Shown here: positions 1 through 45,935 of the stretch, piece by piece
Layout: every line of letters starts with the position of its first letter
Numbering within the stretch: the stretch's first letter is position 1
Assembly: GCF_016863295.1 (NCBI RefSeq)
Contig: NZ_BOOP01000057.1
Span: forward strand, 1-45,935
Length of the DNA stretch: 45,935 nucleotides
Source of the DNA: Planotetraspora phitsanulokensis
Lineage (GTDB): Bacteria; Actinomycetota; Actinomycetes; Streptosporangiales; Streptosporangiaceae
Reading direction: 5' to 3'
Notes under the pieces: model-generated
Seen by the model: only the letters and a program-made list of their open reading frames with translations
The model's database searches: none
What the model was told of the DNA's origin: nothing
Made by a program: the position numbers and the translations under genes

Positions 1-127
1 TCACGGCCGGGGCGTTTTGATCTCCAGTGACAGCAACGCAGTATGTACTTGAGGACGCCTGAGCAGCGTGACTCTCGGCCAGTCGCCCAGCGAATGCGAT
101 CAACAGCTCAAGATCTGAATCAGGCAT
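1..127 (-). CDS. Possible hypothetical protein, C-terminus beyond window edge
   Basis: An open frame begins at an ATG (125-127, minus strand) and runs 42 codons off the left edge without a stop. The start reads MPDSDLELLIAFAGRLAESH, and no family is recognised. No convincing Shine-Dalgarno precedes the ATG. The frame is less G/C-biased at third positions than its neighbours, so it could be a chance frame. It lies downstream of the DUF4188 gene on the same strand. Confidence 0.25.
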   Translation of the reverse strand, partial: MPDSDLELLIAFAGRLAESHAAQASSSTYCVAVTGDQNAPAV

Positions 128-221
128 AGCGTTGACGTGTGGTTCCAGCGCGAGCGCGTGCTTTGAGACCTGTGGACGTAAGGTTCTGTACTGCCTTGGC
201 TCTGTGTCTTGGCCCGAGCGG

Positions 222-728
222 CTAGGACTCGTAGAGGTCCGTCTCGCTCAGGACCGGGCTGCCGCCCTCGGTGCGTCCCAGGCGAGCCGCGGAACCGAAC
301 ATGGGTCCACGAGCGCGCTGGATCCCGGCGAACCGTCCGAACCCGAGCGGCTTGGGCACGTCGTCGTAGACGGCCTCCATGCCGCCCCTGACCGAGTACG
401 TCTCGTGCCAGAAACCGGTTCCGCCCGAGTCCCGAAGGAAGTCCAGCCACCACTGCCGATGCGGCTCGGACCGGGCAAAGGCGAGCAGCGACGGCAGGTC
501 CCGCCAGTACTGGCGCATCCCCATGTTCATCGGGAAGAACGAGTAGTACACGGGCTCGTGCAGCAGCAGCCCGTCCGGCTTGCCCGCGACCGACTCACTG
601 ATCTTCCGGCCGAAGCTGAAGAAGGTCCGGATCCCGTACAGATGATTCACCCGCATGCCGAGGTAGAGGACCATGAGGTCGGGATAGGCGGATAGATCGA
701 CGGTCTGCCGGTTCACGCGAGTCGGCAT
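222..728 (-). CDS. DUF4188 / monooxygenase-family protein
   Basis: 168 aa. I recognise the DUF4188 (monooxygenase-like, dimeric alpha/beta-barrel) family from the N-terminal 'DLMVLYLGMRVN' stretch, the central 'YYSFFPMNMGMRQYWRD' block, the paired tryptophans (QWWLDF) and the 'GTGFWHETY' segment with conserved Trp-His-Glu. The catalytic role of the family is poorly defined; members often accompany MarR or TetR regulators. The frame extends 39 codons upstream, but the start at 726-728 is chosen because an AGGAG lies about 6 nt before it and family proteins begin near this point. The gene is divergent from the SARP regulator at 1000, so the 271-bp gap between them holds both promoters. The function of this copy is unknown. 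Confidence 0.8.
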   Translation of the reverse strand: MPTRVNRQTVDLSAYPDLMVLYLGMRVNHLYGIRTFFSFGRKISESVAGKPDGLLLHEPVYYSFFPMNMGMRQYWRDLPSLLAFARSEPHRQWWLDFLRDSGGTGFWHETYSVRGGMEAVYDDVPKPLGFGRFAGIQRARGPMFGSAARLGRTEGGSPVLSETDLYES

Positions 729-999
729 CCAACGCTCCTTATGGCTCGGGTTACGCATGGGCTGGTGTGGGAGGCACAGGTCATGTGCCTGCGCGGACGG
801 GTCGTCGCTTTCAAGGAGGTCACGGCAAGCGTGGAAACGCCTCATCGGCGCCCCAGTCTCAACATACGAAGGCGAACTTGACTACTACTGAACGAATATC
901 GAAAGCAGTGAACGGCGACTTCCCTGTCGGCTGGGGCAGACGTGCTCGATCACGCCTTCCCGGCGTTCCACTCGTTCGTTCGGCCCGCCTTGAGGTGGC
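729..999. promoter_or_regulatory. Divergent intergenic region, DUF4188 gene / SARP regulator
   Basis: This gap separates two divergent genes. A relatively A/T-rich patch at about 865-905 (around TTGACT and GAATATCG) is the likeliest promoter zone, but I could not assign a clean -35/-10 pair to either gene. No operator palindrome with arms longer than 6 bp was seen. Confidence 0.35.
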
Positions 1000-3900
1000 G
1001 TGTCTGCCGAACCTTCTACGACCAATCCTGGACCGGTAGACTCGGTGCGCACTGCGGTCCGAAACGGGTTGCAAGCGGACAAATCTGTAATGCCCATCTG
1101 GGAGTCGACAGACGTGACTGGGCCAGGCCATCCCGTTAGGCCCGACGGCGAAGGTCTGTTGGTCGGCGCCGGTTCGCTGCGCCTGCAGATCCTCGGTCCG
1201 TTGCGGCTGTGGCGCGATGGCGTCGAACTGGACGCCGGCCCCCGACAGCAGGCGCAACTGTTGGCCCTGCTCCTGGCGCGCGTGGGCCGTCCGGTCAGCA
1301 CGAGAGAATTGATCGACCTGATCTGGGCCGAGGACGTCCCCGCCAGCGCGCTCAACATCATCCAGAAGTACATCGGGGCATTGCGGCGGGTGCTCGAGCC
1401 CGCGGTCCCCGCCCGGGCAGCCGGTACGTACCTGCACCGCCGCGGCGACGCGTACGTGTTCAGCGCCGGACCCGGCACGCTCGACCTCGTCACGTTCCGG
1501 GAACTCCTCGAAGCCGCCCAGGCCGCCCTCGCCGAGCAGGCTCGCGAAGTGGCGCTCGACCACTACGTCACAGCGCTCGGCCTCTGGCAGGGACCCGCGG
1601 GGGACGGACTTTCCCATGGATCGATCGCGATGCCGGTCTTGGCCGCGCTCGACGACGAGTTCCACGCCGCCTGCGCGGCAGCGGCCGAACTGGCCGTGGC
1701 GTTACATCGACCGGAGCGGGTGATCCCGCCGTTACAGTTGGCCGCGTCGATGGCGCCGTTCCACGAACCCGTACATGCCGGCCTCATCGCCACCCTCGGC
1801 GCCGCTGGACGGCAGGCGGAGGCGCTGTCAGCGTTCCACGCGGTCCGTGACCGCCTCGCCGAGGAGCTCGGCATCGACCCCGGCCCGGCGCTGCAGGCCG
1901 CCCACCTGCGCGTGCTGACGCAGACCTCAAGGCCGCCGGTGATGACAGGTACCGAGAGTGAGGGTGACCGCGCACCAGCGAGGCAGACAGCCGGCCTGGT
2001 CGGCCGGGACGAGGAGCTCGGCGTGCTGCGGCAGGCCATCCAGGCGGCGCTCACCGGCCGCACCGGGCTCGCCATCGTCGAAGGCGAACCGGGCGCGGGC
2101 AAGACGCGCCTGCTCGAAGAGGCCGCGGCCGCCGCGGACCGGCGTGGCGTGCTCGTCGTCTGGGCTTCCAGTTTGGAAGGCGACGGAACACCATCGATGT
2201 GGCCATGGGAGCAGGCGCTCACCGTTGTCCTCGACAGCCTGCCCGCGTCGGCGCGTGAGAAGTGGCGGGCCGGCGAACTCGGTCGTCTCCTCGAATCCGG
2301 AGACGATGACGCCGCGCCGCCGGTTACCGGCAGCCGTGCCCAGTTCCGCCTGTTCGAGCAGGTCGTCACTGTTATCGGTCAGGCCTCGGCGGAACGGCCG
2401 ATGTTGCTCGTCATGGACGATCTTCAATGGATCGATGCCGCCTCGCTCCAGCTGTTCGGCCACGTGGTGGGCCGGCTGCCCACCGGCACCGCGATCATCG
2501 GCGCCCTTCGCGACCGCGCACCGACACCCGGCTCCGACCTTTCGCGGGCACTGGCCGCGGCCAGCCGGCTGCCCAGCCACCGCAGGATCCGGCTCGGCCC
2601 GCTCAGCCTGACCGACGTGGCCGAACTCATCCGCCGCGAGACCGGCCATGAACCCAGCACGGACATCGCCCGCAACATCCACGTTCGCACCGCCGGCAAT
2701 CCGTTCTTCGTCCGCGAACTGTCGCGGCTTCTCAGCGACCGCGGCGCGCTCGGCGACGGTGACGCATCGGCCCGGGCCGGGGTGCCGTCCACCGTGCGAG
2801 ACGTCGTCCGCGATCGGATGGCCGGCCTCGACGACAACGCTCGCGAACTTTTGCAGGTCGCGGCGCTGATCGGCCGCGACGTCGACCTCAGCCTGCTCGC
2901 CCGCGCCGCCGGTGCCGACGTCGCGGACTGTCTCGAACGCCTCGAACCGCTGCGCGCGCTCGGCCTGCTCGAATCGGAGCCGGAGGACCCGTTCTCGTGG
3001 CGCTTCGCGCACGACCTGGTTCGCGAATCGGTCACGGAGACCATGGCGCACGGGCGGGCCATCCGGCTGCACCTGCGGGTCGCGGACGCGCTCGAAGAAA
3101 GCCAAGCGGACGACGAGTCCATCACCGAACGCCTCGCCTTCCACCTGTGGGCCGCCAGGCACCTCGCCGACCCGGTTCGTACCGTAGAGGCGCTGAAGCG
3201 CGCCGGTCGTCGCGCGGCGGCCAAGCTCGCGTTCGCCGCCGCAGATCGGCACCTGGAATCAGCCGCCCAGATCGCGCGGACCGCCGGGCTCCCGGAACTC
3301 GAGCTCTCCGCCCTCTCGCTCCTCGCCATCGCCCCGCGTCGGCAAGCCGGGTTCGGCGGCACGACCTTCGATCTGCTGGAGCGTGCGGAACTTCTGGCCC
3401 GCCAACTCGGCCAGGAGGTAGAGGCCGCGGGCCTCCTCTTCGCTCGCCTGTTCGGGGCCTACACCTTCCTGGAGTGGGACCGCGTTCGTCTGGTCCGCCG
3501 GCTGTACGAACAAGGGGAGGCGTCCTCCGATCCGGTCGTCCGAGTGTACGGCCGGCAAGCCTGGGGCCTGCACCAGTGGGACATCGGCAACATCGGCGAG
3601 GCATACCGGTGTTTCAGCGAGAACAACCCCGCCCTTCTCGACGGGGTCGTCTCCTCGCACAGCGAGACCCCGATCCGGCGTGACGTCTCGGGTGAGTGGC
3701 CCGGCTGGCTGGCCGTCATTACGGCGCTACACGGTGACGTCGAGACGGCGGGGGCCATGATCGACGAGTGGAACGGCCCCGACGACTCGTATGCGGTCGC
3801 GACCTGGGCCTACTACATCACCATCATCGCCTCGATGGCCGGTGACGCGGGCTGGGTGATACGCACGATCGACCGGTGGACGGCCGTGGGCACCGGCCGC

Positions 3901-4317
3901 GCCGCCATCCAGCAGGAGCACTACATCCGGCTGAACTGGTACTGGGCCCGTGCCCTCACCGGCGACGACCCGGCCGGTATCGCGGCGGAGGCCGAACAGC
4001 TCGTGGCCGGGACGCTGGTCGACCCGCCGCGGTGGGGCGTCGCGTACCACCACGGACTGCTCGCCGAGATGTGGTTGGCCGCTGGTAGGCCGGACAAGGC
4101 GGCCATCGCCCTCGACCGAGCGGACCAGGCGCTGGAGGCCTACGGCCAACGCTACGCCGAAGGACTTGTCCTGCTGCTGCGGGCGCGCCTGCTCCACGCC
4201 CGCGGCGAACCCGCCGAAGTCGTACGAGCCGCTGCCGAAAAGGCCCGCGACCAGTCCAACGAACGCGAGTCTCACCTCTTCGCCCGCCGCGCAGAGAGGT
4301 TCCTTGCCGAGCTTTGA
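1000..4317 (+). CDS. SARP/BTAD-AAA ATPase-TPR transcriptional regulator
   Basis: 1105 aa if translated from the GTG at 1000. Domains in order: OmpR-like winged helix of SARP type (about 62-145, starting LRLQILGPLRLW), BTAD helical domain (about 165-305, ending ELGIDPGPALQAAHLRVL), a LAL-type AAA_16 ATPase (from about 330, 'LVGRDEELGVLRQAI') with Walker A GEPGAGKT at 362-369 and Walker B LLVMDDLQWID near 470-480, then a long TPR-like alpha-helical tail. Such proteins are ATP-controlled activators of secondary-metabolism or export genes. Here the ATPase is the AAA_16 type, unlike the NB-ARC type in the two other SARPs of this window. Start is uncertain: GTG 1000 has only a weak GAGGTGG upstream, and ATG 1090 is an alternative; the conserved part begins near residue 60 either way. 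Target genes cannot be read from the sequence. Confidence 0.85.
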   Translation: MSAEPSTTNPGPVDSVRTAVRNGLQADKSVMPIWESTDVTGPGHPVRPDGEGLLVGAGSLRLQILGPLRLWRDGVELDAGPRQQAQLLALLLARVGRPVSTRELIDLIWAEDVPASALNIIQKYIGALRRVLEPAVPARAAGTYLHRRGDAYVFSAGPGTLDLVTFRELLEAAQAALAEQAREVALDHYVTALGLWQGPAGDGLSHGSIAMPVLAALDDEFHAACAAAAELAVALHRPERVIPPLQLAASMAPFHEPVHAGLIATLGAAGRQAEALSAFHAVRDRLAEELGIDPGPALQAAHLRVLTQTSRPPVMTGTESEGDRAPARQTAGLVGRDEELGVLRQAIQAALTGRTGLAIVEGEPGAGKTRLLEEAAAAADRRGVLVVWASSLEGDGTPSMWPWEQALTVVLDSLPASAREKWRAGELGRLLESGDDDAAPPVTGSRAQFRLFEQVVTVIGQASAERPMLLVMDDLQWIDAASLQLFGHVVGRLPTGTAIIGALRDRAPTPGSDLSRALAAASRLPSHRRIRLGPLSLTDVAELIRRETGHEPSTDIARNIHVRTAGNPFFVRELSRLLSDRGALGDGDASARAGVPSTVRDVVRDRMAGLDDNARELLQVAALIGRDVDLSLLARAAGADVADCLERLEPLRALGLLESEPEDPFSWRFAHDLVRESVTETMAHGRAIRLHLRVADALEESQADDESITERLAFHLWAARHLADPVRTVEALKRAGRRAAAKLAFAAADRHLESAAQIARTAGLPELELSALSLLAIAPRRQAGFGGTTFDLLERAELLARQLGQEVEAAGLLFARLFGAYTFLEWDRVRLVRRLYEQGEASSDPVVRVYGRQAWGLHQWDIGNIGEAYRCFSENNPALLDGVVSSHSETPIRRDVSGEWPGWLAVITALHGDVETAGAMIDEWNGPDDSYAVATWAYYITIIASMAGDAGWVIRTIDRWTAVGTGRAAIQQEHYIRLNWYWARALTGDDPAGIAAEAEQLVAGTLVDPPRWGVAYHHGLLAEMWLAAGRPDKAAIALDRADQALEAYGQRYAEGLVLLLRARLLHARGEPAEVVRAAAEKARDQSNERESHLFARRAERFLAEL

Positions 4318-4383
4318 TCGCACTGCTCAGCACGAGCGACACCGTCGCGGGCGCTCGGGCCGCAGGTCTCATGACCGTCTTAC

Positions 4384-4426
4384 GTGGCCTGGCCGCCTTC
4401 GGTGTCAGATCACGACATCAGGCCAC
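4384..4426. terminator. Possible bidirectional terminator between convergent genes
   Basis: Arms GTGGCCTG (4384-4391) and CAGGCCAC (4419-4426) pair perfectly, with an inner TGTC/GACA pair shortening the loop. There is no T-tract. The hairpin sits in the 124-bp gap between the SARP stop and the BASS transporter stop, where a shared terminator is expected. Confidence 0.4.
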
Positions 4427-4441
4427 ACGGGCCGAGAAGGG

Positions 4442-5317
4442 TCACAGGGCGGAGCTCGTTCGAGTTCGACGGCTGATCAACCAGCCGAACCCGGGCGCCG
4501 TGAAGAACATGACAATGCCGTACACCGCGCCCGGGATGGCGATCGCGGCACTGTTCAACAGCGCCGGGCTCAGCGCGATCGTGATGGCGAGCGCGGTGTT
4601 GTGGATGCCGATCTCGAACCCGGCCGCGGTGGCCGCGCCGTGGTCGACCCCGGCCAGGCGCGGCACGCCGTAGCCGATCAGCAGGCTCACGATGTTGAAA
4701 GCCAGCACGGCCAGCCCGACCGAGACGAAATAGTCGACGAGGTTCTCCCGCTCCCCGTACAGCACGGCGGAGATGACCGTGACCAGGACCACGACTGACA
4801 GCACCCGAACGGGGAGGTTGAGCCGCTGCGCCACCCGCGGTGCCAGCGCGCGCACGAGCATCCCGATCGCGACCGGCACGAGCACCATCACGAAGACCTG
4901 CTGCAACTTGTCGACCTGCAGCCCGAGGGTGGCCCCGCCGGGGAGGAAGTACCCGGCCGAGAGGTTCACCACGATCGGCAGGGTGACCACGACCAGCACC
5001 GAGTTGACCGCGGTGAGCGTGACATTCAGCGCGACGTTCCCGCCGAACAGGTGGCTGAACAGGTTGGCCGTGGGGCCACCGGGCGACGCCGCGACCACCA
5101 TCATCCCGACCGCCAGTTCCGGCGGGAGCCGGAACGCCACCACCAGGCCGAAGCAGATCGCCGGCAGCAGCACGACCTGGCAGAGCAACGCAACCACGGC
5201 CGCCTTCGGATACTGGCCCACCCGCCGAAAGTCGTCCAGGGTCAGGCCGAGACCCAGACCGAGCATGACGATGCCGAGAGCGTAAGGCAGACTGGCCAGG
5301 ACCAAGGGGGAATCCAT
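4442..5317 (-). CDS. BASS-family (bile acid:Na+ symporter-like) membrane transporter
   Basis: 291 aa and almost wholly hydrophobic, with about nine or ten predicted transmembrane helices. The family is recognised from 'ASPGGPTANLFSHLFGGNVALNVTLTA' (conserved SPGG and asparagine/threonine crossover motif near 85-112) and the second crossover 'GFEIGIHNTALAITIA' near 240. BASS carriers (10-TM, inverted-repeat fold) move organic anions with Na+. The open frame extends further upstream, but ATG 5315-5317 has AGAAGG 8 nt before it and fits the family N-terminus (MDSPLVLASLPYALGIVMLG). It lies 140 nt downstream of the methyltransferase on the same strand and may be in the same transcript. The substrate cannot be deduced. 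Confidence 0.85.
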   Translation of the reverse strand: MDSPLVLASLPYALGIVMLGLGLGLTLDDFRRVGQYPKAAVVALLCQVVLLPAICFGLVVAFRLPPELAVGMMVVAASPGGPTANLFSHLFGGNVALNVTLTAVNSVLVVVTLPIVVNLSAGYFLPGGATLGLQVDKLQQVFVMVLVPVAIGMLVRALAPRVAQRLNLPVRVLSVVVLVTVISAVLYGERENLVDYFVSVGLAVLAFNIVSLLIGYGVPRLAGVDHGAATAAGFEIGIHNTALAITIALSPALLNSAAIAIPGAVYGIVMFFTAPGFGWLISRRTRTSSAL

Positions 5318-5457
5318 AGCGGACCTTCTTGGGCATGCTGACAAGTTCTGGCATTCCGTGCGCCCCTTCCCTCGCCGTCCGAGCCGCCCCTGCGGGCCCG
5401 GACGTCGTCCGTCGAACGTGAGGCGCACCTGTTCGCGCACCGCACCGACCTGACCGC

Positions 5458-6036
5458 TCAGCGGGTGTTGGGGCGACGGCAGTAGTAGACCAGCGCGGGC
5501 GGGAGGTTGGCCCACACCGTCTGGCTGACCACGACCTCGTCGAAGCGTGACCGCAGGGATCGCAGCAGCGCCCGCGCGGGTGGTGCCCATCGGGCGTGCA
5601 CGTACGCGAAGGTCGTGAACACGCCGTGCGGCGGCAGCGCGGCGGACACCGAGGACAGCACGTCACGCTGCCGGTTCTCGGTGAACGCCGCCCACGGAAG
5701 GCCGCTGACCACGACATCCGCCTCGTTGAGCCCGCGCTGCGTCAGCACCGTGGCAAGGCCGGCCGCGTCCGCGGTCACGACGTCGACCGCCGGATGGAGT
5801 TCGGCCAGCCGCCATGCGAACCGTGGGTTGATCTCGACGGCGATGTGCCGGCCGCGACCCCCGAGGCGCCGCTGGATGGCGCCGGTGAAGGCGCCGGTGC
5901 CCGGACCGAGTTCCACCACGACCGGGGAACCGGTCCGGGGCACCACCGCCGTCGCCGCCATGGCCAGCGTCGGACCACTCGGCGCGACCGCACCGACCGT
6001 CATGGGGGCGCGCACGAACTCGGCGAAGAACGACAC
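5458..6036 (-). CDS. Class I SAM methyltransferase, PmtA-like
   Basis: 192 aa. Motif I is VVELGPGTGAFTG (40-52), preceded by the 'GAVAPSGPTLAMAAT' region typical of rRNA-dimethylase-like phospholipid N-methyltransferases (PmtA group), and motif IV is SGLPW (111-115). In that group the protein methylates phosphatidylethanolamine at the membrane face. rRNA adenine dimethylase is less likely because the canonical N-(I/L)-P-(Y/F) is replaced by GLPW and the RNA-binding C-terminal domain is absent. The start codon is only 3 nt after the stop of the 2TM gene, so the pair is co-transcribed and probably translationally coupled. Substrate assignment is by resemblance only. Confidence 0.75.
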   Translation of the reverse strand: MSFFAEFVRAPMTVGAVAPSGPTLAMAATAVVPRTGSPVVVELGPGTGAFTGAIQRRLGGRGRHIAVEINPRFAWRLAELHPAVDVVTADAAGLATVLTQRGLNEADVVVSGLPWAAFTENRQRDVLSSVSAALPPHGVFTTFAYVHARWAPPARALLRSLRSRFDEVVVSQTVWANLPPALVYYCRRPNTR

Positions 6037-6039
6037 GGC

Positions 6040-6255
6040 TCAGTACTCGATTCTGGATTTGGGCGGCGAGTAGACACCCCAGAAATGGAAGGCCAGCCCG
6101 ATGCCCCAGAAGACGATCGACCACAGGGGCCAGAAAAAGTGGTCCGGGTTGTAGACCCACCACACGATGACCTGAGCCAGATTGCTCAGGACGTAGAAGA
6201 GCAGGTGGAACCGCAGGCCCCAGATCCGGGCGCTTTCGCTTTTCGCCGATTTCAT
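6040..6255 (-). CDS. Small 2TM-domain membrane protein
   Basis: 71 aa. A basic N-terminus (MKSAKSESARIWGLR) is followed by two hydrophobic helices, 'FHLLFYVLSNLAQVIVWWVY' and 'FWPLWSIVFWGIGLAFHFWG', split by a short NPDHF loop. This pattern matches the 2TM-domain family of small integral membrane proteins, which have no defined biochemical activity. It is the first gene of a minus-strand unit with the methyltransferase (3-nt gap) and probably the BASS transporter. The promoter lies in the divergent gap shared with the hydrolase at 6365. Confidence 0.75.
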   Translation of the reverse strand: MKSAKSESARIWGLRFHLLFYVLSNLAQVIVWWVYNPDHFFWPLWSIVFWGIGLAFHFWGVYSPPKSRIEY

Positions 6256-6364
6256 GACCGCACGCTAAATCGGCGTACTGGACGACGATTGAATCGCTCG
6301 TTCAGTGATCGTCAAGTGCCTGGAATCAACATTGATCGCAATTCGAGGTGAAAGGTACAACATC

Positions 6365-7162
6365 ATGACGACGACTCGCCGAGCTGTGCTGGCCGGATCC
6401 GCCGCGGTCGCGACCGGCGCGCTGCTGGGAACGTCCGAGGCGCAGGCGCTTCCCCGGACGGGAGCCAAGCCCAAACCCACGGTGGTCCTCGTGCACGGCG
6501 CGTTCGCCGACGCCTCCGGCTGGAACGGCGTCGCCGCCCAGCTCATCCGCGACGGCTATCAGGTCATCGCGCCCGCGAACCCGCTGCGCAGCGTGGCCAC
6601 CGACTCCGCCTACCTGGCCAGTGTTCTCGCCACCCTCAGCGGCCCGATCGTCGTGGCCGCGCACTCCTACGGCGGGATCGTCGCCACGAACGCCGCGGCC
6701 GGCAACCCGAACGTGAAGGCACTGGTCTACGTGGCCGCGTTCGCCCCCGACGAGGGTGAGTCGCTGCTGGAACTGCAGACGAGGTTCCCGGGCAGCAAGC
6801 TCAGCGAGGCGGCGCTGGACTTCCGGCCCTACGGTGAGGGCCTCGTCGACGGCTACATCAAGAAGGAGTTCTTCCACGACGTCTTCGCCGGTGACGTACC
6901 GAAATCGACCACCGACCTGATGCACGCCGGCCAGCGGCCCGCCGACGCCCGCACCCTTGGGGAGCCCTCCGGAGCCCCGGCGTGGAAGACCATTCCCTCC
7001 TACTACCTCGTCGCCAGGAACGACCAGGTGCTGCCCGCCGAGGCGCAGCGGTTCATGGCGCGGCGGGCCGGGTCGCAGGTGCGCGAGGTCGGTGCCTCGC
7101 ACGTCGCGATGATCTCCCAACCCGCCGTGACCGCCGACCTCATCAAGCACGCGGCCCGCTGA
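6365..7162 (+). CDS. Secreted alpha/beta hydrolase, Tat-type signal
   Basis: 265 aa. The N-terminus MTTTRRAVLAGSAAVATG has twin arginines (5-6), a hydrophobic stretch and an Ala-rich end near 28, suggesting Tat export. The mature part has the oxyanion loop 'VLVHGAFADASGW' (42-53), nucleophile elbow HSYGG (Ser101), and candidate acid and base residues in 'LVARNDQVLP' and 'GASHVAMISQP'. This is the EstC/salicylate-esterase-like branch of the alpha/beta hydrolases, acting on small esters; the substrate is unknown. ATG 6365 is preferred over the longer frame because GAGGTGAAAGG precedes it and it positions the Tat motif. The stop is 2 nt before the ATG of the fusion gene at 7165, so the two are probably one operon. 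Confidence 0.85.
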   Translation: MTTTRRAVLAGSAAVATGALLGTSEAQALPRTGAKPKPTVVLVHGAFADASGWNGVAAQLIRDGYQVIAPANPLRSVATDSAYLASVLATLSGPIVVAAHSYGGIVATNAAAGNPNVKALVYVAAFAPDEGESLLELQTRFPGSKLSEAALDFRPYGEGLVDGYIKKEFFHDVFAGDVPKSTTDLMHAGQRPADARTLGEPSGAPAWKTIPSYYLVARNDQVLPAEAQRFMARRAGSQVREVGASHVAMISQPAVTADLIKHAAR

Positions 7163-7164
7163 TC

Positions 7165-10047
7165 ATGTTCGTCAGCGCGTACGAAGGCCAGTGCGCCGCC
7201 GAGGAGAAACGGCACACCTCCGCCGAGAAGCCCGCCGTCAACCCCAGGCTCGCTCTGTTCGCGCTGGCACTGGGCACCTTCGCGATCGGCACCGGCGAGT
7301 TCGGCAGCAACGGCATCATCCAGCTCTTCGCCGCCGACCTGGACGTGTCGATCCCGGTCGCCACATACGCGATCACCGCCTACGCCTTCGGGGTGGTGAT
7401 CGGTTCTCCGCTGATCACTCTGCTCGCCGCCCGGGTCAACCGGCGCACGCTGCTGCTCGGCCTGGTCGTGCTCTTCCTGGTGGGCAATGGGCTGTCCGCC
7501 CTGGCGCCGAACATCGTGCTGCTCGTCGTCTTCCGCTTCGTCGCGGGCAGCGTGCAGGGGGCGTTCTTCGGCGCCGGGGCGGTCGTCGCCGCGTACGTGT
7601 ACGGGCCGGGCAAGGGCGGTAAGGCGTTCGCCACCGTGATGGGGGGACTCACCGTCGCCACCATCGCCGGGTCGCCGCTCGGCACCTTCATCGGCCAGCA
7701 CGCCGGGTGGCGTGTCATGTACTGGACCGTGGTCGCCGTCGGCCTGCTGGCCGGCATCGCCCTGGTGGCCTGGTTGCCCCGTACCGACGACCTGCACGGC
7801 AGCCCCGTCAGGAGCGAGCTGAACGGCCTGCGCCGGATCAACGTCTGGCTGATGGTCGCCGTCGCCTCGCTCGGCATCTCCACCATCTTCGCCGTCTACA
7901 CGTTCATCGGCCCCTTCGTCACCGACGCGGCGCGGCGGGACGCCGCGCTCATCCCCATCGCCCTGGCCGTCTTCGGCCTCGGCATGGCGGTCGGCAACTA
8001 CCTCGGCGGGCGCGTAGCGGACCGGTACGAGCACCGGGGCCTGATCTGGGGGTACGGCGGTGTCCTGGCGCTGTTGGTGCTGATCGGCGTGGCGGGCGGC
8101 GATCTGCTGGTCCTGCTGCCGTGCCTGTTCGGCGTCGGCGCGACCATGATGTTCGCGATCCCCACCATCCAGGTCAGGTTGACCGGCTTCGCGCCGGACG
8201 CCCCGACCTTGATGGGCGCGCTCAACCTGGCCGCCCTCAACCTGGCCAACTCCCTCGGCGCGATCGGCGGCGCGGTCACCCTGGAGGCCGGCTGGGGCAC
8301 CTTGTCCACGGTCTGGGCCGGTTTCGTCCTCACGTCGGCAGGTTTGCTCCTGTACGTCGTGACCGTCGCCCGGCCGAAGCGCCGCCGTCCGACCGGACCG
8401 GTCCTCGACGACGAGCAGTTCCGCCGCCGTCCGACCGGACCCGCCCTCGACGACGAGCAGTTCCGCCGCCTTGCCGGATACGGCGAGGAGGAGCACGTCG
8501 AGGCCGGCCGGAACCTGTACACCTCCGGCGACGACTCCTACGATTTCTTCCTGCTCCGGACGGCGACGGTGGACATCGTCCGGGACGCGACGTCGATCGA
8601 GCCGGAACGCCTGATCTACCGGGGCGGCCCCGGAGACTTCCTCGGCGAGCTCAACCTTCTGACCGGACAGCAGGTCTACCTGACCGCCCGGGTGACGTCC
8701 ACCGGGACGGTCGTCCGCATCGGGGCGGCGCGACTGCGCCGGGCCCTCGCCGAGCAGGACGACATCGCCGGACTGCTGCTCGCGGCGTTCCAGGAGCGGC
8801 GCGAGGTCTTCCGCGCGGCGGCGGGCGGCGCTCTGGAGATCGTCGGCCGGCCGGACTCCGCGGAGACCCTGGAACTGCGCGGCTACGTGACGCAGATGCT
8901 GCTGCCCCACACCTGGCGCAGCGCCACCTCATCCACCGGGCGCTCCCTGATGACCGCGGCCGGGCTGACGGAGGCCGACCTCCCGGCGGCCATCGCCAAC
9001 GGTTCGGTGGTGCGGCGCGCGACGCCGGGAACGGTCGCGCAGACGCTCGGCCTCACGTACCGGGACGGCGGAGGTCCGGTCGACCTCGTCGTCGTGGGCG
9101 CCGGTCCCGCGGGCCTGGCCGCCGCCGTGTACGGGGCGTCCGAGGGCCTGGTCACCGTGCTGCTGGATCGGAGCGGGCTCGGCGGCCAGGCCGCCAAGAG
9201 CGCCCGCATCGAGAACTACCTGGGCTTCCCGGACGGGGTCAGCGGCGTGAACCTGACCCACCTGGCCATGGTCCAGGCCCTCAAGTTCGGTGTACGCATC
9301 CACTCGCCCTGCGCTGCGAAGGGCCTCGACCTCTCCGACGAGCGGCGGCCGGTCGTCGTCCTGGAGGACGGGGCCCGCATCGAGTGCCGCGCGGTGATCG
9401 CCGCCACCGGCGCCCGATACCGGCGTCTGGACATCCCCGGATGGGCGGCGTTCGAGCAGTCCGGCTGCATCCGGTACGCCGCGACCGAGCCGGACGTCCG
9501 GGGCCACGAGGGCTGGCCGGTGACCGTCGTCGGGGGCGCCAACTCGGCCGGGCAGGCGGCCCTGTCCCTCGCCGCCCGCGGCGCGACGGTCGATCTGGTC
9601 GTCCGCGGCCACGACCTCGCAGCCCGCATGTCGGCCTACCTGACCGACCGGATCCAGGCCCATTCCCGGATCCGAGTCCACACCGGCAGCACGGTCAGCG
9701 AACTGGCCGGCGGCGACACCCTCACGTCGGTCGTCGTCGAACGGCCCGGCGAGCGGCCGGCACGGCTGGCCAGCCGTGCGCTGTTCTGCTTCGTCGGCGC
9801 CGACCCGGTGTCGGGCTGGCTGACCGGCGTGGCCAAGGCCGAGGACGGGTTCGTGCTCACTGACGTCGGGCTGCCGGCCGGATCGGCCTTGCCGTACCAG
9901 ACGAGTGCACCCCGGGTCTTCGCGGTCGGCGACCTGCGCTCGGGTTCGACGAAACGCGTGGCCACGGCCGTCGGCGACGGCGCGAGCGCGGTCTCGTCCG
10001 TCCACGCCGCGCTCGCCGCCGCGCCCGATCTCAACCTGCATAGCTGA
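7165..10047 (+). CDS. MFS transporter - cNMP-binding domain - pyridine nucleotide flavoprotein fusion
   Basis: 960 aa in one uninterrupted frame. Residues 1 to about 405 are a 12-helix DHA1/AraJ-like drug:H+ antiporter, opening LALFALALGTFAIGTGEFG. Residues 406-433 are a linker made of two 14-residue repeats. About 434-560 is a cyclic-nucleotide-binding (CRP-like) domain, 'EAGRNLYTSGDDSYDFFLL' with phosphate-loop-like 'GDFLGELNLLTGQ'. About 640-960 is a thioredoxin-reductase-fold flavoprotein: FAD GAGPAG (645-650), NAD(P) VVGGANSAG (near 790), and terminal VFAVGDLRSG (near 918). The redox CxxC of thioredoxin reductase is absent: the aligned site reads YAATEP, as I recall for many cNMP-domain homologues. 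The cNMP-flavoprotein pair is a known actinobacterial architecture; the N-terminal MFS fusion is the unusual part. ATG 7165 follows the hydrolase stop by 2 nt, with no clear ribosome site. Confidence 0.85.
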   Translation: MFVSAYEGQCAAEEKRHTSAEKPAVNPRLALFALALGTFAIGTGEFGSNGIIQLFAADLDVSIPVATYAITAYAFGVVIGSPLITLLAARVNRRTLLLGLVVLFLVGNGLSALAPNIVLLVVFRFVAGSVQGAFFGAGAVVAAYVYGPGKGGKAFATVMGGLTVATIAGSPLGTFIGQHAGWRVMYWTVVAVGLLAGIALVAWLPRTDDLHGSPVRSELNGLRRINVWLMVAVASLGISTIFAVYTFIGPFVTDAARRDAALIPIALAVFGLGMAVGNYLGGRVADRYEHRGLIWGYGGVLALLVLIGVAGGDLLVLLPCLFGVGATMMFAIPTIQVRLTGFAPDAPTLMGALNLAALNLANSLGAIGGAVTLEAGWGTLSTVWAGFVLTSAGLLLYVVTVARPKRRRPTGPVLDDEQFRRRPTGPALDDEQFRRLAGYGEEEHVEAGRNLYTSGDDSYDFFLLRTATVDIVRDATSIEPERLIYRGGPGDFLGELNLLTGQQVYLTARVTSTGTVVRIGAARLRRALAEQDDIAGLLLAAFQERREVFRAAAGGALEIVGRPDSAETLELRGYVTQMLLPHTWRSATSSTGRSLMTAAGLTEADLPAAIANGSVVRRATPGTVAQTLGLTYRDGGGPVDLVVVGAGPAGLAAAVYGASEGLVTVLLDRSGLGGQAAKSARIENYLGFPDGVSGVNLTHLAMVQALKFGVRIHSPCAAKGLDLSDERRPVVVLEDGARIECRAVIAATGARYRRLDIPGWAAFEQSGCIRYAATEPDVRGHEGWPVTVVGGANSAGQAALSLAARGATVDLVVRGHDLAARMSAYLTDRIQAHSRIRVHTGSTVSELAGGDTLTSVVVERPGERPARLASRALFCFVGADPVSGWLTGVAKAEDGFVLTDVGLPAGSALPYQTSAPRVFAVGDLRSGSTKRVATAVGDGASAVSSVHAALAAAPDLNLHS
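8381..8464 (+). repeat. Two tandem copies of a 42-nt unit inside the fusion gene linker
   Basis: Unit 1 is 8381-8422 and unit 2 is 8423-8464; they differ at about 2 of 42 positions and keep the frame. They encode RRRPTGPVLDDEQF followed by RRRPTGPALDDEQF, exactly between the last MFS helix and the cNMP-binding domain. The near-identity implies a recent duplication. Confidence 0.95.
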
Positions 10048-10173
10048 TTCCTGACCATTTGATCGTTAACGCGGGTTTTGCCCTGAATTCCGAAAGAAGG
10101 GGACGGCGCGTTCTTGATCATCCGAACATACTGTCGCGGTTTTGCTTGATCTACATACCGAAGACAGGTCCTC

Positions 10174-12231
10174 ATGACGCACGTCAACCGTAGAAGGTTC
10201 CTCCAGTTGGCCGGCGGCACCGCCGCCATGTCGGCTCTCTCCACGAGCATCGCCCAGGCGGCGGCACTCCCGGCCAACCACCGGACCAGGAGCATCCAGG
10301 ACGTTGAGCACATCGTGGTTCTCATGCAGGAGAACCGCTCGTTCGACCACTATTTCGGCACCCTGAGCGGGGTACGAGGGTTCGGCGACCCGCGTTCCGT
10401 CACGTTGCCCAGCGGCAAGCCGGTCTGGTACCAGTCGAACGGCAGCCGGGACATCCTGCCGTTCCGGCCCGACGCCGACGATCTCGGCCTGCAGTTCATC
10501 CAGGACCTCCCGCACGGCTGGAAGGACACCCACGCCGCCTGGAACCACGGCAAGTACGACGGCTGGATTCCCGCCAAGGGCTCCACCTCGATGGCGTACC
10601 TCACCCGCGAGGACATCCCGTTCCACCACGCGCTGGCCGACGCGTTCACGATCTGCGACGCCTACCACTGCTCGTTCATGGGCTCGACCGACCCGAACCG
10701 CTACTACATGTGGACGGGCTACACCGGCAACGACGGCGTCGGCGGCGGACCGGTCCTCGGCAACGACGAGAAGGGCTACTCCTGGAAGACCTACCCGGAG
10801 CGGCTGGAAGAGGCCGGGGTCTCCTGGAAGATCTATCAGGACGTCGGCGACGGCCTCAACGCCGCCGGCTCGTGGGGCTGGATCAACGACGCCTACCGTG
10901 GCAACTACGGCGACAACTCGCTGCTGTACTTCAACCAGTACCGCAACGCGCAGCCGGGCAACCCGCTGTACGACAAGGCCAGGACCGGTACGAACGCCAA
11001 GCAGGGCCAGGGCTTCTTCGACATCCTCGCGGCCGACGTGAAGGCCGGCACGCTGCCCCAGATCTCGTGGATCGTCGCGCCTGAGGCGTTCACCGAGCAC
11101 CCCAACTGGCCGGCCAACTACGGCGCCTGGTACATCTCCCAGGTCCTGAACGCGCTCACCGCCAACCCGGACGTGTGGAGCAAGACCGCGCTGTTCATCA
11201 CCTACGACGAGAACGACGGATTCTTCGACCACGTCGTGCCGCCCTACCCGGCGTCCTCCGCCGCGGAGGGAGGCTCCACGGTGGACACCACCGGAGAGAT
11301 CTACGCGGGTTCCTCCTCGATCGCCGCCGGTCCGTACGGGCTCGGCCAGCGCGTCCCGATGCTGGTGATCTCCCCGTGGAGCAGGGGCGGCTGGGTCTGC
11401 TCCGAGGTCTTCGACCACACCTCCGTCATCCGGTTCATGGAACGCCGCTTCGGCGTGCACGAGCCGAACATCTCGCCCTGGCGGCGCTCCGTCTGCGGCG
11501 ACCTGACCTCGGCCTTCGACTTCGCCCGTACCGACGGCGTGGTCCCGGCCCTGCCCGACACCGCGGGCTACCTGCCGCCGGACAACAAGCGCCACCCCAA
11601 CTACGTGCCCGTCGTGCCGGCCAACCCGGTGCTGCCCAAGCAGGAGGGCGGCCTGCGTTCCGCGCGGCCTCTCCCGTACGACCTGGCCGTGGACGCCATG
11701 GTCACCGAGGACCAGCTGTCACTCACGTTCACCAACGACGGCGAGACGGGTGCCTGGTTCCACGTCACGTCGAGCTCCAACCCGGCCGGGCCGTGGGCCT
11801 ACACCGTCGGCGCCGGGCAGAACCTGACCGGTCAGCTCGCCCTCGCCGCCGCCGGCCAGACGGCCTACGACTTCACCGTGCACGGGCCCAACGGTTTCCT
11901 GCGGCAGTTCAAGGGCGGCGCCGGCAGCACGGACCTCGAGGTGAGCACGCGGCCCGAAGGCAAGAGCGGCAACGTGAAGGTAGTGGTGACCAACCAGGGC
12001 AGGTCCACGGTGCGGCTCACCGTCGCCGACGCCTACGACGAGCACCGCCCGAAGACCCACGTGCTCAAGCCGGGCAAGGAGTTCGTCGCCTCGGTGAACA
12101 CGCACCACGCCAACAACTGGTACGACATCTCGGTGACGTCCGACCAGGACGACGCCTTCCTGCGCCGCCTGTGCGGCCACATCGAGACGGGGCGCGCCAG
12201 CACCAGCGATCCCGCCATCATCACCGGCTGA
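10174..12231 (+). CDS. Phosphocholine-type phospholipase C, Tat-exported
   Basis: 685 aa. Tat signal with RRRFLQLAGG (6-15) and Ala-rich cleavage region near 26-31. The phosphoesterase domain (PF04185 type) begins VEHIVVLMQENRSFDHYFGT (about 44-63), carrying the metal-binding Glu-Asn and His of the family. Later conserved blocks are 'MGSTDPNRYYMWTG', 'ALFITYDENDGFFDHV' and 'RVPMLVISPWSRGG'. Two C-terminal beta modules (about 505-590 and 600-680) match the repeated C-terminal domain of bacterial phosphatidylcholine-hydrolysing phospholipases C. It acts outside the cell on phospholipids, releasing phosphorylated head groups and typically serving phosphate scavenging. ATG 10174 has GACAGG upstream and gives the Tat motif. 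Monocistronic by spacing (126 nt from the fusion gene). Confidence 0.92.
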   Translation: MTHVNRRRFLQLAGGTAAMSALSTSIAQAAALPANHRTRSIQDVEHIVVLMQENRSFDHYFGTLSGVRGFGDPRSVTLPSGKPVWYQSNGSRDILPFRPDADDLGLQFIQDLPHGWKDTHAAWNHGKYDGWIPAKGSTSMAYLTREDIPFHHALADAFTICDAYHCSFMGSTDPNRYYMWTGYTGNDGVGGGPVLGNDEKGYSWKTYPERLEEAGVSWKIYQDVGDGLNAAGSWGWINDAYRGNYGDNSLLYFNQYRNAQPGNPLYDKARTGTNAKQGQGFFDILAADVKAGTLPQISWIVAPEAFTEHPNWPANYGAWYISQVLNALTANPDVWSKTALFITYDENDGFFDHVVPPYPASSAAEGGSTVDTTGEIYAGSSSIAAGPYGLGQRVPMLVISPWSRGGWVCSEVFDHTSVIRFMERRFGVHEPNISPWRRSVCGDLTSAFDFARTDGVVPALPDTAGYLPPDNKRHPNYVPVVPANPVLPKQEGGLRSARPLPYDLAVDAMVTEDQLSLTFTNDGETGAWFHVTSSSNPAGPWAYTVGAGQNLTGQLALAAAGQTAYDFTVHGPNGFLRQFKGGAGSTDLEVSTRPEGKSGNVKVVVTNQGRSTVRLTVADAYDEHRPKTHVLKPGKEFVASVNTHHANNWYDISVTSDQDDAFLRRLCGHIETGRASTSDPAIITG

Positions 12232-12541
12232 CCCGGCCACGGATCGGCGGCCAGGAGAGGGACAAGCCGGGAACGGCCCTCCTGACCGCACTTGCGCATG
12301 CTCGAACGCTCCCGGCGATCATCGCTCGGGAGCGTTCGGCGTTCCGTTCCAGGGGGTGGTGACGCTGGGGAACTTGGGCGGGCCGACATCGTGGAAGTTG
12401 CTGATCCGGCAACAGGATTCGGGCGACTGGCCAGGTCAGCGGGAGGATCGGTGGTAGCGCCCGCGGAGCAGAAGGGGACGCGAAGCGGGGGGCAAGAGCA
12501 CTGCCGCCGGCAGAAGCGGGCACGCCGTCTGGAGGAGACGC
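12232..12541. other. Gap between phospholipase C and epoxide hydrolase genes
   Basis: 310 bp without a supported gene. It contains the palindrome at 12303-12338 and the leader of the epoxide hydrolase gene, which ends in a strong GGAGGAG ribosome-binding site. I could not pick a convincing -35/-10 pair. Confidence 0.5.
12303..12338. terminator. Long hairpin downstream of phospholipase C gene
   Basis: Perfect 12-bp arms CGAACGCTCCCG (12303-12314) and CGGGAGCGTTCG (12327-12338). The 12-nt loop (GCGATCATCGCT) can itself fold, so the element is nearly palindromic across its whole length. It lies 72 nt after the phospholipase C stop and has no T-tract, as is common for actinobacterial terminators. 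A protein-binding site is the alternative. Confidence 0.6.
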
Positions 12542-13525
12542 ATGTCGCAGCACGTCGCAGAGATCACGCATCGTTCGGTGTCCGTGCCGGGCGGCCGGAT
12601 TCATGTCGCGGAGCAGGGGAGCGGGCCGCTGGTGCTGCTCGTCCACGGCTTCCCCGAGTCCTGGTACTCCTGGCGCCGTCAGCTCCCGGCGCTCGCGCGG
12701 GCCGGTTACCGGGCGGTCGCGCTCGACGTCCGCGGCTACGGCCGATCCTCCAAGCCGGCCGCGGAGGACGGCTACCGGATGCTCGCTCTGGTGGAGGACA
12801 ACGTCGCGCTGGTGCGCGCCCTGGGCGAGGAGTCCGCAGTGATCATCGGCCACGACTGGGGCTCGAACATCGCGGCCACGTCCGCCCTGCTGCACCCCGA
12901 GGTCTTCCGCGCGGTGGGGCTGCTGAGTGTGCCCTACGCGCCGCCCGGCGGCCCCCGCCCCACTGGCATCTTCGCTCAGATGGGCGGTGAACAGGAGTTC
13001 TACGTCTCCTATTTCCAGGAGCCTGGCCGCGCCGAGGCCGAGATGGAACCCGACGTGCGGGGCTGGCTCGCGGGCTTTTACGCGGCGCTGTCCGCCGAGA
13101 CCATGCCCGGCCCCGATGCCCCCGACCCGCACTTCGTCAGCCCCGGCGCAACGCTGCGCGACCGGTTCCCCAGCGGCCGGCTGCCTTCCTGGCTCGCCGA
13201 GGACGACCTGGACGTGTACGCCGGAGAGTTCGAACGCACCGGCATGACCGGCGCGCTCAACCGCTACCGCAACATGGACCGCGACTGGGAGGACCTCACT
13301 GACTTCAACGGCGCCCCCATCAAGCAGCCCTCCCTGTTCATCGGCGGCAGCCTGGACGCCTCCACGACCTGGATGGCCGACGCGATCAACGCCTACCCGG
13401 CCACCCTTCCCGGGCTGGTCTCCTCCCACCTCCTGGACGGCTGCGGCCACTGGATCCAGCAGGAACGCCCCGAGGAGGTCAACCAGCTCCTGACCGAATG
13501 GCTCACGGCCCTGCCCACCGCTTGA
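12542..13525 (+). CDS. Alpha/beta-fold epoxide hydrolase
   Basis: 327 aa. Conserved HGFPESWYSWR (35-45) is the oxyanion-hole motif of soluble epoxide hydrolases. The nucleophile elbow is GHDWGS (103-108) with Asp105 rather than Ser, which separates epoxide hydrolases from esterases. The C-terminal base lies in 'DGCGHWIQQERPEEV'. Cap-domain tyrosines (for example YVSYFQEPG) would activate the epoxide. The enzyme converts epoxides to vicinal diols in the cytoplasm, typically in detoxification or catabolism. No signal peptide is present. ATG 12542 follows GGAGGAG by about 5 nt. Confidence 0.9.
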   Translation: MSQHVAEITHRSVSVPGGRIHVAEQGSGPLVLLVHGFPESWYSWRRQLPALARAGYRAVALDVRGYGRSSKPAAEDGYRMLALVEDNVALVRALGEESAVIIGHDWGSNIAATSALLHPEVFRAVGLLSVPYAPPGGPRPTGIFAQMGGEQEFYVSYFQEPGRAEAEMEPDVRGWLAGFYAALSAETMPGPDAPDPHFVSPGATLRDRFPSGRLPSWLAEDDLDVYAGEFERTGMTGALNRYRNMDRDWEDLTDFNGAPIKQPSLFIGGSLDASTTWMADAINAYPATLPGLVSSHLLDGCGHWIQQERPEEVNQLLTEWLTALPTA

Positions 13526-13600
13526 AGGCCCCCCTGCCGCGTGGGCCCCGATCCGTTCGTCGAGCACACGCGGTCATGCTCCTCAAACGTCACTCGTCCG

Positions 13601-13612
13601 TAAGCTGAAGGT
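13601..13612 (+). promoter_or_regulatory. Putative -10 box for a leaderless SARP mRNA
   Basis: TAAGCT (13601-13606) fits TANNNT and ends 6 nt before the GTG at 13613, which places the expected transcription start on or next to the start codon. GAAGG between them is too close to the GTG to act as a normal ribosome-binding site. No good -35 was identified. Confidence 0.4.
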
Positions 13613-16600
13613 GTGTCCCCCGCACTGGTCCTGCTCGACGGCGTCCGCTGGCAGGGTGCGCGCGTAGTCGGCGACCGCGCCCAGACCCTGCTGGCCGTGC
13701 TCGCGATACACGGGCGTGCAGGGCTCAGTGACGAGCGCCTGGTCGAGGAGTTGTGGCCCGACGAGGCGCCGGCCAACCCGACGAAGGCGCTACAGGTGGT
13801 CGTCTCGCGGACCAGGGCGGCGACCTGCGCCGACCTCGTGGAGCGGATCCCGCGTGGTTACCGGCTGGGGCTGCCTGCGGGTCAGGTGGACGTGCTGCTG
13901 CTCGGTGCGCTGGTGGAGCAGGCACGGGCCGCACTCGGTGAAGACGACGTGGTGCTCGCGCGTCGGCGCGCCGAAGAGGCCATGGATCTCGTGGCCGGCG
14001 GCTTGGATGGCGGCACGGGCCCACTCGCTGAGCTGAGAGGCGTCGCCGCAGGGTGGGTGGCCGAGGCGCGACGCGTGGCGGCGGTCGCCTGGAGCCGGAG
14101 CGGCACTCATGAGGGAGCGCTGCCGTTGCTGGAGGAGGCCGCGGCCGATCGGCCGTACGACGAGGAGTTGCTCGTCTGCCTGCTGCGCAGCGAGGCCGCC
14201 GTAAGAGGTGCCGCCGCCGCTCTGGAGCGTTACGAGCGGTATCGCGCGGGTCTGGTCGCGCGGCTCGGCACCGAACCAGGGCCTGAGCTGGCCCGTGTGT
14301 ACGCCGAACTCCTCGCCGTGGATCGGCCGGTGCGTGAGGGCATCCTGTTCGACGGTTCCTCGCTGCTCGGCCGCGACGGCGACATCCGTGCGGTGCACGC
14401 CTTGTTGCAGACCAACCGGGTGGTCTCCATCATCGGCCCTGGCGGGCTGGGCAAGACGCGGCTGGCTCATGTCGTCGGCAGGAACGCTGTGCAGCCCGTC
14501 GCTCACTTCGTCGAGCTTGTCGGCGTCTCCTCGCCGGAGGGCGTGGTGGGCGAGGTGGGCTCGGCACTCGGGGTCCGAGATTCGGTCAGCGGGCGTCGTG
14601 CCCTGACCGGCGAGCAGCGCTCCGACGTTCGCGCTCGGATCGCCCAGCATCTCGATCAGGCTCCGGCGCTGCTGATCCTGGACAACTGCGAGCAGGTGAT
14701 CGAGGCTGTCGCCGATCTGGCGGCGTTCTTATCCGTGACGACCCGCGACCTGCGAGTGCTGATCACCTCGCGCGCCCCCTTGTCGATCCCCGCCGAACGC
14801 GTCTACCTGCTCGGCGAGCTTGCCACGGGCGACGCGGTGGAGTTGTTCCGCCAGCGCGCCACGGCCGCCCGCCCCGGTGTGCGGATCGACCAGAGAGTGG
14901 TCGAGGAGGTCGTCGCCCGCCTCGACGGCCTGCCGCTCGCCATCGAGCTGGCCGCGGCCAAGGTGCGGGTGATGTCGGTGGAGGAGATCGCGCGGCGCCT
15001 GGCGGACCGGTTCGCCCTGCTGCGCGGTGGGAACCGTACGGCCCCCGACCGGCACCAGACGCTGCTCGCGGTCATCGACTGGTCGTGGAATCTGCTGGAC
15101 GAGCCAGAACGGCAGGCGTTGCGGTGGTTGTCGCTGTTCGGCGATGGTTTCCCGCTGGCCGCGGCCGAGCACGTACTCGGCCCGGACGCCCTGCACGTCG
15201 TGGACGCGCTGACCGAGCAGTCGATGCTGAGCCTCCGCGAGACGACGTACGGCCTCCGCTACCGGATGCTGGAGACCGTCAGGGAGTTCGGGCGGATGCG
15301 ACTGAAGGAGGCCGGCGAGGAGGCGCCCGCTCGGACGGCGCAGCGGGACTGGGCGACGGCGTACGCTCTCGAACACGCCGTCAAGCTGTTCAGCCCGGCG
15401 CAGTTCGAGGCGGCCGACGCGTTGCGCGTCGAGGAGGGCAACCTCGCCGATCTGCTCCGGCAGGCCCTCGGCGAGTCCGATCCGGTTACGACGGTCCAGT
15501 TGCTGGCCGGCGTCGGCGCGCTGTGGTCGATCCGTGGCGACTACTTCCGGATCCTCGTTCACTGGGACGCGATCAGCCAGGTGATCGCCGGTTGGGTGCC
15601 GCCGCCGTACCTTGTCGAGGTGACCAGGGTCACCATGCTGATCACGCTCATGAACATCGCGATCGTCACCGATCGCCGCGGCGATCCGTTGCGCGAGCTC
15701 CTCCGTACGCTGCCCACCAGTGGCACGACGGATTCCCGCGTGACGGCGATGGTCACGGTGCTGCTCGCGTGCGACGCGGCCGACGGCGCCGAGATGCATC
15801 GCCGGCTGGAGGAGTTGTGCCGGAGCACCGACCATGACGTCGCCTTGGCGGCGACGCAGATGAGCGTCCACGTCTTGGAGAACGCGGGTGAGGTGATCGG
15901 GGCGATCGAGGCCGCTGAGCGGGTCCTGACGATGCTCCGTGAGGACGAGGGCCCGTGGTTCGCCGCGACCATGCGCGCCGTGCTGGCCCACCTGGTCATG
16001 CAGCTCGGCGACCGCCGGCGGGCGGTCGGACACGCGCGGACCGCCATCCCGGTGCTGAGCCGGCTCGGCGCCACCGAAGACGAGACCCAGCTACGCGCGC
16101 TGCTGCTGACCTCTGCGCTCGCCGACGGCGATCTCGACACCGCGGAGGCCGAACTCGCCGAGATCACCCGGATCAACGACAACGAGGCGGTGTTCGGCGG
16201 GGTGGTGATCGTCTCGTTGTGCGCGGCCGAGCTCGCCCTCGCCCGCGGCGGGACGGCCGCCGCGCTCGCGCAATACCGCCTGGCAGTTCTGCGGGCACGC
16301 GATCTGCGCCTGCCCGGGATGCCGAGCGCGGAGTTCACGCCGTGGTCGCTCGTCGCGGTGTCGGTCACCCTGACGGCGTACGCGTACCACGCCCCGCCGG
16401 AAGACGTCCGCTACGGCGAGGAGCTGTTCTCCGCCGTCCGGGGCTACGACATGCTGGCCGTGAAAAACCCCGTTCTCGACTACCCGCTGTGTGGCTCGAT
16501 GCTCTTCGCGCTCGGCGCCTGGGGGTTGCTGCGAGGAGCCATGGCCCCCGGCGACTCGATCGGGTTGCTGGTGCTTGCCGAGCGGTTCGCTTACAACAGC

Positions 16601-16906
16601 CTCATGCCCAGCATGACCTTCGAGCGGATCGAACCGTACGCGGAGCGGGCCGCGCCCGGGTTGATCGCCGCCGTGCGGGCCCACTACGGCGATCGACGCG
16701 GCTCCGACCTGCTCGACGAGGCACGGAGTCTCGTCGAGCAGGTCTCCGGCCGTGACGGACGGAGGTCACATGTGCCGTTTGTAGCTGCGTACCGACAGCG
16801 GCGCGAAGATCGCCATGACGATCAGGCACGCCAGGATCGTCCAGGCCACCTCTCCGCTGACGACAGCGCGGTTGGCGAGGTCGCGGGCGGCCGTGACCAG
16901 GTGTGA
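13613..16906 (+). CDS. SARP/BTAD-NB-ARC ATPase-TPR transcriptional regulator
   Basis: 1097 codons. Winged-helix SARP domain (about 1-95, 'DERLVEELWPDEAPANPTKALQ...' region), BTAD (about 100-240), NB-ARC-like STAND ATPase with Walker A GPGGLGKT (275-282), Walker B ALLILDNCEQVIE (near 352-364), GLPLAIELAAAKVR and WSWNLLDEPERQAL winged-helix motifs, then a TPR-like tail. Such STAND-type SARPs act as signal-gated activators. The last about 46 codons (from about 16767) run antisense through the end of the ABC permease gene; their sequence (rich in R, D, Q) looks like an unselected shadow. Homologues would be expected to end near 'LLDEARSLVEQV' (about 16745), and a TGA lies in a neighbouring frame at about 16754, so the tail may reflect a lost stop or a small frameshift. 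Start GTG 13613 is likely leaderless. The convergent DrrAB exporter is the obvious candidate target. Confidence 0.85.
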   Translation: MSPALVLLDGVRWQGARVVGDRAQTLLAVLAIHGRAGLSDERLVEELWPDEAPANPTKALQVVVSRTRAATCADLVERIPRGYRLGLPAGQVDVLLLGALVEQARAALGEDDVVLARRRAEEAMDLVAGGLDGGTGPLAELRGVAAGWVAEARRVAAVAWSRSGTHEGALPLLEEAAADRPYDEELLVCLLRSEAAVRGAAAALERYERYRAGLVARLGTEPGPELARVYAELLAVDRPVREGILFDGSSLLGRDGDIRAVHALLQTNRVVSIIGPGGLGKTRLAHVVGRNAVQPVAHFVELVGVSSPEGVVGEVGSALGVRDSVSGRRALTGEQRSDVRARIAQHLDQAPALLILDNCEQVIEAVADLAAFLSVTTRDLRVLITSRAPLSIPAERVYLLGELATGDAVELFRQRATAARPGVRIDQRVVEEVVARLDGLPLAIELAAAKVRVMSVEEIARRLADRFALLRGGNRTAPDRHQTLLAVIDWSWNLLDEPERQALRWLSLFGDGFPLAAAEHVLGPDALHVVDALTEQSMLSLRETTYGLRYRMLETVREFGRMRLKEAGEEAPARTAQRDWATAYALEHAVKLFSPAQFEAADALRVEEGNLADLLRQALGESDPVTTVQLLAGVGALWSIRGDYFRILVHWDAISQVIAGWVPPPYLVEVTRVTMLITLMNIAIVTDRRGDPLRELLRTLPTSGTTDSRVTAMVTVLLACDAADGAEMHRRLEELCRSTDHDVALAATQMSVHVLENAGEVIGAIEAAERVLTMLREDEGPWFAATMRAVLAHLVMQLGDRRRAVGHARTAIPVLSRLGATEDETQLRALLLTSALADGDLDTAEAELAEITRINDNEAVFGGVVIVSLCAAELALARGGTAAALAQYRLAVLRARDLRLPGMPSAEFTPWSLVAVSVTLTAYAYHAPPEDVRYGEELFSAVRGYDMLAVKNPVLDYPLCGSMLFALGAWGLLRGAMAPGDSIGLLVLAERFAYNSLMPSMTFERIEPYAERAAPGLIAAVRAHYGDRRGSDLLDEARSLVEQVSGRDGRRSHVPFVAAYRQRREDRHDDQARQDRPGHLSADDSAVGEVAGGRDQV

Positions 16907-17602
16907 GACCGGGTTGATCCGTACGAACGCGGCCAGCCAGCCGGGCAGGGTCTCGACGGGGACGAACGCGTTCGACAGGAACGTCAAGGGGAACAAGATC
17001 ATCATGGAGATGCCCTGCACGGCCTGGGCGCTCCGGGCGATCGTGCCGACCCAGGTGAACACCCACGCCAGCGACCAGCCCGTGAAGATCGCCAGCAGGA
17101 TCGCGGCGAGCACGCCGCCCGCTCCGCCACCCGGACGGTAGCCCATCACCAGACCCATGCCGAAGGTCAACGTGGCCGCGATCGTATAGCGGAGCAGGTC
17201 GGCCACCATCGGGCCGGCGAGCGGCGCGATCCGGGCGATCGGCAACGACTTGAACCGGTCGAAGACACCCTTCTCCATGTCCTCGCGGAGTTGCGTGCCC
17301 GTGGCCATGCACGTCGTCAACACGGTCTGGGCGAGGATGCCGGGGATCATCAGGGGGAGGTAGCTCTCCACGTCGCCGGCGATGGCGCCGCCGAAGATGA
17401 AGGCGAACATCGCGGTGAACAAGATCGGCTGCAGTGCCACGTCGAAGAACTGCTCCGGGTTGCGGCGCATCTTCTTGAGCGCCCGCCACGCCATCATCAT
17501 CGTCTGGCCGAGCGTCTCCCCCATGGAGACGTGCCGCCGGGCGCCGGCCACGCGGTCGGCGGCCGTGACCACTTCGCGGGCAGGTGCGATCAGGGTGCTC
17601 AT
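16766..17602 (-). CDS. ABC-2 exporter permease, DrrB type
   Basis: 278 aa with about six transmembrane helices and no periplasmic domain. The family is recognised from 'TWRALKKMRRNPEQFFDVALQPI'-like N-terminal amphipathic region (here MMAWRALKKMRRNPEQF), the 'LREDMEKGVFDRFKSLPIAR' cytoplasmic coupling loop and the C-terminal 'NPVSHLVTAARDL' motif of ABC-2 exporters of daunorubicin-resistance type. It forms the membrane channel for the ATPase encoded just upstream; the ATG overlaps that gene's TGA (ATGA, 4 nt), so the pair is translationally coupled. A GGAGGAG ribosome site precedes the start. The substrate is probably a hydrophobic drug or metabolite, but that is inference. The 3' end overlaps the convergent SARP frame by 141 bp. 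Confidence 0.92.
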   Translation of the reverse strand: MSTLIAPAREVVTAADRVAGARRHVSMGETLGQTMMMAWRALKKMRRNPEQFFDVALQPILFTAMFAFIFGGAIAGDVESYLPLMIPGILAQTVLTTCMATGTQLREDMEKGVFDRFKSLPIARIAPLAGPMVADLLRYTIAATLTFGMGLVMGYRPGGGAGGVLAAILLAIFTGWSLAWVFTWVGTIARSAQAVQGISMMILFPLTFLSNAFVPVETLPGWLAAFVRINPVSHLVTAARDLANRAVVSGEVAWTILACLIVMAIFAPLSVRSYKRHM

Positions 17603-18624
17603 CGGTTCTCCTCCGTGCCGGTCTTGTCGTCGCCGTCCGTTTCGTGGCCGGTGAGGGCGAGGAACACCTCGTCCAGGCTGGGCTTGGCCACGCTCACCGA
17701 GGAGATCGACACTCCGGCGGCGCGAAGCGCGATCAGCACGTCCGCGGCCCGGTCGGCCTGGTCGAGGGCGACGTTGAGGCGGCCCTGCTCCGGGCTGAGG
17801 ATCGGGTCGGAACCGAGGACGCGCCGCACGGTTTCCACCGCGGTGGATCCCTCGCCCGGGTCGGCGAGTTGCAACTGGAGGGCGGAGTCGCCGACCGCGG
17901 TCTTCAACTCGTCGGGGGTGCCCTCGGCGACTTTGCGGCCGTGGTCGATGACGGCGACGCGATCGGCGAGCTGGTCGGCCTCGTCCAGATATTGTGTGGT
18001 CAGCAGTACCGTGCAGCCGTCGGCGACCAGCCCGCGGATGGTGTCCCACATCTGGCCGCGCGTGCGCGGATCGAGACCGGTGGTCGGCTCGTCGAGGAAG
18101 ATCAGCGGTGGCCTGGTGATCAGGCTGGCCGCCAGGTCGAGGCGCCGGCGCATGCCGCCGGAGAACTGAGCGATCGGTTTGCCGGCGGCTTCTTCCAGGC
18201 CGAACTGGGCCAACAGCTCGGTGGCGATGCGCCGGGCGCGCGGCGCGGCGATGCCCTGCAGGCGGCTGAAACGCCAGAGGTTCTCGCGGGCGGTCAGGTT
18301 CTCGTCGACCGATGCGTACTGTCCGGTGACGCCGACCAGCTGGCGGATCACGTGCGGGTTGCCGACCACGTCGACCCCGAAGATCTCGGCATGGCCCGCG
18401 TCGATCTTCAAGAGGGTGGCCAGCATCCGTAGCGTGGTGGTCTTGCCGGCGCCGTTCGGGCCGAGGACGCCGAAGATCTCACCAGGGCGTACGTGTAGGT
18501 CGATCCCGTCGACGGCACGGTGCCCGCCGAACGTCTTCATCAGCCCTTCCGCACGTACGGCCAGATCGGTTCCCTCATTGGGGGCCGGGCCGCCTCCGGT
18601 ACGTCCGAGTTCTGTGATGTTCAT
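17599..18624 (-). CDS. ABC exporter ATP-binding protein, DrrA type
   Basis: 341 aa. Walker A GPNGAGKT (55-62), Q-loop Gln at about 102, signature FSGGMRRR (154-161), Walker B LIFLDEP (174-180), D-loop GLDPRTR and H-region 'LLTTQYLDEAD'. The C-terminal extension (about 240-341) ending 'VSVAKPSLDEVFLALTGHET' is the typical DrrA regulatory tail. It powers export through the coupled permease. The ORF extends upstream, but ATG 18622-18624 has GGAGAG 8 nt before it and matches the family start. The leader carries three direct repeats of GGYTTCAC (see 18625-18675). Confidence 0.93.
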   Translation of the reverse strand: MNITELGRTGGGPAPNEGTDLAVRAEGLMKTFGGHRAVDGIDLHVRPGEIFGVLGPNGAGKTTTLRMLATLLKIDAGHAEIFGVDVVGNPHVIRQLVGVTGQYASVDENLTARENLWRFSRLQGIAAPRARRIATELLAQFGLEEAAGKPIAQFSGGMRRRLDLAASLITRPPLIFLDEPTTGLDPRTRGQMWDTIRGLVADGCTVLLTTQYLDEADQLADRVAVIDHGRKVAEGTPDELKTAVGDSALQLQLADPGEGSTAVETVRRVLGSDPILSPEQGRLNVALDQADRAADVLIALRAAGVSISSVSVAKPSLDEVFLALTGHETDGDDKTGTEENR

Positions 18625-18675
18625 GGCTTCACTCTCCGCGGCGCCGGTTTCACGGCACCCTCGACAGGGTTTCAC
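18625..18675 (-). promoter_or_regulatory. Three phased direct repeats in the DrrAB leader
   Basis: Plus-strand GGCTTCAC (18625-18632), GGTTTCAC (18646-18653) and GGTTTCAC (18668-18675) recur at 21- and 22-bp intervals directly before the DrrA start codon. SARP regulators are known to bind heptamer direct repeats spaced 11 or 22 bp, and a SARP gene lies at the other end of this operon. The proximal copy overlaps the spacer between ribosome site and ATG, so coincidence is possible. Confidence 0.4.
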
Positions 18676-18775
18676 CGGTTGCCGGGAGCTCCGCGGATTC
18701 GCTGAGCAGGCGCTTTGTGACGGCGGTAGACACGAGAGCACATGCCGACCACCGTCCGCACCGCCAGGTGCGTCG

Positions 18776-19672
18776 TCACGGTGCGAGGTGCTTCTCGAAC
18801 CAGTGGTGGGCGTAGTACTCGGTGTTGTACGGCTCGATCTCGCGGTAGCCGGCCGAGCGGTACATCGCGATCGCCTCGGTGAGGTTGCCATTGGTGTCCA
18901 GCCGAATGGCGCCCCAGCCACGCTCGGCGGCGTATCGTTCCAGTTCGTCCAGCATCCGCCGCCCGATCCCGAGCCCGCGGACGGAGTCCGCCACCCAGAC
19001 GCGCTTGATCTCGGCGGGTGCGTCGCGGTGGAGCTTCACCGCGCCGCAGCCGACGGGCTCGGCGTTGAGGGTGGCGAGCAGGAACACGCCGGCGGGTGGG
19101 ACGAGTTCCTCGTCGTGGACCGGGTTGCTCAGTGCCGGGTCGAACCCGTCGTCGAAGCGTCGCGCGATGTCCCGGGCGTAGGCCCGCACGCACGCCCGGG
19201 CCCGCGGGTCGCCCGGGGGGCACGGCTCGATGACCACCATCGACGCGATGAGCAGCCGCTCGACCTCGGCCATCGCCGCGACGAGCCGTTCGCGGCGTTG
19301 CTCGCTGAGCGGCTCGAGGATCGACCAGGCGAGCTCGTCGGAACGCTTGTCGAGCTCGGCCCACTCGGCCCGGCCCGCGTCGGTGAGCACGGCGGCCCGT
19401 ACCCGTGCGTCGCCGCCGACCTGGTCGGCCGGCGCGACGGTGACGAGCCCGTCACTCTCGAGGGTGCGCAGGAGCCGACTCAGGTACCCCGAGTCCAGCC
19501 CGAGCCGGGCCCGTAGCGCGGCGACCTCGGCGCCGCCGGGGCCGATTTCCCACAGCAGACGTGCCTGCGCGAGGGGTCGTCCGCGGGCCATGTACTCGTC
19601 GTCGAGCGCCCCGACCCGCTGTGTGACCGTCCGGTTGAACCGCCGCGCTGCGGCGATGAGTTCCGAGTCCAT
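18776..19672 (-). CDS. MarR regulator - GNAT acetyltransferase fusion
   Basis: 298 aa. The N-terminal half (about 1-140) is a MarR winged helix: 'LAQARLLWEIGPGGAEVAALRARLGLDSGYLSRLLRTLESDGLV' with recognition helix and a following beta-wing (DARVRAAVLTDAGRAE). The C-terminal half (about 150-295) is a GNAT N-acetyltransferase with the acetyl-CoA loop 'VRGLGIGRRMLDELE' (V-x-x-x-x-G-x-G at about 238-245) and a final 'AIAMYRSAGYREIEPYN' motif. This two-domain fusion is a recurrent actinobacterial architecture; the acetylated substrate is not established. The start ATG (19670-19672) lies inside a 26-bp palindrome, implying autoregulation. The gene ends 151 bp before the DrrA start, on the same strand, so read-through into drrAB is possible. 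Confidence 0.9.
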   Translation of the reverse strand: MDSELIAAARRFNRTVTQRVGALDDEYMARGRPLAQARLLWEIGPGGAEVAALRARLGLDSGYLSRLLRTLESDGLVTVAPADQVGGDARVRAAVLTDAGRAEWAELDKRSDELAWSILEPLSEQRRERLVAAMAEVERLLIASMVVIEPCPPGDPRARACVRAYARDIARRFDDGFDPALSNPVHDEELVPPAGVFLLATLNAEPVGCGAVKLHRDAPAEIKRVWVADSVRGLGIGRRMLDELERYAAERGWGAIRLDTNGNLTEAIAMYRSAGYREIEPYNTEYYAHHWFEKHLAP

Positions 19673-19696
19673 ATATCTGACTTTAGTCAGGTATAT
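19671..19696 (-). promoter_or_regulatory. Palindromic operator over the MarR-GNAT start codon
   Basis: Arms ATATATCTGACT (19671-19682) and AGTCAGGTATAT (19685-19696) are inverted repeats with one mismatch around a TT centre. This A/T-rich element stands out in G/C-rich DNA. Read on the minus strand, TAAAGT at its centre (19680-19685) is a TANNNT -10 box ending 7 nt before the ATG, so binding would cover promoter and start codon together. MarR proteins typically bind such palindromes. Confidence 0.7.
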
Positions 19697-19824
19697 GGCA
19701 CTGCCGCAATCGTGCTCTCATGCCACCGACAGCTGACCGGGCGTTCGCACTCGGGTGAGCAGTGCTCCGTTCGGGGCGGACATCGATGGTCTGAATCCTG
19801 TATTCGCCACACAGGGGACAGAAG

Positions 19825-19861
19825 AGGCCCCGGGCCGGCTGTGACGCCGGCCAGGGGCCCT
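19825..19861 (-). terminator. Terminator of the phosphoesterase gene
   Basis: Arms AGGCCCCGGGCCGGC (19825-19839) and GCCGGCCAGGGGCCCT (19846-19861) form a long G/C-rich stem with one bulge around TGTGAC. On the minus strand it is followed by a T-rich run (TCTTCTGT). It lies 20 nt after the phosphoesterase stop. Confidence 0.75.
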
Positions 19862-19880
19862 CCTATGTGATCCGCCTACG

Positions 19881-22643
19881 TCAGTCGTTGTCCGACGACG
19901 GGATGTAGGCGCCCGGAACGTCGTTCGGGGCGTAGATCTTGGCGTCACCCGGGAAGGGCTTGGTCCACCCGTGCGCCTCGTACCACGCGAAGCGCTTCAT
20001 CTGCTCCGGGGGAGCGGAGTCGGCCTTGGCGCTGGGCCCGGTGAACAACTGCTTCGACTTCCAGGTCTGCCACTGCGCCGCCACCTGCTGCTCGGCCGCC
20101 GGCGCCTTCGCCGTCGTCGGCGCGGGTGCGGCGGCCGGGTTCTGCGGAGCCGGGGTGTCCAGGCCACAGGACGGCGGGGTGGACAGACCCAGGGTCAGCG
20201 AGGTCCGGTTGGGCACAGCGGTGAACGGCGTGTAGTCGGGCGTGTCGGTGAACGCCGTAGCCATCGGAGTGGCGGCGCTGTCCAGCTGGTTCATCGGGTG
20301 GATCCCGAGCATCTGCTCGATGGTGCGAACCATGGTGATCTGCGTGTAGTAGTGGCTGTCCACGGTGCCGTGCTGGGCCCAGGGGCTGATGATCTGGATC
20401 GGAGCACGGTGGCCGTCGACGTGATCGACCCAGCCCTGGGAGTCGTCCTCGACCACGAAGATCGCGGAGTCCTTCCAGTACTTGCTGTGCGAGATCTCGT
20501 CGACCATCTTGCCGACGGCCAGGTCGTTGTCGGCGACCTGGGCGGGCCCGGTCGTCGGACCGCCGGTGTGGTCGTTGGACAGCCAGAACATGTTCAGGTT
20601 CGCCGGGCCGTTCTTTTCGAAGTCCTGCTTCCAGACCTCGTACTTGTAAACGTCCGGGACGCTGGTGTCGAACTGCGGGAAGCCGGGCACCGACACCTCG
20701 TTGAGCGACGGGATCGCCGAGCCCGTCTTGATGGGGTAGGCGGAGGGCTTCCCGGTCGCGTCCATGACCTTGGCGTCGCAGTACAGGTTCTGCCAGGTCG
20801 CGCCCTCCGGCTTCTGCTCGAACGACTGGAACTCGCCGAAGTCCTTGACGGAGTTGCCGGCCGCCTGCGCACCGGTCCAGATGAAGCCGGTCTTCTGGTG
20901 GCCCAGAGCGTCGTCCTCGGTGTCGTAGCTGCGTGTGTACTCACCGGCCGAGGACTCGGTGTACTCGGGGTTGTCGGCCTGCATGATCCAGTTGTGGCCC
21001 TCGGCGGAGTTCGTGCCGGTGTCGTAGGCGTTGTCGTACAGCCCGAACTGCGTGGCCAGCGCGTGCTGGTTCGGCGTCACGTTCTCGCCGTACTGGATCA
21101 GTCTCGGGTCGTTGTTGCCCTTCGGCATGTCGCCGAAGACCTCGTCGTAGTTCCGGTTCTCCTTGACGATCAGGAAGACGTGCTTGATCGTCGAGGGGTC
21201 GCCGATCTGCACGGGGACCGGCACCGGCTTCTTGTTGGCGTGGCCCTTGCCGTTGGCGATCTTGACCGAGTTGTTGGTCCAGCCGTTCTGCTCGAAGACC
21301 TTGGCCGTGTAGGACTTGATGGTCTTGTCGTCCGGCAGCGTGAACTTCTGCAGGCTGGAGGTCGTGTCGTGGGTGCCGTGGTACCAGGCCGGCGGCGGGA
21401 AGTTGGAGGGGCTGCGCGCGTCGATACCACGCGTGTTGGAGACCAGCACGTCCTTGCCGACGGTGGTGATCTCGGAGGGGAAGTAGTCCGTCGGGAGCAG
21501 GCCGACGTAGCTGACCGGCTCCTGCGGCTTGGTGTACTTGTAGACGGCGATCGCGTTGGCGCGGCCGAGCGTCACCAGCAGGTGACCGTCGTCGGTGAGC
21601 GTCACCGCGTTGGGCTCGTAGCCGACCTCGGCCTCCGGCCACGGCTGGGTGGCGATGGTCTGGACGACCTTGTCCTTGGCGGTGTCGATGACCGACACCT
21701 CGTTGGTGGCCGTGTTGGTGACGAACACCGCCCCGTTCTTGGCGTACACGGCGGTCGGGTGCAGACCCACGTCGATGCTCGCCGGGGCGGCGGCCGGCTT
21801 CGCCAGGTCGATGACGCTGACGGTGCCGGTGGTGGTGGCACCGGTCTTCGGGTCGGCCGGAACCTGGGTGCCGTAGGAGTTGATCGTGGTCTCGCCGGGC
21901 TTGGCCGGACGCCCGCCCTCGTTGCTCACGTAGAGCTTGTCGCCGACCTTGACCATGCCACGCGGGGCGTTGCCCACGGCCCAGGTCTGCTGGATGGTCC
22001 CGGTCGCCGCGTCGATGGCGACCACGCGGTTCTGGCCGTTGACGGCGGCGTACACGGTCTTGCCATCGGCCGAGAACACCGGTGCGGCCACCAGCGCGTG
22101 CTTGGACCCGTCCGCCGGGATCATGATCGACGTCGGGTTGGCGAGGCTGCCGTCCGCGTTCACCGTGAACACGGTGTAGCCGTCGGTCCGGCCCAGCCAC
22201 AGCTGCTTACCGTCGGGCGAGTACGTGGGACCTTCCTGGCCCACGTCGTTACCGGTGATGCGCAGATTCGCCGCCTTGTTGTCGCCGACGTACTGCTGCA
22301 GGGTGTAGGTCTTCAGGTCCACGATGGCGAGCGCCATCCCACCATCGGTGATCGAAGCCGCCAGGTGGGTGCCGTCCGGGCTCACCGAGGACGACATGAT
22401 CTTGCCCTCGTTGAGGACCAGGCGCTCACCGATCGGCTTGATGTACTGGTCGCCGGACGTGACCAGGCCCTTGTCGGTGGTCTGGGCGACCTGGTCGTTG
22501 CCGAACACACCGGTGGAGGCGGAGGCGATGCCCCCGCCGGCGACGACCAGAGCGGCGGTGGCGGCCGCGAGGAGGTGAATACGGCGGCCGGTGGGTCGGA
22601 GTCCGAAACGGTCCTTGGTGACGCGCTGGCGCGTGACTTGCAT
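19881..22643 (-). CDS. Secreted beta-propeller (YVTN) - phosphoesterase
   Basis: 920 aa. A basic N-terminus and a hydrophobic segment (about 22-42, ending GIASAS) form a signal peptide. About 60-400 is a seven-bladed YVTN/YncE-like propeller with repeats such as 'VIDLAKPAAAPASIDVGLHPTAVY' and 'VIDTAKDKVVQTI'. About 480-830 is a PF04185-type phosphoesterase: 'KHVFLIVKENRNYDEVFG', 'NSAEGHNW', 'SAIFVVEDDSQGWVDHVDGH' and 'RAPIQIISPWA' carry the metal-site Glu, Asn, Asp and His. The Ala/Pro-rich stretch near 855-880 is a linker. It probably hydrolyses phosphate esters outside the cell. ATG 22641-22643 follows AAGGA; the stop of the chimeric fragment lies 4 nt upstream, so an ancestral upstream partner gene has been mostly replaced. 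A terminator follows at 19825-19861. Confidence 0.92.
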   Translation of the reverse strand: MQVTRQRVTKDRFGLRPTGRRIHLLAAATAALVVAGGGIASASTGVFGNDQVAQTTDKGLVTSGDQYIKPIGERLVLNEGKIMSSSVSPDGTHLAASITDGGMALAIVDLKTYTLQQYVGDNKAANLRITGNDVGQEGPTYSPDGKQLWLGRTDGYTVFTVNADGSLANPTSIMIPADGSKHALVAAPVFSADGKTVYAAVNGQNRVVAIDAATGTIQQTWAVGNAPRGMVKVGDKLYVSNEGGRPAKPGETTINSYGTQVPADPKTGATTTGTVSVIDLAKPAAAPASIDVGLHPTAVYAKNGAVFVTNTATNEVSVIDTAKDKVVQTIATQPWPEAEVGYEPNAVTLTDDGHLLVTLGRANAIAVYKYTKPQEPVSYVGLLPTDYFPSEITTVGKDVLVSNTRGIDARSPSNFPPPAWYHGTHDTTSSLQKFTLPDDKTIKSYTAKVFEQNGWTNNSVKIANGKGHANKKPVPVPVQIGDPSTIKHVFLIVKENRNYDEVFGDMPKGNNDPRLIQYGENVTPNQHALATQFGLYDNAYDTGTNSAEGHNWIMQADNPEYTESSAGEYTRSYDTEDDALGHQKTGFIWTGAQAAGNSVKDFGEFQSFEQKPEGATWQNLYCDAKVMDATGKPSAYPIKTGSAIPSLNEVSVPGFPQFDTSVPDVYKYEVWKQDFEKNGPANLNMFWLSNDHTGGPTTGPAQVADNDLAVGKMVDEISHSKYWKDSAIFVVEDDSQGWVDHVDGHRAPIQIISPWAQHGTVDSHYYTQITMVRTIEQMLGIHPMNQLDSAATPMATAFTDTPDYTPFTAVPNRTSLTLGLSTPPSCGLDTPAPQNPAAAPAPTTAKAPAAEQQVAAQWQTWKSKQLFTGPSAKADSAPPEQMKRFAWYEAHGWTKPFPGDAKIYAPNDVPGAYIPSSDND

Positions 22644-22647
22644 GAAA

Positions 22648-23157
22648 CTATTCCTTCGTCGTGCTTGTGAGCAGGTCGACGTTCCCGTCGAACTGCCACA
22701 GGGGGTTGGGCGCATCCCCGATCGGGGCGCGCACCTGGAAGTAGCCGTTCACCTCCTTCGGTCCGTCTCCGTCGGCGACGTACCGCCCGTCTGCGGTGAC
22801 GTCGAGCTGGTAGATGGCGGTCCCCCCGGCGTCGTACCGGCGCAGTGAGGCCAGGGCCGAGAGGTTCTGCCGCGCGGTGAGCGAGGGATGGAGCGCTGGC
22901 CTGTCCACGAAGCCCGCGACGCCGTCGGGGACGGTGAGCGTCCGCCCGGCCGGCGTGCCCAGGATCTCGAGGCTGCCGCTGTCCGCGACCGCCAGGCCCA
23001 GCAGCAGACCGAGGAGCGTCGTCTTGCCGGCGCCGTTCGGGCCGACCAGGCCGTGGATCTGCCCGCTCGCCACGTCGAGATCGACGCCGTCGAGTGCGAC
23101 CACATCACCGAAGGACCTGGTGATCCCGCGAGCCCGAGCTGCGGGGGTCCTGTGCAT
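22648..23157 (-). pseudogene. Chimera: truncated ABC ATPase joined to the tail of an unrelated secreted protein
   Basis: 169 codons. Residues 1 to about 109 are the start of an ABC-2-type ATPase: 'ARARGITRSFGDVVALDGV', Walker A GPNGAGKT, and 'VDRPALHPSLTARQNLSALA'. The signature motif, Walker B and H-loop are missing. At about residue 109-112 (nt about 22822-22836) the protein changes to 'AIYQLDVTADGRYVADG' and '...NPLWQFDGNVDLL', which has no resemblance to an ATPase and looks like the C-terminus of an exported beta-rich protein. The tail ends TAG 4 nt before the phosphoesterase ATG and supplies its ribosome-binding site, so it is probably the end of that gene's original operon partner. The simplest explanation is an in-frame deletion fusing two genes. 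It cannot work as an ATPase. ATG 23155-23157 has AAGGGAGA upstream. Confidence 0.8.
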
Positions 23158-23544
23158 GTCGGTCTCCCTTGGCTTGATCTGCAGCAAGGGGAACCTAAAG
23201 ATCGCGGTTTGCGCTGGCGAGGCACGCAGTCGAACTTTGGGCGAATGTCACTTAGCTGCCGATATGCCACTTAACTTGGCGATAACGGCGCAAGTCGCTG
23301 AAATGCCGCTTAACCCGGCGATAACCATTCGCGCCGGGGGATCGCGCGGTCGCACCGGTCCACGCGCTCGCCCCCTGACTCTCACTCGGTGCCGGGGCGA
23401 GGTGACTCAGAGTGCACCACGATCAGACGAGACGCCGCTCGTCGTGAGACAGGTCGAGCGGCCGCGGCTCGCGGGTGCGACCCGACCCGCCGGCAGGAAC
23501 GTGCGTGGTCAGCCGGTGGAAAGCGGGTGGCGTAGTGCTTGTGG
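23158..23544. other. Gap between HxlR gene and ABC chimera, with repeats
   Basis: 387 bp without a supported gene. It holds the leader of the chimera (AAGGGAGA), the direct-repeat array at 23245-23325, and a weak hairpin near 23424-23442 (GACGAG/CTCGTC) that might terminate the HxlR transcript. Confidence 0.5.
23245..23325. repeat. Short direct repeats, CACTTAAC-type, in the promoter gap
   Basis: Three related segments begin at 23245, 23264 and 23303. Their cores are TCACTTAGC, CCACTTAAC and CCGCTTAAC, each followed by a GCCGAT/GGCGAT motif. Copies 2 and 3 match at about 20 of 23 positions; copy 1 is shorter. The spacing is 19 and 39 bp. The array is 88-168 bp upstream of the chimera start codon, so a regulator-binding array is plausible. 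Confidence 0.6.
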
Positions 23545-24048
23545 TCAGCGTCTACCCGCCAGGACGTTTCGGGCGACGGCCTTACGTTCGGCGGCTTCCC
23601 GCTCCGCCGCCTGCTGTTCAGCCGCCACGCGGACGTCGTAGGCCGCGCGGGCGGCGGCGATCTGGTTCTGGTGCTCTTCGGTCCAGGTGACCAGGGCGCG
23701 GATGGTCTCATGCAAGGTCGCGCCCATGGGGGTGAGCTCGTAGTCCACGCGCGGCGGCACCGTCGGATGCACGGTGCGGCCCACCAGACCGTCGCGCTCC
23801 AGGTGGCGCAGGGTCCGGGTGAGCATCCGCTGGCTGATCCCGTCGATCATGCGGCGTAGTTCGGTGAAGCGCAGGGTGCGCCGATCGAGCAGAGCGATGA
23901 CCAGCAGCGACCACTTGTCGGCGACACGATCGAGAATCTGCCGGACCTCGCAGTCCTCCCGGGTGTCCCATTGCAGAACGTCGTAATCGCCGCCGGTATC
24001 CCCGCAGTAACCGACGGACTTCGAAGTGCCGTCTTCCATGGTCATCAA
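23545..24048 (-). CDS. HxlR-family transcriptional regulator
   Basis: 167 aa. The HxlR winged helix spans about 30-120: 'CEVRQILDRVADKWSLLVIALLDRRTLRFTELRRMIDGISQRMLTRTLRHLERDGLV' in shortened form, with the N-terminal conserved Cys (in REDCEV) that senses electrophiles in YodB/HypR-type members. A long charged helix at the end is rich in Ala, Glu and Arg (AAEQQAAEREAAERKA). The gene is divergent from the DHA2 pump at 24139, with a 90-bp gap, the usual arrangement for a local repressor of an efflux gene. In-frame ATGs at 24048, 24045 and 24039 are all possible starts; none has a strong ribosome site. Confidence 0.9.
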   Translation of the reverse strand: MMTMEDGTSKSVGYCGDTGGDYDVLQWDTREDCEVRQILDRVADKWSLLVIALLDRRTLRFTELRRMIDGISQRMLTRTLRHLERDGLVGRTVHPTVPPRVDYELTPMGATLHETIRALVTWTEEHQNQIAAARAAYDVRVAAEQQAAEREAAERKAVARNVLAGRR

Positions 24049-24138
24049 TAGTGACCAACCATGCTGCTAGTTACAAGAGGGAACCGGCAGCCGTGTAAGT
24101 AACCGCGAGTCGGTCCCGTTCCCCGAGAGGAATGGACC
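24049..24138. promoter_or_regulatory. Divergent HxlR / DHA2 pump control region
   Basis: A/T-richer than its surroundings. Direct repeats TAGTGAC (24049-24055) and TAGTTAC (24068-24074) are 19 bp apart, and GTAAC recurs at 24099-24103, in inverted orientation to the GTTAC at 24070-24074. These are candidate HxlR half-sites. The pump's ribosome site GAGAGGA closes the region. Confidence 0.45.
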
Positions 24139-25572
24139 ATGTCCCCACCGAACGACCGCATGGACGTACGCGCCTGGAGCGTGCTGTTCGTACTGGGCGG
24201 AGCGATCTTCCTGGAAGGGATCGACGTGGCGATGCTGAATGTGGCATTGCCGGCGATCCGAGCAGATCTGGGTTTGTCCACAGGGATGCTCAGCGGCGTG
24301 GTCAGCGCCTACGTGCTCGGCTACGGCGGGTTCATGCTGCTGGGCGGCCGCACCGCCGATCTGCTGGGCCGCCGCCGCATGTTCCTGACCTGGCTGACCG
24401 TCTTCCTGATCTTCTCAGGTCTGGGCGGCTTGGCCACCGAAGGCTGGATGCTCCTGGTCGCCCGATTCGTCACCGGCGTCGCCGCCGCGTTCATGGCGCC
24501 CGCCGGGCTGGCGCTGGTCACCGGCAACTTCCCCGAGGGCCCGCAGCGCACCAAGGCCCTTGGGGTGTACGCCGGAACAGCCTCGGGCGGGTTCTGCCTC
24601 GGCCTTGTCGCCGGCGGCCTGCTGACCTCGATCGGCTGGAGGTGGGTATTCTTCGCCCCGGTGGCGCTGTCAGCGGTGATCTTGCTGGCGGCGATCCCCC
24701 TCCTCAAGGATTCCGGCACACCGGAGCGTTCGCGAGGCGGCTTCGACCTGGCCGGGGCGTTCAGCATCACCGGCACGATGGTGCTGCTGGTGTACGGAGT
24801 GGTCCGGCTGGAGGACCCCAGGAACGACACCTGGATCACGATCGCGGCCTTCTTCGCGGGACTGGTACTGCTGACGGCCTTCATCATGATCGAACGGCGG
24901 GCGGCCAACCCCCTGGTGAGCTTGGGGATCCTGCGCTCGGGCCCCCTCGTCCGAGCCAACCTGGGGGCGCTGCTGTTTCTCGCCTCGTTCGCCGGCTTCC
25001 AGTTCCTGGTGACCCTCTACCTCCAGGAACTGCGCGGCTGGAGCACCCTGCAAACCGGCCTGGCCATGCTGGTGATCGGCATTGACACCGTCCTGGCCCC
25101 GACTGTGACGCCGCGCCTGGTGAGCAGGTTCGGCAACGTCCGCGTGCTGTTCGGCGGGCTGGTCCTGGCAGTCGTGGCCTACGCGCTGTTCCTGCCGATC
25201 GGGCTGGACTGGGCCTACGCCGCCATGTTCCCGACCATGGTCCTGCTCGGCCTGGCGTTCTCCCTGACCTATGGTCCGCTGACCATGGCCGCCACCGAAG
25301 GCATCGACGAACACCAGCACGGCCTGGCCGGCGGCCTTCTCTACACCGCGATGCAGTTCGGCACCGCGCTGGGTCTGTCAGCGGTGACCGCCGTGAACAT
25401 CGCGACGCTCGGCGACGCCACGACCTCCCAAGCGGAGCTCGACGCCGTCCGAACCGCCCTGACCGTGCCCGCAGCCGCCGCGGTCGTCGCCGTGGTGATC
25501 ACGGCCTTCGGCATCCGCGCCCGCACCGGCACTCCGGACACCGCCCCAGCGCCCGCCAGGGCCTCGGCCTGA
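24139..25572 (+). CDS. DHA2-family (EmrB/QacA-type) MFS efflux transporter
   Basis: 477 aa with about 14 transmembrane helices. Family marks: motif D1-like 'LNVALPAIRADLGLS' after TM1, motif A 'GGRTADLLGRRRMF' between TM2 and TM3, motif B 'ARFVTGVAAAFMAPAGLALV' in TM4, and motif C-like 'GVYAGTASGGFCLGLVAGGLL' in TM5. Proteins of this class expel drugs with proton exchange across the inner membrane. GAGAGGA lies 7 nt before ATG 24139. It forms an operon with the PPOX-fold gene 18 nt downstream and is probably repressed by the divergent HxlR protein. Confidence 0.93.
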   Translation: MSPPNDRMDVRAWSVLFVLGGAIFLEGIDVAMLNVALPAIRADLGLSTGMLSGVVSAYVLGYGGFMLLGGRTADLLGRRRMFLTWLTVFLIFSGLGGLATEGWMLLVARFVTGVAAAFMAPAGLALVTGNFPEGPQRTKALGVYAGTASGGFCLGLVAGGLLTSIGWRWVFFAPVALSAVILLAAIPLLKDSGTPERSRGGFDLAGAFSITGTMVLLVYGVVRLEDPRNDTWITIAAFFAGLVLLTAFIMIERRAANPLVSLGILRSGPLVRANLGALLFLASFAGFQFLVTLYLQELRGWSTLQTGLAMLVIGIDTVLAPTVTPRLVSRFGNVRVLFGGLVLAVVAYALFLPIGLDWAYAAMFPTMVLLGLAFSLTYGPLTMAATEGIDEHQHGLAGGLLYTAMQFGTALGLSAVTAVNIATLGDATTSQAELDAVRTALTVPAAAAVVAVVITAFGIRARTGTPDTAPAPARASA

Positions 25573-25590
25573 CCACGATCGGAGGATCGC

Positions 25591-26076
25591 ATGGCCACCA
25601 AGGTGACGTCGTTCACCGTCGTCGAGGAGCAGTTCAACGCCTACATCGGCGACATCGTCTACGCCACCATGACCACCGTGGACGCCAAGGGCCGTCCACG
25701 GGCGCGCGTGCTGATCCCGATCTGGGAGGTGGTCGACGGCCGCCCGGCCGGCTGGCTCGCCACCTACAGGACTCCGGTCAAGGCGGCGCACCTCGCGAAG
25801 AACCCGCACGCCACCTTCTCCTACTGGACGCCTCGCCAGAACGCCGTGAACGTCGACACCGTGGCCGAATGGATCGACGACGCGGAGATCAAGCGCCGGG
25901 TGTGGGCTCTTTACCGGAAAGGCAGCCCACACGGGGCCGGCTACGACCTGGGGAACTTCTGGAAGAGCCCCGAAGATCCCGAGCTGCACGTGCTACGACT
26001 GACCCCGTGGCGCGTCCAGGTCATCCGGGGCAGCGACCTGCACAGCAGGATCTGGCAGGCCGAAGGCACCGCCTGA
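25591..26076 (+). CDS. Pyridoxamine 5'-phosphate oxidase-fold (split barrel) protein
   Basis: 161 aa. Split-barrel flavin-binding fold, recognised from 'YIGDIVYATMTTVDAKGRPRARVLIPIWEV' in shortened form and the 'TPVKAAHLAKNPHATFSYWTP' strand-helix pattern, where a Lys and the HLAKNP motif contact FMN phosphate in relatives. It could bind FMN, F420 or haem. The role is probably general stress or redox chemistry of compounds exported by the neighbouring pump (inference). ATG 25591 has GGAGG 6 nt upstream. Transcription likely ends at the hairpins around 26092-26154. Confidence 0.85.
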   Translation: MATKVTSFTVVEEQFNAYIGDIVYATMTTVDAKGRPRARVLIPIWEVVDGRPAGWLATYRTPVKAAHLAKNPHATFSYWTPRQNAVNVDTVAEWIDDAEIKRRVWALYRKGSPHGAGYDLGNFWKSPEDPELHVLRLTPWRVQVIRGSDLHSRIWQAEGTA

Positions 26077-26091
26077 CGTGCACCGGAACCA

Positions 26092-26154
26092 CCCCACATC
26101 CCTGTGGGGAGGCGCGACCGAGAATCGTGTCCCCGGCCTCGCTCGAAAGGCCGG
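26092..26154. terminator. Two hairpins between convergent genes
   Basis: CCCCACA/TGTGGGG (26092-26109, 4-nt loop) and CCGGCC/GGCCGG (26133-26154, 10-nt loop) fill the 80-bp gap between the stops of the PPOX gene and the LLM gene. They would serve one direction each or both. Confidence 0.65.
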
Positions 26155-26156
26155 CT

Positions 26157-27062
26157 CTACCGGCGATGCCTTTTCGCGAGATCCGCGAAAAGGGCGATCG
26201 TGCGGTCCTGATCTTCTGGAAGTCCGACGGGGAAGATGATCAGCTCGGTTGCCCCGGCGTCGGCGAAGCGGCCTACCGTTTCTTCGACGTGGGCCTCGTC
26301 GCCGGCGACCAGAGTGTCGTCCGGTCCTGTGGAGCCCTGCCGATCGAGCAAGGCGTGGAAGGTGGGCAGTGTCGCGGCTTGGCGGAAGTCCGTGTTGACG
26401 CGCCGGCGTGTTCCATCCACGTCCGAGGTCACGGACGCAAGCAGCCCGACGGCGATGCGTGGTGCCGCTCGTCCCGCTGCGGCGGTGGTGACGGTGGGAA
26501 CCACGATCTCGCCGAGGAAGCGGGGCGTCGTCCACATCGTGAGCGCGCCGTCGGCCCGTTCGCCGGCGAGGGCGAGCATGCGAGGCCCGTTCGCGGCGAG
26601 CAGGAGGGATGGCGGGATCACGCCAGGGGCGGCGACGCCGCCGACCGCAGTGATCGATCGACCGCGGACCTCCACCTCCTCACCCCGCAGGACCGGGCCG
26701 AGGACGTCCAGGACTTCCCGTGTGTGCTGTACGGGCGGCTGCCAGGTCAGCCCGTACCTGCTTTCGACGACCGGTGCGTGGCTCGGACCTATGCCGAGCG
26801 TCAGCCGCCCACCGGTTGCGGCGTGTGCGGTCAGCGCCTGGGCGGCCAGGGCGAGAGGATGTCGTGGGTAGGTCCCCACGACGGACGTGGCCAGCTCGAT
26901 GTCCGGTGCGCGGTCGCCCACTGCGGCGAACACCGTCAGCGGATCCCATCCGCCGTGCTCACCGAGCCAGAAACGCGAGAAGCCGTTCGCCGCTGCGCGC
27001 TCGATCTCCGTCAGGAGTTCCGGGATGGGCGCGGCACCGTAGCTCGACAGTCCGATTTCCAT
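26157..27062 (-). CDS. LLM-class (luciferase-like) F420/FMN oxidoreductase
   Basis: 301 aa. TIM-barrel bacterial-luciferase family: 'RFWLGEHGGWDPLTVFAAVG' (N-terminal barrel strand and helix), 'IELATSVVGTYPRHPLALAAQALT' and 'GGRLTLGIGPSHAPVVE' are typical of actinobacterial F420-dependent LLM proteins, with 'LLAANGPRMLALAGERADGALTMWTTP' further on. It transfers hydride from reduced F420 or FMN to an unknown substrate in the cytoplasm. ATG 27060-27062 follows GAGGAG by 8 nt. A near-palindrome GAACA-N9-TGTTC at 27092-27110 around TGATCA lies just upstream and may be its operator. Confidence 0.9.
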   Translation of the reverse strand: MEIGLSSYGAAPIPELLTEIERAAANGFSRFWLGEHGGWDPLTVFAAVGDRAPDIELATSVVGTYPRHPLALAAQALTAHAATGGRLTLGIGPSHAPVVESRYGLTWQPPVQHTREVLDVLGPVLRGEEVEVRGRSITAVGGVAAPGVIPPSLLLAANGPRMLALAGERADGALTMWTTPRFLGEIVVPTVTTAAAGRAAPRIAVGLLASVTSDVDGTRRRVNTDFRQAATLPTFHALLDRQGSTGPDDTLVAGDEAHVEETVGRFADAGATELIIFPVGLPEDQDRTIALFADLAKRHRR

Positions 27063-27191
27063 GCGGTCAGCTCCTCAGGCTCGCGCGGCGTGAACAGTGA
27101 TCAGATGTTCCGGGGTCGGAAACTTTCAGTGGCGCCGCCGCACCTGCTTCGGCAGTCGACGCTCCCTCGCGTCCGGTGCACGGACGGATGG

Positions 27192-27569
27192 TCACAGCGT
27201 CACCTCGATCCCGATCCACGGGTCAGTGCCACCGCGGAGCCGGTTCCACCAGAACACCAACCGAGCCGCGGGATACCTGCGCGACATGAGTCTCCGGACG
27301 CGGGCCGTCTGCGTCTCGTCCAGAAGCCGGGCCGTGGCCGCCGCGCTCGGCGCGCCCTCCGCGATGCGGCCCCTGCCGTCGCATGGTGCGACCACGACGG
27401 ACGTGTTGTTGCGGATGCGTTTGGCCTTGCCGCTGTCTCGCGCCGTCAACACGAACAGTTCGTCGCCGTCGACGACGAACCCGACCGGAGTCGGTACGGC
27501 CCGGCCGTTCTTGCGGAAGGTGGTCAGGCTGATGTGCCGGCCGCGGATGATCTCGTTCAGCCAGGTCAT
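27192..27569 (-). CDS. PPOX-class F420-dependent oxidoreductase
   Basis: 125 aa split barrel, shorter than the PPOX-fold protein at 25591. 'HISLTTFRKNGRAVPTPVGFVVDGDELFVLTARDSGKAKRIRNN' in shortened form is typical of the actinobacterial Rv2061-like F420/PPOX group, and the C-terminus 'YPAARLVFWWNRLRGG' is characteristic of it. The ATG (27567-27569) overlaps the stop of a 35-codon leader ORF (ATGA), and GAGGA 5 nt upstream is the ribosome site, so translation is probably coupled to the leader. Transcription should start at the TetR-type operator-promoter at 27693-27744, a copy of the one driving the SDR. Substrate unknown. Confidence 0.88.
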   Translation of the reverse strand: MTWLNEIIRGRHISLTTFRKNGRAVPTPVGFVVDGDELFVLTARDSGKAKRIRNNTSVVVAPCDGRGRIAEGAPSAAATARLLDETQTARVRRLMSRRYPAARLVFWWNRLRGGTDPWIGIEVTL

Positions 27570-27673
27570 GCCGTCCTCGCCGCCATGGCGAAGCTCGCGC
27601 CTCTCCAGGCTTCCGGCATCGTCCAGCCGTGCCGCCTGGACACGTCGGCTCCGGTGTGGGGCGGTCGAGGCAT
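27566..27673 (-). CDS. 35-codon leader ORF, relic of the SDR 5' end
   Basis: The ATG (27671-27673) has the same CTGGAGGAACC ribosome-site context as the SDR gene and shares about 33 nt of coding start with it, including GCCGACGTG at the same distance from the ATG. The peptide begins MPRPPHTGADV, against MPRQRWTTADV in the SDR, and then diverges. Its TGA overlaps the F420/PPOX ATG. Most likely it is a by-product of duplication of the SDR control region, kept as a translated leader. It was too short to be called by length alone. Confidence 0.5.
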   Translation of the reverse strand: MPRPPHTGADVSRRHGWTMPEAWRGASFAMAARTA

Positions 27674-27692
27674 GGTTCCTCCAGGTAGATTC

Positions 27693-27744
27693 GGGGCGCT
27701 CGTTCCGGTTAGGAATATACCGGAACGAGCGCCCCGCTTATCAA
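27693..27744 (-). promoter_or_regulatory. Operator-promoter copy 1 (upstream of leader ORF and F420/PPOX gene)
   Basis: Perfect 17-bp arms GGGGCGCTCGTTCCGGT (27693-27709) and its complement (27719-27735) around a 9-nt centre. On the minus strand TTGATA (27739-27744) and TATATT (27714-27719) form -35 and -10 boxes 19 nt apart, with the -10 in the centre of the palindrome. Binding of the adjacent TetR would block it. Confidence 0.8.
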
Positions 27745-27763
27745 GAGCCTGGCTGCTCGGTGG

Positions 27764-28363
27764 TCACGTCCGGGGTTCTCGCGTTGACGTCTCGGCGGAG
27801 TCCGGTACGGCCAGGCCGGCCCGGATCACCGGGTAGACGCGGCGCATCAGTTCGCTGTCGCCGCGGAAGCGCCGCATCGCCTGCAGGCCGACGATCAGAG
27901 TCTTGATGTCGGCCGCATCCAGGTCGGGCCGTACGGTCCCCGCACGCTGGGCCTGGGTGAGGATCTCGGTCATCATTCCCGTGAACTCCTTCTCGGCGTC
28001 GGGCAGAGCCGCCGCCAGATCGAAGCCGCTCCCTGCGAAAGCTTCAGTGAGCCCCAGATCGGTCGCGCCTTGCTCGGCCATCTGGAAGAGGAACGCGTAC
28101 AGCCCTTCTCCGGGGTCGGCCGCCGCCTGTGCGCGCGTCCACTCGACGATCTGCCGCAACCGGTCGGCCACGATTGCCTGGAACAACGATTCCTTGGTGG
28201 GGAAATGCCGGTACACCGTGCCCGCGCCCACTCCCGCGCGGCGGGCGATCTCGTCGATCGGGACGCCCGCACCCTCCTCGGCGAACGTCTCGTAGGCGAC
28301 CTGCAACACGCGGGCCCGGTTACGGGCGGCGTCCGCGCGCAGCGGCCGGGATTTCTCAGTCAC
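27764..28363 (-). CDS. TetR-family repressor
   Basis: 199 aa. HTH at about 15-62 with 'VPIDEIARRAGVGAGTVYRHFPTKESLF' in shortened form, followed by a helical ligand domain ending 'MRRVYPVIRAGLAVPD'. The frame extends upstream, but GTG 28361-28363 has AAGGAG 7 nt before it and starts at the conserved TEKSRPLRADAARNR. It is divergent from the SDR, and a 43-bp palindrome lies 21 bp from its start; a second copy of the palindrome lies beyond its 3' end. It should repress the SDR, the leader-F420/PPOX unit and possibly itself. The inducing ligand is unknown. Confidence 0.92.
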   Translation of the reverse strand: MTEKSRPLRADAARNRARVLQVAYETFAEEGAGVPIDEIARRAGVGAGTVYRHFPTKESLFQAIVADRLRQIVEWTRAQAAADPGEGLYAFLFQMAEQGATDLGLTEAFAGSGFDLAAALPDAEKEFTGMMTEILTQAQRAGTVRPDLDAADIKTLIVGLQAMRRFRGDSELMRRVYPVIRAGLAVPDSAETSTREPRT

Positions 28364-28374
28364 AACGGGTCTCC

Positions 28375-28426
28375 TTGACAACCGGGGCGCGCGTTCCGGT
28401 ATGTTCCTAACCGGAACGAGCGCCCC
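28375..28426 (+). promoter_or_regulatory. Operator-promoter copy 2 (upstream of SDR)
   Basis: Arms GGGGCGCGCGTTCCGGT (28384-28400) and ACCGGAACGAGCGCCCC (28410-28426) pair with one mismatch around a 9-nt centre. TTGACA (28375-28380) and TATGTT (28400-28405) are 19 nt apart, as in copy 1. The 43-bp operator matches the reverse complement of copy 1 at 41 positions. Confidence 0.85.
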
Positions 28427-28445
28427 GATTATATCTGGAGGAACC

Positions 28446-29378
28446 ATGCCCCGACAGCGGTGGACCACCGCCGACGTGCCCGATCAGCGGGGCCGCGTCG
28501 CCGTGATCACCGGAGGCAACACCGGCATCGGCTTCGAGACCGCCAAGGTGCTCGCCGCACGCGGGGCGTCGGTGGTCCTCGCCGTACGGGACATGGACAA
28601 GGGCAAGCGGGCGGCAGCCGAGATCACGGCAGCCGCCCCAGACGCCGACGTCACGGTGCAACACCTCGATCTCGCTTCGCTGGCGTCGGTCCGCGCGGCC
28701 GCAGACGAACTGCGCTTCACCCGTGACCGCATCGACCTGTTGATCAACAACGCCGGACTCATGTACGCCCCGCAAGCGACCACGGTGGACGGCTTGGAGC
28801 TGCAGTTCGGCACCAATCACCTGGGCCACTTCGCTCTCACCGGGCTGCTGCTCGACAGAATGCTGCATGTCCCCGGCTCTCGCGTCGTCACCGTCAGCAG
28901 TGCAGGGCACCGGCAGGGCGGGCCGATCGACTTCGACGACCTCAACTGGAAGACCAGGAAGTACAGCCGGGTCGCCGCGTACGGGCACTCAAAGCTGGCC
29001 AACCTGATGTTCACCTACGAACTGCAGCGCAGGCTCGCGGGCAAGAGCGGGACCATCGCCGTCGCCGCGCACCCCGGAGGCTCCGACACTGGAGGGTCCA
29101 GAACGTCGGTTTCGCTGCAGCCCCTGTACTTCCGCGCGCTGTTCGCCCTGGTTCGGCCATTGCTGATCCAGCCCGCCGAGATGGGGGCGCTACCCCCGCT
29201 ACGCGCCGCGACCGACCCGTCCGTCCAAGGCGGCCAGTACTACGGCCCCGCGGGCTTCCAGGAGAGCAAGGGGCACCCGAAGATCGTCAAGTCGAGCGCA
29301 CAGTCCTACGACGAGGCCGCCCAGCGTCGGCTGTGGCTGATCTCAGAGAAACTGACCGCGGTGACGTTCCCGGTGTGA
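28446..29378 (+). CDS. Short-chain dehydrogenase/reductase (SDR), retinol-dehydrogenase-like
   Basis: 310 aa. Rossmann motif TGGNTGIG (about 22-29), NNAG motif (about 101-104), catalytic Ser in 'VTVSSAGHRQGG', and YxxxK as YGHSK, so the catalytic tetrad is complete. The extended N-terminus 'RWTTADVPDQRGRVAVITG' and the 'DFDDLNWKTRKYSRVAAYGHSK' region fit the retinol dehydrogenase/WW-oxidoreductase-like SDR branch common in actinobacteria. It uses NAD(P)H to reduce aldehydes or ketones, or the reverse. ATG 28446 has GGAGG 6 nt upstream. It is controlled by operator copy 2 and divergent from tetR. The substrate is probably related to the TetR ligand (inference). Confidence 0.92.
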   Translation: MPRQRWTTADVPDQRGRVAVITGGNTGIGFETAKVLAARGASVVLAVRDMDKGKRAAAEITAAAPDADVTVQHLDLASLASVRAAADELRFTRDRIDLLINNAGLMYAPQATTVDGLELQFGTNHLGHFALTGLLLDRMLHVPGSRVVTVSSAGHRQGGPIDFDDLNWKTRKYSRVAAYGHSKLANLMFTYELQRRLAGKSGTIAVAAHPGGSDTGGSRTSVSLQPLYFRALFALVRPLLIQPAEMGALPPLRAATDPSVQGGQYYGPAGFQESKGHPKIVKSSAQSYDEAAQRRLWLISEKLTAVTFPV

Positions 29379-29468
29379 CACACGCAGGTCGAGCGCACCC
29401 CCTCGTCATCCAGCACCTGCCCGGTCGTCGAGCACGCGCTGGTACACCTCGATCCGGAGTGCGGTGTC

Positions 29469-29849
29469 CTACTCCGGTTCGGCCAGCTGCTGGACCGACC
29501 GGGACAGTAGGCAGAACTCGTTGCCCTCCGGATCGGCCAGCACCACCCAGCTCACATCGGACGACTGTCCCACGTCTACTTGTCGCGCTCCCAGCGCCAG
29601 CAGGCGGTCGAGCTCATCGGACGACGACAGCCCGTCAGCGCGCAGATCGAAGTGCAGGCGGTTCTTGACTGTCTTGCCCTCGGGTACGGCGAAGACATCG
29701 ATCATCGGCCACGACCGCTCGCTGTCGCCGATGGTGATGCCGCCGGGTTCTCGCTCGAGGATGGTCCAGCCGAGTACGGCACACCAGAAGTCGGCTACAA
29801 CGTCAGGGTCGACGGCATCGATCGCGATGGCGGCGAGTCGGCTCGGCAT
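29469..29849 (-). CDS. VOC (glyoxalase/bleomycin-resistance fold) protein
   Basis: 126 aa, two beta-alpha-beta-beta-beta modules. 'LAAIAIDAVDPDVVADFWCAVLGWTI' is the first module of glyoxalase-like domain proteins, and 'WVVLADPEGNEFCLLSRS' is the closing strand with the metal-position Glu. The central His in 'RLHFDLRA' also fits. It could be a metal-dependent lyase, dioxygenase or binding protein. It lies 66 nt downstream of the DUF6493 gene on the same strand and may end that operon. Confidence 0.85.
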   Translation of the reverse strand: MPSRLAAIAIDAVDPDVVADFWCAVLGWTILEREPGGITIGDSERSWPMIDVFAVPEGKTVKNRLHFDLRADGLSSSDELDRLLALGARQVDVGQSSDVSWVVLADPEGNEFCLLSRSVQQLAEPE

Positions 29850-29915
29850 TCGGTCATTGTCTCGCTCCGGTCAGCCCGACGTAGACGGCAACCGCGAGCT
29901 GCCTCGGCTCGAGTC

Positions 29916-32714
29916 CTAGGCATCCCCACTGAGAATCTGTCGGAGCCGCCTTGCCTCGGCTGCCACGCGAGCGGGCTTACGGAGCTCAGCAAGCCCGTCA
30001 AGCTCAGGGATCTTGAGGGTGCTCCCAGTCGCAGCGGCGCACTCCGAGCCGAGCACAAGCAGATCGGGCAGGCCCCTTGCACTGGGCTGGGCCGCCACAG
30101 CCGGGAGCGTTGAAGCCACTACACCGAGGACTTCACGCGGCAGTCCTGCCCGCGCCGCCTCGTTGAGCGAGGCGAGCAATCGGTTCGATTTGATCATCTG
30201 ACCGATCCATAGGTCTCCCAGTAGAGCGCCGAGCTGCTTGGTGTCCAACAGGGTGCGCGTAGCAAGGGTGAAGATCGCGTCTATCGCGGCTACGCGGTTC
30301 TCCGGCCGCCCGGCAGCCAGCCCGTAAGCCACAGCAAGGTGGACGACCGGTCCGGGTCGGCCTGATGTCTCCGCCAGAAGGGGCAGAACTGGATTGATGC
30401 TTCGCGATCTGTCGGTGGCTTGCTGGTAGAGCCCAGGGATCGCGTGCGCTGCCACGATTTCGGAGTGATGTGGCAGGAGCGAGGGCCAGTAGGCCGCAGG
30501 TTCACCCGGCCCTTGCCAGCCGCCCGCGTAGCCGGCGAACGCCCGCACGTGGAATGGATCCGGTGTGGTGGTGAGCACCGTGTAGAGCGGAGATTGTCCG
30601 GGCTCGGATGCGGCACTGAAGTGGGGCGCTATCCGAGGCACCGGCATCTCGAAATTCGGGGAGCCGCTGAATTGCTCGGCATCGCCGATGTTCCGAACGG
30701 CGAAGCCTTCGAAGACCGGAAATTCGAGACGTCCAGCCCCGATATTGGCGACGAATGTTGTACCGGGTCGACCGGCTATGACCGGGTCAGTCTTGACAAT
30801 CTCGCGTGCGGCTTCGACGGGCAGTCGGAGTAGTGCCTGTTCCAGATCCAACGGAAGCGGCACGGCAGCGAATTTGGCGTAGCTCTCAAGCCGCTGAACG
30901 AGTACGGCAGGGTCGATGCTTCCGTCGCCGCCTGTAGGTGTGGCGAGCAAGCACGGTATGCGTGCGCTGCCACTGACGAAATACTCGACGAGTTCGTGGG
31001 TCCGGTAGAGCGTGGCCCAATGAGGAGCCGGTGGAAACCCGTTGCGTCCGCGGTACAGCTCATCCATCACGAGGGCGCTTCGTCGGTCGCGTCCCAGCAC
31101 CGCGTCGAAGAGGCAGCGCAACGCTCCGGGGACGGCACGTTGTTCCCATCCTTGAAGTTGCTCGGCTGGATAGCGGAGCGCCAAGGGTTTGAGCGCCTCA
31201 GCCAGAGCTTGTGGATCGCGGTCGTATTCGACCACGACTGCCTCCAGGATGCGTTCCGCGTCGAGCGGATCGACGGGACGATCTGCCAGTGCGGGGACGG
31301 AAAACTCGGCCAGTTCCCAGACTGACCCGATGGGCGGCGGCATGACTCGCGGCTGGTAGTCGGGCAGAGGTGGAATCTCAATGCCGGGGTGTGACGAGGT
31401 CTCCTCGGCGCCAAGAGCGCGCCGCGCTTCATCACGGAATGCGGCGTCGAGGTTGTTCGCTGCTTCCAGCAGTTCGGCCAGGAGTGCCGCGTCGGCGGCC
31501 TTCGCATGCTTGACGACCAGACGGACCGCGCGTTCCTGGACGGTGCTCCCGGGGTGCGTGAACGCAGTAGCCGCAGCACGCAGGACCTGGCCGGCTGTCG
31601 CAGGGTCACGGCGGGCGGCGGCGTCCAGCCAGGCCAGCTGTGTTGTGGCGAGATTCTTCTCCGGCCGGGCGAGGACCGCGACCGCGATGTCGAGCAGCAC
31701 CTCCGTGTCGAGGCGGTCTGCATCGTCGAGGTCTCTCAGCGCCGCTTGGGCGATCTTCGCGACGGTGCCGGCGCCGCCGGCGGCGATACCGATGTATGTG
31801 CTCAGCCGGGGTGCGATCTCGTCCAACGTCGGCGCGAGTTCCTCATAGAGCATGACGAAGCCGCGCAGGTTTCCCGGCCGGTCACCGCGCAGCAGCTTGG
31901 CCAGACACAGGTCGAGCAGTTCACCGCGGTTCAGCACACCCTCATCGGTCAGCTTCGTCAGAGCTTTCGGCCATTCGTTGTCCGGACCGAATCGCGCCGC
32001 GTATTCGTCGGCGAGCGCAGTGCCGATGTCGGCGACCTCGAACAGGCGTGGAACGAACTCGGCCAGTCGCGGTTCCGCACCCAACCAGTCGAGCAGTGTG
32101 GTGTGGTGCGGAATCGATGGACGCGATCCGTGCTGCACGAGCCACTCGCGGACATCCGTACGGCCGGGCCGGTCGTAACGCACATTCCCGCCCTGACGGA
32201 CCCACCCGACGATGTAACCGTCCGTCGCCGGTATCACCGCGCCAGACCAGAAGACCAGCCCATCGAGCACCTCCCACAGGTGTGGATCACCACTATCGGG
32301 AAGCCAGTTCGCCAGCCGAACCGCCAAGTCCTGCTGCCAGGCGTTGTCCCGATGCTCGGGGAGCAGGAGTTGCAGCACCGATCTGAGGTTCGGATTCGTG
32401 GAGCCCCCGCGCTCCAAGCACCAGGTCGCATCCTTCAACCAGTTGCTGGTGAGCCAGTTCAAAGCCTCTGCCGGGCTTCCAGAACTCATGATTCCGGCAA
32501 GGTAGAGCGGAGCGAGCTGATCGTAGGCCGCCGCGTACCTGCCCATGTCACCCGAGCGCAGTTCGCCGCGCAGTTCCGTGCGCAGGGCCTTGAGCTGCGG
32601 CCGGAGGTGCTTCAGTTCGGCGGGCGGAACGGAGGCCAGACGCTGAATCACTGGTTGCGGTATCCGCGCCGCGATCAACGCGCGAAGTTCTGACCACTCG
32701 ATGCGGGCTGTCAT
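29916..32714 (-). CDS. DUF6493-family large alpha-helical protein
   Basis: 932 aa. I assign DUF6493 from the overall layout and the partnership with a SWIM zinc-finger gene; no catalytic motif is visible. The first half is made of HEAT-like helical hairpins (for example 'TTQLAWLDAAARRDPATAGQVLRAAA' in shortened form and 'LLAELLEAANNLDAAFRDEARRAL'), followed by a Pro-rich hinge near 465-485 (PPLPDYQPRVMPPPIGSVWE) and a second helical half. No signal peptide or membrane helix is seen. Its ATG overlaps the SWIM-gene TGA (ATGA), so the two products are coupled and probably interact. Codon choice looks less G/C-biased than in most neighbours (judged by eye). The function is unknown. Confidence 0.75.
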   Translation of the reverse strand: MTARIEWSELRALIAARIPQPVIQRLASVPPAELKHLRPQLKALRTELRGELRSGDMGRYAAAYDQLAPLYLAGIMSSGSPAEALNWLTSNWLKDATWCLERGGSTNPNLRSVLQLLLPEHRDNAWQQDLAVRLANWLPDSGDPHLWEVLDGLVFWSGAVIPATDGYIVGWVRQGGNVRYDRPGRTDVREWLVQHGSRPSIPHHTTLLDWLGAEPRLAEFVPRLFEVADIGTALADEYAARFGPDNEWPKALTKLTDEGVLNRGELLDLCLAKLLRGDRPGNLRGFVMLYEELAPTLDEIAPRLSTYIGIAAGGAGTVAKIAQAALRDLDDADRLDTEVLLDIAVAVLARPEKNLATTQLAWLDAAARRDPATAGQVLRAAATAFTHPGSTVQERAVRLVVKHAKAADAALLAELLEAANNLDAAFRDEARRALGAEETSSHPGIEIPPLPDYQPRVMPPPIGSVWELAEFSVPALADRPVDPLDAERILEAVVVEYDRDPQALAEALKPLALRYPAEQLQGWEQRAVPGALRCLFDAVLGRDRRSALVMDELYRGRNGFPPAPHWATLYRTHELVEYFVSGSARIPCLLATPTGGDGSIDPAVLVQRLESYAKFAAVPLPLDLEQALLRLPVEAAREIVKTDPVIAGRPGTTFVANIGAGRLEFPVFEGFAVRNIGDAEQFSGSPNFEMPVPRIAPHFSAASEPGQSPLYTVLTTTPDPFHVRAFAGYAGGWQGPGEPAAYWPSLLPHHSEIVAAHAIPGLYQQATDRSRSINPVLPLLAETSGRPGPVVHLAVAYGLAAGRPENRVAAIDAIFTLATRTLLDTKQLGALLGDLWIGQMIKSNRLLASLNEAARAGLPREVLGVVASTLPAVAAQPSARGLPDLLVLGSECAAATGSTLKIPELDGLAELRKPARVAAEARRLRQILSGDA

Positions 32715-34081
32715 ATCGTCCGGTTCTCCTGAGGGTGGGTGGCAGGGTCGAGCGCCGCGGCGAGAATGTGCGTGCACGGTCCACGTCCGCCGGCGTACTC
32801 GGCCCACCATCGGCAGGTGCACGAAGCACGGTCACCGTCGAAGCGCACCTGGTAGCTGAACGAGCCGGCCCGCACAGTGCAGAGGTTCCCCGTGCGGTTC
32901 ACAGCGCCCACGTCGACGAGCGAGCGGGCCGCGGCCAGGCGAGGGTTGTCCTTGATCGCACGTAGCGCGTCATAGGGCAACTCCCGGTGGAAGAACGCCG
33001 CCTCGGCGATGTCGTAGCCGACCCGCCCAGCGGTGCCGAGCTGGGTCAGCGCCGCACGGACCCGCTCACGGGACAGTCCTGAGGTCTCGGCCAGGGCATC
33101 CAGATCGATCCGGCCCTGGAAGTCGAGCAGCGCTCCCACGGTCTCGGCGTCGTCGAGCACCGTGTCCTCGGCCAGTGCCGTGAGCACCGCGCCTTCTCCG
33201 GAGAACCCGCGCGCGACCTCGGGCGAGAGAGCCAAGGTCAGTCGCATCCCAGGCAGGTCCAGCTGCCAGGCCGAGGCGGCGGGCCGCGTTCCGGTCGCAC
33301 CACCCGGGCCGTACACGGTCAGTTGTCCACCGAACCGCAGCAGCGGAAGCAGTTCCTTGAGCCGATGCGTGCCGGAAAGGCCGACTGCACCCGACGCCGG
33401 CCGCGACGTGACCCGCAGCGACCGCGCCGACGGAAGTACCCACAACACCCCACGCTCTGCTTTCGGCAGCGTACGCAGGAACCGCGCCGCGTCCACGGCG
33501 GCAAGCTGCGCACGTGGATCGAATGCCGAGCAGATCGCCTGGACCTCGGCGAAGCCGCGCAGCCATCGATACGGGAGCGGCACCTTCCGCTCGACCACGG
33601 TCCCGTCGAAGGTCGTCACCGCCAGCGCCTCAGGGCCCACCTCCAGGCGCAGCGGATCGGCACCGCGTACCCGCGCGAGCGCAAGCCGAAGCGGATCGTT
33701 CACGTCAACATTCGTCGTCCCGCGAGCCAACCGCTCACCGTCCAAAGCCTCGCTCAGAACATCGAGACGCGCATAGACGCCACAGCAGGCCGAGAACGCC
33801 TCAAACCGCAGCCGCTCCCCGTCGCAGGTGACCACAGGGTCCCGCGTCCAAGTCGGGCGCGGTTGGTGATAGCGGGTGCCGGCCACATTCGCCACGGCCA
33901 ACAACGCCACTGCCGCAGTCTCGGCCTCAGCCAGGTACCCGGTGAAGAACCGTGGATGTGCCGACTCCCCGCAACTGTTCGTCCCACCCGAGGTCTGCAG
34001 ATCAAGCCCGCCTGTACTCGAAAGGCCGGACGCTCGCGCGTACGCATACGACTGTGAATTCGATGGCACGATTCGGACCAT
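32711..34081 (-). CDS. SWIM zinc-finger protein
   Basis: 456 aa. The SWIM finger C-x-C-x(n)-C-x-H is at about 417-436 (CTC...PCTH) near the C-terminus. A winged-helix-like segment precedes it (about 310-360, 'LDALAETSGLSRERVRAALTQLGTAGRVGYD' in shortened form). The rest is a mixed alpha/beta region with no known fold I can name. SWIM domains bind nucleic acid or proteins. The start ATG 34079-34081 is weakly supported by TTAGG; the frame is open further upstream. It forms a coupled pair with the DUF6493 gene. In other actinobacteria SWIM genes occur next to MoxR/VWA-type genes; none is present here. Confidence 0.85.
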   Translation of the reverse strand: MVRIVPSNSQSYAYARASGLSSTGGLDLQTSGGTNSCGESAHPRFFTGYLAEAETAAVALLAVANVAGTRYHQPRPTWTRDPVVTCDGERLRFEAFSACCGVYARLDVLSEALDGERLARGTTNVDVNDPLRLALARVRGADPLRLEVGPEALAVTTFDGTVVERKVPLPYRWLRGFAEVQAICSAFDPRAQLAAVDAARFLRTLPKAERGVLWVLPSARSLRVTSRPASGAVGLSGTHRLKELLPLLRFGGQLTVYGPGGATGTRPAASAWQLDLPGMRLTLALSPEVARGFSGEGAVLTALAEDTVLDDAETVGALLDFQGRIDLDALAETSGLSRERVRAALTQLGTAGRVGYDIAEAAFFHRELPYDALRAIKDNPRLAAARSLVDVGAVNRTGNLCTVRAGSFSYQVRFDGDRASCTCRWWAEYAGGRGPCTHILAAALDPATHPQENRTI

Positions 34082-34158
34082 AACGATGCCTAACGACAAT
34101 CCATGCTCAACGAGGCAGGCCCAGTGACCAGCACAAGCTGTGGGCGATGAGCCGCAGG

Positions 34159-34947
34159 TCAGTGCAGGTCTACCTGGAACGCGTGACGGTGGTCGGCGGG
34201 ACAGGTGAAGACGCGCAGGTCTCCCCACCGGCCGACGACAACCCCTGTCTCGTCGTCGCTGGCCACGGTGAACAGGAGCGTCATGGCCGTGCCGCAGTCA
34301 CCGCAGGCGAAGGTTGTGGGGTGCGTCAGGTGCCAGGTTGGCCAGCCGCCGAGTTTCCAGCCGGCGAGGCGGGCGATGACGTCACCGCCGTCGCCGGTCT
34401 CGCGGACCAGTTCCTCAAGCCGCGGACGGAGTTCTGCGGGCAGCTCCTCACGGAAAGGGAGGTCGGTCACGCGCTCAGCGGTTATGGCGCACGCCTGCGG
34501 CAGGTAGCCGTCCTCCTCATACCGCGAGGGCGCCGGTGGAGTCGCCAATTGGCTGATCACGTCAGCGGCCCGGCGCCATCGCAGCTCAAGCACAGGGCTG
34601 GCGTCGGCCTGCCGGGCCGGAGGATCCCAGTGTTCATTGGGACACCAAAGGATCTGCAAGAGGTCGATGTCGGCGGGCCACCAGGGTCCCGGCGCGTCGC
34701 GGCGGAAGATCTGTGCGACCGGCACCATGGCCGTGCCGGGCACGCCGACGGGGCTTTTCTCGTCGGGCAAGGAGCACTCGGGCCACGGTTCGTCACTCGG
34801 CCATAACAGTGGTCCGCCGATGGAACTGTTCCGGCGGTCCGGCTCTGCCCGCTCAGGATGGAGGAGGACTGCGTCGCGCGCATGGGGAGCGAGTTCGGGA
34901 AGTACGGCAAGTATCGCTTCGATCGTCGGTCTGGGGGTGCGGGTCAT
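34159..34947 (-). CDS. DUF1963-like (YwqG-type) protein with a C-terminal zinc site
   Basis: 262 aa. 'SSIGGPLLWPSDEPWPEC' (about 41-58) and 'GPWWPADIDLLQILWCPNEHW' resemble the DUF1963/YwqG fold, with 'KLGGWPTWHLTHP' further on. Cys pairs 'FACGDCG' and 'TCPADHRHAF' near the end could bind zinc. The family has no established activity. GGAAGG lies 5 nt before ATG 34945-34947. It is 77 nt upstream of the SWIM gene on the same strand and may share its transcript. Confidence 0.75.
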   Translation of the reverse strand: MTRTPRPTIEAILAVLPELAPHARDAVLLHPERAEPDRRNSSIGGPLLWPSDEPWPECSLPDEKSPVGVPGTAMVPVAQIFRRDAPGPWWPADIDLLQILWCPNEHWDPPARQADASPVLELRWRRAADVISQLATPPAPSRYEEDGYLPQACAITAERVTDLPFREELPAELRPRLEELVRETGDGGDVIARLAGWKLGGWPTWHLTHPTTFACGDCGTAMTLLFTVASDDETGVVVGRWGDLRVFTCPADHRHAFQVDLH

Positions 34948-35073
34948 CGTGCCTTCCGGTCAGCTGGTCGTCGATCGCTCGCAGCGTATAGGTCAGCCGT
35001 AGCCGGCCCAGCAGGCCAGGGGCACCGCGCGAGATGTCAGGCCCGGAGATCGCGGTATCCGGGCCCTGCCGCG

Positions 35074-35670
35074 TCACCGGCGCGGCGCCTGCCACCGGGT
35101 GTCGAGATGGCCGTGCCGCATTCGGCCTACCAGGCGGACGTGCAGCGTCTCCGGCGTGTTGTCGCCCGCGTCCCTGCTGATCGCCAGGCTGCTGTGCCGT
35201 ACCGACAGCTCGTTGGCGTCCACCACCATGCCCGGCGCGAGGACCAGCTCCACGTTGCCGCCGGTCACCCGCAGCTCGATGACCAGCTCGGGTGCGCTGC
35301 GCACCGCGCTGGTCAGGTCCAGCATCACGTCGCACCACGCGGTGCGCAGCGCCAGCCGGTGCGGCAGCGTCCACCGGCCGTCGCGGCGCACCGAGCCGTG
35401 CCGCTCCTTGATCGTGAGCAGTTCGGCGGCCGGCGTCCCGGCGAACGGCAGCGTGAGCGCGCCGTCGCTGCCTGGCACCGCGATCAGATCGGCGGTGAGC
35501 GGGGCCAGTGCGTCGATGGTGCGGGCGGCCAGTGCCGCGTCCAGCCGCTCGTCGAACTCGACCGGGTCGAGCCGGCCGTCGGCGACGGCGGCGCGCAGCA
35601 GTTCGATGACCCGGTCGCGGTCCGCGTCGGACGCGCGCAGCGCGGGTGAGCTGGACGGATCTGCCGGCAT
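35074..35670 (-). CDS. DUF1707 (SHOCT-like) domain protein
   Basis: 198 aa. The N-terminal DUF1707 module 'LRASDADRDRVIELLRAAVADGRLDPVEFDERLDAALAART' in shortened form is unmistakable for actinobacteria; the remainder is a beta-rich domain ('GNVELVLAPGMVVDANELSV'). No membrane helix is present, unlike many members. Such proteins are usually cell-envelope or stress linked, with unknown mechanism. ATG 35668-35670 is preceded by GAGGAGG. It could be the first gene of the minus-strand set ending at the VOC gene (29469), but a 126-bp gap follows it. Confidence 0.88.
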   Translation of the reverse strand: MPADPSSSPALRASDADRDRVIELLRAAVADGRLDPVEFDERLDAALAARTIDALAPLTADLIAVPGSDGALTLPFAGTPAAELLTIKERHGSVRRDGRWTLPHRLALRTAWCDVMLDLTSAVRSAPELVIELRVTGGNVELVLAPGMVVDANELSVRHSSLAISRDAGDNTPETLHVRLVGRMRHGHLDTRWQAPRR

Positions 35671-35910
35671 CCGGCCTCCTCGGCGGCGACGTGGTGGCAC
35701 CGGGCCATCGACATTCTATGGTGGTGATGCTGTTTTGACGGGAATGGTGATCCCTCCTGCCTTCTTGCGTATTCGCCCGTCTCGCAGCGGAATCGATGAC
35801 TGATTGGTCTAAGGAGACACATACGTAGGCGATTTTGCGGACCGCCACGGTCGTGGACAGCACGGCTGCGTCGATCGGGGGATCACGCGGCCGACCGATC
35901 CCGGTACGAC

Positions 35911-36297
35911 TTACCGCTCGGTGTCCTGGGGATACCAGCGCAGTTCGACGGTATTGCGGTCGGGGTCCTGAACGTATAGCGACTGCGCGTCGCCACGCGC
36001 GCCGAACCGGCGGACCGGCCCCTCCAGCACGGTGAAGACGCCGGAATCGATTACGTGCTGCCAGTCCACAGGATCCACGACAAGGCAGATGTGGTCCACG
36101 TTCGATTCGCCACGCGGGCGGTCGACCAGGTCGATGATGGTGGATTCGTTGACCCGTACCGATGGGAAGGGCGCCTTACCCGCCCGCCACTCCGCAACCC
36201 GCACCTCCGCGAGTCCGAGTGTTTCCGAGTAGAACTCCAGTGCTCGCTCAACATCCCGCACGTTGAGAACCAGGTGATCAAACGCTTTTACGTGCAC
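35911..36297 (-). CDS. VOC-family (glyoxalase-like) protein
   Basis: 128 aa. 'FDHLVLNVRDVERALEFYSETLGL' opens module 1 with the metal-position His, 'DHICLVVDP' opens module 2, and 'LYVQDPDRNTVELRWYP' closes it with a Glu. This is the compact VOC type often annotated as dioxygenase or virulence-type glyoxalase. The start is a GTG (36295-36297) with AAGGAG 7 nt upstream. It is 46 nt downstream of the MFS gene on the same strand, so the two may be co-transcribed, consistent with modification plus export of one compound (inference). Confidence 0.88.
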   Translation of the reverse strand: MHVKAFDHLVLNVRDVERALEFYSETLGLAEVRVAEWRAGKAPFPSVRVNESTIIDLVDRPRGESNVDHICLVVDPVDWQHVIDSGVFTVLEGPVRRFGARGDAQSLYVQDPDRNTVELRWYPQDTER

Positions 36298-36343
36298 CGA
36301 TGAACTCCTTTATCGACTGCCTCATCAGGATTGGAGGACTGGT

Positions 36344-37558
36344 TTATTCGCGGGCGGCCAAGGCATCGTCGGGGACGGTGCGTGAGGCCCTCTGGCGGGT
36401 GCTGAGTGTGAGGAGCAGCGAAGCCGCTGTCAGCGCCACGCCGAACCAGACGACACTTGTGACACCGAGATGATCGGCGAACAGTCCGCCGAAAAGCGCC
36501 CCCAGCGCAATGGATGTGTTATATGCCATGGTGTTGAGTGACATCGCGGCTTCGAAGGTGTCGGGCGCGGCGGCCTGCGTCATGTTGACCTGGCACAACT
36601 GGACGACGCCGAAGGAAACTCCCCAGAGAATCAGCGAGATCATCGAACCGGCCTGCCCGCGACCGATCGTGAGCAGCAACAGCAAGGACACCACGAGTCC
36701 CGCGCAGCCGACGATGAAGCTGCCCCTCAAATTCTTGTTCACCGTGTGTCCGGCGATGAAGTTTCCGGCCGCCCCTCCTGCGCCATAAACCATCAGCACC
36801 ACGGTGATGAACAAGGGTGCGGCGGATGAAGTGCCCTCCAGGTAGGGGCGCACAAAGGTGTACGCACCGAAATGGCCGAGCACGAACAGTACGACGGTGA
36901 ACAGCACCAAACGGAGCGGCACGTTCTTGAGTGGGAGCCCGAAGACCTCCCGAACAGAAACCGCGTTCGCCGACGGCAGCGATGGAATGACGGCGACGAC
37001 CGCGAGGAACACCAACGCGCTGAGGCCGGCCCAGATGAGGAACGTGGTTCGCCAGTCGGTGAGGCTTTCCAGGACTGTTCCGAGCGGTATGCCCACGACC
37101 GCCGCGATCGAGATGCCGGACATCACGATCGCGGCTGCCCTGCTCGCGTGGCGTTCCGGAACGAGGCGCATCGCCATGCTCACGCCTATCGCCCAGAACA
37201 CGCCGCTGGCGAATCCCATGATGAGCCGTGTCGTCAAGATCAGCGCATAGTTCGGCGAGATGGAGGTGATCACGTTTCCGAGGGTCAGTATCACCAGGAG
37301 CGTGGACAGCAGGGCGCGTCGGTTGACGCGCCTGGTCCAGGCCACGATGAACGGCACGCCCAGGCCGGCGGAGACGCCGTACAGAGTAACCATCAGTCCG
37401 GCAACGCCCACTGATATGCCCAGGCTTGTGCTTACCGGGGTAAGTAGGCCGACGGGCATCAACTCGGTGGTCAGGAAGGCGAACAGACTGGCCGTGATCG
37501 CTGAAACACCCAGCCAGGATCTGAAGGTCGAGTGCGGGCGTTCGTCGTATGTGGCCAT
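36344..37558 (-). CDS. DHA1-family MFS transporter (AraJ/Cmx type)
   Basis: 404 aa, 12 helices. 'TASLFAFLTTELMPVGLLTPVSTSLGIS' in shortened form is the TM1 signature of the AraJ/CmlA-like drug and sugar efflux group; 'RLIMGFASGVFWAIGVSMAMRLVP' is TM4 (motif B), and 'VMSGISIAAVVGIPLGTVLE' is the TM5 antiporter motif. It exports small molecules by proton exchange. It resembles the MFS half of the fusion at 7165 in family but not closely. ATG 37556-37558 has only a purine-rich AGAAAGAAG leader. The region upstream is unusually A/T-rich. Confidence 0.92.
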   Translation of the reverse strand: MATYDERPHSTFRSWLGVSAITASLFAFLTTELMPVGLLTPVSTSLGISVGVAGLMVTLYGVSAGLGVPFIVAWTRRVNRRALLSTLLVILTLGNVITSISPNYALILTTRLIMGFASGVFWAIGVSMAMRLVPERHASRAAAIVMSGISIAAVVGIPLGTVLESLTDWRTTFLIWAGLSALVFLAVVAVIPSLPSANAVSVREVFGLPLKNVPLRLVLFTVVLFVLGHFGAYTFVRPYLEGTSSAAPLFITVVLMVYGAGGAAGNFIAGHTVNKNLRGSFIVGCAGLVVSLLLLLTIGRGQAGSMISLILWGVSFGVVQLCQVNMTQAAAPDTFEAAMSLNTMAYNTSIALGALFGGLFADHLGVTSVVWFGVALTAASLLLTLSTRQRASRTVPDDALAARE

Positions 37559-37939
37559 TTTCTTCTTTCTGATTGTTTCTAGGTCGAAGGCTTTTAGATG
37601 ACTGAATGAACTGCGTTATTCAGCTCCTCTTCGCTCTGACGCGTTCCTGCGCCCACAACACGAAAGTCGCGGTGGACAGCGCCGCCGAGCAGGCTCACCC
37701 CGGTCCACCCGGCTCCGGCCCAGGCAACGGAGGTCAGCAGTGATCCGGCGGCGCTGACGAAGCGGTCATGAGCGCGGAGTTGAGCCGGTTGGCCGGCCAG
37801 GGCGATGCAGTCGCGGAGGGGCCGCCGTGGTGGGCACACGCTTCAGGGTTTCCGTCATGCGTTCAAGGGTGCGCGAGCCTCGATCAATGAGTCCAACACA
37901 TAATTTTCATCGTGATCGATCGTGAGGCACGATGGTTGG
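37559..37939. other. Gap with a doubtful, possibly frameshifted small gene
   Basis: 381 bp. On the minus strand an 81-codon frame (37594-37839) ends ...EEELNNAVHSVI, and a second frame from ATG 37856-37858 begins MTETLKRVPTTAAPPR and stops early. Joined by a frameshift they could be one decayed gene of the MFS transcript, but I recognise no family. The right end (about 37880-37939) is A/T-rich and should hold the LysR promoter; CGATCAATG and CGTGATCGATCG stretches there are candidate LysR sites. Confidence 0.25.
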
Positions 37940-38857
37940 ATGGAGCTGCAGCAGCTGAGGTATGTCGTCGCGGTCGCGGAAACCAGCAACTTCACCAGGG
38001 CGGCCGAGCGCTGCCGGGTGGTCCAATCGGCGCTCAGTCATCAGATCGCCGCTTTGGAACGGGAGCTGGGCGCTCGGTTGTTCGAGCGCACCAGCCGCCG
38101 CGTACGGCTGACGCCGGCCGGAGAGGCGTTCCTGCCTGCGGCCCGGGATTGCCTGGAGGCCGCGGACCGCGCGCGGGCCGAGGTCGCGGCCGCCAGTGGG
38201 GAGATCCGAGGACGGCTCGCCGTCGGCGCAATCCCCACGGTGGCGGCCGTCAACCTGCCGGTCGTCCTGAGGGACTACCGTCGGCGCCATCCGCGGGTGC
38301 ACGTCACGCTCACCTCGGCGGGCAGCGATGCTCTGATCGAGCGGGTCCGGCAGGGCGGCGTCGACGTCGCGTTCCTCGGCCTGCCGCCCCGCGCGGAACC
38401 GAAGGGCGTCCAGAGCCGCAGGCTCGGCGGAGGCGAACTGGTCGCCGTGGTCGCACCGGATTACCCCCGGGCGGAGAACGAGGTGGACCTGCAGAGCCTG
38501 GCGGACGAACCGTTCATTGACTTCCGCGCCGGCGCGGCCGGGCGCGCACAGTCAGACGAGGCCTTCGCGGCCGCAGGGGTACGACGTGAGGTGCCCTTCG
38601 AGGTGTCGTCCGCCGACTTCATGGTCGATCTGGTACGGCAGGGCCTCGGCGTGGGCATGCTGCCGGCCGCGTACGCGCCGCGCTTCCCCGACCTGCGCAT
38701 CATCCGTCTTCGCGATGCTCCCACGCGGATGGAGCACCTGATCTGGGGTAACCGACCGTCCCCGGCGGCCGTGGCCTTCCTCGAGTTGATTCGCGTTGGT
38801 CATGCGGAGAGCGTCTCTCTGCCGAGCCGCGGCGGGCGGGAGACGCTCCCTGCGTGA
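37940..38857 (+). CDS. LysR-family transcriptional regulator
   Basis: 305 aa. Winged helix at about 1-60: 'MELQQLRYVVAVAETSNFTRAAERC' in shortened form and 'LSHQIAALERELGARLFERTSRRVRLT'. The co-inducer domain runs from about 88 to 290 ('RLAVGAIPTVAAVNLPVVL', 'VAFLGLPP', 'VRQGLGVGMLPAAYA'). ATG 37940 is chosen as the canonical family start over the GTG at 37922. It is divergent from the MFS gene at 37558 and likely controls it. It converges with the epoxide hydrolase downstream. Confidence 0.92.
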   Translation: MELQQLRYVVAVAETSNFTRAAERCRVVQSALSHQIAALERELGARLFERTSRRVRLTPAGEAFLPAARDCLEAADRARAEVAAASGEIRGRLAVGAIPTVAAVNLPVVLRDYRRRHPRVHVTLTSAGSDALIERVRQGGVDVAFLGLPPRAEPKGVQSRRLGGGELVAVVAPDYPRAENEVDLQSLADEPFIDFRAGAAGRAQSDEAFAAAGVRREVPFEVSSADFMVDLVRQGLGVGMLPAAYAPRFPDLRIIRLRDAPTRMEHLIWGNRPSPAAVAFLELIRVGHAESVSLPSRGGRETLPA

Positions 38858-38927
38858 TCACCCATTGCTTCGTTGCCGACGCTGGGCTGATCTTGCGATG
38901 CTCCGGGCCGGAACGTGCATCCGGGCT

Positions 38928-40073
38928 TTACCGCACCGTGCGGAAGAAGGCCCGGATGTCCTCTACGAGCAGTTCAGGCGCCTCCATGGCGGCGAAGTGG
39001 CCGCCCCGGTCGAATTCCGACCAGTGCACGACCTTGTGGTCGCGTTCGGCGATCCGGCGGACGCCCGGGTCACCCGGGAAGACGGCGACGCCGTGCGGCA
39101 GCGGCGAGTACTCGGCGGCCTTGCCCCATGACTTCTGGGTCTCCTTGTAGAGGCGGGCCGACGATGCGGCGGTCCCGGTGAACCAGTAGACGCTGATGTC
39201 GGTGAGCAACTGGTCGACGTCGACCGCGTCTTCGGGAAGTTCCCGCGCCGGGTCGGTCCACTCCTTGAACTTCTCGGCGATCCACGCCAGCTGCGCGGCG
39301 GGAGAGTCGTGCAGGCCGAACGCCAGTGTCTGCGGCCGGGTCGCCTGTATCACCGCGTAGCCCGCGCGGTCTTGGTCCTGGTACTGGCCGAGTCGGGCGA
39401 GCTCGGCCTCGGTAAGCCCCTCGAACTCGGCCGGGTCGCCCGTCGGGAAGCCGAGGCCGCCGTTGACGTGCACACCCACGACGTGCGCGGAGTCGGCGCG
39501 GCCGAGCATCGGTGAGATGACCGCGCCGCTGTCCCCGCCCTGCGCGCCGTAGCGGTGGTAGCCCAGGCGACGCATCAGCTCGGCCCACGCCCCGGCGACC
39601 CGGTTCAGATCCCAGCCGGTCTCGGTGGTCGGCCCGGAGAAGCCGAACCCGGGGATCGACGGGGCGACGACGTGGAACGCGTCGGCCGGCTCGCCGCCGT
39701 GCGCGGCAGGCTCGGTGAGCGGCCCGATGACCTTCGTGAACTCGGCGACCGAGCCGGGCCAGCCGTGCGTGATGATCAGCGGGAGCGCGTCCGGCTCGGG
39801 CGAGCGGACATGCAGGAAGTGGACGTTCTGCCCGTCGATGTGGGTCGTGAACTGCGGGAACGCGTTCAATCGCGCTTCGGCGGCGCGCCAGTCGAATCCG
39901 GTGCGCCAGTACTCGGCCAGCCGGCGCGCGTAGTCGACCGGGACGCCGTACGACCAGTCGACCCCGGGCAGTTCGTCCGGCCAACGGGTAGCGGCGAGCC
40001 GGTCGCGCAGGTCGTCAAGTTGCGCCTGCGGGACGTCGATACGGAACCGGTTGATCTGCGTGTCGTCGTTCAT
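38928..40073 (-). CDS. Epoxide hydrolase with EHN N-terminal domain
   Basis: 381 aa. The EHN N-terminal region ('[37 protein letters not shown]' in shortened form) wraps the fold. The alpha/beta core has HGWPGS (oxyanion hole), nucleophile elbow 'QGGDSGA' with Asp as nucleophile, cap-domain tyrosine in '[10 protein letters not shown]', and the base in '[13 protein letters not shown]'. This is the microsomal/juvenile-hormone-like epoxide hydrolase class. An ACAGTA (40081-40086), read TACTGT on the minus strand, lies 7 nt before ATG 40071-40073, suggesting a leaderless message; a GTG at 40082 is the alternative start. It is divergent from the WYL regulator, its likely controller. Confidence 0.93.
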
Positions 40074-40080
40074 GTCCGTC

Positions 40081-40118
40081 ACAGTAGGAGTCGGTTAGGA
40101 CAGGTCCGGTCCTAGGAT
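40081..40118. promoter_or_regulatory. Back-to-back leaderless promoters with an inverted-repeat operator
   Basis: TACTGT on the minus strand (40081-40086) and TAGGAT on the plus strand (40113-40118) each end exactly 7 nt before an ATG (40073 and 40126). Between them TAGGAC (40096-40101) and GTCCTA (40109-40114) form an inverted repeat, overlapping the plus-strand -10. WYL regulators commonly act on such sites. Confidence 0.6.
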
Positions 40119-40125
40119 GGCCACC

Positions 40126-41076
40126 ATGTTGGAGACATCGGCGCGGCTGCTGCGACTGCTGTCGCTCCTGCAGATGCCGAGGGACTGGCCGGGGGCGGAC
40201 CTCGCCGAGCGGCTGGGCGTCTCGGCCCGGACCATCCGCCGCGACGTGGACCGGCTGCGCGAGCTCGGATACACCGTGCACGCCACCGCCGGGACGCCCG
40301 GGTACCGCCTCGGCGCCGGTACCGGGGTCCCGCCGCTGCTGCTCGACGACGACGAGGCCGTCGCGGTCGCTGTCGGACTCGGCACCGCCGCGGTCTCCGG
40401 CGTGGCGGGGATCGAGGAGACCTCGGTCCGCGCGCTGGTCAAACTCGAGCAGGTCCTCCCGCCCCGGCTCCGGCATCGCGTCAGCGCCCTGCGCTCGGCC
40501 ACGGTCCCGTTGGCATCCCCGGCCGGCGCGATCGACCCGGCCCTGCTCACCGCGATCGCCACGGCCGTTCACGATCGGGAGAGCCTGCGGTTCGACTACC
40601 GTGCCCGCGACGGCGCCGAGGGCCGCCGCACCGCCGAGCCGCACCGGCTGGTGAGCTCGGGACGCCGCTGGTACCTGGTGGCATGGGACACCGGTCGGCG
40701 TGACTGGCGCACGTTCCGCGTCGACCGGATGCGGCTGCGCACGCCGAACGGGCCGCGCTTCGCTCCCCGCGAGCCGCCCGGCGGCGACCTCACCCGCTAC
40801 GTGTCGGAGCAGATCTCTACCCATCCGTACCGTTACCGCGGCCGGTTCACGGTGCACGCACCCGCCGACGTCGTCGCCACCCGGATGCCGCCCACCGTCG
40901 CGGTGGTCGAACCGGCCGCGGACGACACGTGCGTGGTCAACGCCGGCTCCAACTCCCTCGACGAGCTTGCGGCGTGGGTCGCGCGACTCGGCGCCCCATT
41001 CGAGGTGCACGAGCCGCCCGAACTCATCGAACACGTCCGCGCGCTCGGCGCCCGCCTCCTCGACGCGGCGCGTTAG
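40126..41076 (+). CDS. WYL-domain HTH (YafY/DeoR-type) regulator
   Basis: 316 aa. Winged helix at about 2-58 ('TSARLLRLLSLLQMPRDWPGADLAERLGVSARTIRRDVDRLRELGY' in shortened form). The WYL ligand domain is at about 140-215 ('RLVSSGRRWYLVAWDTGRRDWRTFRVDRM', with the W-Y-L triad as WYLVAW), followed by the WCX C-terminal extension. Such regulators sense nucleic-acid or small ligands. ATG 40126 fits the family start and the leaderless promoter; ATG 40117 lies inside the -10 box and is rejected. A strong terminator follows at 41130. Confidence 0.92.
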   Translation: MLETSARLLRLLSLLQMPRDWPGADLAERLGVSARTIRRDVDRLRELGYTVHATAGTPGYRLGAGTGVPPLLLDDDEAVAVAVGLGTAAVSGVAGIEETSVRALVKLEQVLPPRLRHRVSALRSATVPLASPAGAIDPALLTAIATAVHDRESLRFDYRARDGAEGRRTAEPHRLVSSGRRWYLVAWDTGRRDWRTFRVDRMRLRTPNGPRFAPREPPGGDLTRYVSEQISTHPYRYRGRFTVHAPADVVATRMPPTVAVVEPAADDTCVVNAGSNSLDELAAWVARLGAPFEVHEPPELIEHVRALGARLLDAAR

Positions 41077-41129
41077 ACGGCAGGCGGTGCGAGACGTTCG
41101 AAGGTCTGACCGCGGTCGATCGATCGGGT

Positions 41130-41161
41130 AGGGCCGGCCCATGTGGCCGGCCCTGCTTTTT
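41130..41161 (+). terminator. Rho-independent terminator after WYL gene
   Basis: AGGGCCGGCC (41130-41139) and GGCCGGCCCT (41145-41154) pair perfectly over 10 bp around CATGT, followed by GCTTTTT. It lies 54 nt after the WYL stop and may also serve the convergent propeller gene. Confidence 0.92.
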
Positions 41162-41171
41162 CACCAGCGGA

Positions 41172-42509
41172 TCAATCCGTCACGATCAACAGCCGGTCAC
41201 TGCGGAGATTGAAGATCGCGGTGCCGCTCCACCCGATGCCGACCACACCGTCACGGGCCTGCCTGACGGCCAGGCGCCCAGACGTGAGGTCGCCGTCGGA
41301 CGGCGGCCGGTCCGGCAGCCTCATCGAGTGCAGTAGCCGCCCGGTGTGCACGTCCAGCACGAGGAGATCGGTGCGCCCCTGCCGGGGCTGCCCCGTCCGT
41401 TCCGGCAGGGGCTGCCGCACGACGTACACCCTGTCCTGGACGATCAGGGGGCCGCCGAGGGTGGTGCCCTCGGTGGGCTCGTACGACCATGTCGGCCACC
41501 CGTCGCTCAGGCCGTACGCCTGAATGGGGTCGGAGAGGGCTCGGTCGGTCGTGGCGAGCGTCAGCAGTACGCCGCTTCCCGCACCCACCGTCACATGGTC
41601 GTCGGGGATCCGCAGCGTGTGGATCGCGGGCTTCGGACCGGAGAGGTCGACGACCGCGCCCTGACCGTATTGCTGCCAAAGACCCGTGGCCAGGGTGTGG
41701 TCGTCGGCCGGCTGAAAGTCGTTCAGCCCTTGGGGAAGCCGCCAGCGCTCGGTGCCGCGTCCTGCGTCCAGGGCGACGAGAGAGACGCTGTCGCCACCAC
41801 ACCGCTGGGGTGTCACGAGCACTCCGGGCATCGCATAGCGGACTCCGGACCTCCACTCGCATCCCTCGGGGGCCATGGCCGTCCACAGGAGGGCCCCGTC
41901 ATTCTCCGAGAAGGCGTCCAGCCGGTGCCGATTCGCGGTCACCACCCGGCCGTCCGTCGCTCGTACGTCGTCGAAGGCAGCGGAGCCGCCGTCGTACGGG
42001 GCCTCGGCGTGCCAGCGCGGTCGCCCACTGCGCGGGTCGACGCCGACGACCACGTCGTCCTTCCACCACAGCGCCACGGTGCCGTCCGCGAAGCTCACCT
42101 CGCCGAGTTCCGCGCCGTCGCGGCCGTAGCGCCAATAGTCATTGCCGGTGCGCAGATCTCGGGCCACCACCCCGTCGCTCGACGGGTCGATCGTGAGGCC
42201 CCCGAGCACACCGTACGTGTCGGAGGTGGTCCGCATCACCCGGCTCGGCGCAGACGGCGCCTCGTTCCCCAGCGCCTCCGGGAACGCCCCCTGCGCGCCG
42301 CTGATGTGTTCGTGGAATCGCGTCAGGTGCGTCCAAACCAGCCATCCGGAGACGGCCAGCGCCAGCGCGGCGACGACGATCAACGGACCGCGTGCCGCGC
42401 GCAGGGCACGTCCGGCCGGCTCCTGCTCGCCCGCCCGGCGCTCGGGCTCCGGCATCTCCTCATGGCCCTGCCGAACCCGGCCGTCAACGCGGTCCGCTCC
42501 CTGTGACAT
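41172..42509 (-). CDS. Membrane-anchored PQQ-like beta-propeller protein
   Basis: 445 aa. An N-terminal cytoplasmic, charged segment is followed by one hydrophobic helix (about 44-65, 'PLIVVAALALAVSGWLVW'). The remainder is an outward-facing propeller of PQQ-binding-like repeats with Trp-rich blades: 'VVARDLRTGNDYWRYG', 'VVGVDPRSGRPRWHAEAPY', 'VALDAGRGTERWRLPQG' and 'LVLDVHTGRLLHSMRLP'. No quinone-site residues are obvious, so a scaffolding or sensing role is more likely than dehydrogenase activity. The frame is open far upstream. ATG 42507-42509 is supported by TAGAGT on the minus strand 8 nt earlier, consistent with a leaderless start; MPEPERRAGE, 20 residues further in, is an alternative. 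It is divergent from the SARP gene at 42700. Confidence 0.8.
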   Translation of the reverse strand: MSQGADRVDGRVRQGHEEMPEPERRAGEQEPAGRALRAARGPLIVVAALALAVSGWLVWTHLTRFHEHISGAQGAFPEALGNEAPSAPSRVMRTTSDTYGVLGGLTIDPSSDGVVARDLRTGNDYWRYGRDGAELGEVSFADGTVALWWKDDVVVGVDPRSGRPRWHAEAPYDGGSAAFDDVRATDGRVVTANRHRLDAFSENDGALLWTAMAPEGCEWRSGVRYAMPGVLVTPQRCGGDSVSLVALDAGRGTERWRLPQGLNDFQPADDHTLATGLWQQYGQGAVVDLSGPKPAIHTLRIPDDHVTVGAGSGVLLTLATTDRALSDPIQAYGLSDGWPTWSYEPTEGTTLGGPLIVQDRVYVVRQPLPERTGQPRQGRTDLLVLDVHTGRLLHSMRLPDRPPSDGDLTSGRLAVRQARDGVVGIGWSGTAIFNLRSDRLLIVTD

Positions 42510-42682
42510 GACCATGGACTCTAAGGGACTGGTAAGCGCCGACCCGGGGGTTTGTTTCGTCAGGGACACCACTGGAGCGCCCGCATCGACGAAGCCACCG
42601 ACACCGAAGGCGCTCATGTCACCGCCGTATGGGCCGGCTCGCCTGTCGAGTAGGTGGCGGGGTAGTCGGTTGTCGCCATGGT

Positions 42683-42698
42683 TCGGCAAAATTGCCGA
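42683..42698 (+). promoter_or_regulatory. Palindrome abutting the SARP start codon
   Basis: TCGGCAA (42683-42689) and TTGCCGA (42692-42698) are perfect inverted repeats around AA, ending 1 nt before the GTG at 42700. CAAAAT (42687-42692), a weak -10 match 7 nt before the GTG, sits inside it. This suits an operator controlling a leaderless message. Confidence 0.5.
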
Positions 42699-42699
42699 T

Positions 42700-45600
42700 G
42701 TGCGAGTGGGATTGCTCGGGCCCTTCGAGGTCCGGAACGGTGACGGGGCTGTGGTGGAGGTTCCTGGTGCTCGGTTGCGCGCGCTGCTGGCAGCGCTCGC
42801 TCTCGAACCCGGCCGGATCGTCACGCGTGCGAGGCTGGTGGACTGGATTTGGGGGGACCAGCCGCCCGCGGACGAGGTGAATGCCTTGCAGGCTTTGGTG
42901 TCCAGGCTGCGCAGGGTGTTGCCGGACGGTGTGATCGAGGCGGATTCCGGCGGGTATCGGCTGGCCGTGGCTCCTGATGCCGTGGACGTGGGCCGGTTCG
43001 AGCGCCTGGTCGGTCAGGCCCGTGCCGCCGAGCCCGCGGCACGGGCGGATCTGCTGCACTCCGCCTTGGCGTTGTGGCGCGGTACGGCAATGGCGGACAT
43101 CGCACTGCAGGACAGCGAAGCGTTCGACGCAGCTGTCGCGCGTCTGGACGAACTCCACGTTGCCGCGCTCGGGGATCGGGTGGATGCGGATATTCGCCTC
43201 GGCCGCGGCTCGGAGATGGTCTCCGAGCTGACCGAGCTGGTCGCCGCGTATCCGCTGCGGGAGGGGTTCGTGGCGGCCTTGATGCGAGCGCTCGCGGAGG
43301 CGGGGCGTGGCAATGAGGCATTGAACCTGTACCAGCGGACGCGTGAGCTACTCGCTGAGGAGTTGGGCGCCGATCCGTCGGCCGAGCTTTCCGCGCTGCA
43401 CACCGCGTTGCTGCGGGGTGAGCTGGGCGAGCGGGCGGAGAGCCGCAGGACGAACCTGCGCGCGGAGCTGACGAGTTTCGTCGGCAAGGACGATGACATC
43501 TCCGCGGTCGCCAATCTGGCCATCACGCACCGGCTGGTCACCTTGACGGGGGCGGGCGGCTCCGGCAAGACACGGCTGGCCACGGAGACCGCGCGGACGA
43601 TGCTCGCCGAGTTGCCGGATGGGGCGTGGCTGGTCGAATTGGCCTCGGTGCGGGCGGGCGGCGAGCTGGCGCAGGCCGCCATTACCGCGATCGGCCTGCG
43701 AGACCAGGCATTGCTCGGTGGTGCCCGGGCTGGGGACCCTACGGATCGGCTCATCACCGCGGTCCGGGATCGCGCGATCCTGCTGATCCTGGACAACTGC
43801 GAGCACGTGATCGAGGCGGCCGCGGCTTTCGCGGATCGGCTTTTGGGGGAGTGCCGGAGGCTGCGGATCGTGGCCACGAGCAGGGAACCGCTCGGTATCA
43901 CCGGGGAGGTGCTGTGGCAGGTCGAGCCACTCGCGCTGCCCGCGAAGGGAGCGGAGGCCTCCGAGGTCGGGGCCTCGCCCGCGGTGCGGCTGCTGCGGGA
44001 TCGCGCGGATTTGGTGCGCAAGGACATCGGCTCTGACGTGCACACCTTGTCGGCCATGGCACGGATCTGCCGGGCCCTCGACGGGGTGCCGCTGGCGATC
44101 GAACTGGCCGCGGCGCGGCTGCGCACCATGTCCGTCGATCAGCTGGCACATCGGCTCGATGACCGATTCCGTCTGTTGACCAGCGGCAGCCGTACCGTGC
44201 TTGCCCGGCACAAGACGCTGCGCGCGGTCGTGGACTGGAGCTGGGACCTGTTGACCGAGGCCGAACGCGGCGTGCTGCGGCGGCTGTCGGTGTTCTCCGG
44301 CGGGGTGAGCCTGGAAGCGGCCGAACGGGTGTGCGAGGACGAGGCGTTCGCCGGGGAGCACGTATTCGACGTGCTGACCGCGTTGATCGACAAGTCGCTG
44401 CTGGTCGCCGACGGCGAGGGCATGCCGCGCTACCGGATGCTCAACACCATCAGGGAATACGCGGCGGACCGGCTCGCCGAAGCCGGGGAAACCGACCTGG
44501 CGCGCCGGGCGCACCTTGCCTACTTCACCGAGCTGGCCGAGACCGCCGACCCGCACCTGCGCCGGGCCGAACAGCTGGAATGGCTGTCCACGCTCGAGAC
44601 CGAGCACGACAACATCAGCGCGGCCCTGCGCGGGGCGATCGCCGAGGGATGGGCCCAGGAGGCGATGCGGCTGGTCGCGGCCGTGGGCTGGTACTGGTAC
44701 CTCAGTGGGCACAGGGCCGAGGGCACCGAGTTGAGCATCGCCGCGGCCTCGCTGGACGGTGAGGTGTCCGATGAGGTGCGGGCGATGGCGTACGCCATCG
44801 TGACAGTGTTCGTGACCTCCGGGTACGGCGATCAGTATCAGGCGCAGGAGTGGATCCTCCAGGCGCACCGGGTCATCCAGCGCAGCGGGTATCGCCACCC
44901 GCTGCTCGGGTTCGTCGAGCCGCTGGCGCGGATGCTGCAGGAGCCGACGGAGTTCCTGCCCGCGTTCGACCCGCTCATCGCCGGCGACGATCCGTGGGTG
45001 CGCGCGCAGGCCAGGCTCTCTCGTGGCCGATTGCGGCTCACGCTCGGCCGCGACGAGACGGACGTTGACACCGACATCGAGATCGCCCTCACCGAGTTCC
45101 GCACGCTGGGTGACCGGTGGGGGATCTCCTCAGCGCTGACGTTCCTGGCCGATCGGCTCGCCATGCGCGGCGAGTTCGCACGCGCGTGTGAGCACTTCGA
45201 AGAGGCGGTCGCGGCGCTGACCGAGGTAGGCGCGGCCGAGGACGTGGTCAGTGCGCGGGCGCGGCAGGCTCAGCTGTACTGGCTGCTCGGCGACGAGCGA
45301 TCCAGCACGTCCGCCATGGCGGAAGCGCGGCGGTACGCAGGCGGGATCGCCTGGCCGGACGCGCTTGCCGAGCTGGCGCTTTCGGAGGCGCAACTGGCGC
45401 GCTGGCGCGGCGAGCCGGAGCAGGCGCACGAGCACCTGGCCGCGGTGTGGGCGCTCCTGCGCGACGCGGAAATAGGCGACTCCGTCCGCGCCAAGGCCAT
45501 GGACCTTTACGGCTACCTCACCGAGGATCTCGACAAGGCCCTCGCGCATCGGACCGAGGCGCTCCGCGCGGCTATGGAGTACACGTATCCACCGCTGATC

Positions 45601-45840
45601 GCCGAGGTGTTGATCGGGATCGCGGATCTCGCGCTTCGCCAGGGACAGTACGAGCAGGCCGTGCGACTGCTCGCGGCGAGCGACGGTGTGCGTGGTGCGT
45701 CGGATCGTTCGCTGCCGGACGTTGCCAGGATCACCGGGGACACGCGTGATCGCCTCGGTGAAACGGTGTTCACCGAGGCGATTCGTGATGGTGAGCGGCG
45801 GGATTGGCGTGAGCTGGCCGAGGTCACCCTCGCTTGGTGA
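42700..45840 (+). CDS. SARP/BTAD-NB-ARC ATPase-TPR transcriptional regulator
   Basis: 1046 aa. SARP winged helix at about 1-92 ('VRVGLLGPFEVRNGDG', 'ALVSRLRRVLPDGVIEADSGGYRL' in shortened form), BTAD at about 95-240 (ending 'EELGADPSAELSALHTALLRG'), NB-ARC-like STAND ATPase with Walker A GAGGSGKT (284-291), Walker B LLILDNCEHVIE (about 361-372), 'GVPLAIELAAARLRTMS' and 'DWSWDLLTEAERGVLRRLSVFSGG', then a TPR-like tail with 'LAMRGEFARACEHFEEAVAALTE'-type helices. It is the same type as the gene at 13613 and likewise converges with an ABC permease gene. GTG 42700 is chosen because it gives the canonical SARP start; the reading frame is open about 180 codons upstream, which is shadow of the propeller gene. 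Targets are probably the neighbouring exporter genes (inference). Confidence 0.9.
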   Translation: MRVGLLGPFEVRNGDGAVVEVPGARLRALLAALALEPGRIVTRARLVDWIWGDQPPADEVNALQALVSRLRRVLPDGVIEADSGGYRLAVAPDAVDVGRFERLVGQARAAEPAARADLLHSALALWRGTAMADIALQDSEAFDAAVARLDELHVAALGDRVDADIRLGRGSEMVSELTELVAAYPLREGFVAALMRALAEAGRGNEALNLYQRTRELLAEELGADPSAELSALHTALLRGELGERAESRRTNLRAELTSFVGKDDDISAVANLAITHRLVTLTGAGGSGKTRLATETARTMLAELPDGAWLVELASVRAGGELAQAAITAIGLRDQALLGGARAGDPTDRLITAVRDRAILLILDNCEHVIEAAAAFADRLLGECRRLRIVATSREPLGITGEVLWQVEPLALPAKGAEASEVGASPAVRLLRDRADLVRKDIGSDVHTLSAMARICRALDGVPLAIELAAARLRTMSVDQLAHRLDDRFRLLTSGSRTVLARHKTLRAVVDWSWDLLTEAERGVLRRLSVFSGGVSLEAAERVCEDEAFAGEHVFDVLTALIDKSLLVADGEGMPRYRMLNTIREYAADRLAEAGETDLARRAHLAYFTELAETADPHLRRAEQLEWLSTLETEHDNISAALRGAIAEGWAQEAMRLVAAVGWYWYLSGHRAEGTELSIAAASLDGEVSDEVRAMAYAIVTVFVTSGYGDQYQAQEWILQAHRVIQRSGYRHPLLGFVEPLARMLQEPTEFLPAFDPLIAGDDPWVRAQARLSRGRLRLTLGRDETDVDTDIEIALTEFRTLGDRWGISSALTFLADRLAMRGEFARACEHFEEAVAALTEVGAAEDVVSARARQAQLYWLLGDERSSTSAMAEARRYAGGIAWPDALAELALSEAQLARWRGEPEQAHEHLAAVWALLRDAEIGDSVRAKAMDLYGYLTEDLDKALAHRTEALRAAMEYTYPPLIAEVLIGIADLALRQGQYEQAVRLLAASDGVRGASDRSLPDVARITGDTRDRLGETVFTEAIRDGERRDWRELAEVTLAW

Positions 45841-45935
45841 ACGACTTGCGGGCCCACAGGTAGCCGATCAGCGCGAGGCCGGCGCACCAGGCGATCGCGG
45901 TGATGGTCGAGCTCGTTGATGGTGTGCCGGTGAGC
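45824..45935 (-). CDS. ABC-2 permease C-terminus, remainder beyond window edge
   Basis: Partial: the last 36 residues end at TGA (45824-45826) and the frame continues off the right edge. The peptide contains 'TAIAWCAGLALIGYLWARKS' and ends in a basic tail (FTKRG). A final transmembrane helix followed by R/K-rich residues is typical of DrrB-like ABC-2 permeases and resembles the end of the permease at 16766. It overlaps the SARP stop by 17 bp in convergent orientation. The rest of the gene and its ATPase should lie to the right. Confidence 0.75.
   Translation of the reverse strand, partial: LTGTPSTSSTITAIAWCAGLALIGYLWARKSFTKRG

Follow-up and report, generated by a model that had tools for sequence, protein, structure and literature searches.

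Regulators of the TetR/QacR type work from divergent control regions, and promoters are themselves reportedly copied within genomes, as is said to be described in 'Promoter propagation in prokaryotes' (Matus-Garcia et al.). Rv0067c is a putative mycobacterial counterpart of tetR1, the repressor gene at the centre of the present locus. In a mycobacterial TetR survey, a significant intergenic motif is given for Rv0067c (PMC4482099); this motif was the one possible operator report, and no paper on the locus itself was found, among the matches listed by a literature search. According to a further source (PMC5906472), a gene that needs to be expressed often receives a copy of an existing promoter upstream of it. 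At the locus reported here, the autoregulated control region of tetR1 appears to have been copied in inverted orientation behind tetR1, where it would have become the promoter-operator of F420-dependent oxidoreductases; we give this reading a probability of about three in four.

The window (the whole stretch of DNA that was analysed, 45,935 nt from Planotetraspora phitsanulokensis) is one entire contig of a 9.17-Mb assembly. An earlier sequence-only reading had described a duplicated module of 104 bp, and the duplication was reproduced: copy B (28375-28478, plus strand), the predicted control module for a short-chain-type (SDR) oxidoreductase gene and, backwards, for tetR1, aligned without gaps to copy A (27641-27744, minus strand), an inverted module copy downstream of tetR1, with 87 of 104 positions identical. 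When copy B was searched against the whole genome with blastn, there were three matches, namely copy B at E 2.4e-48, copy A at E 1.8e-25 and the other strand of the copy A palindrome at E 1.0e-5, and no further copies of the module were detected in the genome at E ≤0.001. The elements assigned to the two copies were present as described, namely a -35 of TTGATA in A and TTGACA in B, a 19-nt spacer, a -10 of TATATT and TATGTT, respectively, and in both a CTGGAGGAACC ribosome site, an ATG and approximately 30 coding nt. The 17-bp palindrome arms were perfect in A and had one mismatch in B. A sigma-70 scan limited to spacers of 16-18 nt gave no promoter at A or B, where the spacer is 19 nt. The similarity of the two coding starts is real: over the ATG and the following 33 nt, 25 of 36 positions were identical in this genome (maximum of 20 in 5000 random placements), with 22, 24 and 23 of 36 in relatives G001, G003 and G225 (random maxima 20, 20 and 22). 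Homologous upstream regions are found in one genome before non-homologous genes, A standing before PPOX and LLM oxidoreductase genes and B before the SDR gene.

In copy B, the SDR -35 TTGACA (28375-28380, plus strand), which has a 19-nt spacer behind it, shares bases with AAGGAG (28371-28376, minus strand), the ribosome site of tetR1, and is followed on the plus strand by the predicted operator O1 (CGGNNCGNNCGNNCCG, 28383-28398), the SDR -10 TATGTT (28400-28405), which lies between O1 and O2, and the predicted operator O2 (28412-28427). The proposed tetR1 -10 TATAAT is on the minus strand at 28428-28433. By sequence, the two operators flank the SDR -10, and the predicted tetR1 -10 adjoins O2. 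A ribosome site GGAGG (28437-28441, plus strand) precedes the SDR gene (28446-29378, plus strand), predicted to encode an oxidoreductase of 310 amino acids (NF004846/PRK06197, E 1.4e-147). The tetR1 gene (27764-28363, minus strand, GTG start) is predicted to encode a TetR repressor of 199 amino acids with an N-terminal HTH domain (PF00440, E 2e-14; 53.5 bits, cut-off 24) and an SbtR-like C-terminal domain (PF21597, E 1.1e-23; 83.8 bits, cut-off 27), and the solved sequence closest to TetR1 was 2qwt_A (E 1.7e-56). Within the TetR1 family, defined as the 17 of 341 genomes with TetR1 at E ≤1e-70, a TAnnnT SDR -10 lay between O1 and O2 in 15 of 16 scored B copies, while TTGACA was kept as the -35 in 6 of 16, showing that the -35 of B varies too. 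TANAAT on the opposite strand directly beyond O2 was present in all 16; it is a trait of this family's version, as just 6 of 65 loci outside the family had it, and it is a plausible -10 of tetR1. On these predicted elements copy B would be a two-way control region, with the SDR promoter forward and the tetR1 -10 backward.

The 43-bp palindrome that the sequence-only reading had centred on the -10 is better read as two predicted 16-bp operators, CGGNNCGNNCGNNCCG, placed head to head on either side of the -10 box. The single palindrome was set aside as operator spacing and orientation vary among tetR relatives, and each 16-mer probably forms its own operator, because the gap (9-19 nt among 75 relatives) and the direction of O2 (in 10 of 75 it ends TTCCG and points the same way as O1) both vary. 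The operators were surveyed in the best 80 of 554 TetR1 relatives, mycobacteria among them. Two CGGNNCGNNCGNNCCG sites matching 18-20 of 20 core positions were found in the 180 bp that precede the start of the matched tetR at 75 of the 80 loci (53 at 20, 14 at 19 and 8 at 18), scored with a consensus drawn from the same tetR loci; the other five had a perfect O1 and a weaker O2 (16-17/20) in a wider window with a looser cut-off. As a control, random 200-bp pieces of the same loci scored with the same consensus reached 18 in 2 of 2000 cases and never more. In 73 of 75 relatives O1 was followed at 0-1 nt by a TAnnnT -10, and in 42 of 75 it was preceded by TTGAC within 10 nt. The HTH stretch ARRAGVGAGT[VL]YRHFPTK was common to TetR1 of the window and the seven outgroup proteins compared. 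A whole-genome search with a 30-base operator pattern, allowing up to 3 mismatches, gave no sites beyond A and B. The exact operator pair occurred in the window's genome at A, at B and at a third place (C9:131895), which was taken for a likely chance match, since reversing the pattern likewise gives 1-2 matches in 7 of 20 genomes.

Copy A, read on the minus strand, carries a -35 TTGATA (27739-27744), a predicted O1 (27721-27736), a -10 TATATT (27714-27719), a predicted O2 (27692-27707) and a ribosome site GGAGG (27678-27682). After O2 it reads AAT, against ATT in B, and the backward -10 at this point is TAGATT, not TANAAT. Behind the ribosome site is a leader ORF of 35 amino acids (27566-27673, minus strand), of which approximately 12 codons are like the start of the SDR and the remainder is unrelated to it. 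Its stop codon TGA overlaps the ATG (as ATGA) of a gene predicted to encode a PPOX-class F420-dependent oxidoreductase of 125 amino acids (27192-27569, minus strand; TIGR03666, Rv2061-like, E 5e-36), for which a PDB search gave no match at 1e-5. An LLM-class F420-dependent oxidoreductase of 301 amino acids (TIGR03564, E 7e-85) is predicted at 26157-27062 on the same strand. The succession of copy A, leader and PPOX in the sequence-only reading holds in Planotetraspora, but most two-copy genomes have LLM behind A, and LLM is the gene behind A in three genera. In G000 and G001 copy A is followed by leader, PPOX and LLM, and in G003 by leader and PPOX with LLM absent; in G225 an 18-amino-acid leader ends at the LLM ribosome site and LLM follows, and in three Herbidospora A leads directly into LLM with the leader absent. 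A complete A with PPOX was seen in Planotetraspora only, while G142 (Microbispora corallina) has a PPOX without its first codons behind a truncated A. Some of these genes are interrupted (LLM of G125, with 247 of 301 codons open; SDR of G003 and G142). The A-LLM junctions of G125 and of G127/G128 differ, each lying at a short GGAG or GACC common to the module and the LLM upstream region, which suggests that the Herbidospora leaders were deleted separately.

The leader was considered as a selected peptide and rejected as such, with dN near dS in two pairs (0.32 vs 0.41 for G000-G003, where 18 of 35 codons differ by amino acid and 2 silently; 0.41 vs 0.52 for G001-G003) and no leader in the three Herbidospora A copies; the closest pair, G000-G001 (0.05 vs 0.17, six changed codons), leans toward a selected peptide. 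Being little conserved and absent from those three A copies, the leader is probably a by-product carrying the SDR start.

The sequence-only reading had proposed looking for one- and two-copy states around tetR in relatives, and both were found. Copy A was sought among the TetR1 holders and by an exact-half-site pattern search; 15 of the 17 family genomes were scanned for the A operator pair, and G124 and G123 were checked separately. Seven genomes had a complete A (G000, G001 and G003, all Planotetraspora, the last P. mira; G225, Nonomuraea jiangxiensis; G125, Herbidospora mongoliensis; G127 and G128, both Herbidospora), one a truncated A and nine none. The G128 copy, with one core mismatch in O1, was included in the seven. 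The truncated A is that of G142, cut off after its centre by a deletion running into PPOX codon 6; the A-copy counts do not include it, and the LLM tree was built without its LLM piece of 29 amino acids. No operator pair stood at B in G123, and this genome, being too incomplete, does not figure in the trees. PPOX at E ≤1e-25 was found in 6 of 341 genomes, namely five Planotetraspora and G142, and lay beside tetR1 or its stump. Remnants were also seen: in G002 (P. kaengkrachanensis) a remnant reading TTGATTAAG survives where tetR1 stops, 16 nt ahead of PPOX, in G004 a tetR1 stump about 41 codons long is joined to PPOX and a short stretch matches the LLM end, and G013 has, besides a tetR1 locus, decayed tetR1-end, PPOX and LLM pieces on another contig (tetR1 end of 27 residues, 52%, E 6e-9 in a 400-bp search).

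AAT stood in all seven A copies at the position of ATT in all 16 B copies, and therefore no A copy keeps the backward TANAAT (16 of 16 scored B copies vs 0 of 7 scored A copies); those of G000 and G001 still match a loose backward TANNNT. The view of A as a clone of B was thus borne out for a duplication reaching into the coding start, but A is not a full clone because the backward -10 of B is gone from every scored copy. The forward -10 was kept in 7 of 7. TTGAT(A/T) was present as the -35 in the three Planotetraspora copies only and absent from the other four scored A copies, and the predicted -35 of copy A is poor outside Planotetraspora. The sequence-only reading had named relatives in which A is without -35 and ribosome-site homology as evidence against it, and this applies in part: the TTGA-type -35 was missing in Nonomuraea and Herbidospora, while the -10, the operators and the ribosome-site region were kept. 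Among the seven A copies the mean pairwise difference was 0.014 in the operator cores, 0.18 outside the cores and 0.27 in the central spacer, with 0.23 at tetR four-fold sites in the same comparison; the low core value is partly built in, as the copies were found by core match, with only the truncated G142 copy set aside. We read this as purifying selection on the predicted operator cores of A.

Relatives of the LLM behind copy A mostly adjoin a divergent TetR of their own. Of the four genomes with a close LLM that is not behind tetR1 and copy A, three have a divergent other TetR and a different upstream region: in G360, G103 and G101 the LLM orthologs (86-89%) are divergent from another regulator, TetR2, and no TetR1 operator pair was found between LLM and TetR2 (best 15/20, 12/20 and 14/20, respectively). 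In G360 and G103 this TetR2-LLM pair lies just downstream of tetR1, the place of A elsewhere; G101 has no TetR1 at the family cut-off of E ≤1e-70. The fourth, G206 (LLM 77%), is without TetR1, and its LLM adjoins a LysR-like gene (by eye) with no divergent TetR and no operator pair upstream (best 13/20). LLM matches were present in 140 of 341 genomes, and in 11 of the 12 loci next in the ranking a divergent TetR stood directly upstream of LLM. In two Kibdelosporangium loci (L023 and L025) a TetR-LLM pair was found beside the SDR-TetR1 pair, on the SDR side. As three of the four close LLMs stand divergent from another TetR, copy A probably put the target of a neighbouring repressor under TetR1, and displacement of that repressor by copy A is the likelier case. 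A fuller account, to which we give barely better than even odds, is that A replaced TetR2 and its control region, lost the backward promoter and thereafter formed a transferable cassette with the captured oxidoreductases, to be retained, lost or passed on as one.

The order of these events was weighed against trees. In the TetR+SDR protein tree the seven A genomes and G142 fell in one clade (98/92), which also holds three one-copy rows (G002 and two Herbidospora without A), and with 17 outgroup rows one-copy lineages lay outside the clade holding all A; the simplest reading of this tree would be one gain of A and two losses. Nine of 17 tetR1 genomes are without A and the TetR+SDR tree supports a gain; on this point the other trees, of LLM, nucleotide tetR and operators, speak less clearly. 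Copy-A LLMs were not grouped in the LLM tree, and holding them together with the G013 fragments was not rejected (AU p 0.128; 0.042 with G206 added). The A/B operator tree separated A from B at just 40/67, and the nucleotide tetR tree needed four changes. Neither the LLM tree nor the nucleotide tetR tree is in clear agreement with the TetR+SDR tree. The patchy distribution (17/341) suggests that the cassette moved by horizontal transfer, which may account for the disagreement and at the same time makes the order of events uncertain. The reverse order, with the same module and regulation, A ancestral and the TetR2-LLM of G360, G103 and G101 a later replacement, is possible because the nucleotide tetR tree nests the TetR2-type genomes inside, and it would also suit the position of G127/G128 outside the TetR2-type LLMs in the LLM tree and the LLM of G206 with no divergent TetR; the one-copy lineages outside the all-A clade and the divergent TetR at 11 of 12 more distant LLM loci speak against it, and we regard it as unlikely.

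Copy A could alternatively have begun as a full duplicate of the SDR gene and its control region; deletion of the body would then have left the promoter, the ribosome site and a stump before the next gene. The SDR-like start of the leader (25/36 nt) would fit, and stumps of deleted SDRs seem to occur here, because the TetR2-LLM of G101 is preceded by a 43-amino-acid ORF matching the SDR N-terminus (blastp-short with the window SDR, 5e-5) and the LLM of G360 by a weaker SDR-like ORF (blastp-short, 0.11). However, the similarity stops near codon 12 in the four leaders read, and no SDR body was detected behind tetR1 when the 17 family loci were searched by tblastn with the SDR; we consider this origin doubtful, though less so than the reverse order. 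That A and B are paired TetR1 sites for looping, and not two independent promoters, might be proposed from the operator pairs that stand some 620-690 bp apart on either side of tetR1 in the six genomes where both pairs are exact, but the separations (691, 673, 684, 646, 635 and 622 bp) show no constant helical phase and A keeps a -10 and ribosome-site region beyond the operators, making this very improbable. Equally improbable is a hairpin terminator or attenuator of the tetR1 mRNA, or an assembly artefact: A does follow closely on the tetR1 stop and forms a GC-rich inverted repeat, but a scan found nothing terminator-like at A, no T-run follows, the conserved parts of A are the operator cores and the -10, and A occurs in seven separate genomes with a shared difference from B.

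In the reading we prefer, an inverted copy of the tetR1 control region serving new genes, copy B would be an old autoregulated divergent control region of SDR and tetR1. TetR1 dimers would bind O1, between the SDR -35 and -10, and O2, between the SDR and tetR1 -10s, and so block both B promoters until they are freed by a ligand, which is probably a compound that these oxidoreductases act on. Approximately 100 bp, from the SDR -35 to about SDR codon 12, would have been duplicated and placed, inverted, at the 3' end of tetR1 in an ancestor of the cassettes now seen in Planotetraspora, Microbispora, Nonomuraea and Herbidospora. Copy A would have become the promoter-operator of the downstream LLM, and in Planotetraspora of PPOX too, and would have changed at the tetR-directed -10 while its operator cores stayed nearly fixed. 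TetR1 would also block the single promoter of A, and the ligand would release all promoters together; because A and B share predicted TetR1 operators, SDR, TetR1, PPOX and LLM would be expected to be induced together. The earlier proposal that A is a second control site of the same TetR is likely, given the conserved operator cores and the existence of single- and two-copy relatives; its regulation, including TetR1 binding, repression, the ligand and the transcription starts, as well as the order of events, is what we infer.

Regulon growth is usually inferred from end states, and here many stages are visible in living relatives: one-copy, rival-repressor neighbour, two-copy, leader-less and decayed remnants. 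The duplication is, as read from these genomes, a well-resolved putative example of how a repressor can acquire a target when its own control module is duplicated, and the CGGNNCGNNCGNNCCG pair provides a testable predicted operator for the TetR-SDR pair across actinobacteria, mycobacteria included. Promoter copying as a kind is already known, and the details here are a useful variant. As in promoter propagation, a promoter region appears to have been copied before an unrelated gene and then to have controlled that gene. Unlike it, A brings along two predicted operators of the local repressor as well as start codons and their ribosome site, stands inverted relative to B across the repressor gene, is without the backward hexamer and apparently displaced another repressor. 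As in the divergent TetR regions covered by the mycobacterial survey (PMC4482099), tetR is divergent from its target and shares a short operator region with it; unlike in those regions, two predicted operators whose spacing and orientation vary surround the -10 at the present locus, and the control region occurs a second time at the 3' end of tetR.

Among the best 80 of 554 TetR1 relatives (L013-L092), a paired layout is repeatedly seen upstream of tetR, in which the predicted operator CGGNNCGNNCGNNCCG occurs twice, with one copy on each side of the -10 box; the layout was seen in Mycobacterium, Pseudonocardia, Kibdelosporangium, Catellatospora and Streptomyces loci, and the SDR gene adjoined the TetR1-type repressor in nearly all of the loci with paired operators.

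In the window, the LLM gene is adjoined by a group at 23545-26076 in which an HxlR regulator and an MFS exporter are divergently arranged, with a further PNPOx-type protein after the exporter. Decayed cassettes were identified in two genomes. The first (L218, G004) carries PPOX fused to a C-terminal stump of tetR1, with a short match to the end of LLM 3' of the fusion; SDR was not found in the 8 kb of this locus, nor was the TetR1 operator pair found on its contig. The second, a tetR1-end/PPOX/LLM remnant on contig 31 of G013 (L189), is additional to the tetR1 locus on contig 29.

A short ORF precedes the LLM gene adjoining TetR2, the other TetR, in both G101 (L187; 3600-3890) and G360 (L146). 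The G101 ORF (RTFALTGGNAGIG) is similar to the N-terminal stump of an SDR, a likeness which is weaker in G360. In G206, LLM (77%) and SDR (72%) are consecutive on the same strand, adjoined by a gene which appeared LysR-like by eye, at a locus (L188) without TetR1; this adjacency links the two enzymes independently.
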